Assembly: GCA_002709505.1 (NCBI GenBank) | Contig: PARB01000030.1 | Coordinates: 55,816 to 119,815, forward strand | Source: Paracoccaceae bacterium | GTDB lineage: Bacteria > Pseudomonadota > Alphaproteobacteria > Rhizobiales > Stappiaceae | Length of the DNA: 64,000 nt | Reading direction: 5' to 3' | Shown: positions 1-64,000 of the stretch, piece by piece | Layout of the letters: the number at the start of each line of letters is the position of its first letter | Position numbering within the stretch: the stretch's first letter is position 1 | Program-made: the position numbers and the translations under genes | The notes under the pieces: model-generated | What the model was told of the DNA's origin: nothing | The model's input: the letters and a program-made list of their open reading frames with translations, nothing else | The model's database searches: none

Positions 1-816
1 GAGCTCTTCGAGGAGCTTCCCGAGGTCGGAGACCCGGAGCGGCCGCGGCTGGTGTTCTTCTTCGACGAGGCGCATCTCCTGTTCGACGAGGCGCCCAAGG
101 TGCTGGTGGAAAAGGTGGAACAGGTGGTGCGCCTGATCCGCTCCAAGGGCGTCGGCGTCTATTTCGTGACCCAGAACCCGCTCGACGTGCCGGACGAGGT
201 GCTGGCCCAGCTCGGCAACCGGGTGCAGCACGCGCTGCGCGCCTTCACCCCGCGCGAGCAAAAGGCCGTGCGCGCGGCGGCCGAGACCTTCCGCCCGAAC
301 CCGGATCTCGACACCGAACAGGTGATCATGGAGCTTGGCGTCGGCGAGGCGCTGGTCTCCACGCTGGAGAAGAAGGGCGTCCCCTCGGTCGTGCAGCGCA
401 CGCTGATCCGCCCGCCCTCCTCCCGCCTCGGCCCGCTGGAGGACGGTGAACGCCGCGAGATCGTCGCCGCCAGCCCGCTTGCCGGGATCTACGAGCGCAT
501 CGAGGACCGCGACTCGGCCTTCGAGGTGCTCAAGCGCCGGGCGGAGGAAGCCGCCCTGATGGAAGCGCGCCAGCTGGAGCGCGAAGCCGAAGAGGATCGC
601 CGGCGCGGCGAACCGCGGCGCACGCGCTCGGGGTTCGAGCTGCCCGACTTCGGCCGCGACGACCGCCCCAAGACCCGCCGGCGGACGACCACCCGCCGCT
701 CGCGAAGCGACAGCGTGGTGGAAACGGCGGCGAAATCCGTCGCCCGCTCGCTCGGCTCCGCACTCGGGCGCGCCCTGGTGCGCGGAATCATGGGGTCGTG
801 GAAACGGGGCTTCTGA
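1..816 (+). CDS. HerA-like helicase/ATPase, DUF853 (YjgR) family, C-terminal part
   Basis: The reading frame is open from base 1, so the 5' end lies outside the window. The visible part has a Walker-B-like stretch ([15 protein letters not shown]), then a segment on excluding other ligands ([28 protein letters not shown]), typical of the DUF853/HerA-like ATPases. The ORF-track start at 52 is an internal GTG, not the true start. The C-terminus is Arg-rich ([11 protein letters not shown]) and ends in a small-residue helix ([17 protein letters not shown]), both common in this family. By family it is a cytoplasmic FtsK/HerA-fold ATPase of poorly defined cellular role. No operon partner is visible downstream. 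Confidence 0.88.
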
Positions 817-1162
817 GGTCGCGATTCCCCTGTGAGCGTCTGACCGGGTCCACCGGCTCGGCGCACCGGCGCCGCCCGCGGCGAAACCTCCCGTCGCGGG
901 GACGCGGCGGCAAGCCCACAGGCGCCGGAAAACGGCCACATTTATAATCCTGAGGAATTGACTCCAGTTTTATTGCGATTTATGCCGAGGCCATGACCCC
1001 CGGCGCGACCGCCGGCGGCAAACATCCGCGGCGCCCGACCCAGCCCATCCGCAAGGCCCGGCCCGCTCCCACGACATCAAGGAGAGATTGCGCGCGGGCG
1101 CCGCGCCACGGCGGAGCTGTGCCCGCTGCGGCACGCGCATGCCCGGCGCCGACCGGCACGCC
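817..1162. other. Intergenic region upstream of the inverse autotransporter
   Basis: No convincing protein gene is present here. The first half is GC-rich. A short AT-rich patch around 940-985 contains a perfect TATAAT (943-948, without a recognisable -35) and a TTGACT/TATGCC pair. A Shine-Dalgarno-like AAGGAGA sits at 1079-1085, just before a TTG codon at 1088. Confidence 0.5.
958..986 (+). promoter_or_regulatory. Possible sigma70-type promoter for the inverse autotransporter
   Basis: TTGACT (958-963) and TATGCC (981-986) are separated by 17 bases. The -35 is good and the -10 is weak (3 of 6 matches), so this is only a candidate. It lies in the AT-rich patch of an otherwise GC-rich intergenic region. 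Confidence 0.3.
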
Positions 1163-3310
1163 ATGACCAACACCCGCACCCTCTTGCTCTGCGCCACCGC
1201 CCTTTGCGCCACGCTCGCCCCCTCGCTTCCCGCGCTCGCCGAAGACGCGCCCCTTTGGGGGCCGCATCTGGAGGTCGGCGGCAAGGTCGGCACGAAAACG
1301 GATGTCGGCGAGACGACGCTCTTCGTGCCGCTGTTCCAGACGTTCGACCGGCTGATCTACACCGACATTCGCGGCAGTTTCGGCTCGCCCGGATCGCAGG
1401 AATTCAACGCCGGTCTCGGCGTTCGCCAGATCATCGACAACCGCTGGATCGTCGGCGCCTACGGGTTCCTCGACTACCGTCGCTCACAGCACAACAACCA
1501 TTTCACGCAAGTGACCCTCGGCGCGGAAGCCATGAGCGAGCGTCTCGGCCTCAGCGCAAATGTCTATCTGCCGTTCGGCAAGACCGTGCATCAGGCCGCC
1601 GCGCATGATGCGGCAAGCGTCGGCGACGCCTCGATCACCGTGCGCGGCGGCGAGGAACGCGCGATGCGGGGCGTTGACGCGGAAGCCAGCGTCCTGACCG
1701 GCCTCAGCCTCCTGGGCGACGGCAGCGACGCGCTGTGGCTCCATGGCGGCGGCTACGCCTTCTGGGAGGACAAGGCCGATACGGTCTGGGGTCCGCGCGT
1801 GCGCGCCGAATACCGCGTCGACGACGTCCTTTTTGCGGGAAGCCGCGTCAGCCTCATCGCCGAATACCAGTATGACGAACCGCGCGGGTCGCAAGGCTTC
1901 CTCGGAGCGCGGCTCAGGCTGCCGCTGCAGCGCGTCGACGATGACGGTAGCTCCCGCCTTACCCCCCTGCAGAAGCGCATGACCGAAACCGTCACCCGCG
2001 ATGTCGACATCGTCGCCCAGGCCGGCGCCTTCGGCCGGGCGGTCACCGGCATCGACGCGGCGACCGGCAATGCGCTCGACGATCTCGCGATCATCGATCC
2101 GGCCGCCGGCGACCTCGCCCAGCAGATCGACGCGGCCGGCAGCAGCCGACAGGTGTTCATCAACGGATCGGGCGGCGAGATCGCCATCGACGACACGATC
2201 CGCCTCACCGCCAACCAGCGCGTCGCCGGTGCGTTCAATGTGCGCAACCCGCTCACCGGCCGGGTGATGCGGGTCGGCGACACACGGCTGCACGGGACCG
2301 ATGCGTCGCGTGATCTCTTCGCGATGGCCGACGATACCGCACTGTCCGGCCTGAGCCTCACCGGCGGACGGCACGCGGTCACCTCCGACGGCGCCGACCG
2401 CGTCGCGCTCGCGGATCTTTCGATTTCGGGCGTCGCCGGGGCGGGCATCAACTTCGAGAACGGCACTGGTCTGTCGGTGGCGCGCGTCGCGCTCTCCGAC
2501 ATCAGTTTCGAGGGCGCCAACGGCTTCAGCAACTTCGATCCGACGGCAACGCTCAGCGGTGTCGGCGTGCGTCTCAACCGGGCGAGCGACGTGACGATCA
2601 AGGCGGTCACCGCCGCCCGGGTGGGCATGGGCCTCTTCGCCAATGTCTCGCAGGACCTGACGCTAAGCGACATCGACATCTCCAACACCGCCAAGGAAGG
2701 CTTTGTCTTCCACTATGTCCATGGCGCGACGCTTGATCGGGTGAACGTTGCGCAGACGACGGCCGACGGCGCCGCCTTCGTCGCGTCGGGCGACATCGCC
2801 TACCGCAACTCGACGCTCTCCGGGCTGGGCGCGCTGCCCAACATCGGCAAGCGCAGCGGCATCAACATCTCCGCCTACAGCGGCGACGGCTCGATTATCG
2901 TCGGGGCGGAATCGAACACCGGCTATGACTTCGAGAACCTGACGATCTCCGGCGCCAGCAACAGCGGCATGATGATCATGGGCATTCGCGACTCACGCTT
3001 TGCCGACATCAAGATCTCCGACGTCGACATCATCGGCATCCAGCTCATGCAGATGCTCACCCCCTCGGACAACATCGCCTTCGACACCGTTTCAATCGAC
3101 GGCGCGGGACGCGCCGGCTTCTGGATGATGGGCGATTTCGCAAACCTCACCGGGACCGTCGCCGTCAGCGGAACCCCGGCACCCTGCGGCCGCTCGCCCT
3201 ACATGCCGACAACGCTGACGCAACCCGGCGGCGGCACGCTTGCAATCAACGGCGCGACCCTCGCCCCCGGAGACGTCGCGACCACCTGCGCTGCGGTCGC
3301 GAACTTCTAG
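1163..3310 (+). CDS. Inverse autotransporter (intimin/invasin-type barrel) with beta-helix passenger
   Basis: From ATG 1163 the product is 715 aa. A signal peptide (LLLCATALCATLAPSLPALA) ends near residue 26. Residues about 30-260 match the inverse-autotransporter barrel: GLGVRQIIDNRWIVGAYGFLDYR, LGLSANVYLPFG and repeated aromatic-ended strands, closing near PLQKRMTETVTRDVDIV. The rest is a right-handed beta-helix with repeated SGLSLTGG / LSDIDISNT / FENLTISGAS coils. The barrel precedes the passenger, the reverse of classical type V secretion, so the beta-helix should be displayed outside. Intimin/invasin passengers are usually Ig-like, so a beta-helix is notable. A good SD (AAGGAGA, 1079-1085) instead precedes an in-frame TTG at 1088, which would add 25 residues before the signal peptide. 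The start is therefore uncertain. Confidence 0.82.
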   Translation: MTNTRTLLLCATALCATLAPSLPALAEDAPLWGPHLEVGGKVGTKTDVGETTLFVPLFQTFDRLIYTDIRGSFGSPGSQEFNAGLGVRQIIDNRWIVGAYGFLDYRRSQHNNHFTQVTLGAEAMSERLGLSANVYLPFGKTVHQAAAHDAASVGDASITVRGGEERAMRGVDAEASVLTGLSLLGDGSDALWLHGGGYAFWEDKADTVWGPRVRAEYRVDDVLFAGSRVSLIAEYQYDEPRGSQGFLGARLRLPLQRVDDDGSSRLTPLQKRMTETVTRDVDIVAQAGAFGRAVTGIDAATGNALDDLAIIDPAAGDLAQQIDAAGSSRQVFINGSGGEIAIDDTIRLTANQRVAGAFNVRNPLTGRVMRVGDTRLHGTDASRDLFAMADDTALSGLSLTGGRHAVTSDGADRVALADLSISGVAGAGINFENGTGLSVARVALSDISFEGANGFSNFDPTATLSGVGVRLNRASDVTIKAVTAARVGMGLFANVSQDLTLSDIDISNTAKEGFVFHYVHGATLDRVNVAQTTADGAAFVASGDIAYRNSTLSGLGALPNIGKRSGINISAYSGDGSIIVGAESNTGYDFENLTISGASNSGMMIMGIRDSRFADIKISDVDIIGIQLMQMLTPSDNIAFDTVSIDGAGRAGFWMMGDFANLTGTVAVSGTPAPCGRSPYMPTTLTQPGGGTLAINGATLAPGDVATTCAAVANF

Positions 3311-3334
3311 ACGGGAACGCGCATTCCGAAACCG

Positions 3335-3363
3335 GCCGGCGGGGGAGGAACCCTCCCGCCGGC
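3335..3363 (+). terminator. Intrinsic terminator-like hairpin after the autotransporter
   Basis: GCCGGCGGG pairs with CCCGCCGGC around a short inner stem. A T-richer segment (ggtgttttcacc) follows a few bases later. It sits 25 bases after the stop codon and before the dipeptidase. Confidence 0.5.
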
Positions 3364-3527
3364 TCTCGGTGTTTTCACCGCGCCTGCCTTCAGAGGCCGG
3401 GATATGCATATCGACAGCCCCCTCCCCTTGCCACGTCCTGCGTTCTGGCGCAGTGTTGCGGTCCCCGATTTGGCGTCTGGCACGGGTTTCCCGGCGCGGC
3501 GCAATCCTTTCATACCGGAGCAGTTTC

Positions 3528-4919
3528 ATGTCCCAACTCGACCGGGTCCTGTCGCGCATTGACGCCGATTTCGACGCCTCGTTGTCCCGCCTGTTCGACC
3601 TGTTGAAGATCAAGAGCATTTCAACCGACCCGGCGTTCAAGGGCGACTGCCGCGCCGCCGCCGACTGGCTGGCGCGCGAACTGACCGGGATCGGCATTGC
3701 CGCAACCGTGCGCGACACCGACGGCCATCCGATGGTGGTCGGTCACAAGACCGACACGGACAAGCCCGGCCCGCATGTGCTGTTCTACGGCCACTACGAC
3801 GTGCAGCCCGTCGACCCGCTCGACCTTTGGGAATGCGATCCATTCGAGCCGCGCGTCGTCACCCGCGAGGACGGCAGCAAGATCATCGTCGCGCGGGGTG
3901 CTGCCGACGACAAGGGCCAGCTGATGACCTTCGTGGAGGCCGCGCGCGCCTGGATCGCGGAGACCGGCGGGCTGCCGGTCAGCGTCTCGGTGCTGCTGGA
4001 GGGCGAGGAGGAAAGCGGCTCGCCGTCGCTGCATCCCTTCCTGGAGGCCAATCAGGACGAACTCTCCTGCGATCTGGCGCTTGTCTGCGACACCGGCATG
4101 TGGGACCGCGAGACGCCGGCGATCACCACCATGCTGCGCGGGCTCGTCGGCGAGCAGATCACCATCACCGCCGCCGACCGCGACCTGCATTCGGGCATGT
4201 ACGGGGGCGCCGCGCGCAATCCGATCCATGTGCTGAGCGACATCATCGCCGGACTGCACGATGAAAACGGCAAGGTGACGCTGCCGCATTTCTATGACGG
4301 CGTGATCGACATGCCGGAGGACGTCACCGCGCTGTGGGACAAGCTCGGCTTCGATCACGAGGCGTTCCTGGGCGGCGTCAACCTCAAGCATCCGGCAGGC
4401 GAGGCCGACCGCAGCGCGCTGGAGCACATCTGGACGCGGCCGACCTGCGAGATCAACGGCATCTGGGGCGGATATACCGGCGCCGGCTTCAAGACCGTGA
4501 TCCCCTCGCAGGCGCATGCCAAGATTTCCTTCCGCCTGGTCGGCGATCAGGACCCCGACCAGATCCGCCTCGCCTTCCGCACCTATGTGCGCGAGCAGCT
4601 GCCGGACGACTGCGAGGTCACCTTCTCCAAGCACGGCGGCAGCCCGGCGCTCAGGCTTGATTTCGACAGCCCTGCGCTCGCCAAGGGCCGCAAGGCACTC
4701 TCCGAGGAATGGGGCAAGGAAGCCGCGCTGATCGGCTGCGGCGGCTCGATCCCCATCGTCGGCGACTTCAAGTCGATGCTCGGCATGGATTCCATGCTGA
4801 TCGGCTTCGGCCTCGACGACGACAAGGTGCATTCGCCCAACGAGAAATACGAAATGTCGAGCTACCACAAGGGCATCCGCTCCTGGGCCCGCGTGCTCGA
4901 CGCGCTTTCGCGGGACTGA
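3528..4919 (+). CDS. M20-family metallodipeptidase
   Basis: 463 aa from ATG 3528 (MSQLDRVL). The longer ORF in the track has no family-like N-terminus upstream of this. Zinc-site motifs of M20 peptidases are visible: GHYDVQPVDP (metal His plus catalytic Asp), GAADDKGQ (bridging Asp) and EGEEESGS (catalytic Glu-Glu). The dimerisation domain is inserted mid-protein and a late metal His occurs near HSPNEKYEMSSYHKG. Length and motifs fit the carnosinase/CNDP-like cytoplasmic dipeptidases (M20 family dipeptidase, PRK08201 type), which hydrolyse dipeptides or N-acyl amino acids. The exact substrate cannot be read from sequence. Confidence 0.93.
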   Translation: MSQLDRVLSRIDADFDASLSRLFDLLKIKSISTDPAFKGDCRAAADWLARELTGIGIAATVRDTDGHPMVVGHKTDTDKPGPHVLFYGHYDVQPVDPLDLWECDPFEPRVVTREDGSKIIVARGAADDKGQLMTFVEAARAWIAETGGLPVSVSVLLEGEEESGSPSLHPFLEANQDELSCDLALVCDTGMWDRETPAITTMLRGLVGEQITITAADRDLHSGMYGGAARNPIHVLSDIIAGLHDENGKVTLPHFYDGVIDMPEDVTALWDKLGFDHEAFLGGVNLKHPAGEADRSALEHIWTRPTCEINGIWGGYTGAGFKTVIPSQAHAKISFRLVGDQDPDQIRLAFRTYVREQLPDDCEVTFSKHGGSPALRLDFDSPALAKGRKALSEEWGKEAALIGCGGSIPIVGDFKSMLGMDSMLIGFGLDDDKVHSPNEKYEMSSYHKGIRSWARVLDALSRD

Positions 4920-4930
4920 CACAGACAGCG

Positions 4931-4956
4931 CCGCGGCCCGTGTGTTCGGGCCGCGG
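4931..4956. terminator. Perfect 10-bp GC hairpin between dipeptidase and LOG gene
   Basis: CCGCGGCCCG and CGGGCCGCGG flank the 6-base loop TGTGTT. It begins 12 bases after the dipeptidase stop. There is no T-tract, so it may be a weak terminator or an mRNA 3' stabiliser. It covers the GTG used as the ORF-track start of the next gene, which supports the later ATG at 4983. Confidence 0.5.
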
Positions 4957-4982
4957 TGCCCGACGACACGACGGGACATCCG

Positions 4983-5564
4983 ATGAAATCGATTTGCGTC
5001 TTCTGCGGCTCCAGCATGGGCCGGCGGCCGGACTATGAAGAGGCAGCGGCCGAAACCGGACGCGCCATCGCGCGCAGCGGCCGGCGTCTCGTCTATGGCG
5101 GCGCCAAGGTCGGGCTGATGGGCGTTGTCGCCGATGCCGCCCTTGCCGAGGGCGGCGAGGTGATCGGCGTGCTGCCGGTCGCGCTGGAAAAGAAGGAACT
5201 GGCGCACGAAGGCCTGAGCGCCCTTCACGTCGTCTCCTCCATGCATGAGCGCAAGGCGATGATGGCCGACCTGTCGGACGGCTTCATCGCGCTTCCCGGC
5301 GGCGCCGGGACGATGGAGGAACTGTTCGAGATCTGGACCTGGGGCCAGCTCGGCTACCACCGCAAGCCCTGCGGCCTGCTGAATGTCTCGGGCTTCTACG
5401 ACGGACTGCTCGCCTTCCTCGACCTGCAGCGCGACGAGGAGTTCGTGCGCCCGGAAATGCGGGCGATGGTGGCGGTGGAGGAAACCCCCGACGCCCTGAT
5501 CGCGGCCTTCGAGCGCTATCAGGCGCCGAAGACGCCGAAATGGATCAAGCGCAGCGAGACCTGA
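4983..5564 (+). CDS. LOG-family (TIGR00730) Rossmann protein, cytokinin riboside 5'-monophosphate phosphoribohydrolase-like
   Basis: 193 aa from ATG 4983 (MKSICVFCGSSMG). The N-terminal VFCGSS and the central LPGGAGTMEE (PGGxGTxxE, the nucleotide-binding and catalytic motif) identify the LOG/'lysine decarboxylase-like' fold. Family members cleave N6-substituted AMP into free base and ribose 5-phosphate; in bacteria they may serve nucleotide salvage or cytokinin release. Despite frequent database naming it is not a lysine decarboxylase. It follows the dipeptidase on the same strand but is separated by a strong hairpin, so co-transcription is uncertain. Confidence 0.92.
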   Translation: MKSICVFCGSSMGRRPDYEEAAAETGRAIARSGRRLVYGGAKVGLMGVVADAALAEGGEVIGVLPVALEKKELAHEGLSALHVVSSMHERKAMMADLSDGFIALPGGAGTMEELFEIWTWGQLGYHRKPCGLLNVSGFYDGLLAFLDLQRDEEFVRPEMRAMVAVEETPDALIAAFERYQAPKTPKWIKRSET

Positions 5565-5599
5565 GACGGCGACCGGCGTTCACCGCCGCCGCGCGTCCC

Positions 5600-6280
5600 T
5601 CAGCTGAGCGCCAGCAGGCCATTGAGGTCGCTGAGCACCGCCGCCGGCGGCAGGTCGGTGTATTCATCCGCCGCGCCGGCCCGGTTCACCCAGACGGTGC
5701 GGAAGCCGAAGGCGGTGGCACCGGCAATGTCCCAGCGGTTCGACGACTGGAAGGACACGGCCTCCGGATAGACGCGGAAGTGGTTGGTGACGATCTCGTA
5801 GACGTCCTGACGGGTCTTGTAGGTCTTCAGCAGGTCGGTGGAAAACACCTCGTCCAGCAGATCGTCGATGCCGGCAGCGCGCGCCGCCGATTCCAGCATC
5901 GCCGGCGAGCCGTTGGACAGGATCGCGAGACGATGGCCGTCGTCCTTCAGGCGCTTCAGGACGGTGGGAACCTCCGGGTAGCAGTCGAGCTTCCAGTAGG
6001 CGTCGAGAAGACGCTGGCGAAGCTCCGCGTCGTTCTTTCCAACGATCGCCATCGCCGTGTCGAGCGCCTGTTCGGTCAGCGTCCAGAAATCGAGGTAGCG
6101 GTCCATCAGGGCGCGCGTCCAGGAGTATTCCAGCTGCTTGTCGCGCCACACCGACGACAGCCGCTGCGCCTCCGGCCCCAGGTCTCCGGCATAGCGGCGC
6201 ACCGCCGCGTGCACGTCGAAAAGCGTGCCATAGGCATCGAAGACGAAAGCGGAAACGGGCTTGGACGACGGATGCGACAT
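5600..6280 (-). CDS. (S)-2-haloacid dehalogenase type II (HAD superfamily)
   Basis: 226 aa from ATG at 6280 (MSHPSSKPVSAF). The longer ORF upstream lacks family features. The HAD motifs are intact: nucleophile Asp in VFDAYGTLFDV, Ser/Asn in LSNGSP, Lys in LLKTYKTR and the diagnostic SSNRWDIAGA of type II L-2-haloacid dehalogenases. The reaction is hydrolytic dehalogenation of short 2-haloalkanoates with inversion, in the cytoplasm. It is convergent with the LOG gene and divergent from the aminotransferase. Chromosomal homologues are common in alphaproteobacteria and may act on other phosphate or halo substrates. Confidence 0.9.
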   Translation of the reverse strand: MSHPSSKPVSAFVFDAYGTLFDVHAAVRRYAGDLGPEAQRLSSVWRDKQLEYSWTRALMDRYLDFWTLTEQALDTAMAIVGKNDAELRQRLLDAYWKLDCYPEVPTVLKRLKDDGHRLAILSNGSPAMLESAARAAGIDDLLDEVFSTDLLKTYKTRQDVYEIVTNHFRVYPEAVSFQSSNRWDIAGATAFGFRTVWVNRAGAADEYTDLPPAAVLSDLNGLLALS

Positions 6281-6586
6281 GGGCGGGCCTCGGTTGGTTG
6301 CCGATTTTTTGTTCAGATGCCGAGCAAACAGCCATCGCCGCTTGAGGTCAATGCTTTTGTGCAGCGCACAAAAGCCTGGCACGACAGCCCGCCTGCGTCG
6401 GGAGGAACATGCCGGGGGACAAATTCCGGAAATTGCCGGTAGGCGGTCGATCGTATTTCCTCATCGGGGAATTTCAGAACTTTCCGTCTCTTTTTACCGT
6501 TAAGCGCGGCAGGGTCTTGACCTGACAGAGGGATCGGCGTTCGATCCCGACCATTCACGAATTTGAATTCAATCAAGGAGAGCGGT
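6281..6586. other. Divergent intergenic region, dehalogenase/aminotransferase
   Basis: About 306 bases with no credible gene. TTGACC (6517-6522) is followed after 17 bases by TTCGAT, a weak promoter candidate for the aminotransferase. A strong SD (AAGGAG, 6575-6580) precedes ATG 6587. Confidence 0.4.
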
Positions 6587-7444
6587 ATGGCCGAGTGGTC
6601 GCAGACCTGGAACTGGATCGACGGGCAGTGGCTGGATGGCAATCCGTCGATGATGGGCCCGCGCAGCCATGCATCCTGGCTGGGGTCGAGCGTCTTCGAC
6701 GGTGCGCGCGGTTTTGACGGCCTGACGCCGGATCTGGACCTGCATTGCCAGCGACTGAACGATTCCTGCGTCGCGCTCGGCATGAAGCCGACGATGAAGG
6801 TCGGCGAGATGATCGAGCTTGCCCAAGAGGGCATGGCGAAATTCGCGCCGGGAACGGCCGTCTACATCAAGCCGATGTATTGGGCGGAAGGCGAAGGTCC
6901 CGGCGTGATCGCGCCGGATCCCGACAGCACCCGCTTCTGCATGTGCCTGTTCGAGGCCGCCATGGCCCCGGCCGACACCGCGATCACGCTCACGCTCTCG
7001 CCGTTCCGCAGGCCGACGCTGGAGACCATGCCGGTCAACGCCAAGGCGGGGTGTCTCTACCCCAACAACGCGCGCGCCATCGTCGAGGCCAGGTCGCGCG
7101 GCTTCGACAATGCGATCGTGCTCGACATGCTTGGCAATGTCGCCGAGCTGACCACCGCAAATGTCTTCATGGTGAAGGACGGCGAGGTGCACACCCCGGC
7201 GTGGAACGGCACCTTCCTGAACGGCATCACCCGCCAGCGCGTCATCAAGCTCCTGCGCGATGCGGGAACCGTCGTGCATGAGCGCACGCTCGGCTACGGC
7301 GATTTCCTCGATGCCGACGAGATCTTCTCCACCGGCAACTACTTCAAGGTGGTCCCGGTGAAGCGCATCGAGGACCGCGACATGGAGCCGGGTCCCATGG
7401 CCGCGCGCGCGCGCGAACTCTACTGGGACTTCGCAAAGGGCTGA
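6587..7444 (+). CDS. Branched-chain amino acid aminotransferase-like, PLP fold type IV
   Basis: 285 aa. ATG 6587 is set by AAGGAG seven bases upstream; the track start at 6563 is an in-frame TTG with no SD. Class-IV aminotransferase features are visible: GSSVFDGARGF near residue 30, the Schiff-base Lys in NAKAGCLYPN near residue 150, and the cofactor and substrate segment LGNVAELTTANVFMVKDG. The family transfers amino groups between Leu/Ile/Val and 2-oxoglutarate. It is slightly shorter than IlvE and resembles the alphaproteobacterial 'branched-chain aminotransferase' paralogues, so D-amino-acid or other substrates are possible. Confidence 0.9.
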   Translation: MAEWSQTWNWIDGQWLDGNPSMMGPRSHASWLGSSVFDGARGFDGLTPDLDLHCQRLNDSCVALGMKPTMKVGEMIELAQEGMAKFAPGTAVYIKPMYWAEGEGPGVIAPDPDSTRFCMCLFEAAMAPADTAITLTLSPFRRPTLETMPVNAKAGCLYPNNARAIVEARSRGFDNAIVLDMLGNVAELTTANVFMVKDGEVHTPAWNGTFLNGITRQRVIKLLRDAGTVVHERTLGYGDFLDADEIFSTGNYFKVVPVKRIEDRDMEPGPMAARARELYWDFAKG

Positions 7445-7476
7445 GACGCGGTCTATTCGTCCGGCGTGCGTTTCGA

Positions 7477-8655
7477 TCAGGCGCGCGCCGGGCGCAGCGT
7501 CAGGAGTGCCGCGACCACGAGAAGAGCCGCCGCGCACAGCGACGGCCAGAAGAAGCTTCCGGTCAGGTCGGCGGCATAGCCGGCAAGGGTCGGCCCCAGC
7601 ATCTGCCCCAGCCCGAAGCAGGCGGTCATCATCCCGAGCACCGTCTTCGGCTCGCCGCCCGACAGGCGCCGCGCCTCGACCAGGCCGAGCGAGGTGATGC
7701 CCATGAAGGTGCCGCCGAGGAGAACCGCCGCGAGGACGGCGCCGGCCGCGCCCGGAACCAGCACGCTTGCGGCAACGCCGACCGCCTCCACCGCACAGGC
7801 CAGCGAAAAGGCGCGCATGCCGCCGAGCCGCGCCGACACGCGCCCCCAGATCCAGACCGAGACCGCCGCCGATACGCCGACCGCCGTCCAGGCCGGCGTT
7901 TCGTAGACGGAGAGCGTTTGCGACGCGCGCAGAATACTGGTGAGAAAGGTCGCGGTCACGACGTAGCCGACCCCGAAGAGCGCATAGGCAACGGCAAGCC
8001 GGACCAGCGCCGGGGACGGGCGGGCGATGCGCGCAGCAGGCGCCGGCGCCGCGTCCGCCGCAGATGGACGAGGCTCGACGGCGTCATCGCTCGCAACCAG
8101 GCAGATCCAGGCACCGATGCCCAGCACCCCGGCAAGCGCGCCGGCGCCGATCCATTGCCCCTGCCACGCCGCTCCGCTACGGACAAGCACACCGACCAGA
8201 ACCGCAGACACCGCGATCCCGACACCGACGCCGGCGAAATGCAGGGCGGCAAGGCCCGTCCTGTTCATGCGCGCCAGGCGCTCTAGCACCAGTGTCGAGG
8301 AAAACACGAGAACCCCGGCGCTGGCGATGCCGCCCAGGAAGCGCCAGAGGGCGAGAACCGGCAGCGCCGCATCCATGGCCATGAGGCCGGTGGTCGCCAC
8401 GCTGGCGATGAGGCTTGCGCGAAAGCCGCTGCGCACGGCGGATCCGGCAAGCGACATGGCGGCAAGCGCGCCGACCAGATAGCCGAGGAAATTGGCCGAA
8501 GCGACCATCCCCGCCTCGGACGCACTCAAGGGGATTTCCGCACTCATCGAGGGAAGGATCGGCGTCAGGGCAAAGCGGCCGATCCCCATCGCAACCGCAA
8601 GCGCGCACAGGCCGCCGAGAGCAAGCCGCACGGGCGAACCGCCAGCCGCAGGCAT
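7477..8655 (-). CDS. MFS transporter, YbfB/YjiJ family
   Basis: 392 aa from ATG 8655 with GGAGA about 8 bases upstream; the 62-residue extension in the ORF track is not membrane-like. About 12 hydrophobic segments are evident. The N-terminal ALAVAMGIGRFALTPILPSM is the hallmark of the YbfB/YjiJ subfamily (PF06779). MFS proteins of this group are inner-membrane carriers, mostly of unknown substrate and often annotated as sugar or drug exporters. The gene is convergent with the aminotransferase (32 bases between stops). Confidence 0.92.
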   Translation of the reverse strand: MPAAGGSPVRLALGGLCALAVAMGIGRFALTPILPSMSAEIPLSASEAGMVASANFLGYLVGALAAMSLAGSAVRSGFRASLIASVATTGLMAMDAALPVLALWRFLGGIASAGVLVFSSTLVLERLARMNRTGLAALHFAGVGVGIAVSAVLVGVLVRSGAAWQGQWIGAGALAGVLGIGAWICLVASDDAVEPRPSAADAAPAPAARIARPSPALVRLAVAYALFGVGYVVTATFLTSILRASQTLSVYETPAWTAVGVSAAVSVWIWGRVSARLGGMRAFSLACAVEAVGVAASVLVPGAAGAVLAAVLLGGTFMGITSLGLVEARRLSGGEPKTVLGMMTACFGLGQMLGPTLAGYAADLTGSFFWPSLCAAALLVVAALLTLRPARA

Positions 8656-8886
8656 TATAGGGGTCTCCCGACGGAGGCCGGCGCCCGCCGTTTCGCGACC
8701 ACGCGCGACACGGCACCATGTCGCGCTTTGCGTGAACCGTCCCGGAAATATCGAGCAAGGGGAGCGGAAGTGCCGTTCATTTTGAGTGTCTTTCGCGGGC
8801 CCGGCGACAGGTGGGGAAAAAGCGGCCAATACCAGAGGCACGCTTGTACCACGAGGAACGTCATCCCTCCATCGGCAGTCGGCCGG

Positions 8887-9339
8887 TCAGCCTTTCAACC
8901 ACATTTCGGCATTCTCGAACGGCATGCCCTCGTCATCCTCGGCCCGTCGCGACCGCTCCGTGAAGCCGAGCGCCTCGTAGAACGCGTAGGCCCGTGCGTT
9001 CGCGGTATAGACCTCCAGCCCCAGTTCGCCCTTGCGTTGCAGTGCATGCGCGATCAGCGCCCGTCCGATCCCCTGTCCATGATGGCGCGGCGTGACGAAC
9101 AGCCCGCCAATGAAACTGTCGAGCAGACTGATAAAGCCGACAGGCTGCGATCCCCGACAGGCCACCCAGGTTTCCGAATTGGGGAGATACTCGCTCTCGA
9201 TCAGTGCGCGCTGCTCACGCAGGCGATCCCGGCCGACGAAGGCATGTGCCTGAAGCGAAGCCTCGAGCCAGATGCCCGACAGCGTTTCAAGGTCCGTCGC
9301 GGCGTCATAGGCGCGGATGTGCGTTTCAAGGAGAGTCAT
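8887..9339 (-). CDS. GNAT-family N-acetyltransferase
   Basis: 150 aa. The GNAT fold is recognisable: acetyl-CoA pyrophosphate loop RHHGQGIGRALI near residue 85-95 (motif A, Q/RxxGxG/A), and NARAYAFYEALGFTERSRR (motif B with the conserved Tyr). Overall it resembles the YjaB-like single-domain acetyltransferases. The acceptor cannot be predicted. It stands alone between the MFS gene and a LuxR-type regulator, all on the minus strand, with spacing too wide for an obvious operon. Confidence 0.9.
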   Translation of the reverse strand: MTLLETHIRAYDAATDLETLSGIWLEASLQAHAFVGRDRLREQRALIESEYLPNSETWVACRGSQPVGFISLLDSFIGGLFVTPRHHGQGIGRALIAHALQRKGELGLEVYTANARAYAFYEALGFTERSRRAEDDEGMPFENAEMWLKG

Positions 9340-9450
9340 GATGGCTGCGGAGACACGCCTGCGATCCGGTGGAGGGAAAACCCCATGCGCTCGAAACGAG
9401 CCCTGGCTCCTGCCCTGACACTTGCAACACCAGTGGGTAGGCGAAACGCA

Positions 9451-9473
9451 GGCGCCGGCAGTCGACCGGCGCC
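9451..9473 (-). terminator. Hairpin downstream of the LuxR-type regulator
   Basis: Perfect 8-bp stem GGCGCCGG/CCGGCGCC around a 7-base loop. On the minus strand it is followed by TGCGTTTCG, a modest T-rich tail. It begins about 50 bases past the stop codon at 9524. Confidence 0.45.
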
Positions 9474-9523
9474 CCTTCGTTCAGATGCGTCTGGCGCGGG
9501 TCAGACGATCCGCGCCGGGCGGT

Positions 9524-10225
9524 TCACAGCCGGATCTGCCCGTAGCGCAGCGCCTCGACGACCGTATGCGTCTTGTTGGACGCATTCAGCTTGGCGCTCG
9601 CGTTTTGAAGATGGGCATGCACGGTGCGTTGCGAGATGTCGAGCAGCCCGGCGATGTCGCTGGCGGTCTTGCCAAGGGCGGTGAGTTCGAGCACCCGGCG
9701 TTCGCGTGCGGAGAGATCCCCCGGCCGCTGCGCCGAAATCACGCCCAGATCGATCAGCCGGCGGAAGGCGGCGTTGCAGATCAGTTCCAGATTGGACAAC
9801 TCGATCTTGCCGGCTTCCAGATGGGAGCCGCCGCCCAGAACGAGCGCCTGGAACGGATGCGTCTCGGTCACCGGAACCACCACCACGCGCGTGTCGCGAC
9901 CGAGCGATGCAAGCAGTTCGGAATGCGACATGTCGCCTTCGGTCACATCCCAGATGAACGGGCGGTTGCGCATGAGGCCCAGCATCAACGCGCTGTCATC
10001 CGCATCGAGATCGGAGCGTTCGATACCGCCGGCGCGATTGTCAGCCCAGCGGAACCTGTGCACCAGTCCGGAAATCGGCCGGTTGGGCATTGGAAGCCCT
10101 GCCGCGAGGATATGGGTCGCACCCAACCGGCGCAACTGGGTCTCAATGATATCAAGGACATGCTTTCCGGTCTGGGCGTCGGCGATTGCCTGTGCCCGCG
10201 CCTGCATTTCCGTAGGGTCAGCCAT
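9524..10225 (-). CDS. LuxR-family transcriptional regulator (orphan, GerE-type HTH)
   Basis: 233 aa from ATG 10225, which has AGGA six bases upstream. ATG 10246 would add 7 residues but has no spaced SD. The C-terminal about 60 residues are a LuxR/GerE helix-turn-helix (LSARERRVLELTALGKTASDIAGLLDISQRTVHAHLQNASAKLNASNKTHTVVEAL). The N-terminal about 160 residues are moderately similar in layout to autoinducer-binding or GAF-like sensory domains (FQALVLGGG, RLIDLGVI), but the classical AHL-pocket W/Y/D/P pattern is not clear. No luxI is adjacent, so it is a LuxR 'solo'. Ligand and targets are unknown. Confidence 0.85.
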   Translation of the reverse strand: MADPTEMQARAQAIADAQTGKHVLDIIETQLRRLGATHILAAGLPMPNRPISGLVHRFRWADNRAGGIERSDLDADDSALMLGLMRNRPFIWDVTEGDMSHSELLASLGRDTRVVVVPVTETHPFQALVLGGGSHLEAGKIELSNLELICNAAFRRLIDLGVISAQRPGDLSARERRVLELTALGKTASDIAGLLDISQRTVHAHLQNASAKLNASNKTHTVVEALRYGQIRL

Positions 10226-10246
10226 GCGTTCCTGCCTTTCCGTCAT

Positions 10247-10939
10247 CTCGCCAAGGCTCCTGGAGAGCCCGGACGATCCTGTCGGTCGATTCGAACCACA
10301 TTCACTGCGTCAAAATCGCAGGACGCCCCGCTCGAAACCGATGTCCCAGCAACATCGACCCGCCTCGTCCGTACACCATCCCCCGATGGATATTTCCCGA
10401 AAAAACGTCTCACCAGACTATACCTCAGCCCTGTCCCAATCCAGAATCTTTGCCAATGTCGTTGTTTTGACCCGGACCACCCCCGAGGCACCGGCTCCGC
10501 CCGGATCGCTGTGGAAATCCGATTAACCGATTCTGGAAACCACACGATCCCATTGGCAAGGCTTTACTTTTTTCAGATGACCGAAACCAGCTTATCGCGA
10601 CGATTGTGTTGATTAAAAGGACGTATTAATGTTTTTTGCAACCTTAACGTTAACAAATCGTTTCCGGCTTTGGCGCATTCTTACTGACCTGCCATCAAGT
10701 AACAGTGTCAATTTTGACAGTATCGTCAAAGTTGACGGAAAAAACGGCGCACCGGACCGCGGCTGTCCCGCGTCGCCGCAACAGGCAGCGGCTTCCCTCC
10801 TGGCCTCGCCCCTCAGCCAGAGGCCTTGCCGGTGTTCGCACAGGCCTTTCGCGCCGGGGGCATGGATGCTAAGTCCGGGCGGCGACCCTGGCCGGACCGT
10901 TCGACGGCCGGCGGTCAGCCCCCCACAACGAGAGGCGCC
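10247..10939. other. Long divergent intergenic region with tandem palindromes
   Basis: About 690 bases between the LuxR-type gene and the lipoprotein gene. The middle (10540-10740) is AT-rich. An ORF starting at ATG 10629 has a decent SD (AAAAGGA) but its product turns into Arg/Pro-rich out-of-frame-looking sequence and overlaps the lipoprotein start, so it is not called. The clear features are two tandem 14-bp palindromes at 10706-10737. Confidence 0.5.
10706..10737. promoter_or_regulatory. Tandem 14-bp palindromes, probable operator pair
   Basis: TGTCAATTTTGACA (10706-10719) and CGTCAAAGTTGACG (10724-10737) are each perfect inverted repeats of the form YGTCAA-N2-TTGACR, with centres 18 bp apart. 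They lie about 200 bases upstream of the DUF1131 lipoprotein. The cognate regulator is unknown. Confidence 0.6.
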
Positions 10940-11524
10940 ATGCGGTTTTTCAAACGCTTTTTCCCGGTTGTTCTGATTTCGGTTCTGGCCGGTGCCTGTT
11001 CGCCGACGCTTGACACCGGACCGGTCACCGTCGCGCGAACCTCGAATATCACACTCGTCAAAATCACGGATGCGGGCGCGGGTGGCATCACGTCCGAAAC
11101 GGTCTATTCCGAGAAGGCGGTCGCGCAGGCCTTGCCGGGCTTCACGGCAGAGGGCTTCCAGTCGGCAACTGAGGACAGGACCGAATGGGCCATCGGCGCC
11201 TTCAATGCCGACGGGTTCCAGGTTCTGCAGATCTACAAGGGCGGCGACGGCAAGGTGCGCGCGGTGCATGGCGTGACCCATCACCTGCAAGGGCCGAACG
11301 GCGAACGCATCGGCATGACCTTTGCCGAGGTCGGCACGTCGCGTAGCGACTGCCGCGTCGGCCGCAACCTGTGGCGCGGCATGGCGATCTGCAAGGCCGA
11401 CGGCAGCGACAATGTCACCCTCGTCTATGCTATCTCGCAATATGCCGGCCCCTTCGACCGGCTGCCGCCCAGCGACCAGCTGCGGGAAGCGGCGATCCAG
11501 CGCATCATCTGGACCGCGCCCTGA
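10940..11524 (+). CDS. DUF1131 (YfeY-like) lipoprotein
   Basis: 194 aa from ATG 10940 (MRFFKRFFPVVLISVLAGACSP), with AGAGG upstream. The lipobox LAGAC gives a lipidated Cys near residue 19 and Ser at +2 suggests outer-membrane sorting. The C-terminal pattern (CRVGRNLWRGMAICKADGSDNVTLVY ... LPPSDQLREAAIQRIIWTAP) matches, from memory, the end of E. coli YfeY, the RpoE-regulated DUF1131 lipoprotein (cf. the -PSDDTLKNWKVSKIIW- ending). Function is unknown in the family; a role in envelope stress is plausible. The upstream palindromes may be its operator. Confidence 0.85.
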   Translation: MRFFKRFFPVVLISVLAGACSPTLDTGPVTVARTSNITLVKITDAGAGGITSETVYSEKAVAQALPGFTAEGFQSATEDRTEWAIGAFNADGFQVLQIYKGGDGKVRAVHGVTHHLQGPNGERIGMTFAEVGTSRSDCRVGRNLWRGMAICKADGSDNVTLVYAISQYAGPFDRLPPSDQLREAAIQRIIWTAP

Positions 11525-11594
11525 GGCAAAGCGGGAGGCAAACCCGGCGGCACTCGGTCCAGCGCATGCCCCCCGCAGAGCCGACCGGTGCCGC

Positions 11595-13175
11595 CTAAGC
11601 CTGCTTCAACCGGGCGATACCTTCCGGCGCGGCGGTGTTTTGCAGAAAGCCGGTTGCCTCGGTGAAGGTCATCGGGCGCGCGAACAAATATCCTTGGCCG
11701 AACTTGCAATCGAGACTCTTCAATTGCGCGAGCTGTTCGGGCCGCTCGATCCCTTCCGCCGTGGTCGGAATATCCAATCCGTCCGCAAGAGCGATAATCG
11801 ATTTCACGATCTTCAGTCGCTTCTTATCCTTGCCGACGGCTTCGACGAAAGCGCGGTCGATCTTGATATAGTCGAAGGTCAGATTGGACAGTTGCGAAAG
11901 GCTTGAGTAGCCGGTTCCGAAATCATCGAGGGCGAAGGTGACCCCTTCCTTGCGCAGGCTGTTGATGACGGCTGTTGCGGTGTCCAGATCGCGCACAAGC
12001 GCGCTTTCGGTCACTTCGATCTCCAGCTGTCGCGGCGCCAAACCGGTGTCGGCGAGGATGGCGAGAATGCGATGGGCGAGAAGGCGGTCGCCCATCATCG
12101 ATGGCGCAACGTTGAACGCGATCTTCAAATGCGCCGGCCAGTTCAGCGCATCCGTGCAGGCGCGGCGCAGCAGGTTCTCCGACAACTCGATGATGATGCC
12201 GATGTCATCGGCGATCTGGATAAACTCGTCCGGCGGGATGAACTGTCCCGGAGCATGCTCCCAACGGGCAAGCACCTCGAACCCGCGCACGTTTCCCGTC
12301 TCCAGGTCGATCAACGGCTGATAGTGCGGAACGATGGCTTTCTCGCGCACGGCACGGCGAAGCTGCTGTTCCAGCTTGGCGCGTCCGCTCATCGCCCCGT
12401 CCATCGCCGGGTCGTAGTGCATGGCACATCCCCGACCCGCCTTCTTGCCGCTGTAAAGCGCATAGTCCGCCCGCAGAAGCAGATCCTTCAAGGTCGCCGC
12501 CTGTCGATCCGAGGGAGCAGCGATGCCGACGCAGGCTCCGATCTCGACGTGAACGCCCTTGATGGCAACCGGACAACTCAAAAGCGAGATGATCTCTTCA
12601 GCCCGCGCCGTCAGTTGCAGGGCCGGCGCGGTCTTGCAGATCACAACGAACTCGTCGCCGCCAAGACGCACGACGATGTCGTCGGGAAACAGGCGCCGGA
12701 GACGCTGAGCGATGTCCGCCAGCAGCGCATCTCCGCCATCGTGTCCGATCAGGTCGTTGACCCTCTTGAAGCCATCCAGGTCGATCGCAAGAACGGCGTG
12801 GCATTGCATGCCGCCCCGCTCCGCGATCATCTGCACCGCCTGCTGCTCCAGAAAGCGACGGTTCGGCAATCCGGTCAGCGCATCGTGAACCGCGGTCCAG
12901 CTGGCCTGGGTTTCCGCCGACCGCCGGAAGCGCGCCTCCCGTCGGAAATCGTTCATCCGACGCACCGCAAAAACGAACCCCATGAGACCGGCGCAGATCA
13001 ACCCGACCAGCACCTCATCCAGTTCAAGCGCTTCATGCGCTTCGATAAAATCATGAAGCTGTTCGTAAGCATCGTTGTGGACCGCCACGGCCCAGAGCAT
13101 CAACGCCACTGCGCTCAAGAGCAGAAGCTCCGAATAAACGCCGATGCTGATGCGCCAGAATCGCTTCTTCTTCAT
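11595..13175 (-). CDS. Membrane-anchored GGDEF-EAL cyclic-di-GMP enzyme
   Basis: 526 aa from ATG 13175 (MKKKRFWRIS), preceded by GAGGAAAC; the ORF-track start 27 bases upstream has no comparable signal. Two N-terminal transmembrane helices (residues about 10-30 and 50-70) flank a short periplasmic loop with several acidic residues and His. The GGDEF domain has an intact active site (RLGGDEF) preceded by DALTGLPNRRFLEQQ. The EAL domain has FEVLARW in place of EAL, plus DDFGTGYSS and DYIKIDR, so phosphodiesterase residues look present. The net activity cannot be read from sequence. A PilZ protein at 24394 is a possible distant effector. Confidence 0.95.
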   Translation of the reverse strand: MKKKRFWRISIGVYSELLLLSAVALMLWAVAVHNDAYEQLHDFIEAHEALELDEVLVGLICAGLMGFVFAVRRMNDFRREARFRRSAETQASWTAVHDALTGLPNRRFLEQQAVQMIAERGGMQCHAVLAIDLDGFKRVNDLIGHDGGDALLADIAQRLRRLFPDDIVVRLGGDEFVVICKTAPALQLTARAEEIISLLSCPVAIKGVHVEIGACVGIAAPSDRQAATLKDLLLRADYALYSGKKAGRGCAMHYDPAMDGAMSGRAKLEQQLRRAVREKAIVPHYQPLIDLETGNVRGFEVLARWEHAPGQFIPPDEFIQIADDIGIIIELSENLLRRACTDALNWPAHLKIAFNVAPSMMGDRLLAHRILAILADTGLAPRQLEIEVTESALVRDLDTATAVINSLRKEGVTFALDDFGTGYSSLSQLSNLTFDYIKIDRAFVEAVGKDKKRLKIVKSIIALADGLDIPTTAEGIERPEQLAQLKSLDCKFGQGYLFARPMTFTEATGFLQNTAAPEGIARLKQA

Positions 13176-13575
13176 TGTTTCCTCAGCGCGAAACAGCCAC
13201 ACCCCAAACAGAATTTATCAGCGGGACCTCTTTCGTCCAAGTTAATGAAAAATGTTTTATCACTTTAATTAAAAAACAGAATTGAACCCGAAGTACAAAA
13301 TCAACAAATTCAAGCCAGAATATACATAAACAAGTTTTGCAACTTGAATTACGCAACGACACTTCCCAGCCGAAGCGTGCCGTTGCGCCGCAATTCTATG
13401 ACGTTTTTTCGATTCGTGCAGTTTTTCAAGGCTTCAGGCCGGGATGCGGCATGCGCGCCGACAGGTGCGAATACCCCCTTCCCCGGACGAACCACGCCGG
13501 GCGCCGGATGTTCCGTTTCGGGACGTGCGCCCGGCACGGCATTTGCGTGGCTGCGGATGCGGAAGGACCAACGAC
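13176..13575. other. Divergent intergenic region between GGDEF-EAL and Tat beta-helix genes
   Basis: About 400 bases without a gene. The first half is AT-rich (13230-13350), consistent with divergent promoters. A small hairpin CAAGTT-ttgc-AACTTG occurs at 13331-13346. The distal half is GC-rich and holds nothing recognisable except the SD (GGAAGGA, 13561-13567) of the next gene. Confidence 0.5.
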
Positions 13576-14985
13576 ATGGAACGAAACAGTCAGCGCATCG
13601 CAACTGCAGGCATTTCCCGGCGCACCCTGCTCCTTTGCGGGGCGGGTACCCTTGCCGGCGCGGCTCTCGCCGGAGCCTCGCTGCCGGCGCGCGCGGCCGT
13701 CCGGGTCGCGGACCTGCGCGGCACCATCGACGCGGCCGAATTCGGCATCCGCCCGGGTGCTGCCGACGATCAAAGCAGCCTGATGCAACAGGCGATCGAC
13801 GCCGCCGCCCAGCGCGGGCGCGCGCTGTTTCTTCCCGGCGGACGCTATACGGTCGCAAACCTGCGGCTGCCGTCGGGGACCAAGCTGGTCGGCCTGCCGG
13901 GACAGACCCGTTTCGACTACCAGGGCGGCGGCCACCTGATCTATTGCGAGAAGGCCAAATCCGTCGGCATCGAGGGCATCCATTTCGACGGCGGCAACCG
14001 CTTCATCGGCGAATACGCCCCGGCCCTGCTGCATTTCGCCGACGCGCAGGATGTCGCCATCGAGGGCTGCACCGTCACCGGCAGCACCAAGATGGGCCTG
14101 GCCCTCGACCGCTGTTCTGGGCGCGTGGCAAACTCCACGATCTCGGGCGCGCGCCTGGCGGGCCTTCGCAGCGTCGAGGCGAGCGGACTGGCGATCACCG
14201 GCAATCATGTGCACGACTGCGCCAATGGCGGCATTCTGGTGCATCGCTGGCGCGAGGGCGACGACGGCACCATCGTCTCCGGCAACCGGGTGGAGCGGAT
14301 CTTCGCCCGCGAGGGCGGCACGGGCCAGAACGGCAATGGCATCAACATCTTCCGCGCGCACAACGTCATCGTACGCGGCAACCGCGTCGCCGATTGCGCC
14401 TTTTCCGCGATCCGCTCCAACGGCGGGTCGGGGATCATCATCGAGGGCAATTCGTGCCTGCGCTCGGGCGAGACCGCGATCTACTCCGAGTTTGCCTTCC
14501 AGGGCGCGGTGATCGCCGACAATCTGGTCGACGGCGGCGCCATCGGCATTTCCATCGCCAATTTCCTCGATGGCGGGCGGCTCGCGACCTGTTCCGGCAA
14601 CGTCGTGCGCAACATCGTTGACACCGGTCCCTATCCGGCCGAGGTGCAGGGCTTCGGCATCGGCATCGCGGTGGAGGCGGACACCGCCCTCACCGGAAAT
14701 GTGGTGGAAAACGCCGCGCGCATCGGCGTGCACATGGGCTGGGGCCCCTATTTGCGCGATGTCGCGGCAACCTCGAACGTGCTGCGCGACTGCCCCATCG
14801 GCGTCGCGGTCACCGTCGTGGAGGGCGCAGGACCCGCCCTGATCGCCAGCAACATGATCACCGGCGCCCGACAGGGCGCGGTCGTCGGCCACCGCTGGAA
14901 GGAGGCGACGACGGGCGATCTGACGCGGGAGGATGCGGCCAGCCGCTTCCCGCATCTCTCGGTGAGCGGAAACGTGGTGCGCTGA
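13576..14985 (+). CDS. Tat-exported right-handed beta-helix protein (TIGR03808-like)
   Basis: 469 aa from ATG 13576, with GGAAGGA nine bases upstream. The N-terminus carries a twin-arginine signal (ISRRTLLLCGAGTLAGAALAGASLPARA). The mature part begins like pectate-lyase-fold proteins (FGIRPGAADDQSSLMQQAIDAAA...LFLPGGRYTV) and continues with repeated beta-helix coils (ITGNHVHDC, VSGNRVERI, VRGNRVADC, IEGNSCLRS). This matches the 'twin-arg-translocated repetitive protein' family TIGR03808 of Rhizobiales. A polysaccharide-active or surface role is inferred only from the fold. It ends exactly where the convergent asparaginase gene ends. Confidence 0.88.
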   Translation: MERNSQRIATAGISRRTLLLCGAGTLAGAALAGASLPARAAVRVADLRGTIDAAEFGIRPGAADDQSSLMQQAIDAAAQRGRALFLPGGRYTVANLRLPSGTKLVGLPGQTRFDYQGGGHLIYCEKAKSVGIEGIHFDGGNRFIGEYAPALLHFADAQDVAIEGCTVTGSTKMGLALDRCSGRVANSTISGARLAGLRSVEASGLAITGNHVHDCANGGILVHRWREGDDGTIVSGNRVERIFAREGGTGQNGNGINIFRAHNVIVRGNRVADCAFSAIRSNGGSGIIIEGNSCLRSGETAIYSEFAFQGAVIADNLVDGGAIGISIANFLDGGRLATCSGNVVRNIVDTGPYPAEVQGFGIGIAVEADTALTGNVVENAARIGVHMGWGPYLRDVAATSNVLRDCPIGVAVTVVEGAGPALIASNMITGARQGAVVGHRWKEATTGDLTREDAASRFPHLSVSGNVVR

Positions 14986-16005
14986 TCAGGCCCGCAAGCC
15001 GTCGAGCGCGCCCTCGACCGCCCGCACGTCACCGACGTGGATGCCGTTCCAGTTGACCAGCCGCGGCGCGACCCAGGGCGCGAGCGCGGCATGTTCGTCG
15101 TCGGAGAGATCGAGCAGCTGCGCGAGCACGCCGGCCATCATGGTTTCCGCCGCCCGCGTCGCGCCGTCCTCGCATTTCAGCGCGACGCCGATGCCGAGTT
15201 CCGGGATCGCGGCGGTGAAAACGCCTTCCGCGCCGGTCTTGACGAAGACGCGCCCCGAAAAGGCCCGCATCACATCGGTGCAGAACCGTTCGGTGCCGGC
15301 GACCATTTCCGGCACGCCCGTGCAGGCGTCATAGAGCCGCTGCGCAGCCTCGGCGCGGGCCGGCTCGAGACCGGTTCCCGTGCCGAGGCGCGCGAAGGCA
15401 TAGGCCAAACGGTCGAGCGGCATGGCATAGGTCGGGATCGAACAGCCGTCGGTGCCCCTCGCCATGTCGGCAAAGGACATGCCGCTCATCTCTTCCATGG
15501 CGGCGCGCGCCTCGCGCTGCACCGGGTGCTCCGGCTCCACATAGCCGCGCGGATCGACGCCGAGGGTGCGCGCCAGGCCGACGAAACCGGCGTGCTTGCC
15601 CGAGCAGTTGTTGTGCAGCGGGCAGGGAGAGGCATCGGCGCGGTGAAGGATGGCGACGTCTTCCATGCGCTTGGGCCAGTGGCTGCCGCATTCCAGCGCG
15701 CTTTCGTCCGCGCCCGCCTTCATCAGCATCACCCGCGCGGCGTTGACATGCATCGCCTCGCCGTTGTGCGACGCGCAGGCAAGGGCAAGCTCCGCATCGC
15801 TCAGGTCGAGTGCCTCGGCCGCCCCCGATTCCACCAGCGGCAGCGCCTGCAGCGCCTTGACGGCGGAGCGGGGAAACACCTGCCAGTCGGCATCGCCCAC
15901 GGAAGCGACGCGCTTGCCGTCGGCATCGACGATGACGATGGCACCGCGATGACGGCTTTCAATGGCCGTGCCGCGCGTGACCTCGACGAGAACGGGATTT
16001 TCCAT
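14986..16005 (-). CDS. Asparaginase II-type protein (PF06089 family)
   Basis: 339 aa from ATG 16005 (MENPVLVEVTRG). The family pattern is clear: RGTAIESRHRGAIVIVDADG, FPRSAVKALQALPLVESGAAE, ASHNGEAMHV, CPLHNNCSGKHAGFVGLA, GTDGCSIPTYAMPL and the late VFVKTGAEGVFTAAIPE. This is the R. etli AsnA/AnsA-type group, unrelated to E. coli AnsB, which hydrolyses L-asparagine to aspartate in the cytoplasm. The start codon lies one base beyond the stop of the upstream aminotransferase, so the two are translationally coupled. Together they could channel Asn to Asp to oxaloacetate, but the aminotransferase substrate is unproven. Confidence 0.9.
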   Translation of the reverse strand: MENPVLVEVTRGTAIESRHRGAIVIVDADGKRVASVGDADWQVFPRSAVKALQALPLVESGAAEALDLSDAELALACASHNGEAMHVNAARVMLMKAGADESALECGSHWPKRMEDVAILHRADASPCPLHNNCSGKHAGFVGLARTLGVDPRGYVEPEHPVQREARAAMEEMSGMSFADMARGTDGCSIPTYAMPLDRLAYAFARLGTGTGLEPARAEAAQRLYDACTGVPEMVAGTERFCTDVMRAFSGRVFVKTGAEGVFTAAIPELGIGVALKCEDGATRAAETMMAGVLAQLLDLSDDEHAALAPWVAPRLVNWNGIHVGDVRAVEGALDGLRA

Positions 16006-16006
16006 C

Positions 16007-17215
16007 TCAGGCTTCTCCCGCAATCGCCAGCGACGGCGCCGCGCGACCGGCGATCCAGGCGCCGAGACGCTCCAGCGCCGCATCGATGACCGCGTCCTGC
16101 TTGCAGAAGCAGAAGCGGATGAAGTTCGTCGGCGCGTCGGCCACATAGAAGGCGGAGACCGGCACGGCGGCGACCCCGGCTTCCTCCACCATCAGCCGGC
16201 AGATCTCCGCGTCGTTCCCCTCGATCCCCAGCGGGGAGATGTCGCAGGTGGCGAAATAGGTGCCCTCGCAGGGAAGAACGCCGAAACCCAGCGCCGCAAG
16301 TCCGCTGGCGATCCGGTCGCGCTTGGCCTGCATCTCGTCGCACAGGCCGGTGAAATAGCTGTCGTCCTTGCCAAGGCCGTAGGCGACGGCCCGCTGCAGG
16401 TTGGGCGGCGTGGTGAAGGTGACGAACTGATGCGCCTTGGCGATCGGCTCCAGGAGCTTCGGCGCAGCGGTGATATAGCCGACCTTCCAGCCGGTGAGCG
16501 AGAAGGTCTTGCCGGCAGAGCCGATGCGCACGGTGCGCTCGCGCATGCCCTCGATCGCCATCAGCGGCAAATGCCGGCGCCCGTCGAACAGGAGGTGCTC
16601 GTAGACCTCGTCGCAGATCGCATAGACGCCGTGCTCGAGGCAGAGCCGAGCGATGGCCTCCAGCTCCTCCACCGAGAACACCTTGCCGGCCGGGTTCATC
16701 GGGTTGTTGATCAGGATCGCCTTGGTGTTTTCGGTGAAAGCGTCCTCGAGCGCGCGCAGGTTCAACCGCCAGTCCGGCGGAGTCACGCGCAGGCGCACCG
16801 GGATCCCCCCTGCCCGCTTCACCAGCGGCAGGTAGCAGTCATACAGCGGCTCGACCAGGATCACCTCGTCGCCCGGCTCCAGCAGCGCCAGGAGGGTGTC
16901 GGCCAGCGCCTCGGTCGCACCCGACGTCACCATGACTTCCGTCTGCCAGTCGACGTCGAGACCGTAGAACCGCTTGTTGGAGGCGGCAACCGCCTGGCGC
17001 AGCTCGGGCAGGCCCAGCATCGGCGGATACTGGTTCGGTCCCAGCATTAGCGCGTCGGCGGCCATGCGACGCACGTCCTCCGGACCGTCGACGTCCGGAA
17101 ATCCCTGGCCGAGGTTGATCGCCCCATGCGCGATGGCAAGCCGGGACATGGTCTCGAAGATCGTGGTGGGAAGGCCGGTGAACACCGGATTGGTCGGCTT
17201 CATGCTGTCTTGCAT
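16007..17215 (-). CDS. Class I/II aminotransferase (PLP fold type I)
   Basis: 402 aa. Fold-type-I markers are clear: INLGQGFPDVDGP at the N-terminus, NNPMNPAGKVFS, CDEVYEHLLFDG and the Schiff-base lysine in SAGKTFSLTGWKVGYI near residue 240. The C-terminal substrate Arg lies in NFIRFCFCKQ. It resembles the kynurenine/methionine/aromatic-type aminotransferases (YbdL-like) rather than AspC. It is directly followed by the asparaginase gene with a one-base gap. ATG 17215 is preceded by GCAAGG; Met5 is an alternative. Confidence 0.9.
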   Translation of the reverse strand: MQDSMKPTNPVFTGLPTTIFETMSRLAIAHGAINLGQGFPDVDGPEDVRRMAADALMLGPNQYPPMLGLPELRQAVAASNKRFYGLDVDWQTEVMVTSGATEALADTLLALLEPGDEVILVEPLYDCYLPLVKRAGGIPVRLRVTPPDWRLNLRALEDAFTENTKAILINNPMNPAGKVFSVEELEAIARLCLEHGVYAICDEVYEHLLFDGRRHLPLMAIEGMRERTVRIGSAGKTFSLTGWKVGYITAAPKLLEPIAKAHQFVTFTTPPNLQRAVAYGLGKDDSYFTGLCDEMQAKRDRIASGLAALGFGVLPCEGTYFATCDISPLGIEGNDAEICRLMVEEAGVAAVPVSAFYVADAPTNFIRFCFCKQDAVIDAALERLGAWIAGRAAPSLAIAGEA

Positions 17216-17300
17216 CCTTGCATCGCGGCTCTCCCCCCGGATCGACCGCCCGTCTCCGCAGGGTTGTAGTCATTCGCCAGGCCGACGTCCAGACGAACGC

Positions 17301-17336
17301 GCGATGGGCCGCGGACGCCGGTCCGCGGCCCATCGC
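17301..17336 (-). terminator. Perfect 16-bp stem-loop between hss and the aminotransferase
   Basis: GCGATGGGCCGCGGAC and GTCCGCGGCCCATCGC flank a 4-base loop, nine bases past the hss stop. There is no poly-T, but the stem is exceptionally stable. It probably ends or protects the polyamine transcript and insulates the downstream same-strand aminotransferase. Confidence 0.6.
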
Positions 17337-17345
17337 GTCAGGCGC

Positions 17346-18902
17346 TCAGTGCACCAGGACGTTGCGGAACTGCCAGGGATCGCTCTCGTCGATGTCCTCG
17401 GGAAACAGGCCCGGACGGTCGGTGAGCGGCGTCCAGTCGGTGTAATAGCCGTTGACCGGACCGAGATAGGGTTTTTGCACCTCAAGGCAGCGGCGATAGT
17501 CCATCTCGTCCGCCTCGACGATGCCGGCCTCGGGGTTTTCAAGCGCCCAGACCATGCCGGCGAGCACGGCGGAGGTCACCTGCAGGCCGGTCGCGTTCTG
17601 ATAGGGCGCAAGCTTGCGGGTCTCCTCGATGGAGAGCTGCGAGCCGTACCAATAGGCGTTCTTGGCGTGGCCGTAGAGCAGCACGCCCAGTTCGTCGATG
17701 CCGTCGGCGATCTCGCTCTCGTCCAGCACATGCAGCTCGGGCTGCACCTTGCCGGCCGCGCCGAACAGCTCGTGCAGCGAGAGCACCGCGTCATTCGCCG
17801 GATGGTAGGCATAGTGGCAGGTCGGGCGATAGACGACCTTCTTGCCCTCGCGCACGGTGAAAAAGTCGGCGATGGAAATCGACTCATTGTGCGTGACCAG
17901 AAAGCCGTATTGCGGCCCCGGCGTCGGGCACCAGGTGCGCACACGGGTGTTGGCGCCGGGCTGCTCCAGGAAGATCGCCGCCTTGCAGCCCTTCTTCTGT
18001 TTCTTCGCGTTCTTCGGCTTCCAGTTTTCGTGCGTGCCCCAGCCAAGCTCGGCCGGCTGGAACCCTTCCGACAGGAATCCTTCCGCCGACCAGGTGTTCC
18101 AGAACACGTTCATCGGCTTCGGCAGGCGGGCGCGCTGGGTGTCGCGCTCGGCAATGTGGACGCCCTTGACGCCGACCTTCTTCATCAGCTTCGCCCAGCC
18201 CTTGCGGGTGGTCGGCTCCTCGAAGGTGCAACCAGTGTCGCGGGCGATGTCGACCAGCGCCTGCTTGACGAACCAGGACACCATGCCCGGATTGGCGCCG
18301 CAGCAGGAGACGGCCGTGGTGCCGCCGGGGTTCTTCTTCTTCTCGCGGCGCACGGTCTCGCGCAGCGCGTAGTTGGTGCGCGAGGCATTGTCGGCGGAGG
18401 TGTCGAAATAAAAGCCGAGCCAGGGCTCGACCACCGTATCGATGTAGAGCACGCCGAGCTCGCGGCAGAGCTTCATCAGGTCGAGCGAGGAGGTGTCGAC
18501 CGAAAGGTTGACGCAAAAGCCCTGCCCCTTGCCTTCGGTCAGAAGCGGGGTCAGCACATCGCGATAGTTGTCGCGGGTGATCGCCACCTTGGAAAACCGG
18601 TAGCCGCGCTCCTCGACCATCGCCCGGTCGGTGTCGACCGGATCGATCACCGTCACCCGCGAGGCGTCGAAGCCGAAGTGCCGCTCGATCAGGGGAAGCG
18701 TGCCCTTGCCGATGGAGCCGAAGCCGATCATCACGATGGGGCCCGAGATCGTGCCATGAACCGGATAGGCCGGAGCTGCCGGCGCGGGCGCGTCCATTGC
18801 CTTCTCGGCTGCCGGCGCAGGCGTTGCAGCGGTCTTCGCGGCACCGCGCGGCGCGGGCTTGCGGCGGGGCTTGGTGACCACGGGGGTGTCGTCGTTGCTC
18901 AT
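17346..18902 (-). CDS. hss: Homospermidine synthase
   Basis: 518 aa, ATG 18902. After an Ala/Pro/Lys-rich extension of about 45 residues comes a Rossmann NAD site (IVMIGFGSIGKGTLPLIERHF). Family signatures follow: DPVDTDRAMVEERGY, SVDTSSLDLMKLCRELGVLYIDTVVEPW, CCGANPGMVSWFVKQALVDIA and THNESISIADFFTV. The enzyme condenses putrescine units (or putrescine with spermidine) to sym-homospermidine, NAD-dependently, in the cytoplasm. The usual length is about 470-480, so the N-terminal tail is extra. It lies 129 bases downstream of the decarboxylase that would supply putrescine, in the same orientation. Confidence 0.95.
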   Translation of the reverse strand: MSNDDTPVVTKPRRKPAPRGAAKTAATPAPAAEKAMDAPAPAAPAYPVHGTISGPIVMIGFGSIGKGTLPLIERHFGFDASRVTVIDPVDTDRAMVEERGYRFSKVAITRDNYRDVLTPLLTEGKGQGFCVNLSVDTSSLDLMKLCRELGVLYIDTVVEPWLGFYFDTSADNASRTNYALRETVRREKKKNPGGTTAVSCCGANPGMVSWFVKQALVDIARDTGCTFEEPTTRKGWAKLMKKVGVKGVHIAERDTQRARLPKPMNVFWNTWSAEGFLSEGFQPAELGWGTHENWKPKNAKKQKKGCKAAIFLEQPGANTRVRTWCPTPGPQYGFLVTHNESISIADFFTVREGKKVVYRPTCHYAYHPANDAVLSLHELFGAAGKVQPELHVLDESEIADGIDELGVLLYGHAKNAYWYGSQLSIEETRKLAPYQNATGLQVTSAVLAGMVWALENPEAGIVEADEMDYRRCLEVQKPYLGPVNGYYTDWTPLTDRPGLFPEDIDESDPWQFRNVLVH

Positions 18903-18975
18903 GGCGGCGATCCTTTGCGTTTTATGGCGCAGTGCACGGCCACATTCGGCACGCGATACGGCAGTACGATGACAG

Positions 18976-19001
18976 CAACCGGCCGCTTGCGCGACCGATT
19001 G
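18976..19001 (-). promoter_or_regulatory. Intercistronic hairpin with GCAA tetraloop between odc and hss
   Basis: On the minus strand CAATCGGTCGC and GCGGCCGGTTG can form an 11-bp stem (two G-U pairs) closed by a GCAA loop of GNRA type. It lies 30 bases after the decarboxylase stop with no T-tract. A processing, stabilising or partial-termination element is likely. Confidence 0.45.
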
Positions 19002-19031
19002 CCGTTTCGGAATTCGGGTGGGGTGGAACAG

Positions 19032-20165
19032 TCAGATGACGTAGGAGCGCAACGGGTCGAAGCCGTTGAACGCGATCGACGAATAGGTCGTCGTATAGGC
19101 ACCGCAGGCCTCGATCAGCACCTTGTCGCCAATCGACAGGCTCACCGGCAGCTCATAGGGCGTCTTTTCATAGAGAACGTCGACGCTGTCGCAGGTCGGG
19201 CCGGCCAGCACGCAAGGGGTCTTGCGGTCGCCGTCCTTGTCCGTGCGGATCGGATAGCGGATCGCCTCGTCCATCGTCTCGGCCAGGCCGTTGAACTTGC
19301 CGATGTCGAGATAGACCCAGCGGATCTCGTCTTCCGCAGCGGACTTCTTCGAAATCAGGACGACTTCCGCCTCGATCATGCCGGCGTCGCCGACCATGCC
19401 GCGGCCCGGCTCGATGATCGTCTGCGGGATGCGGTTGCCGAAATGGGTGTTGAGACCGCGCAGGATCGCCTCGCCGTAGTGGGGAACGCCCGGGATGTCC
19501 TTGAGGTAGCGTGCGGGGAAGCCGCCACCCAGGTTGACCATGGACAGCGTGATGCCGCGCTCCGCCATCTCGCGGAAGATCGCCGCTGCGGAGGACAGCG
19601 CACCGTCCCACGCCTCGACATCGGCCTGCTGCGAACCGACGTGGAACGACACGCCATGAGCAACGAGGCCAAGGCGATGGGCATGCTCCAGAACGTCGGG
19701 CGCCATGTCCGGCGCGCAGCCGAACTTGCGCGACAGCGGCCAGTCGGCGCCGGCACCGTCGCAGAGGATGCGGCAGAACACCTGGGAGCCTTGCGCCACG
19801 CGGGCGATCTTCTCCACCTCGGCTTCGCAGTCGACGGCAAAGAGGCGCACGCCCAGATCGAAGGCCCGCGCGACGTCGCGCTCCTTCTTGATGGTGTTGC
19901 CGAAGGAGATACGGTCCGGCGTCGCGCCGGTGGCCAGCACCATTTCGATCTCCGCCACCGAGGCGCAGTCGAAAGAGGAGCCGAGACGCTCGAGCAGGGC
20001 GAGGATCTCCGGAGCCGGATTGGCCTTCACGGCGTAGAACACGCGCGTGTCGGGCAGCGCCCGCTCGAAGGCGAGATAGTTGTCGTGGACAATGTCGAGA
20101 TCCACGACCACGCAGGGTCCATCGTCTCGTCGCTGGCGCAGGAAGTTCTTGATACGCTCCGTCAT
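19032..20165 (-). CDS. Ornithine/lysine decarboxylase, PLP fold type III
   Basis: 377 aa from ATG 20165. The track's GTG three codons upstream is less likely. The alanine-racemase-like barrel carries the PLP lysine in FYAVKANPAPEIL (residue about 47), followed by FDCASVAEI and VNLGGGFPA. EPGRGMVGDAG binds the PLP phosphate, and the C-terminal GPTCDSVDVLYE and CGAYTTTYSSIAFNGF hold the catalytic Cys and Tyr. This is the eukaryotic-type ODC family found in alphaproteobacteria, giving putrescine from ornithine (and often cadaverine from lysine). A speF-type leader RNA appears to precede it, and hss follows it. Confidence 0.95.
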   Translation of the reverse strand: MTERIKNFLRQRRDDGPCVVVDLDIVHDNYLAFERALPDTRVFYAVKANPAPEILALLERLGSSFDCASVAEIEMVLATGATPDRISFGNTIKKERDVARAFDLGVRLFAVDCEAEVEKIARVAQGSQVFCRILCDGAGADWPLSRKFGCAPDMAPDVLEHAHRLGLVAHGVSFHVGSQQADVEAWDGALSSAAAIFREMAERGITLSMVNLGGGFPARYLKDIPGVPHYGEAILRGLNTHFGNRIPQTIIEPGRGMVGDAGMIEAEVVLISKKSAAEDEIRWVYLDIGKFNGLAETMDEAIRYPIRTDKDGDRKTPCVLAGPTCDSVDVLYEKTPYELPVSLSIGDKVLIEACGAYTTTYSSIAFNGFDPLRSYVI

Positions 20166-20425
20166 GGCAGTCACCCGTTACCGAATTCCGTTCGCAGGGT
20201 CGCGCATGTGGCCGAGCGGGGCTGCCCGCTATGGAGACGGGCAACGGCTGGCAACATGTGCAGACGGTCGGGCATATGGTCGCCATCCCTCTTGGATGAA
20301 CGCCTGTGGCCGTCCCGCGATGAATGCCTTGGATTGGATCGGGTGTTCCGAACCGCACGGCCGGCAATGATGTAATAAGTGCCTCTTCAGTGACCCCGGG
20401 ACTTGGAAACCCGGCAGAGACCAAA
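20166..20425 (-). ncRNA. Candidate speF-type leader RNA of the decarboxylase gene
   Basis: The 5' leader read on the minus strand is long, lacks its own gene and is structured. It includes GCACTTATTACATC (near 20366-20380), a GAGGGATGGCGACC block near 20280, and a small hairpin GCCCG-tctccatag-CGGGC (20224-20242) before the start codon. The speF motif (Rfam RF00518) is a known alphaproteobacterial RNA upstream of group-IV ornithine decarboxylase genes, and both context and block order agree with it from memory. No covariance search was run. The 5' boundary is approximate. Confidence 0.5.
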
Positions 20426-20682
20426 AAAGCCCTCTTACGTCGTTGCTTTAAGCCGTCCGTTTTGCCGCTCTATCCGGAATCGGGTCCGGGCCCTGTTGAG
20501 CAGCTGCCATCGAAATTCGATTGGACGACCACGGGCACGTGCGAATTTGGGCACGAGTTGTATGAATCAACACGGCCCCCGATACAAGAAAAAACTTGGG
20601 CCAAAGACGCATTTTTTGCGCCTCGGGCCGATTTTCGCACAAACGCGCTTTTCTCAAGCCGGCGGCAGGCGCAAAACGCAGA
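20426..20682. other. Intergenic, no gene recognised
   Basis: Bases between the putative leader RNA and the terminator of the EF-hand gene. Only short shadow ORFs without family-like sequence are present. AT content is somewhat raised near 20420-20470 and 20570-20650, which would suit a promoter for the leader RNA, but no clear -35/-10 pair stands out. Confidence 0.4.
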
Positions 20683-20706
20683 CAGGCAGGGCCCTTGCCC
20701 TGCCTG
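20683..20706 (-). terminator. Rho-independent terminator of the EF-hand gene
   Basis: Perfect 10-bp stem CAGGCAGGGC/GCCCTGCCTG with a 4-base loop. On the minus strand it is followed by TCTGCGTTTTGCG. It lies about 80 bases past the stop at 20787. Confidence 0.65.
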
Positions 20707-20786
20707 TTCCGCCGCCGCAACAGCGGTCGCGGCGGAGATCATATCCGTCGAAACGCGGGCGAATCGCCCGGTCGCGGACCGCGGCC

Positions 20787-21779
20787 TCAGTTGCCGCCGC
20801 GCTTGCCCTGACCCCAGCCGCCATGGTGGCGGCGGTGGTCTTCCATCGACAGGACACCGTCGCCGTTGCTGTCCATCATGGACACGATGCGCGAGGTCGG
20901 GCGCTCGACCTCCGCCTTGGTGACGCTCAGGTCGCCGTCGCGGTCAAGACGCTGGAACATGCGCACCATGCGCCGGTCCGAGCGCTTCACCCAGACGACC
21001 TCGAACTCGTCGAGCGACAGGGCATCGTCGGAATTGGCGTCCGCCTCCGCAAACAGCGCGGCGCGGGCGGCCTGGCGGGCCTCGCGGACCTCCTGCCGGG
21101 CATCACGGCCGGCCTGGTTCTGACCGCGCTTGCCGTCGCCGCGCATGCCGGGACCGCGCCCGTCGTCGTTGTTCATACCCATTCCCTGGCCCATCATGCC
21201 CTGGCCCCGGCCCTGTCCCATTTGTCCCATCATTCCCTGGCCCTGGCCCATCATGCCCTGACCCATCATGCCTTGGCCCATCTGGCCCATCATGCCCTGC
21301 CCCATCATGCCGGGGCCCATGTTCTGACCCATCATGCCGGGGTGCATGCCGCGTCCGCCGCCGCCCATCATGCGACCGCCGCGCGCCTCGAATTCCGCCT
21401 TGGACACGGAGCCGTCGCCGTCGGTGTCGAGACGCTGGAAGGCGCGCACCTTGAGATCGGAAAACTCACGGACGTAAGCCGCCTTGAATTCGTCGAGGGT
21501 CACGCCACCGCTCGTGTCGGCATCGGCTGCGGCATACATCTCCGCGACGGTCGTATCGATTTCCGCCTGCGTGATCTTGCCATCGGCGTCCGTGTCGAAC
21601 CGCTCCATGAAGCGCATGGCCATCTGGCCGCGCCCGTGGTGGCCGCGCGACATGCCCCAGCCATGGCCCGAGCCCTTGCCCCAGCCATGCCCGCCGCGAT
21701 CGGCGACCGCCGGCAACGCCACGGCGCCCGTGAGGGTCACGGCGAGAGCGGCGACTGCGATCTTCTTGAACCTGGTCAT
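20787..21779 (-). CDS. Periplasmic EF-hand protein with Met/Gln-rich repeat
   Basis: 330 aa from ATG 21779 (MTRFKKIAVAALAVTLTGAVALPAVA), a signal peptide cleaved after AVA. Six EF-hand-type loops are visible: DTDADGKIT, DADTSGGVT, DTDGDGSVS, DANSDDALS, DRDGDLSVT and DSNGDGVLS. They form two groups of three, separated by a low-complexity region of GMMGQ repeats (about residues 135-205) and an Arg/Ala-rich helix (ARQEVREARQAARAA). A His/Gly-rich stretch follows the signal peptide. Calcium binding is likely; the Met-rich repeat could bind soft metals. It is divergent from a two-component system, which may control it. No enzymatic domain is seen. Confidence 0.9.
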   Translation of the reverse strand: MTRFKKIAVAALAVTLTGAVALPAVADRGGHGWGKGSGHGWGMSRGHHGRGQMAMRFMERFDTDADGKITQAEIDTTVAEMYAAADADTSGGVTLDEFKAAYVREFSDLKVRAFQRLDTDGDGSVSKAEFEARGGRMMGGGGRGMHPGMMGQNMGPGMMGQGMMGQMGQGMMGQGMMGQGQGMMGQMGQGRGQGMMGQGMGMNNDDGRGPGMRGDGKRGQNQAGRDARQEVREARQAARAALFAEADANSDDALSLDEFEVVWVKRSDRRMVRMFQRLDRDGDLSVTKAEVERPTSRIVSMMDSNGDGVLSMEDHRRHHGGWGQGKRGGN

Positions 21780-21831
21780 CGCGAAAAATCCTTTCGGCTG
21801 TGAGTGCGATGATCCAGAGGTAGGGGCTGCT

Positions 21832-21910
21832 TGTCGCAAAATTGTGCCCGCAAGCCGGCCTTTGTGTCGCAAGATGTGACGGTCTGTCAGTCTGTTACAA
21901 CTCATTACAA
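21832..21910. promoter_or_regulatory. Direct repeats in the EF-hand/response-regulator intergenic region
   Basis: Two copies of TGTCGCAA (21832-21839 and 21865-21872), spaced 33 bp, and a TTACAA-N4-TTACAA tandem (21895-21910, 10-bp period) lie between the divergent genes. Tandem hexamers with a 10-11 bp period are the usual binding form for OmpR/PhoB-type regulators, so autoregulation by the adjacent response regulator is plausible. Confidence 0.45.
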
Positions 21911-21999
21911 AGTCAGCCCTCCCTCCGGGACGCCACGGGCCTAGAAAGAGAAAAGCAGGAACGCCGGACGTCTGCCGGACCGGCGAAAGAGTTCAGGAC

Positions 22000-22728
22000 A
22001 TGAGTGAGCACGAACCGCATATCCTGGTCGTCGACGACCACCGCGACATTCGCGAGCAGCTGGCGCGCTATCTGCGCAAGAGCGGCTTGCGCGCCTCCGT
22101 CGCCGACAGCGCCGCACAGGCCCGCAAATTCCTGAAGTCCGCCGCCGTCGACCTGATCGTGCTCGACATCATGATGCCTGGCGAGGACGGGTTGTCGCTG
22201 TGCCGCTCGCTGGTCGAGACCGGAACCGTGCCGGTGATCCTGCTCACCGCCATGGCCGAGGACACCGACCGGATCGTCGGGCTTGAGATCGGCGCCGACG
22301 ACTATGTGACGAAGCCGTTCAACCCGCGCGAGCTGCTCGCGCGCATCCGCGCCGTGCTGCGCCGCGCCGCGCTGGTGCCGCGCGACCGCGACCCGGTCGA
22401 CGCCGAAACCCTGACCTTCGCCGGCTGGACGCTGGACGTTGCCAAACGCCTGCTTACCGGCGAGGACGGCGTCGCCGTGCCGCTGTCGAGCGGCGAGTTC
22501 CAGTTGCTGGTCGCTTTCCTCAAGCGTCCGCGCATGGTGCTGTCGCGCGACCAGCTGCTCGACCTGACGTCCGGCCGCACGCCCGGGGTGTTCGACCGCT
22601 CCATCGACAATCAGGTCAGCCGGTTGCGGCGCAAGATCGAGCCCGATCCCAAGACCCCCGAGCTGATCAAGACGGTGTGGGGCGGCGGCTATACTTTCAC
22701 CGCCGACGTTCAGGACACCGCATCATGA
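22000..22728 (+). CDS. OmpR/PhoB-family response regulator
   Basis: 242 aa. The receiver domain (residues about 8-120) has the acidic pair in VVDDH, the phospho-acceptor Asp in LIVLDIMMPGEDG, Thr in LLTAMAED and Lys in YVTKPFNP. The C-terminal winged helix (about 145-235) has the usual LSSGEFQLL...RDQLLDLTSGR...SIDNQVSRLRRKIE...IKTVWGGGYTF. The stop overlaps the start of the sensor kinase gene (ATGA), so the pair is an operon. The upstream divergent gene encodes an EF-hand protein, a likely regulon member. Confidence 0.96.
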   Translation: MSEHEPHILVVDDHRDIREQLARYLRKSGLRASVADSAAQARKFLKSAAVDLIVLDIMMPGEDGLSLCRSLVETGTVPVILLTAMAEDTDRIVGLEIGADDYVTKPFNPRELLARIRAVLRRAALVPRDRDPVDAETLTFAGWTLDVAKRLLTGEDGVAVPLSSGEFQLLVAFLKRPRMVLSRDQLLDLTSGRTPGVFDRSIDNQVSRLRRKIEPDPKTPELIKTVWGGGYTFTADVQDTAS

Positions 22729-24155
22729 GCGACAGGCGGGTCCAGCTCTGGCCCGGCTCGCTCGCGGGACAATTGATCGCGCTCCTGCTGATCGCGCTGG
22801 TGGTCGCCCAGTGCCTGACGCTCTGGCTCTTTGCCGGCGAGCGGCGGCTCGTGCTGGTGGAAATGGCCCGCACGACGTTTCTGTCGCGCACGGTGTCTCT
22901 GGTGCGGCTCTTGGAAACGACACCGGCGGCCCAGCATGCGGACATCCTGCAGGCTGTCTCCAGCCCGATGCTGTGGTTTCATGTCGAGGACACGGCCGCA
23001 CTTGCCGAAACCGGCGAGCGCACCGGCGAAAAACGGATCGTGGACCTGCTGAAGGCGGACCTCGGCGACGATCGCGACGTGCGCGTTGACGTGGTGCCGG
23101 GTCCCCGCGCCCTTCGCGCGTTCGGGGAACACGCGCGCGACATGCATCGCCCGCCCCCCGGCATGACCGGCGACAGGCCCCGGCGCGACGACGGCACACC
23201 GCGCCGACGCTGGCACAATGGCCCGATCTCGCTCACCATGAGCGTCGCGCTCAACGACGGGCGCTGGCTCAACGCGGCAACCCGGTTTCGCCTGCCGACG
23301 CATTCCTTCTATCCGCTGCTTGTCTCCATCGCGCTGATGGCGCTGGCGATCGTGGGCGTCGTCGCCGTCACCATCCAGCGCCTGACACGCCCCTTGCGCA
23401 GTCTTTCGGCCGCCGCCGAACGGCTTGGCCGGGGCGAGGATGTCGAGCCGCTTGCCGAAACCGGGCCGTCGGAAATTCGCGGCACGGTGCAGGCGTTCAA
23501 TGTCATGCAGGACCGCCTCACCCGCTTCGTGCGCGACCGCACCCGGATGCTCGCAGCGATCAGCCACGACCTGCGCACGCCGATCACCTCCCTGCGCATC
23601 CGCGCGGAGTTCATCGAGGACGACGAAAACCGCGAGAAGATGATCGAGACGCTCGACGAGATGCAGCGCATGGTCGAGGCCGCCCTCGCCTTTTCCCGCG
23701 ACGAGGCCGCCCGGGAAGCGGCGACGAAGATCGACCTCGGCGAGTTCATCGACGCGATCGCGGAAGATTACCGCGACATGGGCCGCGAGGTCAGCGTCGC
23801 CCCGCCGCCGACGCGCGTCGTCGCGCGCTTCCGCCCGTTCAGCCTCAAGCGCGCCCTGCGCAACCTGATCGACAATGCCGTGCGCTACGGCGAGGCAGCC
23901 GATATTTCCGTTGAAGCCAGGGACGAGGCAGTGGTGATCCGGATCCGCGACCGGGGGCCCGGCATTCCGCAGGAGCGGATCGACGATGTGTTCGATCCCT
24001 TCGTCCGGCTGGAGGAATCGCGATCCGAGGACACCGGGGGCATCGGGCTGGGCCTCTCGATCGCCCGCTCGATCGTTCAGGCGCACGGCGGATCGCTGGT
24101 CCTCGCGAACCACCCCGAAGGCGGGCTTGAAGCGCGCATCACGCTCCCCGCGTGA
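22725..24155 (+). CDS. Sensor histidine kinase (HAMP, HisKA, HATPase)
   Basis: 476 aa from ATG 22725 (MSDRRVQLWPG), which overlaps the regulator's stop by four bases. TM1 (about 12-32) and TM2 (about 210-232) enclose a periplasmic region rich in His, Asp, Arg and Pro (ARDMHRPPPGMTG...) that could sense metal or charge. A HAMP linker follows (IQRLTRPLRSLSAAAERLGRGEDV). The phospho-acceptor His is in AAISHDLRTPITSLRIRAEF, and the ATPase N, G1 and G2 boxes are present (LRNLIDNAVRYG, IRDRGPGIP, GIGLGLSIARSIV). It phosphorylates the adjacent OmpR-type regulator. The signal is unknown; a link to divalent cations is inferred from the EF-hand neighbour only. Confidence 0.95.
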   Translation: MSDRRVQLWPGSLAGQLIALLLIALVVAQCLTLWLFAGERRLVLVEMARTTFLSRTVSLVRLLETTPAAQHADILQAVSSPMLWFHVEDTAALAETGERTGEKRIVDLLKADLGDDRDVRVDVVPGPRALRAFGEHARDMHRPPPGMTGDRPRRDDGTPRRRWHNGPISLTMSVALNDGRWLNAATRFRLPTHSFYPLLVSIALMALAIVGVVAVTIQRLTRPLRSLSAAAERLGRGEDVEPLAETGPSEIRGTVQAFNVMQDRLTRFVRDRTRMLAAISHDLRTPITSLRIRAEFIEDDENREKMIETLDEMQRMVEAALAFSRDEAAREAATKIDLGEFIDAIAEDYRDMGREVSVAPPPTRVVARFRPFSLKRALRNLIDNAVRYGEAADISVEARDEAVVIRIRDRGPGIPQERIDDVFDPFVRLEESRSEDTGGIGLGLSIARSIVQAHGGSLVLANHPEGGLEARITLPA

Positions 24156-24393
24156 CCGCGAAGCGATTCGCGAGCCGCCCGGGCGGCCGGACGAGAAAGA
24201 CCGTCGCAAGAACCTTCATCGGTTTCACGAGACCGCTTTCAGCCGACTTTCAACGCAATTTCATCGCTTTGGCGCAAAACCCTGCCCGCGCTTCCGCAAG
24301 CCGCTTGATTTCCGCTGCCCCGTTTCACAATGATGACGCCCGAAGGGGCTTTCGCGCAGACGCGCCCGAGCAGCCCGGGCAAGAGGAAACGGC

Positions 24394-24789
24394 ATGGCCA
24401 ACCTTGCTTCGCACTCATCGGACCGCCAGCGCTCCCGGACGGTGTCCAACGAGCGACGGTCAAGCCCCCGCGCGCAAGGCTCGACCCAGGTGATGGTGAT
24501 CACCATGCGCGGGCCGATTCCGGCGCGAATGCTCGACGTCAGCCTGACCGGCTGTCGCATCCAGTGCCCCGACCTGCCGAAATTCGCCATCAGCGCCCGG
24601 ATCGCCATTCTGTCCTACGGGCTTGAACTGCTGGCCGAGCAACGCTGGCGCAACGACATCCATTCCGGCTGGCGTTTCGTCTACAGCGCGCAGGAACAGG
24701 ACCGCCTCAAGGCTCTTTTGCGCCGCGACGCCTCCGGCGTGATGCTGAACGGCCGTCTGGGTCAGTCCTTCCGCAAAAGCCCGCATTGA
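24394..24789 (+). CDS. PilZ-domain protein
   Basis: 131 aa. It carries both c-di-GMP-contacting signatures of PilZ: an RxxxR-type stretch in NERRSSPRAQ near residue 22, and DxSxxG in LDVSLTGCRI near residue 48. The rest is a short beta-barrel and a basic C-terminal helix. It is probably a cytoplasmic c-di-GMP effector. It stands alone downstream of the kinase and convergent with malate synthase. A degenerate Arg motif cannot be excluded without alignment. Confidence 0.8.
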   Translation: MANLASHSSDRQRSRTVSNERRSSPRAQGSTQVMVITMRGPIPARMLDVSLTGCRIQCPDLPKFAISARIAILSYGLELLAEQRWRNDIHSGWRFVYSAQEQDRLKALLRRDASGVMLNGRLGQSFRKSPH

Positions 24790-24793
24790 CGGC

Positions 24794-24820
24794 AAAAAGG
24801 GCGGCTCTTTCGAACCGCCC
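24794..24820 (-). terminator. Rho-independent terminator of malate synthase G
   Basis: On the minus strand GGGCGG...CCGCCC is followed at once by TTTTT. It lies between the convergent PilZ and malate synthase genes and could act in both directions, but the T-tract serves the minus strand. Confidence 0.75.
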
Positions 24821-24853
24821 CCTGTCTTGCCTTCAGGATCCCGAAAGATCCGC

Positions 24854-27028
24854 TCAGGAGCGCTGCGCCGCCTTCGCCTCGAGACGGCGGGCATGCAGCA
24901 CCGGCTCGGTATAGCCGGACGGTTGCTCGCGGCCCTTGAACACCAGGTCGCAGGCAGCCTGGAAGGCGATCGAGCCGTCGAAATCGTCCGCCATCGCACG
25001 ATACAGAGGGTCGCCCGCGTTCTGCCCGTCGACGACGGCCGCCATGCGCTTCATGGTTTCCATCACTTGGTCCTCGCTGCACACGCCGTGACGCAGCCAG
25101 TTGGCGATATGCTGGGAGGAGATGCGCAGCGTGGCGCGGTCTTCCATCAGGCCGACATCGTTGATGTCCGGCACCTTGGAACAGCCGATGCCCTGGTCGA
25201 CCCAGCGCACGACGTAGCCGAGAATTCCCTGCGCGTTGTTGTCGAGCTCGGCCTGGATTTCCTCCGCCGACCAGTTCGGCCGTTCCGCCACCGGGATCGA
25301 CAGGATATCGTCGAGGCTGGCCCGGCCGCGCGCCTTCAGCTCCGCCTGGCGGGCGGCGACGTCGACGACGTGGTAATGCAGCGCGTGGAGCGTCGCCGCC
25401 GTCGGCGACGGCACCCAGGCGGTCGAGGCGCCGGCGCGCGGATGACCGATCTTCTGCTCCAGCATTGCCTGCATCATGTCCGGCATCGCCCACATGCCCT
25501 TGCCGATCTGGGCGTGGCCGGGAAGCCCGCATTCCAGCCCGATGTCGACGTTCCAGTTCTCATAGGCCTGGATCCAGGCGGCCGCCTTCATGTCGCCCTT
25601 GCGGATCATCGGGCCGGCCTCCATGGAGGTGTGCATCTCGTCGCCGGTACGGTCGAGGAAACCGGTGTTGATGAAGCACACGCGAGCCGAGGCGGCGCGG
25701 ATGCACTCCTTGAGGTTGACCGTTGTGCGGCGCTCCTCGTCCATGATGCCCATCTTCAAGGTGTTGGGCTGAAGCCCCAGGGCCTGCTCGATGCGGGTGA
25801 ACAGCCGCTCGGAAAAGGCGACCTCCTCGGGTCCGTGCATCTTCGGCTTGACGATATAGAGCGAGCCGGCGCGGGAGTTCATCCGCCGGCCGCCGCCGTC
25901 GGGACCGCCGGTGCCGATGTCCTGCATGGCGATCAGCGCCGTCATCATGCCGTCGAGCATGCCTTCCGGCACTTCCTCGCCGTTGCGGTCAAGGATCGCG
26001 GGCGTCGTCATCAGATGGCCGACGTTGCGCACCAGCATCAGCGACCGGCCATGCAGCGACAGCTCGCCCCCCATCGGCGTGGTGTAGGTGCGATCGCCGG
26101 CCATGCGGCGCTCCACCGTCTTGCCGCCCTTTTCGAAGCTCGCGACCAGATCGCCCTTCAGCAGGCCGAGCCAGTTGCGATAGGCGACGACCTTGTCCTC
26201 GGCATCGACAGCGGCGACGGAATCCTCGCAGTCCATAATGGTCGAGACGGCCGATTCCAGAACGATGTCGGAGATGCCCGCCACGTCGGTGCCGCCGATC
26301 GGGCTGGCGCGGTCGATGACGATCTCGGCATGCAGGCCGTTCTTTGCCAGAAGCACGGCATCCGGCGCGGCGGCGGCACCGCGATAGCCGACGAATTGCG
26401 CCGGATCGGCCAACGTCATCGCCGCTCCGCCGGCACCGGCCACCTGCAAGGCGCCATCGACAACCGACAGGCCGGTCGCGTCCGTCCAGTCGCCGCTCAG
26501 CGCGAACCGCTCGTTGAGAATCGCGCGGGCAAAGGCGATCACCTCGGCGCCGCGGGCCGGGTCATAGCCGCCGCCCGACGGCAAGCTTCCCATGGCGTCG
26601 GTGCCATAGAGCGCATCGTAGAGCGACCCCCAACGGGCATTGGCAGCGTTCAGCGCGTAGCGCGCGTTGGTGATCGGCACGACCAGCTGCGGGCCGGCCA
26701 GCGTCGCGATCTCGGGATCAACATTTTCCGTGGTGACGGAAAACGCGCCGCCCTCGGGGACCAGATAACCGATCTCCTTGAGGAAGGCCTTGTAAGCGGT
26801 GAGGTCGACCGGGCCGGGATTTGCCCGGTGCCAGTCGTCTATGCGCGCCTGGAGGGCGTCGCGCTTGGCCAGGAGACCGCGGTTCTCGGGGGCAAGATCG
26901 TGGATGATCTGCGACAGGCCGGCCCAGAAGTCCTCAGATGACACGCCGGTCCCAACCAGAGCCTCGTCCTCGACGAAACGGTGAAGCTCGGCATCGACCT
27001 TCAGTCCAGCGATCTCGATACGGTCCAT
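24854..27028 (-). CDS. glcB: Malate synthase G
   Basis: 724 aa from ATG 27028 ([15 protein letters not shown]), matching the usual 720-730 of the G isoform. Family landmarks: [91 protein letters not shown] and [31 protein letters not shown]. The enzyme condenses glyoxylate with acetyl-CoA to malate in the cytosol (glyoxylate bypass or glycolate use). No isocitrate lyase or glycolate genes are nearby. Terminator just downstream. Confidence 0.97.
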
Positions 27029-27378
27029 GGCCTCGGACACTCCCTGTGTTCTGTTCCGGTGCTGCGATCGAGCGGCGCTGCCGCGACCGCACCGGACAAT
27101 TGACGGTGCCGGACTTTCCCAAACAGAGCCCACCCGGTCAATCTGACACAAATAGAAAAGACTTGCTCCAAAATGGAAACAATAGCCGCTCCCTCCGCGA
27201 CCGGGGGCCGGCGTCCGGAGCCTTTCTCCGCCGCCGCTTGCATCCTTTCGCACAATTCGTCATACGATACCGGTCACGCCCGTCCGGTCACGCCGTCGCT
27301 GCCAGACCGAACACACGGGCTCATCTTTCCAGGGCGCCCTGCCGGTGCAGGGGTCTTCGTCCCGTTTCTGGCTGGTTC
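27029..27378. other. Divergent intergenic region, malate synthase/DMT transporter
   Basis: About 350 bases. An AT-rich block at 27140-27180 probably carries the malate synthase promoter. No gene, strong terminator or convincing operator was recognised. Confidence 0.45.
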
Positions 27379-28329
27379 ATGCTGTCATCCCATCCCACTC
27401 TCCGCGCATGGTTTTTCGCGCAACCGATCCTGCTTTTGTGCCTGACCGCGCTGTTTTGGGCCGGCAACACGATCGCCGGACGGCTGGCGATCGACCAGGT
27501 CTCGCCGCTGGCGGTCGTCTTCCTGCGCTGGGTCGCCGTCTCGGGCATCATGGTCGCGCTCTACGGGCGCCAGGTGCGCGCGGAATGGCCGATCCTGAAG
27601 CGCCACCTGCCGGTCATGGTGCTGATGGGCATGTTCGGCTACACCGCCTTCAATGCGCTGTTCTACATCGCCGCCCACAAGACGACGGCGCTGAACCTCG
27701 GGATCATCCAGGGGTCGATGCCGATGTTCGTGCTGCTCGGCGCGCTCGTCATCCTGCGCACGCCGATCCGCGCGGTGCAGGCCTGCGGCGTGGTGCTGAC
27801 GATGACCGGTGTCGCCTTCATCGCCAGCCAGGGCGACCTGTCGCGGCTCGCGGGACTGGAAATCAACCCGGGCGACGCGCTGATGATCCTCGCCTGCCTG
27901 CTCTACTCGCTCTATGCGGTGCTGCTGCGCAAGCGGCCGGCCGTCTCCGGCATGGTGTTCTTCACCGTGCTCTCGGTGATTGCCGCCATCGTCTCGGTGC
28001 CGGTGTTCGCGGTCGAACTGCTGCAGGGCACCGAGCAATGGCCAACGCCCAAGGGCTGGCTCGTCGTCGCCTATATCTCGATCTTTCCCTCGTTCCTGTC
28101 GCAAATCTTCTTCATGCGCGGCGTGGAACTGATCGGCCCGGGCCGGGCGGGCGTCTTCATCAACCTCGTTCCGATCTTTTCGTCGTTTCTCGCCGTTGTT
28201 CTTCTTGGCGAACCCTTTCACTTTTATCATGCTGCAGCGCTGGTGCTGGTTCTGATGGGAATTGCACTTTCGGAGAGAAAAGGCCGGCAGCGGGAGGCCG
28301 TAGCGGCGCCCGGGCCCGATCACGGATGA
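27379..28329 (+). CDS. DMT-superfamily (EamA) transporter
   Basis: 316 aa from ATG 27379 (MLSSHPTLRAWFF); the ORF extends 147 codons upstream without membrane features. Two EamA repeats give ten hydrophobic segments: FWAGNTIAGRLAIDQVSPLAVVFLRW begins the first repeat, and GDALMILACLLYSLYAVLLRKR with LIGPGRAGVFINLVPIFSSFLAVVLLGE marks the second. The family consists of inner-membrane exporters of amino acids, nucleosides or drugs with unknown substrate here. It is followed after 77 bases by the antiporter gene, possibly a separate unit. Confidence 0.93.
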   Translation: MLSSHPTLRAWFFAQPILLLCLTALFWAGNTIAGRLAIDQVSPLAVVFLRWVAVSGIMVALYGRQVRAEWPILKRHLPVMVLMGMFGYTAFNALFYIAAHKTTALNLGIIQGSMPMFVLLGALVILRTPIRAVQACGVVLTMTGVAFIASQGDLSRLAGLEINPGDALMILACLLYSLYAVLLRKRPAVSGMVFFTVLSVIAAIVSVPVFAVELLQGTEQWPTPKGWLVVAYISIFPSFLSQIFFMRGVELIGPGRAGVFINLVPIFSSFLAVVLLGEPFHFYHAAALVLVLMGIALSERKGRQREAVAAPGPDHG

Positions 28330-28406
28330 CAACCCGGTCTTAACGTCGGCCCTCTAGACGAAGCTGATCGCCGGTCCCACCCGCCGTTCCTTGAGGTAAC
28401 CACGTC

Positions 28407-30929
28407 ATGCAAGCGCCGATCTTCATTGCCGCAATTGCCGGGCTGCTCGTGCTGATCTCGCTGATCCAGCCGCTGGCGCAGCGACTGAAGGTCACCTCCT
28501 CGGTGCTGCTGGCGCTGGTCGGCGTGGCGATCGGCCTGATCGCGGCCTGGCTGCTCTACACGCCGCGCACCGATGCCTTCAACGAGATCGCCGACGTCTT
28601 CGTCAACCTGCCGCTCGATTCGCAGGGCATCCTGAACATCTTTCTGCCGGTGCTCCTGTTCCAGACAACGCTGACGCTCGACGTGCGGCGCATGGCGGAA
28701 GACGCCGGCGTGATCTTCGTCATGGCCGTGGTTGCCGTTCTTGTCGCGACCGCCTTCATCGGACTGGCGCTTGCGCCCTTCGCCGGCCTCTCGCTCATCG
28801 CCTGCCTGCTGCTCGGCGCCATCGTCGCGACCACCGATCCCGTCGCGGTCGTGTCGATCTTCCGCGACATCGGCGCCCCGGCACGGCTCGGCCGCCTGGT
28901 GGAGGGCGAAAGCCTTTTGAACGACGCGGCCGCGATCGCGCTGTTCGTCATCCTGCTCGGCGCGCTGACCGGCGAACAGACCGCCGATCTAGCCAGCGGT
29001 CTCACCCTGTTTTTCTGGAAGTTCGCCGGCGGGATCGTCATCGGCTACATCGCCGGTCAGATCCTGGTGCATCTTCTGCCCCTGGTGCGCGACTTTCGCC
29101 TCGCCCAGGTGACGCTGAGCTTCGCCCTGCCCTATCTGGTCTACGTCAGCGCGGAGTATATGGCCGACGTGTCGGGGGTGGTCGGCGTGGTCATGGCCGG
29201 CATCGTGATCAATCTCACCGGCCCGTCGCGGGTGACGCCGGACGGCTGGACCTACCTGAACGACGTCTGGGAACAGATCGCCTTCTGGGCGTCGTCGCTC
29301 ATCTTCATGCTGGCCTCGATCCTGATCCCCAAGCTGCTGGTCGACGTCGGCCTCGACGACCTGCTGCTTCTGGCGATCGTCATCGTTGCAGCGCTTGCCG
29401 CGCGGGCGGTCGTTCTGTTCGGACTGTTGCCGCTGCTCAGCCTGCTCAACCTGTCGCAACCGGTCAGCATGCCGTTCATGACCGTGATGCTGTGGGGCGG
29501 CATGCGCGGCGCGATCACCCTGACACTGGCCCTCGGCGTCACCGAAAACGATGCAATCGACCCTGAGGTCCAGCAGTTCGTCGCGGTGCTCGCCACCGGC
29601 TTCGTGCTGTTCACGCTGCTTGTCTATGGCACCACCTTGAAGCCGCTGATCAAGATCTTCGGTCTCGACCGGCTGTCGCCGCTGGATAGCGCCCTGCGCG
29701 CCCAGGTGCTTCAGCTTGCCGGCTCGAACGTGCGCGAGGGCGTGGGTCAGGCGGCGGAGGAATACCGGATCGCACGTCCCGTTGCGGAGCGTGTCCAGGC
29801 CACCTGCCAGGACCGCGTGGAAGACGCGCCGGGCGCGACGGCGGCGGAGGAGGACATCCTCGACCGCGACCGCATTACCGTCGGGCTCGTGTCGATTTCC
29901 AACCGGGAACGCGAGATCGTGCTGCGTCACCTGCGCCAGCGCACGGCCTCGATTCATACGGCCGAGACGCTGCTGGCGAAAATCGGCAACATCGCGGATC
30001 GCGCGCGCGCCGGCGGGCGCATCGAGTACAACCGCGCCGCCCGCGACGCCCTGGCATTTCCCCGGACGATGCGAATGGCGCAATGGTGCCAGCGCCGGCT
30101 CAAATACGAAGGCTGGCTCGCCCGCCTGCTCGCCGACCGCTATGAAATGCTGTTGCTCAGCCGGATCGGCCTCGACGAGTTGATGGCGTTCAACCGGGAC
30201 AAGATCTCGGCGCTTCTGGGTGCGCGGGTTGCGGAAATCCTGAATGAGATCCTCGCACACCGCCATGAGGCGACGACCACCGCCCTGGAAGCGCTGCGCC
30301 TGCAATACCCCGACTATGCCGACAGCCTGGATCAGCGGTTCCTGCAAAAGGCCGCCCTTCGGATGGAGGAAGACGCCTACCGCGCGTTGCTGGCGCAAAA
30401 CCTCATCGGCCAGGAGCTCTATTCTAGCCTGACGAAGGCGGTGCAAGAGGCCCGCGCCAGGGCCGATACGCGGCCGAAGCTCGACATGGGCATGCGCACC
30501 GTCGAACTCACCGCCCAGCTGCCCCTGTTCCAGGACCTGCCGCAGGCGCGGATCGAGAAAATCGCCCAGCTGATGCGCCCGCTGTTCGCCGTCCCGGGCG
30601 ACAAGCTGATCTCGAAGGGCGGGCGCGGCGATGCAGCCTATTTCATCTCTTCAGGGGCCGTGGAGGTGATCACCGACACCCAGCGGATCCGCCTGGGACG
30701 CGGCGACGTTTTCGGCGAAATCGCGTTGCTGACGGGAGAACCGCGCACCGCGGATGTCAGGGCGCTGGGATATTGCAACCTGCTCGTCCTGTCGCGCGCC
30801 GACTTCCGGCAACTGATCGACAAGGACCCGGACCTGCAGCGCCACATCGCGGCCACGGCCGAACAGCGCCAGGCAATGAATGCCGAGGCAAGCGACGCGG
30901 AACAGCGGCAACCGCCCTCCGGCGCCTGA
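28407..30929 (+). CDS. CPA1-family Na+/H+ antiporter with C-terminal cyclic-nucleotide-binding domain
   Basis: 840 aa. About 12 transmembrane segments (residues 1-425) carry CPA1 exchanger motifs, notably the cation-site ND in EGESLLNDAAAIALF and ATTDPVAVVSIFRDIGAP. After a helical cytoplasmic region (430-690) comes a CAP_ED-type domain (about 700-820): LPLFQDLPQARIEKIAQLM, then the phosphate-binding cassette FGEIALLTGEPRTADVRAL. The overall order (antiporter, coiled region, cNMP domain) resembles cNMP-gated exchangers such as sperm NHE and bacterial homologues. It should exchange Na+ or K+ for H+ across the inner membrane under cyclic-nucleotide control, the latter inferred. Confidence 0.93.
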   Translation: MQAPIFIAAIAGLLVLISLIQPLAQRLKVTSSVLLALVGVAIGLIAAWLLYTPRTDAFNEIADVFVNLPLDSQGILNIFLPVLLFQTTLTLDVRRMAEDAGVIFVMAVVAVLVATAFIGLALAPFAGLSLIACLLLGAIVATTDPVAVVSIFRDIGAPARLGRLVEGESLLNDAAAIALFVILLGALTGEQTADLASGLTLFFWKFAGGIVIGYIAGQILVHLLPLVRDFRLAQVTLSFALPYLVYVSAEYMADVSGVVGVVMAGIVINLTGPSRVTPDGWTYLNDVWEQIAFWASSLIFMLASILIPKLLVDVGLDDLLLLAIVIVAALAARAVVLFGLLPLLSLLNLSQPVSMPFMTVMLWGGMRGAITLTLALGVTENDAIDPEVQQFVAVLATGFVLFTLLVYGTTLKPLIKIFGLDRLSPLDSALRAQVLQLAGSNVREGVGQAAEEYRIARPVAERVQATCQDRVEDAPGATAAEEDILDRDRITVGLVSISNREREIVLRHLRQRTASIHTAETLLAKIGNIADRARAGGRIEYNRAARDALAFPRTMRMAQWCQRRLKYEGWLARLLADRYEMLLLSRIGLDELMAFNRDKISALLGARVAEILNEILAHRHEATTTALEALRLQYPDYADSLDQRFLQKAALRMEEDAYRALLAQNLIGQELYSSLTKAVQEARARADTRPKLDMGMRTVELTAQLPLFQDLPQARIEKIAQLMRPLFAVPGDKLISKGGRGDAAYFISSGAVEVITDTQRIRLGRGDVFGEIALLTGEPRTADVRALGYCNLLVLSRADFRQLIDKDPDLQRHIAATAEQRQAMNAEASDAEQRQPPSGA

Positions 30930-30948
30930 GCCGGGAGGCCCGCCCGGC
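30930..30948. terminator. Hairpin between convergent antiporter and NtrC-type genes
   Basis: GCCGGG and CCCGGC flank a 7-base loop exactly at the antiporter's end. No T-tract on either side. It is a possible weak bidirectional terminator. Confidence 0.35.
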
Positions 30949-30952
30949 ACGG

Positions 30953-32488
30953 TCACCCGTTCGACCGGTCCTGCGGGCCGTCGCCCTCGCCGGTCTGGCT
31001 CCACATCTGAATACGCCGATAGAGCGTCGAGGGACTGACCTTCAATGCGTTGGCGGCGCGCGGGATATTGCCGTCGCACAGCGCGATCGCCCGCTCGATG
31101 GCCGAGCGGATCACGGTTTCGAGCGGATCTATTGCGCCCGCGGCCGCGAGCCCGTCGTCCCGCGCGGCAGCTGTCGTTGCATCCGGCGCTTGTCCGACCT
31201 CGGCAGACGGGGAAGAGCGGGTGGACTGGAGCGCCCCGGCTTGCGGCGACACGCCGCCCGCCGCCGGTCCGTCAGGCGCGTCGAGGCCAGACGGGATCTG
31301 TGCGGCATCCGATCCCGAGGGCTGCTGTGGCTGCGGCCGCGTCAGCGGAAGCATGTCCGCCTCCATGAACTCCGCGTCGTTCAGCACCACCGCGCGGCGC
31401 ACGGTGTTCTGCAGCTGGCGGATGTTGCCGGGCCACGAATAGGCGAGCAGCGCGTCCTCGCACGCGCGGGTGAAGCCGCGAAACCGCTTGCCGTCCTCGC
31501 TGGAGTACATCTTCAGGAACTCGCGCGCGATGAGGAGAACATCGTCGTCGCGCTCGCGCAGCGGCGGCAGCTCGACCGGAACGACATGCAGGCGATAATA
31601 GAGGTCCTCGCGGAACCGGCCGGCGGCGACCTCCTCCTCGGGATCGCGGTTGGTGGCGCAGACGATGCGCACGTCGACCGGTTGGGGCGTGTCCTCGCCG
31701 ACCCGCTGGACGGTCTTTTCCTGCAGAACGCGCAGCATCTTCGACTGGAGGTCGAGATCCATCTCGCAGACCTCGTCGAGAAAGAGCGTGCCGCCATCGG
31801 CCGACAGGACCGCGCCGCGCCGGTCCGACAGCGCTCCCGTGAAGGCCCCGCGCGAGTGCCCGAAGATCTCGCTCTCCAGCATGCCGGAGGGAATCGCGGC
31901 GCAATTGATCGATATAAGCGGCCCCATGGCCCGGCGGCTCAGCGAATGCAGCGCATGCGCGCACAGCTCCTTGCCCGTTCCGCTCTCGCCGGTGATGAAC
32001 ACGGTGGCATTGGTCGGCGCCGCATTGCGCAGGATGCGATAGACCGTCTGCATGGCGAAGGAGCGGCCGATCATTCCCTCGAAGCGGTCGCCGTCCATCT
32101 CCTCGCCAAGGGCTTCCAGACGATTGGTGAGCATCTGCCGGTCGATGGCGTTGCGCAGCGTCACCCGCAAGCGGTCGGCGGAAAACGGCTTCATCACGAA
32201 ATCGAACGCGCCCTCGCGCATGGCCTCCACCGCCATGTTGACGGAGGCGGTGCCGGTGATCACGACGACCTCGCAGGGGACCTGTCGCGCCTTGATCCAG
32301 CGCAGCAGGTCCAGCCCGTTGCCGTCCGGCAGATTGACATCCACGACGACGACGGAAGGGGCCGCCCGTTCGACGGCCGCCTTGGCCGCAGCCGCGGTTT
32401 CCACCGCCTCCACGGCCCAGCCCTGCGGCGCAAGATAAGCCTGATACGTCTCCGCCAGCGCGCGCGTGTCCTCCACCAGGAGGACCAT
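30953..32488 (-). CDS. NtrC-family sigma54-dependent response regulator
   Basis: 511 aa from ATG 32488 (MVLLVEDTRALAE), with AGGGAA about 9 bases upstream; TTG 32518 and ATG 32506 are weaker alternatives. Receiver domain (1-115) with Asp in VVVVDVNLPDGNG and Lys in VMKPFSAD. The AAA+ domain has GESGTGKE (Walker A), the sigma54-contact loop GAFTGA and GGTLFLDEV (Walker B). A Pro/Gly/Ser/Ala-rich linker (about 375-455) leads to a Fis-type HTH (AANALKVSPSTLYRRIQMW). It should activate sigma54 promoters when phosphorylated. No partner kinase is adjacent. Confidence 0.93.
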   Translation of the reverse strand: MVLLVEDTRALAETYQAYLAPQGWAVEAVETAAAAKAAVERAAPSVVVVDVNLPDGNGLDLLRWIKARQVPCEVVVITGTASVNMAVEAMREGAFDFVMKPFSADRLRVTLRNAIDRQMLTNRLEALGEEMDGDRFEGMIGRSFAMQTVYRILRNAAPTNATVFITGESGTGKELCAHALHSLSRRAMGPLISINCAAIPSGMLESEIFGHSRGAFTGALSDRRGAVLSADGGTLFLDEVCEMDLDLQSKMLRVLQEKTVQRVGEDTPQPVDVRIVCATNRDPEEEVAAGRFREDLYYRLHVVPVELPPLRERDDDVLLIAREFLKMYSSEDGKRFRGFTRACEDALLAYSWPGNIRQLQNTVRRAVVLNDAEFMEADMLPLTRPQPQQPSGSDAAQIPSGLDAPDGPAAGGVSPQAGALQSTRSSPSAEVGQAPDATTAAARDDGLAAAGAIDPLETVIRSAIERAIALCDGNIPRAANALKVSPSTLYRRIQMWSQTGEGDGPQDRSNG

Positions 32489-32931
32489 GGGTGAATTCCC
32501 TGTCATCCGTGCAATCAACCACCCCTAGTGTTCGCTCCGGCGTCGCGTTCCGTGGTCAGCAGAGTGTTGCCGCAAAATGCGGTCACCGAAACGCCAGTGG
32601 GAACCAGACTAGGCGATAGGGACGCATTGGGAAACATGGAGTTTGTGACAAGGCTACAGGACGATGAAACCGCGCGCGCACGCCTTTGCCGGCGCTGCCG
32701 CGCTCCGTCGCGCGGCACAGCCCGGGTTACAGCCCCCGAGCCGGATCGGCATTTCGAAAGGGCAAGCCTTGCCGACGGTCCCCAACCGACCGCGCGCCGG
32801 CGGGATCTGTTACAGGCGACGTTACGGCGACAGGCACCTGTCTGCCGGTCTCCGGTTCCGTCCGCGCGGCGCGGGCGGGATGGGCTGGCAAGCCAAACGC
32901 GCCCCGGGCAGGAGCCGCGCCGCGGACCCAA
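32489..32931. other. Intergenic region between NtrC-type and BTAD-type regulators
   Basis: About 440 GC-rich bases. Several short ORFs in all frames look like shadows (Arg/Pro/Ala-rich). It must hold the NtrC-type gene's promoter on the minus strand, but no confident -35/-10 or -24/-12 element was found. Confidence 0.4.
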
Positions 32932-35022
32932 TTACGCCGGCGCGAGATCGTCCGGCAGATCCATTCCGGCACGCGACAGTCCGTCCCGCAGCCGCTCCCA
33001 GGTCGCCGGATCGCTGATCGGGAAACAGTTGCCGATCCAGCGCGCGATTTCCGCGCGGCTTGGCGGGGACGGCCCGACCCAGCGCTCGCGAACCCGCGCC
33101 TCGAGCCGGATCCGCTGGGCCTGCGCCTCGATCTCCTGTCCGCTCAGCGCGAGTGCGGCGACATACCAGGCCTCGACGCCGAGATAACCGCCCTTGAGAT
33201 ACCGGAAGGCGGTGATGGCCTGCTCGTAGTTCCGGCTCAGGAACATGATGCCGACGAAATAGCTCCAGTGCAGCGGCGAGGTCAGGAGCCCGCTGTCGCG
33301 CAACTGGAAGGCAATCCGCGACGCCTCCTTGCCATGGCCGAAATAGGCAAGGCCATGCGCCCCCGACAGCAGCGTCCAGGGGTCGTTGTCGTTCAGCGCC
33401 AGCGCCTGGCGGTGATGCGCCTCCGCCTGGGCGAAGCGGCGCTGAAGCGCGGCCGTCCAGGCGGAACACAGATGCGCCCGCGCATCGAAGGGATCGATCG
33501 ACAGGGCAACGCGCGCCAGACCGGCGGCACGGTCGAGATCCTCCTGCAGCAATCCCTGCCCGGGAAAGATGATGTGCCGGGTGTTGATGATCTGCGCCAG
33601 GCAAGAGTAGGCGGGACCGAACCCGGGGTTTTCCTCGATGATTGCGGAGACGATCCGCTCCGCGCGCAAGGAGTTTTCCCGGCGCCAGGTGGCATGCAGA
33701 CGCTGCGCGACCAGAAGCCGGTCGTAATGTTCCACCGAGACGTCCGGCATCCGCGACATGCTGGCCAGACGTTCGGCGGAAATGGTCACATTCATCGCGA
33801 GCGCGATGTCTGCGACCAGCGCCGGCTGGCGGGCGAACAGCTCGTCGATCGCCAGTTCGGAATTGCGCCCCCAGACATAGGCATTGGAGCGGGAGTTCTT
33901 GACCGTGACGGAATAGGACAGCATGCGCCCCGACCGTATCGCGCTGATCGCCACCCGATAGAGCGGCGACAGGGACTGCGACAGATCCTCCGTCATTCCG
34001 TCGGCGACGGACCATTCCCGGAAGCGCACGAGCCGAGAGATGAGGTCGTGACGAAAGACCCGGGCAAGCCGCGTATCCTCGTCCGACAGCGTCACATGCA
34101 TGACCGGATCGACCACGATCACCGGCGGCGCATGCGCGGCGGCCGGCTCCTCCGCGAGGGACGGCGGCCGGGGATGCGCTCCAGCCCCGCCGGCCGAACC
34201 CGGGTCGACAAGGGAACCGTTCGGGGCGGGCCGGGACCCGGATACGGAACGTGCGGTGCCCGCGCGCTCCTGGGCCAGCCAATCCGCGAAATGCCCCAGC
34301 TTGATGTCGACGATCAGGGTCTGGGTTTCACGGGAGGGCTGCGCATCGAACTCCTCCTCCAGAAGGTTCCAGAGTTCCTCATAGGCGCGAAGGGCGGAAG
34401 TGTAATCCCCGCGCACGGCGCGCGCCGCAATGAAGGCGCGACAGGCCGGCTCATGCGTCGGATCGATGTTCAGCAGCGCAACCGCTGCTTCCTCGATGGC
34501 GTGCCAGTCCTCTCCGTCGAGCGCGATTCTCGGTTCCAGCACACCGCGCAGCTGGTCATGGAACTGCTGGCGCCGCACCCGCAGCCAGGCGGTGAACGGT
34601 TCGGACAGCATCTCGCCTCCCTCGACGAGACGCTCCGACAGACGCTTTTCGTCGATCAGCCGGCGGGGCACCTTGCCGTCGGCGGAAAACAGATCCTGAA
34701 TATCGGTCCGGACCCGATCGAGATCGAGCGTGATGTGAAGCTTGTCGCCGCCAAGCCCGTCGAAGCCGGCGGTCTCGAGAATACGTCTCAGGATCAGCAG
34801 GGTCTGGCGCAGCGACGAGCGGGCGTGATGATCGGAACTGTCTTCCCAAAACAGGTTGGCGGCGGTTTCGCGCGACAGACGACCGCCCGGCGACAGGCAC
34901 AAACGGGCAAGCAGGCCTTCCGCCTTGCGCGAGCGGAAGACGACCGGCATCCCGTCCACGTCGAACCGCGGAACCCCGAGAAGGTGCACATGCAACACCG
35001 ACGACCGGTCGGGCGCCTGCAT
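32932..35022 (-). CDS. BTAD/SARP-type transcriptional activator with TPR-like C-terminus
   Basis: 696 aa from ATG 35022, which has GGAGG five bases upstream; GTG 35061 is an alternative with 13 more residues. N-terminal winged-helix (about 10-100): LLGVPRFDVDGMPVVFRSRKAEGLLARLCLSPGGRLSRETAANLFWED, then SLRQTLLILRRIL. A bacterial transcriptional activation domain follows (about 120-260: EPACRAFIAARAVRGDYTSALRAYEELWNLLEEEFDAQPSRET). After a Pro/Ala/Gly-rich linker, the C-terminal 400 residues hold TPR-like helices. This is the SARP/AfsR-like architecture without an NTPase domain, as in 'adenylate-cyclase-like/BTAD TPR' regulators of rhizobia. Target genes are unknown. Confidence 0.85.
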   Translation of the reverse strand: MQAPDRSSVLHVHLLGVPRFDVDGMPVVFRSRKAEGLLARLCLSPGGRLSRETAANLFWEDSSDHHARSSLRQTLLILRRILETAGFDGLGGDKLHITLDLDRVRTDIQDLFSADGKVPRRLIDEKRLSERLVEGGEMLSEPFTAWLRVRRQQFHDQLRGVLEPRIALDGEDWHAIEEAAVALLNIDPTHEPACRAFIAARAVRGDYTSALRAYEELWNLLEEEFDAQPSRETQTLIVDIKLGHFADWLAQERAGTARSVSGSRPAPNGSLVDPGSAGGAGAHPRPPSLAEEPAAAHAPPVIVVDPVMHVTLSDEDTRLARVFRHDLISRLVRFREWSVADGMTEDLSQSLSPLYRVAISAIRSGRMLSYSVTVKNSRSNAYVWGRNSELAIDELFARQPALVADIALAMNVTISAERLASMSRMPDVSVEHYDRLLVAQRLHATWRRENSLRAERIVSAIIEENPGFGPAYSCLAQIINTRHIIFPGQGLLQEDLDRAAGLARVALSIDPFDARAHLCSAWTAALQRRFAQAEAHHRQALALNDNDPWTLLSGAHGLAYFGHGKEASRIAFQLRDSGLLTSPLHWSYFVGIMFLSRNYEQAITAFRYLKGGYLGVEAWYVAALALSGQEIEAQAQRIRLEARVRERWVGPSPPSRAEIARWIGNCFPISDPATWERLRDGLSRAGMDLPDDLAPA

Positions 35023-35803
35023 ACCGGCCTCCGCCTTATCGTTTCCGCCAATGTTGTCCACAATCGCCTCTGCCCCGTCGCCCTGTCGCAGTCTGACCGT
35101 GACTTGCCTCTCTCACGCTTTTTTCCTTGTTTTTTCAATGGTTGCGCAAATCCTTGAGCAATACAACCATTCACCTCCGCCCGCGTTCATCGCGCGCTCG
35201 CGAAAACGCGGCCGCATGCGCGTCCGCCCCGGCTTTCGGCGGATCAAGGTTGCTTCCTTGTACCAACAACACGCTCAGAGCGAAATCAGGGTCATGCCCG
35301 ATCCGCCCTCCATCACCGCGGTTTTTTGTGTTTTTCCGGCGCTTCCACGCGCCCTTCGGCGGCCCCGGTCTGCACCGGGCCCTGCAGCATCGTCCGAAAG
35401 CCCCGGGGGCCATCAAAATCACGGACATATAACGCTGGTTGTTTTTTCATAATTGTAACGAATGGTTGTGCCCGGGTGTGAGTGGTTTTGCCACTTAGTT
35501 TGCAGGTTTCGTTCACAGCTGGCTCACTCGCAGCCGACTGAGGTCTGCCTGCCGTTTTCCGACCGGCGGGCGGCCCAGGAGCGGTCCCGGCGCACAGCCT
35601 GATGACGAGACTGACGACCAGACTGATGTCCAGACGACCTCCAACGACGGGATGGCGTCGACGTGTTTCAAGGGGTGGCCTTGGGGCGTTTGCACAGTCG
35701 CATCGCAAAGCCTTGGTTCGCCCCGAGGTCCGATGCGAAACGCCGCAAGTCACATGCGGACCGCAGCAAGCCTTTCTTCTGCGGGTCCAAACGTGACCCA
35801 ACT

Positions 35804-35835
35804 GGGCCGGGTTGATGTCAACCCGGCCCGCTTTT
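35804..35835 (+). terminator. Strong plus-strand intrinsic terminator, orphan
   Basis: GGGCCGGGTTGA and TCAACCCGGCCC form a 12-bp inverted repeat around TG (11 bp with a 4-base loop), followed by GCTTTTG. No protein gene lies immediately upstream on this strand. Confidence 0.7.
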
Positions 35836-35893
35836 GAGGCACGGGCCGGTCCGACTGGCGCCGGCCGGCTGAAAGCTGTGATGCGGCGATATA

Positions 35894-35935
35894 CATGGTG
35901 CTCCGTGCATGGGGCTCCGCGCATGGGACTCGAGC
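35894..35935 (+). repeat. Three-copy 14-bp tandem repeat
   Basis: CATGGTGCTCCGTG, CATGGGGCTCCGCG and CATGGGACTCGAGC are consecutive 14-mers with 2-5 differences between units. Located between the two orphan terminators. Confidence 0.6.
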
Positions 35936-36203
35936 CGCCCGGGTCCGAGGGCGGCCGAAAGGGGACGCAAGTAGACCGCAGAGGGGTTTGAAGAGCAGAG
36001 GGGCAGAGAGCGCCAGAGAGGGTCCGAAGGGGCGGAAACGGCTTTCGCCCGACGCGACACACCTTCTTGAATTTGCCAAGGATCGCAGGCGCCTGCGCCC
36101 GGTCATGTGGCCCACGGTTTTCCAAGGCGCGATAGCGCCTCATTCATTGGCCTGGCGGCAAAGGGAATTCACATAGTCATACTTCCGGAATTTTCAGTCG
36201 CTC

Positions 36204-36239
36204 ATCGCCCGTCCGCGTCTCGCGGGCGGGCGATTTTTC
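36204..36239 (+). terminator. Very strong plus-strand intrinsic terminator, orphan
   Basis: ATCGCCCGTCCGCG and CGCGGGCGGGCGAT form a 14-bp stem (one G-U) with a TCT loop, followed by a T-tract (TTTTCT). It lies 180 bases upstream of the LysR gene. No protein gene ends before it, so it should terminate a noncoding transcript. Confidence 0.75.
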
Positions 36240-36418
36240 TCGCTCCCCTCCCCGGCTCCGCCTGACCGCGCCCGCGCGCATTCTTCTGCCGGCATGCGCT
36301 CCTGTTCGGGCCCCGGACACTCGGCGCGCCATCGCCGACCGGCCGCGAAACGCCCTTTTCCTTTCCCTCGCCCGTTCAAGACACTATTGATTCACAACGG
36401 GAAACAGAAAGGGTCCGC

Positions 36419-37339
36419 GTGAGCGCCTTGCCACCGATAGATGTCGCCGATCTGCGCGTGCTGGTGTCGCTCGCCAGCGAGCGGCATTTCGCGCGTGCCG
36501 CTCAGGCCTGCAACCTGTCGCAGCCGGCGCTTTCGACACGCATCCGTCGCATGGAGGAAGCGCTCGGCACACCACTGGTGCAACGCGGGCAGCGCTTCCT
36601 GGGGTTCACCGAGGCCGGCGAGCGGGTGCTTGCCCGCGCACGTCGCGTGCTTGCCGATCTGGACGGCCTTCGCCAGGACGTGACGGGCGGGGCGGATCTC
36701 TCCGGCCGCCTGAGGATCGGCGTGATCCCGAGCGCCACGCCGCTCGCCGGACGACTGGCGGCAGCACTCGCGCAAGACCACCCCAATGTGGAGGTCGTCT
36801 GCACCAGCCTGTCCTCGCGCATGATCGAGGCAGGCCTGCTGGATTTTTCCCTCGACGCGGGCATCACCTATCTGAACAACGAACCCCTGCACAACGTCGA
36901 TACCCTGCCGCTTCAACCGGAGAGCTATTGCCTCGTCGGATCGCGCGATCTGCTCGGGAAGAGCGAAGCCCCGGCCAGCTGGAAACAGGCGGCAGACTGG
37001 CCCCTCGCGCTGCTGACGAGCGACATGCAGAACCGGCGCATCCTCGACAAGGCCTTCGCCGATGCCGGGGCGACGCCACAGGTGGTGTTCGAGGCGAACA
37101 GCTTCCTCTCGATCTTCGGACGCGCGGGACGGACAACCTCCCCGGTCGTGGCGATCCTGCCGCGGATGATCGTCGACGAATTGAAAACCGATGCGCTCGG
37201 CATTCGCGAACTTGAAGCCATGCGCGTGCCGCCCGTGATCGGGCTGGTCGCGCCGCGCCGGAACCTGCAATTGCCGCTGACGTCCGCGCTCTGGCGCGTG
37301 TGTCTTGCGGCGCCGCAATCCGTTGATAACCTGTCATGA
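36419..37339 (+). CDS. LysR-type regulator of the formate dehydrogenase operon (FdsR-like)
   Basis: 306 aa from GTG 36419, with AAAGGG upstream. N-terminal LysR HTH (DLRVLVSLASERHFARAAQACNLSQPALSTRIRRMEEALGTPLVQR), then a substrate-binding domain ending in LVAPRRNLQLPLTSALW. It is transcribed in the same direction as, and 77 bases ahead of, the formate dehydrogenase genes. LysR regulators occupy the same position before fdsGBACD operons (FdsR in Cupriavidus), so formate- or oxidant-responsive control is a reasonable inference. The spacer contains the inverted repeat CGCGATT-N3-AATCGCG. Confidence 0.9.
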   Translation: MSALPPIDVADLRVLVSLASERHFARAAQACNLSQPALSTRIRRMEEALGTPLVQRGQRFLGFTEAGERVLARARRVLADLDGLRQDVTGGADLSGRLRIGVIPSATPLAGRLAAALAQDHPNVEVVCTSLSSRMIEAGLLDFSLDAGITYLNNEPLHNVDTLPLQPESYCLVGSRDLLGKSEAPASWKQAADWPLALLTSDMQNRRILDKAFADAGATPQVVFEANSFLSIFGRAGRTTSPVVAILPRMIVDELKTDALGIRELEAMRVPPVIGLVAPRRNLQLPLTSALWRVCLAAPQSVDNLS

Positions 37340-37342
37340 TCA

Positions 37343-37359
37343 CGCGATTGCCAATCGCG
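37343..37359. promoter_or_regulatory. Inverted repeat upstream of formate dehydrogenase, candidate LysR operator
   Basis: CGCGATT and AATCGCG flank GCC, four bases after the LysR stop and about 57 bases before the fdsGB start. It is the only clear dyad in this spacer and contains a T-N11-A match, the usual LysR box form. Confidence 0.45.
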
Positions 37360-37416
37360 ATTTGAATTCGCTGGCAAATTCCCCGCCACTCGGTCGTTCG
37401 ACAACGAAGGGACAGG

Positions 37417-39123
37417 GTGGCAATGCTGGGCGGAAGTCGCGGACCGTATTCAGGCGCGGTCGACAGGGGCCGGAAGGGCCGGAGCGGACGGCTCAAGGGG
37501 CGCGCGCTCGACGACGGCGCTCTCGACGACGTGCGCCGGCTGCTTGGCGAGGCGCCGCGCCGGCGGGATCTCTTGATCGAGCATCTGCACAAGCTGCAGG
37601 ATGAATTCGGCGGCCTGACCAGCGCTCATCTCAAGGCACTCTCCCACGAGATGCGCCTGTCGGAGGCCGAGGTCTTCGAGGTCGCGAGTTTCTACCACCA
37701 CTTCGACATCGTGAAGGACGGCGCGGATCTGCCGCCGCTGACAATCCGTGTCTGCGACAGCCTGTCGTGCATGATGGCGGGCGCGGAGCAACTGATCGCC
37801 GAGCTGGAAACGCAGACCGATCCGCGCGACATCCGCATCCAGCGCGCCGCCTGCCAGGGGCGCTGCGCCGAGGCGCCGGCAGCCCAGGTCGGGCGCAACG
37901 AGGTCGGACATGCGACCGCCGACGCCCTGCTGGCCGCAGCAAAGGCCGGAGAGACGGCCCCGCGTCCGGTCGAGGGTCTCAACCTCGAGGCCTATCGCGC
38001 CAAGGGCGGCTATGCGCTTCTGCAGGAGTGTCTTGCCGGCAAGCGCAAGCCGGAGGATCTGATCGCGACCCTGTCCGACGCGGGACTGCGCGGTCTCGGC
38101 GGCGCCGGCTTTCCGGCCGGGCGCAAGTGGGAGATCGTGCGCTCCTTCCCCGGTCCCCGGCTCATGAGCGTGAACGGCGACGAGGGCGAACCCGGAACCT
38201 TCAAGGACAGGCTGTTCCTGGAGCAGGACCCGCACCGCATGCTGGAAGGCGCGCTGATCGCCGCCTGGGCGGTCGGGGCGGAGCGCATCTATCTCTACAT
38301 GCGCGACGAATATCCCGGCGTTCTGGAGGTCTTGCGCCGCGAACTGGCGGAGCTTGCCGCAAGCGGCCTCACCGATCACGCCCCCATCGAGCTGCGGCGC
38401 GGCGCCGGCGCCTATATCTGCGGCGAGGAAAGCGCGATGCTGGAATCGATCGAGGGCAAGCGCGGCCTCCCCCGGCACCGCCCGCCGTATATTGCGGAGA
38501 AAGGCCTCTTCGGCCGCCCGACGCTCAACCACAACATCGAGACGCTGTTCTGGATCCGCGACATCATCGAGCATGGCGCGGAGCGCTTCGCGGGCCACGG
38601 CAAGGACGACCACTCGGGCCTGCGCTCGTTCTCCGTTTCGGGGCGCGTTCGCAAACCGGGCGTCGCGATCCTGCCCACGGGAAGCACGATCCACGAGATC
38701 ATCGAGGCCTGCGGCGGTATGGCCGAGGGCCATACGCTTGCCGGCTTCCTGCCGGGCGGCGCCTCCGGCGGGATCTTCCCCGCCTCCATGGCCGACCTGC
38801 CGATGGATTTCGGGACCTTCGAGCCGCATGGCGGCTTCATCGGCTCGCATGCGGTTGTGATCCTCTCCGACAAGGATGACATGCACGCGGTCGCGCTCAA
38901 CCTGCTGCGCTTCTTCAAGCACGAGAGCTGCGGGCAATGCACGCCGTGCCGGGTCGGAACGGAGAAGATGGTCGCCATGCTGGAACAGGGCGACTGGGAC
39001 GAAGCGCGTCTCGGCGATCTGGAACAGATCATGCGCGACGCCTCGATCTGCGGGCTCGGACAGGCCGCGAGCAATCCGGTCCGCTCCGTGCTGAATTTCT
39101 TCGCAAGGACAAGCGCGACATGA
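37417..39123 (+). CDS. NAD-dependent formate dehydrogenase beta subunit, FdsG-FdsB (NuoE-NuoF-like) fusion
   Basis: 568 aa from GTG 37417 (AAGG seven bases upstream; ATG 37423 is an alternative). Residues about 30-185 are NuoE/FdsG-like, with [2Fe-2S] ligands in CDSLSCMMAG and ACQGRCAEAP. Residues about 200-560 are NuoF/FdsB-like: GLGGAGFPAGRKWE (NADH), VNGDEGEPGTFKDR (FMN), GAYICGEESAMLESIEGKRG, and [4Fe-4S] ligands ESCGQCTPCRVG with SICGLG. The subunit passes electrons from the catalytic subunit to NAD+. The fused form resembles Fdh1B of Methylorubrum rather than the separate FdsG and FdsB of Cupriavidus or Rhodobacter. The stop overlaps the next start (ATGA). Confidence 0.95.
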   Translation: MAMLGGSRGPYSGAVDRGRKGRSGRLKGRALDDGALDDVRRLLGEAPRRRDLLIEHLHKLQDEFGGLTSAHLKALSHEMRLSEAEVFEVASFYHHFDIVKDGADLPPLTIRVCDSLSCMMAGAEQLIAELETQTDPRDIRIQRAACQGRCAEAPAAQVGRNEVGHATADALLAAAKAGETAPRPVEGLNLEAYRAKGGYALLQECLAGKRKPEDLIATLSDAGLRGLGGAGFPAGRKWEIVRSFPGPRLMSVNGDEGEPGTFKDRLFLEQDPHRMLEGALIAAWAVGAERIYLYMRDEYPGVLEVLRRELAELAASGLTDHAPIELRRGAGAYICGEESAMLESIEGKRGLPRHRPPYIAEKGLFGRPTLNHNIETLFWIRDIIEHGAERFAGHGKDDHSGLRSFSVSGRVRKPGVAILPTGSTIHEIIEACGGMAEGHTLAGFLPGGASGGIFPASMADLPMDFGTFEPHGGFIGSHAVVILSDKDDMHAVALNLLRFFKHESCGQCTPCRVGTEKMVAMLEQGDWDEARLGDLEQIMRDASICGLGQAASNPVRSVLNFFARTSAT

Positions 39124-39599
39124 TCATTCGCCCGGCGACACAGGCGGATCTCGAGCGCTTCGCCGCCCTCGTGAGCGAGCTGGAACATCACTACGGATCG
39201 GACATCGACCCCGATCTGGTCCGGCAACGCCTTGCGGAGGGTCTTTCACGCTACCGGGATCTGGTGGTTCTTGTGGCGGAGGACGGCGACGCGCTGCTCG
39301 GCCATGCGACGATGTCGCCGCTCTATCCGGCCGGACGGGCCAATCCCGCCTTTTTCGTCAAGGACGTCTTTGTTTCCAGGAATGCTCGCGGCCGCGGGGT
39401 CGGCGAGGCGCTCCTTCGCGCCTGCGCGTCCGAGGCCCTGGCGCGCGGCGCGCCGCGAATGGACCTGAGCGTCGATGCCGACAATGAGGGCGCGATCCGG
39501 CTCTACCGACGATTGGGCGCGGTGGAGCCCGAGAAACGTTACCTGCGATGGGACGGCGAAAGCCTGGAAAAGCTTGCGGGAGCCCCGGACAATGACTGA
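39120..39599 (+). CDS. GNAT N-acetyltransferase embedded in the formate dehydrogenase operon
   Basis: 159 aa from ATG 39120, overlapping the fdsGB stop by four bases; its own end overlaps the fdsA start by eight bases. GNAT signatures: FFVKDVFVSRNARGRGVGEALL (motif A, RxxGxG) and MDLSVDADNEGAIRLYRRLGA (motif B). The start in the ORF track (38937) is inside fdsGB and wrong. Tight overlap on both sides shows stable co-translation with the dehydrogenase. Its substrate is unknown; acetylation of an operon product or detoxification of a small amine are both speculative. Confidence 0.92.
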   Translation: MIIRPATQADLERFAALVSELEHHYGSDIDPDLVRQRLAEGLSRYRDLVVLVAEDGDALLGHATMSPLYPAGRANPAFFVKDVFVSRNARGRGVGEALLRACASEALARGAPRMDLSVDADNEGAIRLYRRLGAVEPEKRYLRWDGESLEKLAGAPDND

Positions 39600-42393
39600 C
39601 ACGATCACATTCACCCTCGACGGCCGAGAGGTCGAGGCAACCGCCGACGAGACCATCTGGGAGATCGCCAAGCGGGTCGGAACGGCGATCCCGCACCTGT
39701 GCCACAAGGATGCGCCGGGTTACCGCTCCGACGGCAACTGCCGCGCCTGTGTGGTGGAGATCGAGGGCGAGCGCACGCTCGCAGCCTCCTGCATCCGCAC
39801 GCCCACGGACGGCATGGTGGTCACGACAGCCTCCAGGCGGGCCGAAAAGGCGCGCGAAATGGTGTTCGAACTGCTTGCAAGCGACATGCCGCCGCGCAAG
39901 GAGGCACCGGACCGCGACGCCGATTTCTGGATCTGGTCGGAAACGGTCGGGGTCGAGAGCTCCCGCTTCGACAGCCGCTACGCGGAAACGACGCATCATA
40001 CCCGCGAAGAGCGCTGGGACGCGTCCCACCCGGCGATCGCCGTCAATCTCGACGCCTGCATCGCTTGCGGGTTGTGCGAACGCGCCTGCCGCGAGGTGCA
40101 GGTCAACGACGTGATCGGCATGGGCTATCGCGGCGGCGAGTTGCGCCCGATCTTCGACCTCTCCGATCCGATGGGCTCCTCGACTTGCGTTGCCTGCGGC
40201 GAATGCGTACAGGCCTGCCCGACCGGCGCGCTGCAGGAAAAAAGCGTAATGGACGCGCCCGCGCGCAAGACCGTGCTCACGGCCGAGCGCACCGTCGACA
40301 CGCTCTGCCCCTTCTGCGGCGTCGGCTGCCAGACGACCGTCCACGTCAAGGACGGGCAGATCATCAAGGTGGACGGGCGCGATGGCGCGGCCAATGAAAA
40401 CCGGCTTTGCGTCAAGGGACGCTTCGGCCACGACTACATCCGCCACCCGCACCGGCTGACCAAACCGCTGGTGCGCCGCGACGACGTGCCCAAGGCCGGC
40501 GACGCGATGCTCAACCCAGCCAATCCCTTCGACGTCTTCCGCGAGGCGACCTGGGAGGAAGCGCTGGAGCGCGCGGCCGGCGGACTGGCCCATATCCGCG
40601 ACACGATGGGCGGATCGGCCCTTGCCGGCTTCGGCTCGGCCAAGGGCTCGAACGAGGAAGCCTATCTGTTCCAGAAGCTCGTGCGGCAGGGCTTCGGCAC
40701 CAACAACGTCGACCATTGCACGCGGCTGTGCCATGCCTCCTCCGTTGCAGCGCTGATGGAGGGGATCGGCTCCGGCGCGGTCTCTGCGCCCTTCCGCGCG
40801 GCGGAAGACGCCGACTGCATCGTCGTGATCGGCGCGAGGCCGACGCAGAACCATCCCGTTGCCGCCACCTATCTCAAGCAGGCTGCCAAGCGCGGCGCGA
40901 AGCTCATCGTCATGGATCCGCGCGGCCAGGACCTGATGCGCCACGCCAGCCATTCGCTGCGCTTCACGCCGGGCAGCGACGTCGCAATGCTCAACGCCCT
41001 GCTGCATGTGATCATCGCGGAAGACCTTTACGACGCCGACTATGTGGCCAATCACGTCGACGGCTTCGAGGCGCTGAAGAACAAGGTCCGCGACTTCTCG
41101 CCGGAGGCAATGGCGAGCGTCTGCGGCATCGATGCCGACACCCTGCGCGACGTGGCACGCACCTATGCCACGAGCGAGCGGTCGATCATCTTCTGGGGCA
41201 TGGGCGTATCGCAGCATGTCCACGGCACCGACAACGCCCGCTGCCTGATCGCGCTGGCGCTCGTCACCGGCCAGATCGGGCGACCCGGCACCGGACTGCA
41301 TCCGCTGCGCGGTCAGAACAACGTTCAGGGCGCATCCGACGCCGGACTGATCCCCATGTTCCTGCCCGACTACAAGTCTGTCGAGAATGCCGACATCCGA
41401 AGCGCCTATGAAGATGCCTGGGGCCGCACGCTCGACCCTGCGCGCGGACTGACCGTCGTGGAGATCATGGACGCGATCCATGCCGGCGACATCCGCGGCA
41501 TGTACATCATGGGCGAGAATCCGGCGATGTCGGATCCCGACCAGATCCACGCGCGCGCAGCCCTTGCCAAGCTCGACCACCTGGTGGTTCAGGATATCTT
41601 CCTGACCGAAACCGCCTGGCACGCGGATGTGGTGCTGCCGGCCTCCGCCCATGCGGAAAAGCTCGGCACCTACACCAATACCAACCGCCAGGTGCAGCTC
41701 GGTCGCCCGGCCGTGGCCCTTCCCGGTGCCGCGCGGCAGGACTGGGAACTGATCGCCGAGATCGCGCGGCGCATCGGGCTCGACTGGCCGTATCAGCATG
41801 TCGGCGAGGTCTATGAGGAAATGCGGGCGTTCATGCCGTCACTCGCGAATATCTCCTTCGAACGCGTGGTGCGCGAGGGCTGCGTCACCTATCCGGCCTC
41901 AAGCGAGGATGCCCCCGGCGACGACATCATCTTCAAACGGGGCTTTCCCACCGCCTCCGGCAGGGGACGCCTGGTTCCCGCCGACCTCATTCCGCCCGAC
42001 GAGATGCCGGACGAGACCTATCCGCTGGTCCTGACCACGGGCCGCATGCTGGAGCACTGGCACACCGGCGCGATGACCCGGCGCTCGTCGACCCTCGATG
42101 CGCTGGAACCGGGGCCCGTGGCGGCGATGAACCCGCGCGAGATCGACGCCCGCGGCCTCAGTGCAGGCGACGCGGTGACGGTCACGACGCGCCGGGGCGC
42201 GATCACCGCAACCCTGCGCGCCGACCGCGACGTGGCGGACGGCATGGTGTTCGTGCCGTTCTGCTTCTTCGAGGCCCCCGCCAACCGGCTGACGAACGCG
42301 CAGCTCGATCCCTTCGGCAAGATCCCGGAGTTCAAATATTGCGCGGCGCAGGTGACCTCGCTGGGCGGGCTCCACCGCGAGGCCGCCGAATAG
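39592..42393 (+). CDS. Formate dehydrogenase alpha (catalytic molybdo/tungsto-) subunit
   Basis: 933 aa from ATG 39592 (MTDTITFTLDG). In order: N-terminal [2Fe-2S] domain (CHKDAPGYRSDGNCRAC ... AASC), a His-ligated cluster region near TTHHTREERWD, two ferredoxin-type [4Fe-4S] motifs (CIACGLCERACREV, CVACGECVQACPTG), the proximal cluster CPFCGVGCQ and the bis-MGD domains. The metal-ligand Cys and catalytic His are in NVDHCTRLCHASS (Cys where FdhF of E. coli has Sec). The C-terminal MGD-binding domain contains GRMLEHWHTGAMTRRS. The enzyme oxidises formate to CO2 in the cytoplasm with the FdsGB subunit. Neither fdhD (fdsC) nor fdsD follows. Confidence 0.96.
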   Translation: MTDTITFTLDGREVEATADETIWEIAKRVGTAIPHLCHKDAPGYRSDGNCRACVVEIEGERTLAASCIRTPTDGMVVTTASRRAEKAREMVFELLASDMPPRKEAPDRDADFWIWSETVGVESSRFDSRYAETTHHTREERWDASHPAIAVNLDACIACGLCERACREVQVNDVIGMGYRGGELRPIFDLSDPMGSSTCVACGECVQACPTGALQEKSVMDAPARKTVLTAERTVDTLCPFCGVGCQTTVHVKDGQIIKVDGRDGAANENRLCVKGRFGHDYIRHPHRLTKPLVRRDDVPKAGDAMLNPANPFDVFREATWEEALERAAGGLAHIRDTMGGSALAGFGSAKGSNEEAYLFQKLVRQGFGTNNVDHCTRLCHASSVAALMEGIGSGAVSAPFRAAEDADCIVVIGARPTQNHPVAATYLKQAAKRGAKLIVMDPRGQDLMRHASHSLRFTPGSDVAMLNALLHVIIAEDLYDADYVANHVDGFEALKNKVRDFSPEAMASVCGIDADTLRDVARTYATSERSIIFWGMGVSQHVHGTDNARCLIALALVTGQIGRPGTGLHPLRGQNNVQGASDAGLIPMFLPDYKSVENADIRSAYEDAWGRTLDPARGLTVVEIMDAIHAGDIRGMYIMGENPAMSDPDQIHARAALAKLDHLVVQDIFLTETAWHADVVLPASAHAEKLGTYTNTNRQVQLGRPAVALPGAARQDWELIAEIARRIGLDWPYQHVGEVYEEMRAFMPSLANISFERVVREGCVTYPASSEDAPGDDIIFKRGFPTASGRGRLVPADLIPPDEMPDETYPLVLTTGRMLEHWHTGAMTRRSSTLDALEPGPVAAMNPREIDARGLSAGDAVTVTTRRGAITATLRADRDVADGMVFVPFCFFEAPANRLTNAQLDPFGKIPEFKYCAAQVTSLGGLHREAAE

Positions 42394-42429
42394 TCCTCCC
42401 GGCGCACCGGTCGGCGGCAACCGCCAACG

Positions 42430-42463
42430 AAAAAGGGAGTGCCGCCTGTTCCGCGACACTCCC
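42430..42463 (-). terminator. Rho-independent terminator of the globin-coupled chemoreceptor
   Basis: On the minus strand GGGAGTG ... CACTCCC is followed by TTTTT. It lies about 40 bases past the stop at 42503 and between convergent genes. Confidence 0.7.
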
Positions 42464-42502
42464 TGCCTTCCCGGGGAAACTCCCCGGCGTTGCGCCAATC
42501 GA

Positions 42503-43924
42503 TCAGGCGGCGGACTGCTTGCGTGCCTCGGCCCGGCGGTCCGGCCCCTTGTAGTTCGGATCGCGGCCCTTGCGCCGGTCGAGGGCGCCTTCCCGGATCT
42601 CGACGAAGAAGCCGCGGATCTGCTCGGCGATTTCCGTCGACTGGGTCCGGAGGCTGCCGGAGACGGAGAGGAAATCCTCCGCCGCATGCTCGGTCTTGTC
42701 GATGGCATCGTTCACGCCGGAGACGTTGCGCGTCAGCGTCATCGTGCCCTGGGCCGCGTGCTGCACGTTCATGGAGATCTCGCGCGTCGCGGCCCCCTGC
42801 TCCTCGATCGCTGCCGCAATTGCCGCCGTCAGCGTGTCGATCTCGCCGACGGTGGAGGAAATAGAGCCGATGGTATCGACGGCACGCGTGGTCGCTGCCT
42901 GCACCTCCGACACCTGATTGGCGATGTCCTCGGTCGCCTTGGACGTCTGGCTCGCGAGCTGCTTCACCTCCTGGGCGACGATCGCAAAGCCGCGCCCGGC
43001 CTCGCCGGCCCGTGCGGCCTCGATGGTGGCGTTGAGCGCCAGCAGGTTGGTCTGTTCGGCAATCGCCTGGATGAGACCGATCACGTCTCCGATCTTCTGG
43101 GCCGACGTCGAGAGACGGCCGATTTCCTTCGACGCGCTCTCGGTCACCGAGCTCGCCCGGCGGGCGACATCGGAGGCACCCGTAATCTGGCGGCCGATCT
43201 CCTCGATGGAGGACGACAGCTCTTCCGCCGCAGACGCAACGGTCTGGACGCTCACCGACGTTTCCTCTGAGGCAGCCGAGGCCGAGACGGCCTCTTGCGA
43301 GGCGGAACTCGCCACGTCCGACAGCGTGCCGGCCTGCTGCTGCATCCGGTCGGCGGTCTGGTCCACGGTCCGCAGGGATGCCTCGACCTTTTCCTTGAAC
43401 CGGTCGACCGCATCGCTCAGGTGGCGGGTCTGCGCTTCCTGCGCTTCCATCAGGATTTGCTGGTAGGTCGAAATCGCGAAATCGAGATCGAGCAGAACGG
43501 CCTTGTTCAGCACCTGCACCGACTGGATCGCCTTGTTCGGCGCGAAGCGGAACTTGCGCATGACAATGGCGATCAGCTCATTGAGAACGAATTGATAGCC
43601 GGCGATATACCAGCGCGGCTCAAGACCGATGCGGCTGTGGGCACGTCCGATGCGGTCGATGCTCTTCACATAGTCATCGTCGAAGGCGCCGGTGAACAGC
43701 CTCTTCCAGTGCTTCTTCTGTGCCGATTCAAGAGACGCCTGGCGATCGCCGACCAGAGCCGCCAGCTCCGGCTGCTTGACGATGTGGGAGTAGAACCTGT
43801 TCAGGATCTCATCCAGGCGCGGCTCCACGACCGGCCACATGCTTTGAAGACAGCGCCTCGCCTCTTCGTCGACCCGCGCGAATGCGACCCGCACCTCAGA
43901 CCTATGCTCATTTGTTGTCGACAT
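42503..43924 (-). CDS. Globin-coupled methyl-accepting chemotaxis protein (HemAT-like)
   Basis: 473 aa, no transmembrane segment, ATG 43924 with a strong GAGGTGA SD. Residues about 10-165 are a sensor globin: the proximal His is in [20 protein letters not shown] and the C-terminal helix in [15 protein letters not shown]. Residues about 180-440 are an MCP signalling domain with the hairpin [42 protein letters not shown]. It ends in a basic tail ([21 protein letters not shown]). The family senses O2 (or NO/CO) by heme and signals to CheA, giving aerotaxis. No che genes are nearby. A 20-bp perfect palindrome lies about 190 bases upstream. Confidence 0.95.
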
Positions 43925-44257
43925 CGGATCACCTCATTCAGCCACTGAAGCCAGAATGGGCAGACCCGGTTACAAATTAGATAACAACAAAGAATGTTTT
44001 ACGGAAAAATCATTCGGTCTCGAGAAAAACCCGGAGATATTCCCCAGAGTAAACAGAAGGGCGCCAGCAAAAATTCATATATCGCGAAAAATTACAGTAT
44101 TGAGCACCGAGAAATATGTAGATCTACATATTCCGCCTACCGTCACAGCTCGACGCCGCACGACCGCCCCCTCAGCCGGACTCGGCGGAGCGACAGGATG
44201 TAGCGGACAAAGCCTGAAACGAGTCGGCGAGCGCGGCAAGCATGTTTGAAAAAGCGC
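43925..44257. other. Divergent intergenic region, chemoreceptor/tRNA-Gln
   Basis: About 330 bases, markedly AT-rich from 43965 to 44135. No protein gene. Contains the 20-bp palindrome at 44113-44132 and presumably the chemoreceptor promoter. Confidence 0.5.
44113..44132. promoter_or_regulatory. 20-bp perfect palindrome, LuxR/TraR-box-like
   Basis: AATATGTAGATCTACATATT is exactly self-complementary. Its core ATGT-N6-ACAT around AGATCT resembles the Agrobacterium TraR box (ATGTGCAGATCTGCACAT) apart from the inner bases. It lies upstream of the globin-coupled chemoreceptor. Confidence 0.55.
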
Positions 44258-44332
44258 TGGCTGGGGCGGCAGGATTCGAACCTGCGAATGGCGGCACCAA
44301 AAGCCGCTGCCTTACCACTTGGCGACGCCCCA
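44258..44332 (-). tRNA. tRNA-Gln (anticodon UUG)
   Basis: The minus-strand sequence folds as a full cloverleaf. The acceptor stem TGGGGCG pairs with CGCCCCA, the D-arm contains AAGTGGTAAGGC, and the anticodon stem GCGGC/GCCGC has loop TTTTGGT (anticodon TTG). The T-arm is GCAGGTTCGAATCCTGC. The discriminator is G, followed by an encoded CCA. Length is 75 with CCA. No direct repeat indicating an integrated element was seen beside it. Confidence 0.95.
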
Positions 44333-44503
44333 ACGCGCGACGACGTGTATAACCAGCCCCTTGCGCTCACGCAAGAGTCGCTTCGGGCTGCGGCCGCTAC
44401 AGTCCCCAGGGCGTTCACATGAAACGCACCGGCGCGATCCATGGCACGAAGACCCCTGTCCAACGGACAGGAGCCCTCGTACGCCGGTTCTATGCGCGCG
44501 GCT

Positions 44504-46060
44504 TTATCGCGCGCCGGACGCCCACTCGGGGAGCGAGCCCGCCACCACGCCGAACACGGTCGTGAGGATCAGATACCCGAGCGTCGAGATCACCAGAAGC
44601 GCCGCGATGTTGTGAAGGCTTCCGTAGCGGGCCATCTGGGGAATGGTGACATGGCCTGAGGAGAACACCAGCGCGTTGGGCGGCGTTGCGACCGGCAGCA
44701 TGAAGGCCATCGATGCCGACAGCGCGGCGGGAACGGCGAGCATCAGCGGGTTTTCGCCGATGTTCTGCGACAACGCCGCCAGCAGCGGCAGGAAGGTGGC
44801 GGCCGTTGCGGTGTTCGACGTCACCTCCGTCAGGAGAAGAATGACAAGGGCGACGATCACGATCAGCAGAAGGATCGGAACGCCCCCGGCGATGCCTCCG
44901 ATCAGTCCGCCGATCCAGGTATCGAGGCCGGAGGCGGCCACCGCGCCGGCAAGGCTCAGCCCGCCGGCGAAGAGCATCAGGACGCCCCAGGGCAGCTTCG
45001 ACGCGGTCGTCCAGTCGAGCAGGGCGACCCGCGCCCCGGTCCGGTCCCGGCCGCTTCCCGCCGGGAGAATGAACAGGAGCAAGGCGGCCCCGATGGCGAT
45101 GCTGGCGTCATTCAGGCCCGGAACATAGGTCTGCAACCACGACCGCAGCACCCAGAGCACCGCCGCCGAGGCGAAGACGATGCCGACCATCGCCTCGGCC
45201 CGCGACATCTTTCCGAGTGTGCGCAGCTTGTCGCAGATCAGCTCGCTGGCGCCGCCGATCTCCTCTCGCGGAAGCCGGATGGCAAGGCGCGTGAGCAGCA
45301 GCCAGGAGATCGCCAGCATCGTTGCCGCCACAGGAACGCCGATCAGCATCCAGCGGCCGAAGCCGAGATCATAGCCGTAGGTCTGGCGCATCGCCCCGGC
45401 CAGCAGGGCGTTCGGAGGGGTGCCGATCAGCGTCGCGACACCGCCGATCGATGCCGAATAAGCAACACCCAGCATCAGCGCAAGGGCGAAGGCGCCGGCC
45501 TCCTTGCCGCCGGTTTCCTCCTGGATCAGCCCGATCACGGAGACTGCAATCGGCAACATCATCACCGTCGTCGCCGTATTTGACACCCACATCGACAGGA
45601 AGGCGGTCGCCAGCATGAAGCCGCCAACAATCTGAGGGCGGCGAGATCCCGTGCGCGAAACGATGGAGAGCGCGATGCGCTGGTGGAGGTTCCAGCGTTC
45701 CATCGCAGCGGCCAGCATGAAGCCGCCCATGAACAGGAAGATGGTGGCGCTGGCATAGGGCGCGGCGGCGGCCTTGACGGTGCTGGCGCCCGTCAACGGA
45801 AACAGGACCAGCGGCAGCAGGGCGGTGGCGGCAATGGGGATCGCCTCGGTGATCCACCAGATGACCATGAGGGCCGCGACCGCGACGACCCGCCAGCCGG
45901 CGACCGACAACCCCTCCGGCGGCGGCAACACCACCAGCAGTGCGAAAACGGCAAGCCCCGTCAGCATGGGCACAGGCCGCAAGGTGGCGCCCGAGGCCTC
46001 CTTTCCCGCCTGCCAGGACAGGCTCTGGTCCTGATGCGGGCCCTTCCCCTTGGTGGTCAT
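44504..46060 (-). CDS. DASS-family (SLC13-like) Na+/carboxylate or sulfate symporter
   Basis: 518 aa. About 12 transmembrane segments; both inverted-repeat signatures of the DASS family are present: MWVSNTATTVMMLPI in the first half and LTEVTSNTATAATFLPLLAAL in the second, plus the ATLIGTPPNALLAG and VATPPNALVFSSG hairpins. Such proteins import dicarboxylates, tricarboxylates or sulfate with Na+. It is the last gene of the leuCD-like operon (131 bases after the hydrolase), so a C4-C6 hydroxy- or dicarboxylate related to the dehydratase substrate is the best guess. Confidence 0.92.
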   Translation of the reverse strand: MTTKGKGPHQDQSLSWQAGKEASGATLRPVPMLTGLAVFALLVVLPPPEGLSVAGWRVVAVAALMVIWWITEAIPIAATALLPLVLFPLTGASTVKAAAAPYASATIFLFMGGFMLAAAMERWNLHQRIALSIVSRTGSRRPQIVGGFMLATAFLSMWVSNTATTVMMLPIAVSVIGLIQEETGGKEAGAFALALMLGVAYSASIGGVATLIGTPPNALLAGAMRQTYGYDLGFGRWMLIGVPVAATMLAISWLLLTRLAIRLPREEIGGASELICDKLRTLGKMSRAEAMVGIVFASAAVLWVLRSWLQTYVPGLNDASIAIGAALLLFILPAGSGRDRTGARVALLDWTTASKLPWGVLMLFAGGLSLAGAVAASGLDTWIGGLIGGIAGGVPILLLIVIVALVILLLTEVTSNTATAATFLPLLAALSQNIGENPLMLAVPAALSASMAFMLPVATPPNALVFSSGHVTIPQMARYGSLHNIAALLVISTLGYLILTTVFGVVAGSLPEWASGAR

Positions 46061-46190
46061 GACAGTTCTTCCTCCCCGAATTCCAGATCAGACGGCGCCG
46101 GGCACGCCGGACCCAGGGCGCATGATCCCCCGTCCGGCGCGCGCGTCCACGCGCCTTGCAATTGATGGCCCGCGCCCGGCGCGGCTGTGT

Positions 46191-47084
46191 TCAAAGAAAC
46201 GCGTCGAGCGCGGCAAGCAGGTCGTGCGGCACCTCCTCCTGGGGGCTGTGGCCACAATCGAGCGCATGACCGCGCACGTCGTCGGCCTTCTCGCGCCAGG
46301 TGGCCAGCACGTCATAGAGAGCCCCGACGGTTCCGCGCCCGCCCCACAGCGCCAGCAGCGGCGCGGTGACGCGGGCATGCGCGTCCTCGGCATCGTGGAC
46401 GAGGTCGATGGTGGCGGCGGCGCGATAGTCCTCGCAAACCGCATGCCGCATCGCGGGATCGCGATAGCAGCGGCGGTATTCCTCCATCACCCGCGGGTCC
46501 GAGGCGCCGGCGACCTTGATCTGACCCGCGATATGACGCTCGAGAAAGAAATCCGGATCCGCCGCGATCAGCCGTTCCGGCAAGGGATAGGGCTGGATCA
46601 GGAAGAACCACCAGAAGTACCGGCGGGCGAACTCCATGTCGGTGCGGGCATACATCGTCGCCGTTGGCGCGATATCGAGAAGGACCAGTTTTTCCACCGC
46701 ATCTGCATGATCCAGCGCCAGGCGATGCGCCACCCGCGCGCCGCGATCATGGCCGACGACCGAAAACCGCTCATGACCGAGGGCCCGCATCACGGCCACC
46801 TGATCGGCCGCCATGGCGCGCTTGGAATAGTTCACATGCCCCTCGCCGCCCTCGGGCTTTGCGCTGTCGCCGTAGCCGCGCAGGTCGGTGAGAACCACCG
46901 AGAACCGGCGGGCAAGCATCGGCGCCACCTTGTGCCAGCTCAAATGGGTCTGCGGGTGGCCATGCAGCAACAGCAGCGGCGGGCCCTCGCCGCCGGTGGC
47001 GGTGCGGATGCGGGTGCCGTCCGCATCGATGTCGCGCCAGGTGAAGCCTGGCAGAATGCCGGGAAACCCCGAAACCTCGCTCAT
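46191..47084 (-). CDS. Alpha/beta hydrolase, fluoroacetate/haloacetate dehalogenase-like
   Basis: 297 aa. Fold landmarks: LLLLHGHPQTHLSWHKVAP (oxyanion), GYGDSAKPEGGEGHVNYSKRAMAADQVAVM, nucleophile Asp in VVGHDRGARVAHRLALDH, acid Asp in LVLLDIAPT, and catalytic His in DCGHSPQEEVPH. The DRGARVAHR block matches fluoroacetate dehalogenases (Asp110, Arg111, Arg114). However, the position of the halide-pocket His-Trp seems to be Phe-Trp here (YFWWFF), from memory of RPA1163, so dehalogenation is uncertain and ester hydrolysis possible. It overlaps leuD by four bases (ATGA). Confidence 0.88.
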   Translation of the reverse strand: MSEVSGFPGILPGFTWRDIDADGTRIRTATGGEGPPLLLLHGHPQTHLSWHKVAPMLARRFSVVLTDLRGYGDSAKPEGGEGHVNYSKRAMAADQVAVMRALGHERFSVVGHDRGARVAHRLALDHADAVEKLVLLDIAPTATMYARTDMEFARRYFWWFFLIQPYPLPERLIAADPDFFLERHIAGQIKVAGASDPRVMEEYRRCYRDPAMRHAVCEDYRAAATIDLVHDAEDAHARVTAPLLALWGGRGTVGALYDVLATWREKADDVRGHALDCGHSPQEEVPHDLLAALDAFL

Positions 47085-47698
47085 GCCGCGCCTCCCCGCG
47101 CGAGCCAGGGCGCCTCGGCGAAATAGGCGGCCTCAAATTCACGGATCTGCTCTTTCATCTGCAAGGTCGTGGCGATGCGGTCGCGCCCCTCCATCAGGGC
47201 CTGCCGCCGCGACGGCTCGATCTCGAACGCCAGACGCAGGCCGCCGCAGGTGACGGTCCTTTCCACAAGATCCACGGTGAGCTCCGCCCCATCGGGCCCG
47301 GCCGCGCGGAACAACCGGTCGCGGTCGTCCTCGCCAAGCGAGATCAGCAGCAGACCGTTGTTGGCGGCGTTGTCGGCGAAGATACCGGCAAAGGTGGTCC
47401 CGATCAGCGCGCGGATGCCGTATTGCAGCGTCCCCCACCCCGCGTGCTCCCGCGACGAGCCGCAGCCGAAATTCGGTCCGGTCAACAGGAAGCGGACATC
47501 GCGCATCGTCTCTCGGTTCAGGATGAAATCGGGCCGCGTCCGCCCCTTTGCGTCAAAGCGCAGATCGTGGAACAGGCCACGGGCCAATCCGGCACGGTCG
47601 ATGCCTTTGAGGAACACCTTGGGCATGATCACGTCGGTATCCACATTGGCGGCGGGCATCGGCGCGGCCATACCCGTAACACTCAGAAACTTCTGCAC
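47081..47698 (-). CDS. leuD: 3-isopropylmalate dehydratase small subunit-like (aconitase-type swivel domain)
   Basis: 205 aa. LeuD signatures: NVDTDVIMPKVFLKGIDRAGLARGLFHDLRF, FLLTGPNFGCGSSREHAGWGTLQYGIRALIGTTFAGIF and NNGLLLISLGEDD. It is the swivelling subunit that completes the active site of LeuC. The ATG follows the leuC stop with no gap. The operon neighbours (hydrolase, carboxylate transporter, divergent LysR) and the absence of leuB suggest a catabolic hydroxyacid dehydratase (for example citramalate, dimethylmalate or a related acid) rather than leucine synthesis; this is inference. Confidence 0.88.
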   Translation of the reverse strand: MQKFLSVTGMAAPMPAANVDTDVIMPKVFLKGIDRAGLARGLFHDLRFDAKGRTRPDFILNRETMRDVRFLLTGPNFGCGSSREHAGWGTLQYGIRALIGTTFAGIFADNAANNGLLLISLGEDDRDRLFRAAGPDGAELTVDLVERTVTCGGLRLAFEIEPSRRQALMEGRDRIATTLQMKEQIREFEAAYFAEAPWLARGGAA

Positions 47699-49129
47699 TT
47701 ACATCTCCCGTGACGCAAGGCTGCGAACGTCGGCAAGCCGACCGGCGACGGCGGCGGCCGCCACCATCGCGGGGCTCATCAGATGGGTCCGGCCGCCGCT
47801 ACCCTGGCGGCCCTCGAAATTGCGGTTGGTGCTGGAGGCGCAGCGTTCGCCGGGCGCCAGCACATCGTCGTTCATGGCAAGGCACATCGAGCAGCCGGAC
47901 TGGCGCCATTCGAAGCCCGCCTCGATGAAGACGCGGTCGAGCCCCTCCGCCTCGGCGGCGCGGCGCACACTGGACGACCCGGGCGACACCATGGCCCGGA
48001 CGCCCGGGGCGACGCGGCGCCCGCGCAGGATCGCCGCCGCGTCGCGCAGGTCGGCAAGCCGGGCATTGGTGCAGGAGCCGATGAAGGCGCGGTCGATGGC
48101 GATCTCCTCGAACCGGACACCCGGTTCAAGCCCCATGTAGGCAAGCGCGCGGACCGCGTCCCGCCGCCGGTCTTCCGGCAGGGACGCCGGATCGGGCACG
48201 GCGCCGTCGATGGCGCCGGACTGGTCCGGGCTCGTGCCCCAGGACACCATCGGCGCGATCTCGCCGGCGTCGAGCACGACCTCGCGGTCGAAAACGGCCT
48301 CCGCGTCGCTCGCAAGTGCCTGCCAGACGGGTCTTGCGCGGGCGAGCATCTCCGCCGACGGTGCGCGCGGGCGCCCGGCGATATAGTCGAACACCTTGTC
48401 GTCCGGGGCCATCAACGCGACCCGCGCACCGCATTCCACCGACATGTTGCAGATCGTCATCCGCGCTTCCACGTCGAGCGTGTCGATTGCCTCGCCGACG
48501 AATTCCAGCGCATGACCGGCGGCGCCGTCGGCGCCGATCCCGCGGATCAGCGCCATGACGAGATCCTTGGCGGTGACGCCGACCGGCAGGTCCCCGACCA
48601 CGGTGGCGCGCATGGTCTTCAAGCGCGTGTAGGTCAGTGTCTGCGTCGCCAGCAGGTGCTCGATATCCGAGGTGCCGATGCCGAAGCCGACCGTTCCGAA
48701 GGCGCCATAGGTTGCCGTGTGGCTGTCGCCCGCCGCGATCACCAGGCCGGGAAGCACCCAGCCGAGCTCCGGCAGCACGACATGCTCGATCCCCTGACGC
48801 GGGTCGAGCACGTCGAACATCTCGATCCCGAAATCGCGCCCGTTTTCGGCGAAATAGTCGATCTGCCGCTGCGCGTTCGCATCCTCCACGGCGCCGCCGC
48901 GATCCGGGGCCGTCGAGTTGACATGATCGACGACGCCGAGTGCCGCTTCCGGCCGCCAGACATCACGCCCCGCATCCCGCAGGCCGGTGAAGGCCTGGGG
49001 GCTGGTGTATTCGTTCAGGACGGTGCGATCGACATAGAGCAACAGTTGCGACCCGGGGCCGTCCCGGTCGTCCAGCGCCCGTATCTTGTGCCGGTCGACG
49101 ATTTTGTCGTAGAGGGTTCGAGGCTGCAT
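47699..49129 (-). CDS. leuC: 3-isopropylmalate dehydratase large subunit-like (aconitase superfamily)
   Basis: 476 aa from ATG 49129 (MQPRTLYDKIVDRH), with AAGGAGAG upstream; the track start is 20 codons too early. Landmarks: VDHVNSTAPDR (substrate His), GDSHTATYGAFGTVGFGIGTSDIEHLLATQTL, SVECGARVALMAPDDKVFDYI, and [4Fe-4S] ligands in FIGSCTNARLADLRDAA and SGCSMCLAMNDDVLAPGERCASSTNRNFEGRQG. First gene of a four-gene minus-strand unit (leuC, leuD, hydrolase, DASS transporter) divergent from a LysR regulator, whose ATG is 110 bases away. Confidence 0.9.
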   Translation of the reverse strand: MQPRTLYDKIVDRHKIRALDDRDGPGSQLLLYVDRTVLNEYTSPQAFTGLRDAGRDVWRPEAALGVVDHVNSTAPDRGGAVEDANAQRQIDYFAENGRDFGIEMFDVLDPRQGIEHVVLPELGWVLPGLVIAAGDSHTATYGAFGTVGFGIGTSDIEHLLATQTLTYTRLKTMRATVVGDLPVGVTAKDLVMALIRGIGADGAAGHALEFVGEAIDTLDVEARMTICNMSVECGARVALMAPDDKVFDYIAGRPRAPSAEMLARARPVWQALASDAEAVFDREVVLDAGEIAPMVSWGTSPDQSGAIDGAVPDPASLPEDRRRDAVRALAYMGLEPGVRFEEIAIDRAFIGSCTNARLADLRDAAAILRGRRVAPGVRAMVSPGSSSVRRAAEAEGLDRVFIEAGFEWRQSGCSMCLAMNDDVLAPGERCASSTNRNFEGRQGSGGRTHLMSPAMVAAAAVAGRLADVRSLASREM

Positions 49130-49239
49130 TTCGAAAGCTCTCCTTCCTTCGGTGCCGAAGCTTAGTCTGACGAAGCGCGCGTCAGCCAATGCCGGTTGGC
49201 GATCAATTCATGCAGCAAACGACGGGCGGGACATCGACA

Positions 49240-50157
49240 ATGGAGACGAACTGGCTGGAAGACTTCCTGAAACTCGCCGAGGAGGGCAACTTCTCGCGCG
49301 CGGCGGAAGCACGCAATTCCAGCCAGCCGGCCTTCAGCCGTCACATTCGCGGACTGGAGGATTGGGTCGGCACAAAGCTCATCGACCGCGACACCCACCG
49401 CATTGCGCTCACCGAAGCGGGCGAGACCTTTCGCACAGTGGCCGAGGACGTGCTGCGCCGGCTTGCGCAGGGCCGCGACCAGGCCCGCGAGGTCGGCGGC
49501 GCGGAAGCGGGAACGCTGCGCTTCGCCGCGACCCATGCGTTATCCCTCACCTTCTTTCCCGACTGGCTGCGCGATCAGGGCGACGACCAGGACCTGGCAA
49601 CCGTCAGCCTGCTCGCCGACAACATGCAGGCGTGCGAAAAGATCATGCTGGCGGGCAAGGCCGATTTCCTGCTGTGCCACCACCACCCCGCGTCGCCCCA
49701 CCGGCTGGAGCCCGGCGGGTTTTGCTCGATCCGCCTGGGCGAGGACCGGCTGGTCCCGGTGTGCCTGCCGGAGGCGGACGGGCGGGCGCGCTTCGCCCTC
49801 CCCGGACGCGCGGACGAGCCTTTGTCCTATCTTGCCTATGACGATCGCTCGGGAATGGGACGGATTCTCGCCGCGGCCCAGGTGATCTCCGAACGCCGCG
49901 CGGCCCTTCGCCCCGTGTTTCGCTCGCATCTGGCGACCGCACTGCTGCGCATGGCGCGCGACGGCAAGGGAATCGCCTGGGCGCCGCACAGCCTGTGCGC
50001 GCCCGATCTCGCCAGCGGACGGCTCGTCCGGGCCGGGAGCGAAGACTGGGATGTGCCGATGGAAATCCATCTGTTTCGCCCGCGGGCCAGGCAGGGCCAC
50101 GCCGTCGAGAGCTTCTGGAGCCGCGCGCTCGCCGCGACCGGCCAGCATCAGGCTTGA
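49240..50157 (+). CDS. LysR-type regulator divergent from the leuCD-like operon
   Basis: 305 aa from ATG 49240 (METNWLEDFLKLAEEGNFSRAAEARNSSQPAFSRHIRGLEDWVG), a standard LysR HTH start; upstream in-frame Met codons at 49189 and 49210 lack SD support. The substrate-binding domain follows (about residue 90 on). The divergent arrangement over a 110-bp spacer is the classic LysR set-up for a catabolic operon activated by its substrate, and supports the catabolic reading of leuCD here. Confidence 0.92.
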   Translation: METNWLEDFLKLAEEGNFSRAAEARNSSQPAFSRHIRGLEDWVGTKLIDRDTHRIALTEAGETFRTVAEDVLRRLAQGRDQAREVGGAEAGTLRFAATHALSLTFFPDWLRDQGDDQDLATVSLLADNMQACEKIMLAGKADFLLCHHHPASPHRLEPGGFCSIRLGEDRLVPVCLPEADGRARFALPGRADEPLSYLAYDDRSGMGRILAAAQVISERRAALRPVFRSHLATALLRMARDGKGIAWAPHSLCAPDLASGRLVRAGSEDWDVPMEIHLFRPRARQGHAVESFWSRALAATGQHQA

Positions 50158-50169
50158 TTGCACCAAGCC

Positions 50170-50190
50170 GGCGCGCGGCGCGCGCCTTTT
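50170..50190 (+). terminator. Rho-independent terminator of the LysR gene
   Basis: GGCGCGC-GGC-GCGCGCC followed by TTTT, 12 bases after the stop codon. Confidence 0.8.
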
Positions 50191-50421
50191 GCTCTGCGGG
50201 CAAATCCTCCAGCGCCACCCCCGCGCTCGCACATCCCCATTTCAGGCCAGGCCGAGGCCTGCAAAACCGGCCGGAACGGAGATCCTCGCACTCATCCACA
50301 GCCGCAATCATTTTCCGTTGGACGACAGGGTTGCGGAGGCGCGGGCGTGGTGATATTAACCCGCGACGCTTCAGAGAGACGCCGCCTTCCCGGGACGGAA
50401 AATCGCCTCTGAACGCGATAT

Positions 50422-50498
50422 CGGAGTGTAGCGCAGCCTGGTAGCGCACCTCGTTCGGGACGAGGGGGTCGCAGGTTCAAATCCTGCCACTCCGACCA
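50422..50498 (+). tRNA. tRNA-Pro (anticodon CGG)
   Basis: 77 bases including CCA. Acceptor CGGAGTG/CACTCCG, D-arm GCGCAGCCTGGTAGCGC, anticodon stem CCTCG/CGAGG with loop TTCGGGA (anticodon CGG), T-arm GCAGGTTCAAATCCTGC and discriminator A. GC content falls immediately after it and accessory genes begin, so it may be the attachment site of a genomic island. No copy of its 3' end was found elsewhere in the window. Confidence 0.96.
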
Positions 50499-50573
50499 CT
50501 ATCTTCAAGCATTTAGCGATATTCGAAATAGGCCAACACAGGCGCCCCGACAGATATCCCGACAGAAATACAT

Positions 50574-50759
50574 TTATCTCAAATCGGGCAGATGCTTCCG
50601 CTTCAGATACCCTTGGGAAACGAGAGTGAAAATCAGCGCATCCCTGTTGGGTGAGCAGATGATCGTGACCTCATACAAGCCAGGGTCATCGCGCTTGAAG
50701 GCCCGCAAGGCGCTGGCGACCTGTTCTTCAGTCCATTCCTGCTCGCGGGTGGAAGTCAA
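50574..50759 (-). CDS. Small hypothetical protein (61 aa) downstream of luxI
   Basis: 61 aa with a TTG start at 50759, supported by a strong AGGAGAGAGG SD just upstream. No internal Met exists, so the TTG is needed. The product is mixed-charge ([21 protein letters not shown] ... [11 protein letters not shown]), with no signal peptide or recognised domain. It lies 96 bases past the luxI stop, beyond a hairpin, on the same strand. A quorum-sensing accessory role is possible only by position. Confidence 0.6.
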
Positions 50760-50800
50760 GCCTCTCTCCTGTCTGGATTGTCAATGCTCTCGCACAAGGA

Positions 50801-50831
50801 GAGGGTGCCGCATTCGGTCCGCCGCACCCTC
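50801..50831 (-). terminator. Hairpin downstream of luxI
   Basis: GAGGGTGC and GCACCCTC form an 8-bp stem around a 15-base loop, 25 bases past the luxI stop. On the minus strand it is followed by TCCTTGTG, so termination may be partial. Confidence 0.45.
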
Positions 50832-50855
50832 AAAGTTGAATGACCGCCGCGGTCG

Positions 50856-51509
50856 TCAGGCAACGAGCGCGTAGAGAGGATCGGTGGGCACTGTCTTTTC
50901 GAGAACGCTTCCGGTGATCCCGCTTGCCTCCCGCAGCCCGTCGATCATCGCTTCGTCTGTTTTGAACAGCCCCGCGTAGGTCATCACCCGACCGAACCGC
51001 ATCGGGGTTCCGATCGTCTCGGCCTTGCAACGCGCCCGCTGAAAAAGCCGCGCCATCGTCGCGTCATACACTGAGACAATCTGACGAAGACGGATCAGCG
51101 ATCCGATTTCCGCCATTCCGAGGAGAAGCTCGGCGGTCACTTCATTGACCGCACCGGCTCTCCTGGCCTTGCAGGCATAATCCGGATCGATCGAGAACCG
51201 CGAACTCTCCCAGATCAACGGATCTGCAATTGTCAGATCGTCCGGGAGCAGTCCCGAAAACACGTCTCGCAACATGTTCGGCCCCGTTGTCGGCAGCAAA
51301 CGAACGCTGCCCCTCACATCGCCGTTCACTGGATCGATCGACAGCATATAGAGCGGATTCTGATCGTCGAACTCGTCGATCTCCCACCCGTCCTCGATGC
51401 GAACGTCCCACCGCAACCGATGATGGAACACCTCGGCACGAATGGTATGCATCCGATCGATTTCATACATATGACGCAACCGATCACAACCCTGAATAAG
51501 TCTGATCAT
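50856..51509 (-). CDS. luxI: LuxI-family acyl-homoserine-lactone synthase
   Basis: 217 aa, ATG 51509 with GGGGAG six bases upstream. Family invariants are visible: RAEVFHHRLRWDV (Arg, Phe, Trp near residues 24-35), an acidic cluster (DEFDDQN) before PLYML, GSVRLLPTTGPNML (Arg near 70) and WESSRFSID (Glu, Arg near 100). The enzyme makes an AHL from SAM and an acyl-ACP or acyl-CoA in the cytoplasm. It lies 111 bases downstream of luxR on the same strand, and a lux-box-like dyad with a plausible -10 lies between them. Base composition is lower in GC than the chromosome to the left. Confidence 0.93.
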   Translation of the reverse strand: MIRLIQGCDRLRHMYEIDRMHTIRAEVFHHRLRWDVRIEDGWEIDEFDDQNPLYMLSIDPVNGDVRGSVRLLPTTGPNMLRDVFSGLLPDDLTIADPLIWESSRFSIDPDYACKARRAGAVNEVTAELLLGMAEIGSLIRLRQIVSVYDATMARLFQRARCKAETIGTPMRFGRVMTYAGLFKTDEAMIDGLREASGITGSVLEKTVPTDPLYALVA

Positions 51510-51564
51510 AACAAGCTCCCCTGTTGGAACGACGGAATCATGACAAGGGAAAGCGCGCCGATAT

Positions 51565-51584
51565 ACTCCGTAAATTTACCGAAT
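51565..51584 (-). promoter_or_regulatory. Candidate lux box in front of luxI
   Basis: The dyad CCGTAAATTTACCG (core GTAAATTTAC perfect) is centred 65 bases upstream of the luxI start. A -10-like CATGAT lies about 35 bases downstream of the centre (51537-51542), close to the spacing expected for a LuxR site overlapping the -35 position. Confidence 0.5.
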
Positions 51585-51620
51585 AGACAATTTTAACTAA
51601 ATAAAACAAGCATCTATATT

Positions 51621-52337
51621 TCAAATTAGCCTCAAACGCAGCGCTCTTGTTACGGAATGCGTTGTATTCACGGCATTGAGCTTCAGACGTGAGAACTCCA
51701 TGTACGATTGAACCGTTCCACGGCGAATTCCCAGAATGATCGCAATCTCCTCATACGTTTTCCCCTCAGAAGCCCATTTCAAACACTCGATCTCTCGCTT
51801 CGTAAGGCGGGGAATAACTTCGCTAACTCGTTCAACTCTCAAGATCATTTCATGAACGACATTCGCGATAAGCTGGAAATCACGCATATAATGTGTTCGC
51901 AATCTGATCCACTCTCGATCTGTTTCCTCGCTGGTAATCGACAGCATGGCTGCCTCTCCGTTTACACCCCGGATTGGCATCGTCATGCCTTGCCTACCAA
52001 CACCAAACTCCTGGGCTTCGCCAAAGAATGTTTTCAGAGGGCCACTCGTCTTGTCGAAAGTCGACCAATCGGTCGGGAGCATGCGTTGCAACCCCGCACT
52101 CAAAACAGGGTCGATGGAGACATAGTCATTCTTCTTGTAATGCTGAACCCATGCATCATCATACGTTACGGCAAGATAGGGCTCCCGAGCAGTCAACTCA
52201 GGAATTCGCGCAGCAAAGTACACTACGTTCTTCAATCCGTAGGCGGCCCTGATCCGATCAAGAAGCGCCATTCCTTCATTTGGGTTGGCTATCGTGTTGA
52301 GCTGATCAATCACCTCTGAGAAGAACACATTTTTCAT
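51621..52337 (-). CDS. luxR: LuxR-family quorum-sensing regulator (autoinducer-binding domain plus HTH)
   Basis: 237 aa from ATG 52337 (MKNVFFSEVIDQL); a GTG seven codons earlier is possible. The N-terminal autoinducer-binding domain carries the typical pocket order (YDDAWVQHYKKNDYVSIDPVL: Trp, Tyr, Asp-Pro) and GMTMPIRG...AMLSIT. The C-terminal HTH is LTKREIECLKWASEGKTYEEIAIILGIRRGTVQSYMEFSRLKLNAVNTTHSVTRAL. It is paired with the downstream luxI. A 59-aa gene missed by the ORF track lies 50 bases upstream on the same strand. Confidence 0.94.
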   Translation of the reverse strand: MKNVFFSEVIDQLNTIANPNEGMALLDRIRAAYGLKNVVYFAARIPELTAREPYLAVTYDDAWVQHYKKNDYVSIDPVLSAGLQRMLPTDWSTFDKTSGPLKTFFGEAQEFGVGRQGMTMPIRGVNGEAAMLSITSEETDREWIRLRTHYMRDFQLIANVVHEMILRVERVSEVIPRLTKREIECLKWASEGKTYEEIAIILGIRRGTVQSYMEFSRLKLNAVNTTHSVTRALRLRLI

Positions 52338-52387
52338 TCTCACCCCCACCAGCTTCACCTAGGAGTGGAAAATTTAGCACTATCGCG

Positions 52388-52567
52388 TCATGGGCGCGAA
52401 GCCTCTTGATTCAGGAGAATGCGACTGCCGATTTTATGAATGATATCGTCGACATCCTCCGACAGCTCCTCATCGAGCTCGCTCAGCTCTTCACGACAGA
52501 ACTGCAATGCTCCCATGACGTAGCTCAAGATACTCGTCGTGGTATCAGGTGGAAGTGCGCCTGCCAT
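52388..52567 (-). CDS. Small acidic protein (59 aa) upstream of luxR, below the ORF-track cutoff
   Basis: Reading the minus strand from ATG 52567 gives 59 aa and a TGA at 52388. AGGAGAA lies at a proper distance before the ATG. The product starts MAGALPPDTTTSILSYVM and continues with a strongly acidic helix (REELSELDEELSEDVDDI), without a signal peptide. Codon use is protein-like, while the opposite-strand ORF (52406-52714) is not. It stands 50 bases before luxR in the same direction, so it may be the first gene of the quorum-sensing unit. Function unknown; an acidic helical partner or antiactivator of LuxR is speculation. Confidence 0.65.
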   Translation of the reverse strand: MAGALPPDTTTSILSYVMGALQFCREELSELDEELSEDVDDIIHKIGSRILLNQEASRP

Positions 52568-52634
52568 TTTGCGTTCTCCTCAGTTGCCCACAATCCTAAA
52601 GAGGACACAGAGGCCTGCGTATTGCGCAATTCAT

Positions 52635-52652
52635 GGGGGCAACGTTACCCCC
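52635..52652. promoter_or_regulatory. 18-bp near-perfect palindrome, candidate operator
   Basis: GGGGGCAACGTTACCCCC is symmetric except for one C/A pair. It lies 68 bases before the 59-aa gene on the minus strand and about 110 bases before the plus-strand small genes, in a position to control both. Its size and dyad form suit a LuxR-type or other dimeric regulator. Confidence 0.5.
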
Positions 52653-52760
52653 GTAGAATTGTGGAGTTGACAAGGTCGCAATCCCAAACAATCGCAATGG
52701 TTGCTTTTTTCTAACAAAGATTGAAATATGCGTTTTCGAGATCAATGATCGAGCTTGGAT

Positions 52761-53066
52761 ATGACCAAAGCGGACAGCGGAAAAGAAATCATCAGGCGCA
52801 TTGAAGAGCTTGCTGCGTTTTTCCATCGGCGAGGGCTTCAAGAGGAGGCAGAAAGAATGGAGAGGATCCTTTTCTTTGCCCACTTCGAAGTCATTGGGAA
52901 CAGAGATGCAATCTCGTATATCGAAAGTCTTATGCCAAGCAATATCCAAATTTTAATCGCGCGAGACAGAAATGAAAACATCATTAAAGGATACTTCTCA
53001 ACCGAAGACCGGCTCAAATCAGGCAAACATTGTGACGATATACATGGAGAGCGGCACCTGCCTTGA
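52761..53066 (+). CDS. Hypothetical protein (101 aa)
   Basis: ATG 52761 (MTKADSGKEIIRRIEELAAFFHRRG); the track's TTG is two codons earlier. A helical, charged N-terminal half is followed by ILIARDRNENIIKGYFSTED. No SD is strong and no family is recognised. The end overlaps the next ORF by 95 bases in another frame, so one of the two starts, or a frameshift, needs checking. Base composition is low-GC, as elsewhere in the island. Confidence 0.5.
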   Translation: MTKADSGKEIIRRIEELAAFFHRRGLQEEAERMERILFFAHFEVIGNRDAISYIESLMPSNIQILIARDRNENIIKGYFSTEDRLKSGKHCDDIHGERHLP

Positions 53067-53202
53067 GAGCACTATAGAAGAGGCCTTAATTGCGCTCGAT
53101 AGGCTTGAGCGACGCCTCAAGTTCGCCTCCCTACCCCATCGGCAGAAAGAACTTAGATTACGGATCGACGCCTATCGCAGAGCTTTGGAGAACCACGGTT
53201 GA
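52972..53202 (+). CDS. Hypothetical small basic helical protein
   Basis: 76 aa from ATG 52972, or 52 aa from ATG 53044 (MESGTCLESTIEEALIALDRLERR), which would shorten the overlap with the preceding ORF from 95 to 23 bases. The C-terminal 50 residues are a convincing amphipathic helix pair (ALDRLERRLKFASLPHRQKELRLRIDAYRRAL). Function unknown. Confidence 0.5.
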   Translation: MKTSLKDTSQPKTGSNQANIVTIYMESGTCLESTIEEALIALDRLERRLKFASLPHRQKELRLRIDAYRRALENHG

Positions 53203-53270
53203 CCCCCTTGCCGCGGCGCCATCAATGCGCGTAGCTTGCAATCCAAAATTGAAGCTATTGGGGGGAATTC

Positions 53271-53606
53271 ATGTCGCTGAAAATCACCGGCCTTGCGGCC
53301 GCGACCGCTCTTGCTTTGGCCGGCTGCGCCAAGTCACCGGAATCGATCGCACCGGCCTACATCTCCCCCCTCCAGTACCAATCCCTCGACTGCTCTCAAC
53401 TGTCTGCCGAGTCAGCGCGGATTGAACAGGCATTGACGCAGGTTTCGGAACAACAGCGGAACGCCCGCACCAACGACACCGTTGGTGTCATCCTTCTCGG
53501 ACTCCCCGTCAGCTCGCTCTCAGGCGGAAACGTTTCTGACCAGGTAGCGCGCGTGAAGGGTGAGCAGGAGACCCTTCGCAAGGTCATGATTGAGAAGAAA
53601 TGTTAG
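53271..53606 (+). CDS. Small lipoprotein
   Basis: 111 aa, ATG 53271 with GGGGGG five bases upstream. The signal peptide and lipobox (AAATALALAGCAK) give a lipidated Cys near residue 19. The mature part (YISPLQYQSLDCSQLSAESARIEQALTQVSEQQ ... ARVKGEQETLRKVMIEKKC) belongs, from memory, to a widespread small lipoprotein group of alphaproteobacteria with this YxSxxxYxxxxCxQL pattern, often found near prophages or islands. Function unknown. Two mature Cys residues could form a disulfide. Confidence 0.85.
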   Translation: MSLKITGLAAATALALAGCAKSPESIAPAYISPLQYQSLDCSQLSAESARIEQALTQVSEQQRNARTNDTVGVILLGLPVSSLSGGNVSDQVARVKGEQETLRKVMIEKKC

Positions 53607-54028
53607 GCATAGGCGGCAATTTCCATGCGCTGGCCTTTCATGCCCGCCTTTCCACCAGCGATTAACTCGGTCAGGACAGAACGGCCCCGGCCATTGCGGA
53701 AAACCTATATACGGTCACGGCCGGTCGCTCGACTAGGGCCCGCTCGCTCCTCGCCGGGATTACAGCATCATTGGCGAGACGCGGTTCTGCGCCCCGCTAA
53801 CGCGCAGCGCCTACGAACACCGCGGCGGCGCGAAAACGATCGTTAACACGAAGCATCAAAGACGCTTGGCTTTATTTCATTTCCGCAAGCAAAATGATTG
53901 AAAGAAAAATAACCCTTCAAATCATGCAAAATTTCAAATTTTTTATCCAAATATGATTATACGAAAAACATATTATTTAATTGCTTTGAAGAATTTTATC
54001 TGACAAACTACTTAGCAAATCAGGAGGC
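53607..54028. other. Gene-free stretch with extreme AT-rich segment
   Basis: About 420 bases. The first half is GC-rich and resembles eroded coding sequence but has no credible frame. From about 53870 to 54010 it is strikingly AT-rich for this genome. It separates the plus-strand lipoprotein from the convergent glycan operon. No clear terminator hairpin was found. Confidence 0.5.
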
Positions 54029-54811
54029 TCACCAAGCCGTCCAGCCACCATCGACAGGCAACGTAGCCCCATTGATGTAACTTGCCGTTGGGGACGCGAG
54101 AAACGCGACAACACCGCCGATCTCGGATGCTTTCCCAATGCGCCCCAACGGGATCTTCTTCTCAAGACTTGAGATCAAATCGGGCGAACGTCTCTGAGTT
54201 TCTGGCGAGGGGAAAGCGCCTGGGGTCAGAACATTGAAGCGAATGCCCTCCGGCCCGAATTCACAGGCTGCATAACGAGTCCATTGGATGAGTGCCGCCT
54301 TGGCTGCGCCGTAGAAAGCGGCGTTTGCTCCATGTTTGTCCGGATAGACCCGAAGATCGGGACTTACGACGCCATACATGGAGGCGATGTTGACGACGGC
54401 AGCATCACCTCGCTTAGCTCTTGCGGCGCGCAGGTTCGGTAATGCACGCCTCACCAGCCTTTGCGCTGCGACGACCGCCACCTCATAACTTTCTCGGTAA
54501 CCGTCATCATCTGCAACCTCAACTGCTCCAGCCCCCCCCGCATAGGCGTTGTTGACCAAGATATCGAGGGGCTCTGCTCCAAGGCGCCCAAAAAATTCAT
54601 CGACCTGATCGACGTGGGTGATGTCGAAAGCGGCAGGAAAGGCCATGAACCCCTCCTTTGCAAAGTCCTCGGCAAGACGAGTAACCGTGGCCAAGTCCCT
54701 TCCGTTCAAATAAACCCCGGCACCGGCCGCCATCAGCTCTCGCGCAATACTCAGGCCAAAATAGCCAGTGGCGCCGGTTACAAGTGCCGTCTTGTCAGCA
54801 AGTGAAAACAT
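54029..54811 (-). CDS. SDR-family oxidoreductase in glycan operon
   Basis: 260 aa. Classical SDR: nucleotide motif TGATGYFGLSIA near residue 12, NNAYAG near 87, catalytic Ser in NIASMYG, YxxxK in FYGAAKAAL, and C-terminal INGATLPVDGGW. It is an NAD(P)-dependent oxidoreductase, probably of a sugar or sugar-nucleotide intermediate given the neighbours. It is the last gene of the minus-strand operon, 15 bases after the aldo/keto reductase. SDRs of this subtype accompany nonulosonate and SpsF-type genes in flagellin- or capsule-glycosylation clusters. Confidence 0.92.
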   Translation of the reverse strand: MFSLADKTALVTGATGYFGLSIARELMAAGAGVYLNGRDLATVTRLAEDFAKEGFMAFPAAFDITHVDQVDEFFGRLGAEPLDILVNNAYAGGAGAVEVADDDGYRESYEVAVVAAQRLVRRALPNLRAARAKRGDAAVVNIASMYGVVSPDLRVYPDKHGANAAFYGAAKAALIQWTRYAACEFGPEGIRFNVLTPGAFPSPETQRRSPDLISSLEKKIPLGRIGKASEIGGVVAFLASPTASYINGATLPVDGGWTAW

Positions 54812-54826
54812 GCTTCCCTCCCTCTG

Positions 54827-55756
54827 CTACGCCCGCAGCCATCTAGCGGGGTCCAGGGTTTCTGTCCCAAGGTGCGGTCGTCCCGCCCGTATCCGGACAA
54901 GATCTCCCGAGGTCAAAGGCGCCGTCCGGCAGTTTTGCAGGTTCTCACGCATCTGGTCTACGGTTTCGGCCCCAACCACAAGACCATCGACCCAATCCTG
55001 TGCCCGGCCCCAGGCGAGGCACAGATCCTGCACATTCCGCCGCCGCCCCGCCCGAACCTCCGACAACAGCCAGCTTCGAACATTCCCTCCATTGGCAACA
55101 TGTGCGCGGTGCCAGTGGTCTGGCTTATCGGAAAGGAACAGCCCCTGCAGCAAGGAACTGCGCCCGTGGATGGTCAACGGCCGTTGTTTCCTGATACGCT
55201 GAACCTCCGGTAGCGCTCTGTCCCATCGATGATCGAGAATATTGACCGGCAACTGGATATGTCGGACGCAATCCTCAGAAAGAGCCTGCAAAAGTTCTTC
55301 CGGCGACTGCACCGACACACCAAACGCGGAAATACCACCAGCCTCAAGTTCGCTGTGCATGATGTCTGCAACTAGGCTGCCTTCCAGGCGATAATCTTCC
55401 CAGCGGTGCAGAAGGACCGCGTCGAGCCTGTGTCGTTTTAGGGACCGGCGCGACTCGGTGAGGCTGGAGCGCACGAGATCTGCCAGCTTAGAGGCATCTC
55501 TCCCCGACCCTTCATGCGTAAGGCGAAGCGGCAGCAACTTGGTTGCCAGTTTGACCGGCCAACGGCCGATAGCTTCAAGCGCCGTCCCGATGGCTTCCTC
55601 GCTTCCCGGATAGGCTCGCGCCGTATCTATCCAGCCGACACCAGAATCCCTAGCAAGACACAGGATCCTGCATACCGTCTCTGGAACCGGCGCTCCGGTC
55701 GCGTTGGCAATGCCATAGGGCGCGCCGAACTGGGCCCCACCGACTACAAGTTTCAT
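54827..55756 (-). CDS. Aldo/keto reductase in glycan operon
   Basis: 309 aa. AKR barrel: VGGAQFGAPYGIAN, WIDTARAYPGSEEAIG (catalytic Asp and Tyr), Lys in KLATKLLPL and LLHRWEDYRLEG (His). The subtype with the opening GGAQFGxxYGIAN is that found in surface-polysaccharide gene clusters next to SpsE/NeuB- and SpsF-like genes. It would reduce a sugar carbonyl with NADPH. It starts two bases after the end of the NeuB-SpsF fusion gene, so it is translationally coupled. Confidence 0.92.
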   Translation of the reverse strand: MKLVVGGAQFGAPYGIANATGAPVPETVCRILCLARDSGVGWIDTARAYPGSEEAIGTALEAIGRWPVKLATKLLPLRLTHEGSGRDASKLADLVRSSLTESRRSLKRHRLDAVLLHRWEDYRLEGSLVADIMHSELEAGGISAFGVSVQSPEELLQALSEDCVRHIQLPVNILDHRWDRALPEVQRIRKQRPLTIHGRSSLLQGLFLSDKPDHWHRAHVANGGNVRSWLLSEVRAGRRRNVQDLCLAWGRAQDWVDGLVVGAETVDQMRENLQNCRTAPLTSGDLVRIRAGRPHLGTETLDPARWLRA

Positions 55757-55758
55757 TG

Positions 55759-57582
55759 CTATAGCCCCTGCTCTGGGCGCACGGTCTCCCCGACCCTGCC
55801 TTTGGGAAGACGCGTCTTGAGTTTCAACTCCTGGATAAGATCCTCATCCGACTGATACTTCACAAGCATCCTGGTGTTGGAGCCGGCAAGATCCGGCTGC
55901 CGGTCCAGTATCGAGAACACATTTTCCAGAGTGTGCGGAAGCCCAGCTTGCCCAAGCTGGTCAAACAGCGCCACGAACAGATCGTAGTCTTCCTGGTAAT
56001 CCATCGTGAGCCGATAGTCCCTGACAAGGTGTGGCGGCAGCGTGACGACATTCACGGAAAACACGTCGGGATTGTTTTCGAAATACCAGTTCATATATTC
56101 CGACATCGGCGCACCCCCGAGCCCTTCGAAGACCCGGCGCATTGCTTCGACGTTGATGATATGGGCACCTGTTCCCACCGCATCATTTTCCGCACGGGTA
56201 AAGTCGGCACCCGTTCTAAAATGGCTTTCCAGGAGATAGTCCGCGATTTCCGGAGAAATGACGGGATTGTCCCCGGTCGCACGCACGATTACATCAATCC
56301 CCTCGTCGCGGGCAAGATCGAGATAACGCTTCATCACATCGTCCGGGTCTCCTTGGAAAAACCCGCAGCCCATTTTTCGAGTGGCCGTCTCCAGAACAGC
56401 ATCCTGATTAAGGGTCGACGTCGCAAGATAAACCGCATCAACCCGTCGGATCCGCTGGCAGTTTTCAATGCAGCGTTCGATCATCGGCTGGCCGCCGAGT
56501 GGTAGCAGGGCCTTATTCTCCAGGCGCGAGGATTTCATCCGGCAGGCGATAACGGCCGCGATCCGCGCGGTTCTGAAGGAGGATTTAAAGAAAGCATCAC
56601 CCCGACCATGGGTACGCGCCAGAACTTGGCCGTCGCCCTGCAGATCACGGATCTGGTCAGGTGCAAGCGGGAAGCCGCCCTGACGACGAAAAATCAAATC
56701 CCCGGCGCCCACGAGCGAACCCTCGCGCTTATTCCTTGCACAGCAAGGCAGCAGACGGCTTTTGGTCAAATAGGCTTCTTCGGCACGGTTGATGAACTCC
56801 GACGAGAACGACTGCACCACCGCATGCAGATGCTGCTCCATCTGACGGACTTCCAAGGGTTCCAGCGCAGACATTGCGTCATACTCCGTCTCCGCCCGGG
56901 AAAGACAGACATGTTTCTCCACGCTTCGACATCCTAGCGCGCAAGCGATCGCCGGCAAGACCAAGGCATATGGATCGGTGGCACTGATGTGGTCTGCAAT
57001 GCCCAGATCAATGTCAGGAAACGCGGCCCGCAACACGGCAATCTTGTTGAGCTGGCAGTCTTCGATAGCAGTAGGATAGCTTTGAAAGCCGATCTGCAAC
57101 GTTGTGTTGGTCCTCAAGAAGCCAACGTCGGCGAGTCTATCCAGAATGCGTTCGATCTCACTGATTTCAAATCCGGAGACATTTGCAATCAGGCGTGTGC
57201 CGGCGAGATCGAACGCCTGCAGCAAATTTAGTACCTCTTCATTCTGGAGCATCGACGCCTGCAGCTTTACCCCGAATACCCTGTCCCTATTATCTAGGAA
57301 GACGGCAATGCAGTTGGCGTCCGCCATTTCGAGCCAGACATCGTAAAAGTGCGACGCACGCGCGATGATCCGGCCCCAGGTTTCGCGCGGTATCTCAAGT
57401 TTCCGGTAGATGTCGAAAAACTCAAACGATGGCGTCGCCAGCGTCTCCGCTGAAATAGGGTGGAACTTTAACCCTTTACGCTGGGTTTCTTCGCTGGGAG
57501 CCAGATGATCCATCAGGACGAACAGCCTGTCCGGATCGCCCGCGTGAACACTGGCGGTCTCAAAAATAAGGTAAGGACTCAT
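55759..57582 (-). CDS. Fused NeuB-like synthase, SAF domain and SpsF/CMP-sugar cytidylyltransferase
   Basis: 607 aa. Residues about 1-260 are NeuB/SpsE-like, condensing a sugar with PEP to a 2-keto-3-deoxy acid: KFHPISAETLATPSFEFFDIYRKLEI, GFQSYPTAIEDCQLNKIAVL, GIADHISATDP and VEKHVCLSR. Residues about 285-335 are a SAF/antifreeze-like domain. Residues about 340-600 are an SpsF/NeuA-like cytidylyltransferase (AVIACRMKSSRLENKALLPLGGQPMIE, VRATGDNPVISPE, DYRLTMDYQEDYDLF). One polypeptide could therefore make and CMP-activate a nonulosonate- or Kdo-type acid. The ATG overlaps the upstream stop (57579-57582). The NeuB part is shorter and more divergent than canonical NeuB. Confidence 0.87.
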   Translation of the reverse strand: MSPYLIFETASVHAGDPDRLFVLMDHLAPSEETQRKGLKFHPISAETLATPSFEFFDIYRKLEIPRETWGRIIARASHFYDVWLEMADANCIAVFLDNRDRVFGVKLQASMLQNEEVLNLLQAFDLAGTRLIANVSGFEISEIERILDRLADVGFLRTNTTLQIGFQSYPTAIEDCQLNKIAVLRAAFPDIDLGIADHISATDPYALVLPAIACALGCRSVEKHVCLSRAETEYDAMSALEPLEVRQMEQHLHAVVQSFSSEFINRAEEAYLTKSRLLPCCARNKREGSLVGAGDLIFRRQGGFPLAPDQIRDLQGDGQVLARTHGRGDAFFKSSFRTARIAAVIACRMKSSRLENKALLPLGGQPMIERCIENCQRIRRVDAVYLATSTLNQDAVLETATRKMGCGFFQGDPDDVMKRYLDLARDEGIDVIVRATGDNPVISPEIADYLLESHFRTGADFTRAENDAVGTGAHIINVEAMRRVFEGLGGAPMSEYMNWYFENNPDVFSVNVVTLPPHLVRDYRLTMDYQEDYDLFVALFDQLGQAGLPHTLENVFSILDRQPDLAGSNTRMLVKYQSDEDLIQELKLKTRLPKGRVGETVRPEQGL

Positions 57583-60500
57583 CCCGAAAAGTTCCTTGCA
57601 ACGTGCCCCTCAACCGGCTTCGGATTCTGCTTTGACCAGTTTTCCACCTCCTCAACCAGCGCAGCGACAATCGATGACTTGTCTCCCGGGTCACCTCTCA
57701 GGAGGCGAACACACTCGTACCAAACATCCGAGCGCTCCGGTCCGATCTCCCGCCACCAAGTTTCTCCGTGATTGCTGAACAGCAGCCCCGGCGTTCCGGT
57801 CGCACCAGCGAGTTCAATGACGGCGGTACCCGGGCCAATGACGAGATCCAGATTGGACATCAGCGCGGCAACGCTATCGAAATCGTTGTACTGGTCGATA
57901 TCCTCGAGATTAATAATCTTACCCGGGTAGCGTTCACGGACCCAGTCTAGTTCTTCCTCGCAATCATCGTATTGAAGGTTCACGAAGGTAATGTCTTTGA
58001 GGGCAAACAGGGGTTCCAGTTCCTCGATGTCGAGATAGTGTACGTTGCGCATCGCATTTGTGAGTTGGCTGCGCCAGCTTAATCCTACCAATCTAGTGTT
58101 CTTGGGCAGTCGCTCGCGGAATGCCGAGGCCTTTACCGGATCAGGCTTCAGATAAGGCGTGCGTTTAAAGTCACTATAATCCTTGCGGAAATGCCAGATA
58201 ATTTCGGTAAAAAGCATAATTTTGTCTGCTTTTTCTACCGCTTCATGGCCATTGTTATCCAAAACCCGCCGTAAATCTGCGCCGGGTAGACGGTCAAATT
58301 CTCGATGCGGGAACTCGGCGCTGAACTCACGGGTTCTCCGCACCGGCGTCAGCCGGACTTGCGGGAAGGACCTGGAAAGAAGCGGCAGCAGTCGAGGGTC
58401 GCAGCACAAGCTAAAGGTGTCGTAGCCAAACCTATCACCGATCTCCGACAATAAAACGCTGTAGCGTATTTCCTCCGCTGGGCCGAAATCGCAGATAAGA
58501 AGGAGATCCTCCATCTGGAGCTCTTCTGAATTCTGGTATTTCTCCGCGCCATAATAAGCGATGAGCCGGTCTCGCATAGCGGTGTTGAGAAAGCAGCGGA
58601 AACCCCTTTCGATCTGCCGCAGCCCGAAGAAGATCGGCATGACCGGCCCTTCTAGCGGCAAGTCGATTTGGAGGTCTACACTCTCTAGGAAGTGCTGATG
58701 AGCAGTCTCAAAATGCCCCAAAATCTTTAGCAGGCGAAGCAGTTCCGTGTAGGTTGCCTTGCAGGGATCGCGAGCGACCGCCTGCTCCATAACCTGCACG
58801 GCACGCTGATAGTCGCCCACGCCCGCGAGGGCACGGGAAAAGGCCACCAGCGCGGTGTCGCTCCTGTCTCCCATTTCAATCAGTTCGGTCATGATTGTCA
58901 GGGCTTTTTGAGGTCGGCTCAGTTCCAGCCAGGCATTGGCTAGCCTAACCGACCGGGAGCCATCCATCGCAAGAATTGCATGGGACAGCGCAGCAGCATT
59001 TGACCGACCGAGAAATTCATTCAATCGAGCAAGCGTACGATTGACACGATCCGGGTTGAGAACCAGCTGAAGCGAAAAGGATTCTAGGATGTCTTCTAGC
59101 GTCTCATCGCCAGGCGTTGTTGACAAACACTCCACGTGATAGTTCACGCCAGCATTGTTGTGCCCTGATATATTCGCATACTTGAGCATGTCGGACAGGA
59201 GCCGCACAGAAGTTGTGTCGAAGGTCAGATCGGCGATCTTGATAGCAGGTAAAAGCAGGCCTGAATGGAGGTTCCCATTCAGCATCAGAGTGAGAACATG
59301 GTCCAGCGCCTTCTCATAATCCCTATGTTCGACAGCTCTTTCGCACATTGAATAAAGCAGCGCGACTTGTTCAAGGGTTTGAGGCAAAGGCTCGGAGGGT
59401 GCAGGTCCCCCGTCGTCATTGTCATCTGCAGCCAGGCCCGTGCGATTGTACTGAGCCTCCATCAGCTCGAACGATTTAGGGACTTCCTTGAGTTGCTCCA
59501 ACAGCCAGGCCCATTGGATGGCATCAGTATTCTTCGGACGAATTTTCCCGAGCCGTGTCAGAAAGTCGGCGTAGATATCGGGCGCGATGAACTGTCGGAC
59601 TTTGTTCAGGAATCTATTGCGTGCGTCGTCCGAATTCAGAACACCGCAAACCGCGTGAAGAAGGACAGACTGGTAGATCCTGCAACCAGGCGCCTTGAGC
59701 GTGCGGTGAAACGGAGCCTGGCAGATGAGCTCGTCAAAGTTCTCATGTGCCTGGCCCTTTTTCGCGAAAAGGAACGCCGGCCAATAGCTTGACTGAACTG
59801 TCGATTTCAGAACGTCCTTGCGCGGAGTCTCGTTGACCAGACTCTTGTGCGTCTTCTGGGTGATTACGATCCTGTCTGCAGATATGCGGCGGATCGCGGC
59901 CATCAAGCCGATATAGCTGTCGTCCAATGCGCCGAGGTATTTGGCATAAATAAGATAGGACCCTGCAAACAATTCAGCGAGGGAGAGCTGTCTCTTCCGC
60001 CGCAAAAGTGTAGCGCGGTCGTCGGTTAAGCCCCAGCCGGCATAGAACGGCGCGCCGAAAACCGTTACCTTCTTGCCTCTGAGCAGAGCCTCCAGACCGG
60101 ACAGAGACGTAACCACATATACATGATCAATTCCGTCGAGAAATTGGGGTAATCCTTCTTCCGGCGAGGCCAGACGGCATATTTTCTGTACCCTCGAGAG
60201 CCGCGTCTTACTCTTGTGCAGACCCTTATAGATCTCTGGATGCGGTCGGTAGATTATCTCGCTGGTCGGATTCTCGAAGGCTGCAATCTCGATGATGTCT
60301 TCCATGGTCCAGCCATCAACATTGCCCTTGCGCATGGACATGTCTTTGTCTACCTGGCCGATCACCGCAACACGCTTTTTGCCCGTGAACTTTTTGAACG
60401 GATCATTCTCGGTGGTGAGCGGCGGATTGTACTTGGAAATCCCAAGACGGCAAAGAAGTGAGATCAACTCTTCCGCCTGTTGCAGTAACTTCGGATTTGA

Positions 60501-61115
60501 CTGGAAATCGTAGTGATTTAGGACATCCTCTAAATCCGTTTGTGCCGAATGGTCATAGTGCAGAACGCCAGAGTAATCGAACACAAGAGAATACGGTGTC
60601 GTGTGGATGGCACCCAATTGGGCGGAGCGGACAAATCCATCTTCTACACGAGCATAGGCAATGTTCTTTTTCTTCAAATACGACAAAAGAAAATAAGGTT
60701 CATTATAACCCCAAATATATACGATTTTTGGCTTCTCAATCATCGCTCGAATAACGCCGGCGAAAAAGAAATAATTTTTCTTCATCGGCGCAAAAGCGCA
60801 TCTGTAATCGGAAAGGAAGTCTGCTACAAAACCAAATTTCCAGTCATTAAAACCAACCAACAGGGCGATGGGCTTCTTCCCACCTGGCTCCTTCCAGCTT
60901 TCCCCGACCAAAAACATCTCCTCAAGCCCGACCGGCGCTGGAGACAGTTCATGCGGATTGATCAGCGTGTAAGGGTACTCGTACTTGTCAGTTTTTCCCT
61001 GCCTTCTGATACGAAGGATGGCGCTCCGCAGGAACGTCTTGATCCGTTCTGGCTCGCCAAACTTATCTTGGAGGGAGGTGCGAAAGAACTTCTGAATGAC
61101 GCTCAGGTCTGCCAT
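57579..61115 (-). CDS. KpsC-like capsule glycosyltransferase fused to TPRs and a C-terminal GT-B-like domain
   Basis: 1178 aa. Residues about 80-400 are a capsule-synthesis (KpsC/WcbA, PF05159-like) domain: [10 protein letters not shown] near 157, YRPHPE at 289-294 and [30 protein letters not shown] near 337-366, typical of beta-Kdo transferases. Residues about 580-840 form TPR-like helices ([33 protein letters not shown]). Residues about 860-1150 resemble the TPR-linked GT-B module of glycan or protein glycosyltransferases ([54 protein letters not shown]). No transmembrane segment. It is the first gene of the operon that also makes the presumed CMP-sugar. Cytoplasmic transfer to a lipid or a protein such as flagellin is possible. 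Confidence 0.87.
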   Translation of the reverse strand: [1178 protein letters not shown]

Positions 61116-61850
61116 GGCAGGATCACAATATCTTTCTAACTAGGGAGAAAGCATTGGCTGCTTTCATCAATTTGACCGGCGCTACGTCCAGCGACAGAAG
61201 CGGTTGTAAAGCATTTTGAGCGGCCCTAGTCCTTCGGCGCATCCTTCCACTATAGCCCGTGCTTTAGCATGGAGTGGCACCCGAAGCGACTCGGCGGTCA
61301 TCCGCGCACCATCCCGTGAGCCTCGTAGAGAGCGGCTCGCTCTTGGCCAAATAGGCTTGCGAATGCAGAAACAAATCAAGCATGGCAGACTCCCATACCA
61401 TCCTGGATCACACTCCGCCATTCAATACAAATCAACAGGGCCCAAGCCTAGCGACAACAACACCGATTTCACCTCTGTCGCAATCCTGGAATTCGCTGAT
61501 CGGCATAGGAACAATTAGCATCTTATCGCTCCGGGTAAGCCGATACAGAATGCGTTCATTGAATCATTTGACGGCAGGCTCAGGGACGATAGGCTCAACC
61601 TGTTCCCAAGCCGATCCGATTCCCGTATCGCCTTAACGTAGTGGCGAGCTGATTAAAACGCCAAACGCCCACACTCGCGGCTAGGCTGGCCCACCCTAAC
61701 TGAATACGCCAAGACCTTTACCCGGCGCCGGGTCCATGGGCGACGCCCAATGGCCAGATCCTCGCCAATCCCCTTTCTTCCATCACGCTCAACCGGGCCA
61801 ACACAACGCCCGGAGTCTACGTCACACCAAATATAAAGAGGAGGGCAACA
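61116..61850. other. Gene-free spacer between glycan operon and prophage lysis genes
   Basis: About 735 bases. ORFs at 61182-61421 (-) and 61216-61518 (+) lack SD sites and family features and may be remnants. It must hold the promoter of the glycan operon (minus strand) but no clear element was seen. A perfect 14-bp palindrome ACCCGGCGCCGGGT lies at 61720-61733. The prophage boundary is probably in this spacer. Confidence 0.45.
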
Positions 61851-62180
61851 TCACCCCGCCCTATCACCACCGCCTCCCCCATTCCGCGTAAGCACCTGAT
61901 CGATCCGGCGGTTGAGTTCCGCCTGCCCCTGCCGAATGTCCATCAAGAGCTCACGTAACGCATCTTGAGACCGGTCGTGATCGTCGCGACGCACATACTC
62001 ATCACGAACGCGGTTTATCCGCTCGTGGAGTCGGTCATCACCTTCGCGCGAATGGCGAAGCGCATCCTCGTCTCCTTTTCGGATAGTTGCCAGCATGTGA
62101 CGATCCCGCATCAGCAACCCTCCAATGACGGTTGCAATACCGATCGCTACGGTGACAATCCACTTAAGATCATCTCCCAT
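61851..62180 (-). CDS. Membrane-anchored coiled-coil protein, holin-like phage protein
   Basis: 109 aa from ATG 62180 (MGDDLKWIVTVAIGIATVIGGLLM), with GGGGAC six bases upstream; its first base overlaps the o-spanin stop (TGATG). One N-terminal transmembrane helix is followed by a long charged helical region (GDEDALRHSREGDDRLHERINRVRDEY ... LLMDIRQGQAELNRRIDQVL) and a glycine-rich end. Similar proteins in alphaproteobacterial prophages are annotated as holin-associated or hypothetical. It is the last gene of the lysis block. A pinholin or accessory role is possible. Confidence 0.7.
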   Translation of the reverse strand: MGDDLKWIVTVAIGIATVIGGLLMRDRHMLATIRKGDEDALRHSREGDDRLHERINRVRDEYVRRDDHDRSQDALRELLMDIRQGQAELNRRIDQVLTRNGGGGGDRAG

Positions 62181-62452
62181 CACTGTCCCCGCTCCCCATG
62201 CCGCCGGCATTCCGGCCCGGTCCACACCTGCGCGTTGCACAGCCCCGCCGCCGTGACATCGATCTTGCGTTGATCCCGCGCCGTCGCGCCGCGCGCGCCG
62301 ATCAGATCGGTGCCGACGACGACGCGGATCGTCTCACGGATCTCGGCTTTCGCACCGACCGGTGCCGTGGTCATACAACCCGCCATCGTCAAGGCAGCGC
62401 CGAATAGCGTCGCGGCCGTCACGAGCCGCGTTCTTGAGGTCTTCCATGTCAT
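62180..62452 (-). CDS. o-spanin-like (Rz1) small lipoprotein
   Basis: 90 aa from ATG 62452 (MTWKTSRTRLVTAATLFGAALTMAGCMTTA), with GGAG seven bases upstream. The lipobox (TMAGC) gives a lipidated Cys near residue 26, and the mature part is short. The gene overlaps the i-spanin gene by 119 bases in another frame, the classic Rz/Rz1 arrangement. By family it would form the outer-membrane half of a spanin that fuses the membranes at phage lysis. Confidence 0.75.
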   Translation of the reverse strand: MTWKTSRTRLVTAATLFGAALTMAGCMTTAPVGAKAEIRETIRVVVGTDLIGARGATARDQRKIDVTAAGLCNAQVWTGPECRRHGERGQ

Positions 62453-62633
62453 CTTTCGTCTCCTGCGCAGCCTCTTCGACAGCCTCGTTTCCCACCCGCC
62501 ATTCGGCAATCTCGACGTAAGCCCACAGCGCCAGCATCCCGGCGAGCACCAGCGCCGGCCAGCGCAACGCCGGCACCTTCCAGACCGTCGCCAGGACCGT
62601 CAGCAGCGCGCTCACGTCCAGCCCTCGAACCAC
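62334..62633 (-). CDS. i-spanin-like (Rz) protein
   Basis: 99 aa. One N-terminal transmembrane segment (WPALVLAGMLALWAYVEIA) is followed by a charged helical periplasmic part (VEEAAQETKDDMEDLKNAARDGRDAIRRCLDDG), the expected Rz layout. It follows the endolysin gene, overlapping it by 22 bases, and its 3' part overlaps the lipoprotein gene. Sequence is not close to lambda Rz, so the call rests on topology, position and overlap. Confidence 0.75.
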   Translation of the reverse strand: MVRGLDVSALLTVLATVWKVPALRWPALVLAGMLALWAYVEIAEWRVGNEAVEEAAQETKDDMEDLKNAARDGRDAIRRCLDDGGLYDHGTGRCESRDP

Positions 62634-63520
62634 CGCCGCACCGGCGCCGGCAGGCTGTCCCGGATCCGACCCCGGTTCGCCCAGGCGAGATAGGCGAGCA
62701 GGATCACGACGCCGGTGGTGCCGAGCGCATAGATGATCGTGGTCCAGTCGATGCCGACGGTCTCCTCGAGCGCCACGCCGGCAGCTCCGACGCCGCCGAC
62801 GACGCCCGTACCGCCCTTAGCCGCCGTCTTGCGCTCAAGCGCCCGCTTTGCCGTGGCGCGCGTTGCCGGGCCGAAAATGCCGTCAACGACCAGCGGCGGG
62901 TGGTGCGCCCGCTGAAACGCCTTCGTCGCGGCGCGCATGTCGCTGACGTCGTGCCCGAGCCGCCGCAGCAGCTCCGCATCCTCATGCGTCTGGTCGATGG
63001 AATCGGTCTTGCCGAGATCGCGCGGCGCCGGGCCGACGCCGATGTACTCGCCGGTCTCGAGCAGATGCGCCTCTTCCTTCCGCCGGCGCACCAGTCCGGG
63101 CAGACGGCGACCGCCGGCCGTGTTGTAGTTGTCGCGGAGGATCGCGGCCGCGCGCTGCACGTTGCCCGCCTTCAGCGCCTGCGCCCACCGCCATTTCAGC
63201 GCGCCGGGCCCAAGGTTATAGGTGACCGAACAAGCCGCATCGAACTGGTACTGCGGCAGCGGGCCGAAGGCTTGGCGGACCGCCGCGCCATACTCCTCGG
63301 CGATCAGCGCGCGCAACACCTGCAGCGCGCCATCCTTGGTGATCCGATCGCCCATCCGCAGGTCGCGGCCGTAGCGACCGCGCCACCATGCGGCGAAGAC
63401 CCGGCTGCGCATGGTGAAGCCGTAGCCGATGGTGAGCACACCGACCGGATCCCGGTAGGCGCTGGACACAAAGCCTTCGTGCCCGGCGATGAACGCCAGG
63501 CCGCTTTCGCTGATTTTCAT
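62612..63520 (-). CDS. Phage endolysin: GH24 muramidase with peptidoglycan-binding domain and C-terminal TM
   Basis: 302 aa, ATG 63520. Residues about 1-150 are GH24 (T4-type lysozyme): catalytic Glu in AGHEGFVSSAYRDPVGVLTIGYGFT, with Asp and Thr of the E-D-T triad, then FDAACSVTYNLGPGALKWRW. Residues about 180-240 are a PG_binding_1-like repeat (LLRRLGHDVSDMRAATKAFQRAHHPPLVVDGIFGPATRATAKRAL). A C-terminal transmembrane helix (TTIIYALGTTGVVILLAYLAWA) precedes a basic tail. It cleaves murein for host lysis. Membrane anchoring at the C-terminus is less usual than an N-terminal signal anchor. Confidence 0.92.
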   Translation of the reverse strand: MKISESGLAFIAGHEGFVSSAYRDPVGVLTIGYGFTMRSRVFAAWWRGRYGRDLRMGDRITKDGALQVLRALIAEEYGAAVRQAFGPLPQYQFDAACSVTYNLGPGALKWRWAQALKAGNVQRAAAILRDNYNTAGGRRLPGLVRRRKEEAHLLETGEYIGVGPAPRDLGKTDSIDQTHEDAELLRRLGHDVSDMRAATKAFQRAHHPPLVVDGIFGPATRATAKRALERKTAAKGGTGVVGGVGAAGVALEETVGIDWTTIIYALGTTGVVILLAYLAWANRGRIRDSLPAPVRRWFEGWT

Positions 63521-63543
63521 GGGAACGCCCTTTCGTCAGGCAC

Positions 63544-63567
63544 AAAAAAAGCCGCCGGTAAGGCAGC
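63544..63567 (-). terminator. Rho-independent terminator upstream of the endolysin gene
   Basis: On the minus strand GCTGCC-TTACC-GGCGGC (one G-U pair) is followed by seven T. It lies between the 91-aa phage gene and the endolysin gene, so lysis genes probably have their own promoter or depend on readthrough. Confidence 0.8.
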
Positions 63568-63595
63568 TCATCGTGGTCGGTGATGTGTGGTCCGC

Positions 63596-63871
63596 TCAGC
63601 GCGCGGGCTTGCCCGCCTTGCCGGCCTTGCCGGCCATCGGCTCGCCGGACACCTCGCCCCGCGCCTCGGCAAGTGTGGCCTCCAACTTGGCGACCTTCTT
63701 TTTCAGCTCGGCGATCTGCTCCTCGGCCACGACCTTCTGCGCCTCGGCCACGGCGAGCGCGCCAGCCGTGTTCTGCGCGTACGATCGGATGAGGGTATCC
63801 ATTGAATGCCCCGCTTGGTACCCGGCCTGAATCCGCAGCGACTGGAGGTCAATCTGGTTCGTGTCGGTCAT
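63596..63871 (-). CDS. Small coiled-coil phage protein (91 aa)
   Basis: 91 aa from ATG 63871 (MTDTNQIDLQSLRIQAGYQAGHSMDTLI), with GAGGAC six bases upstream; the track start is 27 codons earlier. The middle is a coiled coil (AVAEAQKVVAEEQIAELKKKVAKLEATLAEA) and the tail is Lys/Gly/Ala-rich. No family recognised. It lies between the preceding phage gene (31 bases away) and the endolysin, so a structural or lysis-timing role cannot be distinguished. Confidence 0.7.
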   Translation of the reverse strand: MTDTNQIDLQSLRIQAGYQAGHSMDTLIRSYAQNTAGALAVAEAQKVVAEEQIAELKKKVAKLEATLAEARGEVSGEPMAGKAGKAGKPAR

Positions 63872-63902
63872 TGTCTGTCCTCTGTGTGGTTCGAGGTGTC
63901 TG

Positions 63903-64000
63903 TCAGGCCCAGGGCGCGGCGCGCGCGACCGGCGGGTTTTTCCGGACCTCAATCTGCTCAGCGATGATGGCCTTATGCTCGTCGACGTCGAGCGTGCCGG
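63903..64000 (-). CDS. C-terminal end of a further phage gene (partial)
   Basis: The minus-strand frame is open from the window edge to a TGA at 63903. It gives 31 residues (GTLDVDEHKAIIAEQIEVRK then NPPVARAAPWA), too few for a family call. It has the same orientation as the lysis block and is separated from the next gene by 31 bases. Confidence 0.55.
   Translation of the reverse strand, partial: GTLDVDEHKAIIAEQIEVRKNPPVARAAPWA

Follow-up and report, generated by a model that had tools for sequence, protein, structure and literature searches.

The window analysed here, a stretch of 64,000 nucleotides from the genome of a Paracoccaceae bacterium, contains an operon on the reverse strand in which the gene for a NeuB-SAF-SpsF fusion protein is accompanied by genes for a glycosyltransferase, an aldo/keto reductase (AKR) and a short-chain dehydrogenase (SDR). 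The features are as follows, by position in the window:

57579..61115, (-) strand: P0002, a 1178-aa glycosyltransferase encoded immediately before the fusion gene; it combines a KpsC-type GT with TPRs and a further GT-B-like domain
59892..60752, (-) strand: KpsC-type (PF05159) glycosyltransferase domain of P0002, with a QXXXD nucleophile motif at residues 254-258
55759..57582, (-) strand: P0001, the NeuB-SAF-SpsF fusion protein, 607 aa
56809..57582, (-) strand: NeuB-type (beta/alpha)8 barrel of P0001, residues ~1-258, with Glu8, Lys39, Lys106, His198, Glu222, His224 and Asp235
56569..56775, (-) strand: SAF (antifreeze-like) domain of P0001, residues ~270-338, with a conserved Arg300 equivalent to Arg314 of N. 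meningitidis NeuB
55789..56568, (-) strand: SpsF-type cytidylyltransferase domain of P0001, residues 339-598, with Arg348, Ser351, Arg353, Lys357 and the metal-binding Asp438 and Asp528
54827..55756, (-) strand: P0003, aldo/keto reductase, separated from the fusion gene by a 2-nt gap, with DTARAY, ATK and LLHR at the AKR tetrad positions
54029..54811, (-) strand: P0004, short-chain dehydrogenase, 15 nt after the AKR gene

The genes for P0002 and the fusion protein overlap by 4 nt (ATGA). The KpsC-type domain of P0002 matched structure 6mgb at 5e-41, and its QXXXD motif, which carries the nucleophile in KpsC (PMC10148158), reads QVDKD. The C-terminal part of P0002 was tentatively placed as GT9-like by fold only, in a model with a mean pLDDT of 72.6. 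P0003 is 36% identical to the AKR beside a Reyranella fusion gene and P0004 is 48% identical to the SDR at that locus. KpsC relatives that use CMP-Kdo or transfer pseudaminic acid are known (PMC10148158, PMC12887879), among them a retaining pseudaminyltransferase (PMC12887879). The AKR, the SDR and the KpsC-type/TPR glycosyltransferase fit a CMP-nonulosonate pathway. Elsewhere in the window, adjacent LuxI-like and LuxR-like genes were recognised by eye at 50856-52358, and phage-type genes including an endolysin occupy 61116-63952, at the contig end beside the operon, with transposase-like remnants between (also by eye).

The reading frame of P0001 runs from ATG to stop through 607 codons with no internal stop. 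The first-pass annotation had proposed a NeuB, SAF and SpsF order in a single chain and had named a domain search and a structure prediction as means of checking it. The search placed both outer domains above the curated Pfam cut-offs (NeuB, PF03102, residues 119-259, 3.2e-15; CTP_transf_3, PF02348, residues 342-539, 6.5e-23), although Pfam missed the SAF domain when queried with P0001 alone. It was matched instead through a profile of the fusion family covering solved NeuB/PseI structures through their C-terminal domain: profile positions 3-330 match residues 16-348 of PseI 8h2c, almost the whole of that protein and into its C-terminal domain, and the same stretch aligns with the solved structures of N. 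meningitidis NeuB and B. subtilis SpsE, while positions 331-570 align with the cytidylyltransferase 6oew. The AlphaFold2 model of P0001 (mean pLDDT 90.7) contains all eight strands of the barrel, the SAF domain and the nucleotidyltransferase. In this model the nucleotidyltransferase begins a few residues past the end of the SAF domain with no spare linker, and confidence is high and continuous across the joint. The best Foldseek matches to the model include 1xuu, 2wqp, 3g8r, 8h2c and 6oew, with approximately 352 aligned columns to both 1xuu (348 residues) and 8h2c. Pfam, profile, model and Foldseek agree in placing P0001 in the NeuB family with SAF, on the barrel and the antifreeze-like domain, and the proposed order is borne out by the uninterrupted frame, Pfam, the family profile and the model. 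The synthase half had also been described as shortened and divergent. The former description does not hold, as all eight barrel strands were modelled and about 350 columns align to solved NeuB/PseI structures; the latter is correct, with 16-18% identity to PseI 8h2c and NeuB 1xuu in structural alignment.

Lys53, Ser154, His236 and Asp247 (N. meningitidis numbers) are known ligand-pocket sites of the NeuB family. Among the positions compared, Glu25, Lys53, Lys129, His215, Glu234, His236, Asp247 and Arg314 (N. meningitidis numbers) were present in 18 of 18 fusions; the counterparts kept in P0001 are the metal ligands His198, His224 and Glu222, together with Lys39, Lys106, Glu8, Asp235 and the SAF residue Arg300. 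Tyr186 was found in 17 of the 18, the remaining fusion having Phe. Several further positions of the ligand pocket, most of them taken from a study of N. meningitidis NeuB (PMC6795526), are replaced in P0001: Gln55 by His41, Thr110 by Glu85, Phe112 by Ala87, Asn184 by Gln167, Ser213 by Ala196 and Ser154 by Asn. In every fusion compared (n=18) the Thr110 position is Asp or Glu, as aligned on the D-V-F/T-L-F sequence pattern, and the Asn184 position is Gln; the latter position also varies between Asn, Ser and Ala in canonical rows. Four unfused proteins (L003, L068, L069 and L073) share the acidic residue at 110 and Gln at 184. Loss of the PEP- or metal-binding residues had been named beforehand as a result that would count against the synthase assignment. 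The metal ligands, the catalytic residues and the SAF arginine were retained, but several other residues of the pocket are replaced, so that for PEP binding the outcome of this check is mixed. These replacements could alter or weaken binding of PEP; judged on residues, they lower the probability that the substrate is the usual one and leave membership of the NeuB family standing. A NeuB-like protein with Lys53, Lys129 and Glu234 all replaced, a possible pseudoenzyme, was seen at 6792-7796 of locus L081, where its gene clusters with SDR, SpsF, AKR and class III aminotransferase-like genes.

The fused rows of a 66-domain NeuB tree require four state changes against a mean of approximately 16 after shuffling. 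They fall into two groups, one of seven rows, all fused and including that of the window, and one of fourteen rows, eleven of them fused. Both groups lie outside the set holding the canonical NeuB/PseI rows, and a few unfused relatives join the fusions apart from that set. The tree is unrooted and fits either a single origin of the fusion followed by losses or several origins. P0001 scored 57.8 bits against the TIGR03569 cut-off of 399.65 and 52 bits against the TIGR03586 cut-off of 340.25. Its assignment as a canonical sialic or pseudaminic acid synthase was rejected, being far below both equivalog cut-offs and outside the canonical clade.

The SpsF half retains the R-x-x-S-x-R-x-x-x-K nucleotide-binding motif and two aspartates, aligned with KdsB and 6oew; Arg348, Ser351, Arg353, Lys357, Asp438 and Asp528 are invariant in the alignment of 18 fusions. 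The counterparts of Asp438 and Asp528 in KdsB-like sequences are the GD and VDTPEDL aspartates, which bind the metals in KdsB. Similarity to KdsB is weak (34.5 bits against a cut-off of 155.2), and the C-terminal 'LEQLRALE' segment of the aligned KdsB sequences is absent from the SpsF domain of P0001. Identification of the domain as KdsB, the CMP-Kdo synthetase, was rejected on these two grounds.

A scan of species-representative genomes and relatives yielded 17 further fusions, each a complete single ORF of 581-612 aa, with approximately 23-47% identity to P0001, in Alphaproteobacteria, Bacillota, Bacteroidota, Planctomycetota, Nitrospirota and others. The three nearest to P0001, all alphaproteobacterial, are 46-47% identical to it; two of these (L022 and L052) are Reyranella-like and close to each other. 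Fusions of approximately 23-36% identity came from Flavobacteriales, Paenibacillus, Dethiobacter, Sporosarcina, Omnitrophota, Desulfurivibrio, Planctomycetota, Nitrospirota, Rhodospirillaceae, Pelagibacteraceae and one more alphaproteobacterium. A further copy (L063) runs off its contig. Because 17 other complete copies exist in other genomes, the fusion is real and is spread over several lineages, the copy in the window being one of many.

Several variants of the arrangement were observed. On a single-cell contig of Prochlorococcus (L071, 4248-6929), the NeuB-SpsF protein carries an extra C-terminal glycosyltransferase-like part, GT2-type by eye, and extends past the contig end with at least 894 aa. 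A Desulforamulus copy (L064, 9977-11747) is split into several frames by decay or sequencing error. NeuB and SpsF are encoded by separate neighbouring genes in Hadarchaeota, some Alphaproteobacteria and a Rhizobium megaplasmid; on the megaplasmid, a two-piece tblastn match resolved into two genes, for a NeuB of 338 aa and an SpsF of 225 aa, overlapping by 4 nt. This was the one two-piece match on plasmids; tblastn returned no full-length match to the fusion in either phages or plasmids, and an origin of the fusion in either was rejected on this result. A description of a NeuB-cytidylyltransferase fusion was not found in the open-access literature searched, which is a weak negative.

Pathway genes were found beside several of the fusions. 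A 20-kb stretch of a Reyranella-like genome (G418) carries canonical NeuB, PseB, PseC, the fusion, an AKR, PseG and an SDR, and in Pinisolibacter PseB and PseC are followed by the fusion and then by capsule-export-like genes (the export genes recognised by eye). An AKR gene was seen at 10 of the 67 loci with an SpsF match, many of which are short; the association is not general. An AKR-SpsF fusion was found in L083. At nine loci of the second fused group (L058, L059, L060, L061, L063, L065, L066, L067 and L071; Pfam was run on seven of them), the fusion gene is immediately preceded or overlapped by a radical SAM/SPASM gene. Together with the joining of SpsF-like and radical SAM/SPASM parts in spiro-SPASM proteins, these neighbours suggest that lineages differ in how they modify the CMP sugar or its precursor.

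Further cytidylyltransferases were sought with PF02348 in 14 genomes. In Sporosarcina (G520) and Dethiobacter (G519), the only CTP_transf_3 match besides the fusion was a weak one in a frame of 476-477 aa, the length of GlmU. The former genome has PseB, PseC, PseG and canonical NeuB all over the cut-off; the latter has PseC, PseG and canonical NeuB, with a PseB match below the cut-off. Since there is no other cytidylyltransferase match in the two genomes save the GlmU-length frame, the SpsF half very likely performs CMP activation there, to judge from gene content. The Reyranella-like genome and Pinisolibacter (G516) each have one further PF02348 match, taken as KdsB-like. Most fusion genomes hold another full-length NeuB. 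Those without one are the window's genome, two Pelagibacteraceae (with short NeuB-like frames only) and Prochlorococcus, several of these assemblies being small or incomplete. The second NeuB allows two readings: the fused NeuB half may produce an additional acid, or the synthase of the main route may be another enzyme. The wide distribution of the fusion, its place outside the canonical NeuB clade and the usual co-occurrence of a canonical NeuB/PseI had not been foreseen in the first-pass annotation.

The window's own genome is a draft of 107 contigs, estimated as 85% complete, and absences from it are weak evidence. Its one NeuB is that of the fusion, and besides the fusion it has one other CTP_transf_3 protein, which is KdsB-like. 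PseB was found over the cut-off on contig C55, beside capsule-export-like genes; PseC over the cut-off, PseG and a second NeuB were not found in this 85%-complete assembly. The pseB gene (L095, 12518-14001) has an unusual C-terminus, with the capsule-export-like genes upstream and, directly after it, integrase-like frames on the opposite strand and phage genes. It may be conjectured that the end of the window's contig and C55 are one locus split by a prophage; no 3' remnant of pseB and no sequence shared with C55 were found in the window.

P0001 is most readily interpreted as a bifunctional nonulosonate synthase/CMP-synthetase with an altered substrate, to which, on the sequence data, we would assign a probability of roughly 0.6. 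In a swapped dimer of the NeuB type, the barrel of one subunit would be complemented by the SAF domain of the other and would condense PEP with an amino-deoxy hexose in the presence of a divalent metal to give a 2-keto sugar acid. The linkerless SpsF domain would then activate that acid with CTP, yielding a CMP sugar. Adjustment of the sugar's oxidation state or stereochemistry would probably fall to the neighbouring AKR and SDR, and P0002, the KpsC-type/TPR glycosyltransferase, is the putative user of the CMP sugar. The single chain, the folds, the metal and catalytic residues kept in both halves, the operon and the place in the tree are direct results. The pocket replacements, the other NeuB in most fusion genomes and the failure to find a source of the hexose in the window's genome count against the bifunctional reading. 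The identity of the product (nonulosonate, Kdo variant or other) had been left open from the outset, a caution supported here; given the altered pocket and the position of the NeuB domain outside the canonical clade, ordinary Neu5Ac, Pse5Ac7Ac or Leg5Ac7Ac is probably not what the enzyme makes. More tentatively, and with some doubt, the fusions and their unfused relatives may constitute a separate NeuB-like class, acidic at Thr110 and with Gln at Asn184, that makes and activates, within a single chain, an acid other than Neu5Ac, Pse or Leg, usually beside a canonical synthase and with modification by AKR/SDR or radical SAM/SPASM enzymes. In either case P0001 represents a recurring domain fusion in a pathway of known type, and its synthase half is divergent.

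An explanation that accounts for the second NeuB in most fusion genomes is that the SpsF half alone is a pathway enzyme, replacing PseF for an acid supplied by a separate canonical PseI, while the NeuB half is a binding, regulatory or dimerising module or catalyses another reaction. Sporosarcina and Dethiobacter, with PseC, PseG, canonical NeuB and only a GlmU-length frame as other cytidylyltransferase match, conform to it, as do the changes at pocket positions 110, 154, 184 and 213. Retention of the eight catalytic and metal positions of NeuB-SAF in all 18 fusions, across several phyla, would however be unexpected in a non-catalytic module, and the window's genome shows no other NeuB; we regard this explanation as unlikely, though deserving of some weight. 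An artefact, whether a missed stop, a frameshift or a chimeric contig, is suggested only by the fragmented and incomplete state of the draft genome. A stop or frameshift between the parts had been anticipated as the result that would overturn the single-chain claim, yet none occurs in the 607 codons, the 17 other complete ORFs have the same order and the model is continuous and confident at the joint. For the family, a frameshift or truncated NeuB is refuted by the relatives and the model, and for the window's copy an artefact is so improbable as to be negligible.

It is also conceivable that P0001 makes some ulosonate other than a nonulosonate, such as a Kdo-like octulosonate, for the adjoining KpsC-type glycosyltransferase. 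The KpsC-type domain of P0002 with its QXXXD motif would suit such a sugar, and the SpsF domain is weakly similar to KdsB models. NeuB-SAF enzymes make nonulosonates, whereas Kdo-8-phosphate is made by KdsA, which is without SAF. Moreover, the window's genome already has a KdsB-like CTP_transf_3 protein, the SpsF domain is without the KdsB insertion, relatives of the AKR and SDR occur in the Reyranella pseudaminate-type cluster and KpsC relatives transferring pseudaminic acid exist. A Kdo-like product is thus quite improbable, and the bifunctional nonulosonate synthase/CMP-synthetase is retained as the preferred reading.

Nonulosonates coat bacterial surfaces and flagellins, and the type of synthase is used to predict the sugar of a strain. 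If the bifunctional reading is correct, a widespread branch far below the equivalog models, with its own activating enzyme, would mean that some clusters make an unlisted or second sugar, and a single-chain synthase/CMP-synthetase would be a convenient enzyme for the production of CMP sugars. The synthase and activation steps had been said to be normally performed by separate enzymes, and characterised pathways do use two proteins, for example SpsE and SpsF of B. subtilis (PMC7439481). In that pathway, which supplies legionaminic acid to the spore crust, a NeuB-SAF synthase is followed by an SpsF cytidylyltransferase as in P0001, where the two are one linkerless chain. B. subtilis spsF mutants produce legionaminic acid that is not placed on the spore (PMC7439481), the phenotype that loss of a CMP-activating step should give. 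The Thr110 and Asn184 positions of SpsE (1vli), read from the profile alignment, look canonical, in contrast to Asp/Glu and Gln in the fusions. PseI 8h2c and N. meningitidis NeuB 1xuu have the barrel and SAF fold and the eight key residues in common with P0001, and differ from it at Gln55, Thr110, Ser154, Asn184 and Ser213 and in overall sequence, as the 16-18% identity indicates.

The SpsF domain is joined to other partners elsewhere. In the pseudaminate cluster of Vibrio sp. B9-25K2 it is tied to an AKR, with a dehydrogenase gene following, and the bifunctional protein has been proposed to replace a missing NeuA (PMC7371886); in P0001 the partner is NeuB-SAF and the AKR is the next gene. In spiro-SPASM proteins (TIGR04321), the N-terminal domain of which matches the SpsF domain of P0001 at 6e-11, the SpsF-like part is joined to a radical SAM/SPASM domain rather than to NeuB. 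Finally, Caulobacter FlmG (PMC7591256) combines TPRs with a GT and depends on pseudaminic acid from NeuB; its pathway also includes a cytidylyltransferase-like protein, FlmC. NeuB and FlmC are separate proteins in Caulobacter, and P0002 of the window adds a KpsC-type domain to the TPR and GT combination, its second GT being placed by fold only.

Follow-up and report, generated by a model that had tools for sequence, protein, structure and literature searches.

KpsC (GT107), the dual beta-Kdo transferase that acts as the linker enzyme of group 2 capsules, has two modules (PMC10148158, PMC12887879), and its mechanism has been described (PMC10148158). A relative in the KpsC superfamily is KpsS1 (GT118), a retaining Pse transferase of the Acinetobacter baumannii capsule that relies on a YE motif and has no glutamate of the WbbB/KpsC type (PMC12887879). 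In WbbB and in KrkA of Escherichia coli K13, the latter a Kdo transferase plus ribosyltransferase, a Kdo-type module is combined with a second transferase (PMC12887879); the Kdo module of KrkA belongs to GT140. FlmG of Caulobacter joins a TPR region to a GT-B domain and modifies flagellin with Pse (PMC7591256). In A. baumannii, prophage genes for Wzy and acetyltransferases are known to alter the host capsule (PMC9676051, PMC13228068).

The protein described here, termed P0001, resembles each of these systems in part. With KpsC it shares the fold, the QxxxD nucleophile, the EDGF glutamate, the HP motif and the SKYN tyrosine, but it has one module instead of two, forms a clade of its own, is fused to a TPR-GT-B half, is linked to Pse genes, and carries R290 in place of Lys and N138 in place of Lys/Arg. 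Its module keeps the EDGF glutamate that KpsS1 lacks, and as in KrkA and WbbB it is joined to a second transferase, though with a different partner domain. FlmG and the TPR-transferases of flagellin loci have TPR plus GT-B and a nearby NeuB gene in common with P0001, whereas P0001 has an extra KpsC module in front and an altered GD motif, and such fusions lie in capsule loci or phages. P0001 differs from the A. baumannii prophage capsule modifiers in being an apparent ulosonate-type glycosyltransferase of two modules that lies beside LuxRI and is accompanied by CMP-sugar genes of its own. Three subjects that are usually studied separately, the KpsC-type ulosonate transferases, the TPR transferases of the FlmG type and the change of the host surface by phages, meet in this protein.

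A capsule-type fusion gene in a prophage

The gene was read from the minus-strand translation of the window, the whole 64,000-nucleotide stretch of DNA that we analysed; the plus strand across 57579-61115 contains many stops. An 1178-aa open reading frame with three parts had been proposed here, and it was recovered and placed on the minus strand with the following layout.

57579..61115, minus strand: KpsC-helical/TPR-GT-B fusion (P0001), 1178 aa (translation, Pfam, PDB relatives, AF2 models)
59871..60908, minus strand: KpsC-like module, GT107-type on the KpsC-C side, residues ~70-415 (Pfam, PDB KpsC, residue table, tree)
58956..59828, minus strand: helical linker, residues ~430-720, low model confidence (AF2 secondary structure)
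58551..58949, minus strand: TPR-like helical hairpins, residues ~723-855 (weak Pfam TPR, AF2 model)
57621..58550, minus strand: GT-B domain of the FlmG/OGT/GT9 kind, residues ~856-1165, with A880-E881 (alignment, AF2 model, fold matches)

Nine further sequences carry the same uninterrupted architecture, so the fusion is not an assembly artefact. The stop of P0001 and the start of the adjacent NeuB-SpsF gene share an ATGA overlap (GGGATGAGT), in agreement with the coupling that had been claimed. The neighbouring features are listed below.

50452..50498, plus strand: attL, a 47-bp repeat equal to the 3' end of tRNA-Pro(cgg) at 50422-50498; attR lies at contig C79:8956-9002
50856..51509, minus strand: LuxI-type autoinducer synthase of the prophage (Pfam 1.8e-40; the G010 prophage copy is 91% identical)
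51621..52358, minus strand: LuxR-type regulator of the prophage (Pfam 2.9e-32; the G010 prophage copy is 90% identical)
54029..54811, minus strand: SDR oxidoreductase of the P0001 operon (Pfam 4.7e-41)
54827..55756, minus strand: aldo/keto reductase of the P0001 operon (Pfam 4.5e-22)
55759..57582, minus strand: NeuB-SpsF fusion, predicted to combine an ulosonic-acid synthase with a CMP-ulosonate synthetase (Pfam, sequence)
61851..62240, minus strand: small phage protein of the lysis region (PHROG 462/6664)
62612..63520, minus strand: phage endolysin, a lysozyme (Pfam 4.4e-27, PHROG 7 2.5e-47)

All four operon genes are open and closely spaced, and the cassette has a low GC content relative to the host. 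In NeuB-SpsF, Pfam recognizes NeuB (3e-15) and CTP_transf_3 (6e-23), the NeuB part being divergent. Promoter and terminator scans performed no better than on shuffled sequences.

The cassette lies within a prophage integrated at tRNA-Pro, as seen from the 47-bp att repeat duplicated on two contigs and from an integrase adjoining attR. It is flanked by attL and LuxR-LuxI on one side and by lysis genes on the other. Contig C1 stops at the end of the window, which leaves the head and tail genes of the present prophage out of view; head, terminase and tail genes are present in a prophage of the same family in G010, a closed sister genome. That prophage is complete (48.6 kb), occupies the same tRNA and has an integrase that is 98% identical. 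In the corresponding slot it carries a GT2, a GT-D-like protein and a different KpsC-type protein, the last being 38% identical to P0001. The host assembly, which is 85% complete, encodes KpsE/M/T proteins 92.7-97.7% identical to those of Stappia stellulata and three Capsule_synth genes on contig C92; the rest of the Pse locus is missing from this assembly, through either deletion or an assembly gap.

The N-terminal module retains the KpsC catalytic residues checked

The N-terminal third of P0001 matches Capsule_synth (PF05159, 1e-28), and its best solved relatives in the PDB are KpsC chains (E 5e-41). Lack of the GT99/GT107 active-site residues had been named as one of two observations that would refute the proposal. 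The residues examined are in place: Q254-xxx-D258, E158 (the base) within EDGF, H292-P293 and Y229 were all located, every KpsC catalytic residue checked is kept, and the signatures are of the KpsC-C (2,7-transferase) type. R290 and N138 are the positions that depart from the usual KpsC residues. Since the EDGF glutamate (E158) is present, membership in GT118 was rejected.

P0001 has a single Capsule_synth module and not the two tandem modules (2,4 and 2,7) of the KpsC type. In the tree, the full-length fusions (n=10) form one clade (SH-aLRT 98) that is separate from the KpsC-N and KpsC-C clades, though on the KpsC-C side.

The middle region and the C-terminal GT-B domain

The middle of the protein had been described as a TPR array, which proved partly right. 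In the AF2 model, helical hairpins span ~707-855, and the stretch 430-700 is helical at low confidence. The Pfam TPR signal in this protein is confined to residues ~725-792 and stays below the cut-offs throughout. The FlmG-like order of TPR before GT-B is found in P0001, with a TPR that is weak by sequence and supported by the models.

Because confidence in the full-length AF2 model was low (pLDDT 64), the C-terminal part was modelled alone, which gave a pLDDT of 81 and a pTM of 0.78. The predicted GT-B fold, whose absence would have told against the proposed transferase, does appear in this model. It resembles GT-B enzymes of the OGT/GT41 and GT9 kind, with moderate structural matches (TM by target 0.51-0.56 against GT9 enzymes). 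This similarity is one of fold: no Pfam match to a GT41 or GT9 family profile occurs in the region, and its sequence profile found no match in the PDB. The C-terminal part does align with stand-alone TPR-transferases from flagellin loci of the genus (hhalign 99.8%, E 7.7e-29), and the GT-B domain is ~31% identical to the genus' flagellin-locus protein.

At one position P0001 departs from its relatives. The pair A880-E881 is unique to this copy, as 12 of 12 aligned relatives have (G/S)D there. We take the Asp of this motif to occupy the position of the WaaC catalytic base. With E881 where the twelve relatives have the GT9-like Asp, the C-terminal module of P0001 may be altered or dead.

Relatives in bacteria and phages

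Bacterial relatives of the fusion are accompanied by pseudaminate synthesis genes, and most by capsule-export genes as well, which supports the link to ulosonic-acid sugars made in the original prediction. Relatives with Pse and KpsMT/E-like genes occur in Roseibium, S. stellulata, Sinorhizobium chiapasense and G010, which belongs to the same genus; the one in a Methylibium MAG has PseG/PseI-like genes, ABC genes, an export protein and a KpsC homologue with two modules around it. In S. stellulata, the tested genes that lie between KpsE and PseC include no other recognizable glycosyltransferase. When the fusions in the K loci of two sister species of Stappia (G005 and G010) are compared, residues ~41-410 are 88-100% identical and ~440-1048 mostly 5-48%, and the flanks of the gene are 87-89% identical at the DNA level. 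With a common KpsC module, unrelated C-terminal two-thirds and a conserved locus, this comparison indicates that the second half of the fusion is swapped between capsule clusters.

Four further, independent copies were found in phages. Those of L113-L115 follow EPS-depolymerase-like tail fibres, and that of RHph_X2_30 lies near lysin/tail genes. In L113-L115, dN/dS is 0.05-0.11 for all three parts, indicating that these three comparable phage copies are under purifying selection. A scan of viral contigs with the C-terminal profile added nothing to the loci already found, and a search of plasmids for sequences close to that of L114 gave short matches only, in Sinorhizobium. For NeuB-SpsF, the viral-contig scan gave no relative, and the phage-record search gave a single hit, in a marine virus, which matched the SpsF half in part.

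Possible functions of the fusion

The domain reading of the original prediction has held and its ulosonic-acid link is supported, and the new Kdo- or nonulosonate-linked glycan foreseen there may exist; the prophage cargo, the phage relatives and the AE change had been overlooked. Taken with these, the sequence evidence leads us to favour, with some reserve, P0001 as a two-module K-antigen-type glycosyltransferase that is cargo of a temperate phage and serves it for lysogenic conversion. The fusion probably rewrites the sugar coat of the host. The KpsC-like module would most likely be a retaining transferase for a Pse-like or Kdo-like ulosonic acid, taking it from a CMP-activated sugar and working via a covalent intermediate at Asp258. 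The TPR-GT-B half would add the partner sugar or hold the acceptor, and the genes for NeuB-SpsF, aldo/keto reductase and SDR, probably transcribed together with it, would supply or tailor the CMP-ulosonate. The cassette could thus yield an altered host polysaccharide exported by KpsMTE, to which related phages that read that polysaccharide would cease to bind. Co-transcription, donor sugar, linkage, activity and the effect on phage adsorption are what we infer in this scheme. The AE change, the unseen head and tail genes, the divergent NeuB, the moderate fold matches and the single partial match to NeuB-SpsF in the viral searches were counted against the K-antigen reading.

P0001 might instead be a protein O-glycosyltransferase whose TPR binds flagellin or a virion protein, as in FlmG, with both modules building an ulosonate-containing glycan there. 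FlmG itself is a precedent (PMC7591256), stand-alone TPR-transferases of the genus that have NeuB, CMP synthetase and flagellins alongside are homologues of the C-terminal part, and the phage copies adjoin tail or lysis genes. Yet P0001 lies in a prophage and its relatives in K loci, not in flagellin loci; the flagellin loci examined in the genus use a separate stand-alone protein, most bacterial full-fusion relatives sit with ABC polysaccharide-export genes, the N-terminal module is of a capsule-enzyme family, and the TPR repeats are few and weak. We regard this alternative as unlikely. The complete set of checked catalytic residues and the KpsC-C-type signatures would also suit a variant of the beta-Kdo linker enzyme, one that takes the place of the poly-Kdo linker of the host KpsC or lengthens it, the C-terminal transferase starting the capsule on it. 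Such a role seems improbable for a one-module protein, given the two modules of the linker enzyme (PMC10148158, PMC12887879), a clade outside KpsC-N and KpsC-C, the changes at R290 and N138, the Pse genes beside its relatives and the three Capsule_synth genes already in the host assembly. Least probable, and very unlikely, is decaying cargo, a capsule cassette gained by horizontal transfer that no longer has a function in this prophage: the change of GD to AE in this copy only and the low GC relative to the host would fit decay, but the four genes remain open with tight spacing, the same kind of slot is kept in the G010 prophage, and the phage relatives are under purifying selection.

In a broader and rather doubtful extension of the K-antigen reading, P0001 would represent a modular family of K-antigen polymerases, in which a constant KpsC-type ulosonate module is combined with an exchangeable TPR-GT-B part that sets capsule type. 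Temperate phages would have captured members of the family at least two times, probably three. In the present case, beside phage LuxRI and with its own CMP-ulosonate pathway, lysogens would acquire a new ulosonate capsule that depends on cell density. The slot beside LuxRI makes lysogenic conversion linked to quorum sensing directly testable. The module swap between sister K loci provides a concrete hypothesis for capsule type change, and S. stellulata SN27-3 and G010, with one module constant and one exchanged, offer a natural pair for enzymology.

Domain structure of the fusion protein

The architecture of P0001 is established: a KpsC-like module is followed by a helical middle and a C-terminal GT-B domain. 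A limited search of the open literature returned no description of a fusion of this type, which is weak evidence that it is novel. The gene is located as follows:

61115..57579, minus strand, P0001 ORF (1178 aa)

Its stop overlaps (ATGA) the start of the NeuB-SpsF gene, which encodes a putative fused ulosonic-acid synthase and CMP-ulosonate synthetase, and 3′ of this gene lie an aldo/keto reductase (AKR) and then an oxidoreductase (SDR) gene, spaced 2 and 15 bases apart. The genes and the N- and C-terminal domains of the original prediction were borne out by Capsule_synth/KpsC matches and by a GT-B-type model of the C-terminus. The TPR array proposed for the middle fared less well; the model has helical hairpins at residues ~707-855, but the repeat signal is short, weak (residues ~725-792) and entirely below the Pfam cut-off. 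Residues 430-700 are helical, but the model quality there is poor.

The N-terminal module matches Pfam Capsule_synth (1e-28) and KpsC structures (5e-41). The top Foldseek match is the T. dismutans KpsC beta-Kdo 2,7 transferase (E 1e-10), obtained with a low-confidence full-length model as the query and with TM-scores of only ~0.5 by target. The catalytic residues checked are all present. In our alignment, Q254 and D258 correspond to Q156 and the nucleophile D160 of E. coli KpsC-N, E158 to the base E66 and Y229 to Y134, and the HP motif is kept as H292-P293 (residue roles from PMC10148158 and PMC12887879). The module also bears the KpsC-C-side signatures Y-x-P-H-P, TSL and GFxxWK. Position 290 is Arg in all 10 fusions compared and Lys in 89 of the 92 tandem KpsC modules aligned, and position 138 is N, T or S in 9/10 fusions and Lys or Arg in KpsC-N modules. 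A 165-domain tree separates the ten fusions from all other sequences by a single branch (SH-aLRT 98) and places them in the KpsC-C-side supergroup, beside Rhizobiales single-module proteins and outside both KpsC-N and KpsC-C. As KpsS1 (GT118) is a pseudaminate transferase, the KpsC superfamily is able to use a CMP-nonulosonate; KpsS1 is without the glutamate, whereas P0001 keeps it (PMC12887879).

The C-terminal module has no match in family profiles or PDB sequences. A model of residues 700-1178 (pLDDT 81, pTM 0.78) resembles enzymes of the OGT/GT41 and GT9 kinds with E-values of 1e-6 to 1e-4, the GT9 matches having a TM by target of 0.51-0.56; it also matches phage TPR proteins, the best with a TM by target of ~0.65-0.70. 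The genus also has stand-alone 607-aa TPR-GTs with which the module aligns (hhalign 99.8%, E 7.7e-29); their genes adjoin those for NeuB, a CMP-sugar synthetase and three flagellins (one confirmed by Pfam), a setting like that of the Caulobacter flagellin TPR-GT FlmG (PMC7591256). In P0001, A880-E881 (codons GCG GAG) replaces (G/S)D, a change found in 0/12 aligned relatives. We take the Asp of this GD motif, by WaaC, to be the catalytic base in GT9 enzymes, and because this putative base is replaced the module may be altered or inactive.

Location in a prophage accessory slot

The cassette resides in a prophage, marked by low GC over 50-62 kb of the window (~0.51-0.58, down from ~0.66) and by the following features:

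50422-50498, tRNA-Pro(cgg), ending at the island edge
50856-52358, LuxI/LuxR pair, within the prophage beside attL
61.8-63.5 kb, endolysin and small lysis-region protein
C79:8956-9002 (another contig of the assembly), 47-bp repeat of the tRNA-Pro 3′ end without a tRNA gene, beside a tyrosine integrase

Contig C1 stops where the window ends, and the element is divided among contigs of an assembly that is 85% complete. In G010, a closed genome from this genus, a prophage (817529 to 866082) occupies the same tRNA, with a 98% identical integrase and terminase, portal, capsid and tail genes; in the same place are LuxR and LuxI proteins 90% and ~89-91% identical to the window pair. Its slot, from the lysis genes to LuxRI, encodes a GT2, a 1130-aa GT-D-like-domain protein (L167:7485-10877) and a 385-aa KpsC-type protein with 38% identity to P0001 residues 78-395. 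Contig C96 (L146, 7125-15452) has a second prophage-like lysis region, with 80% DNA identity and an N6-methylase/Eco57I-like protein in the corresponding place. The slot is therefore an accessory site where KpsC-type transferases recur.

Bacterial relatives in capsule and Pse loci

At least 10 full-length fusions including P0001 were found, a total that is a lower bound. Bacterial copies occur on an S. chiapasense plasmid and in Roseibium, a Methylibium MAG, S. stellulata SN27-3 (G005) and G010. The Roseibium and Stappia loci combine KpsM/T/E-like genes with Pse genes (dehydratase, aminotransferase, PseG-, acetyltransferase- and PseI-like). PseG/PseI-like genes also accompany the fusion in S. 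chiapasense, with KpsM/T/E-like genes, and in Methylibium, with ABC genes, a Poly_export protein and a two-module KpsC. From KpsE to PseC in S. stellulata, no further glycosyltransferase was recognised among the genes tested.

Two of these fusions, from sister genomes, differ by a module swap:

L030:11809-15381, S. stellulata fusion
L028:14866-18447, G010 fusion

Identity per 40-column window is 88-100% over residues ~41-400, only 5-48% from ~440 to ~1048, and 65-72% at 1049-1128; the break falls at about codon 414, a domain boundary, and the flanking DNA is 89% and 87% identical. The C-terminal two-thirds have thus been exchanged within an otherwise conserved locus, as would be expected if this part sets antigen type.

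The S. stellulata K locus has, in the interval from pseB to the fusion gene, an ORF (L030:15398-16489) for a protein with DUF2793, which is the domain found in the tail fibre of RcGTA (PMC10883770); G010 has a 91% identical protein in the same position. Directly downstream of the S. chiapasense fusion is a second TPR-GT (785 aa, L027:18620-20977). A 1305-aa relative in genome G001 (L032:9246-13163) has a KpsC module, a long middle and a different C-terminal part, with no match to the GT-B domain of P0001.

Proposed role of the cassette

NeuB-SpsF, aided by the AKR and SDR, would make a CMP-ulosonate, and the N-terminal module would transfer the ulosonate through D258; the C-terminal module would add a second sugar or hold the acceptor. 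Host KpsMTE, 92.7-97.7% identical to that of S. stellulata, could export the product, and the altered coat might affect phage adsorption. Its position beside LuxRI makes the cassette a candidate for density control. Phaeobacter prophages are known to carry LuxI/LuxR systems (PMC13345283), and the Rhodobacter capsule, which acts as the receptor for the gene transfer agent, is under quorum regulation (PMC10218006).

In the host K locus (L158/L159, contig C55:34517-47928), homology to S. stellulata stops ~20 codons before the end of a pseB-like gene. A gene resembling tyrosine integrases comes directly after, with phage-like DNA similar to that of C79; this capsule locus seems to harbour a second prophage. 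The remaining host Pse locus was not found in the assembly, and is either deleted or missing from it.

Copies in phages

Fusion copies also occur in phage RHph_X2_30 and in three viral contigs (L113-L115), near tail and endolysin genes and, in L113, an integrase. Directly upstream of the fusion in L113-L115 is a tail fibre gene whose product resembles EPS depolymerases. The phage copies branch apart, with the S. chiapasense gene (support 100) or with Methylibium (support 85), and the window copy stands alone. The three viral-contig copies are under constraint, with dN/dS of 0.05-0.11 for all three parts of the protein, values that are approximate because synonymous distances are near saturation.

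In RHph_X2_30 the fusion gene adjoins that for a 663-aa protein (L026:23349-25340) resembling a BNR-repeat protein encoded 4.6 kb downstream of the S. chiapasense fusion (28% identity). A GT-D-like domain is present in a large viral-contig protein (1031 aa, L115:3181-6276). Other viral contigs (L119-L125) encode proteins of ~500-940 aa with a divergent KpsC-like module close to the C-terminus, and in several of these modules EPGF replaces EDGF.
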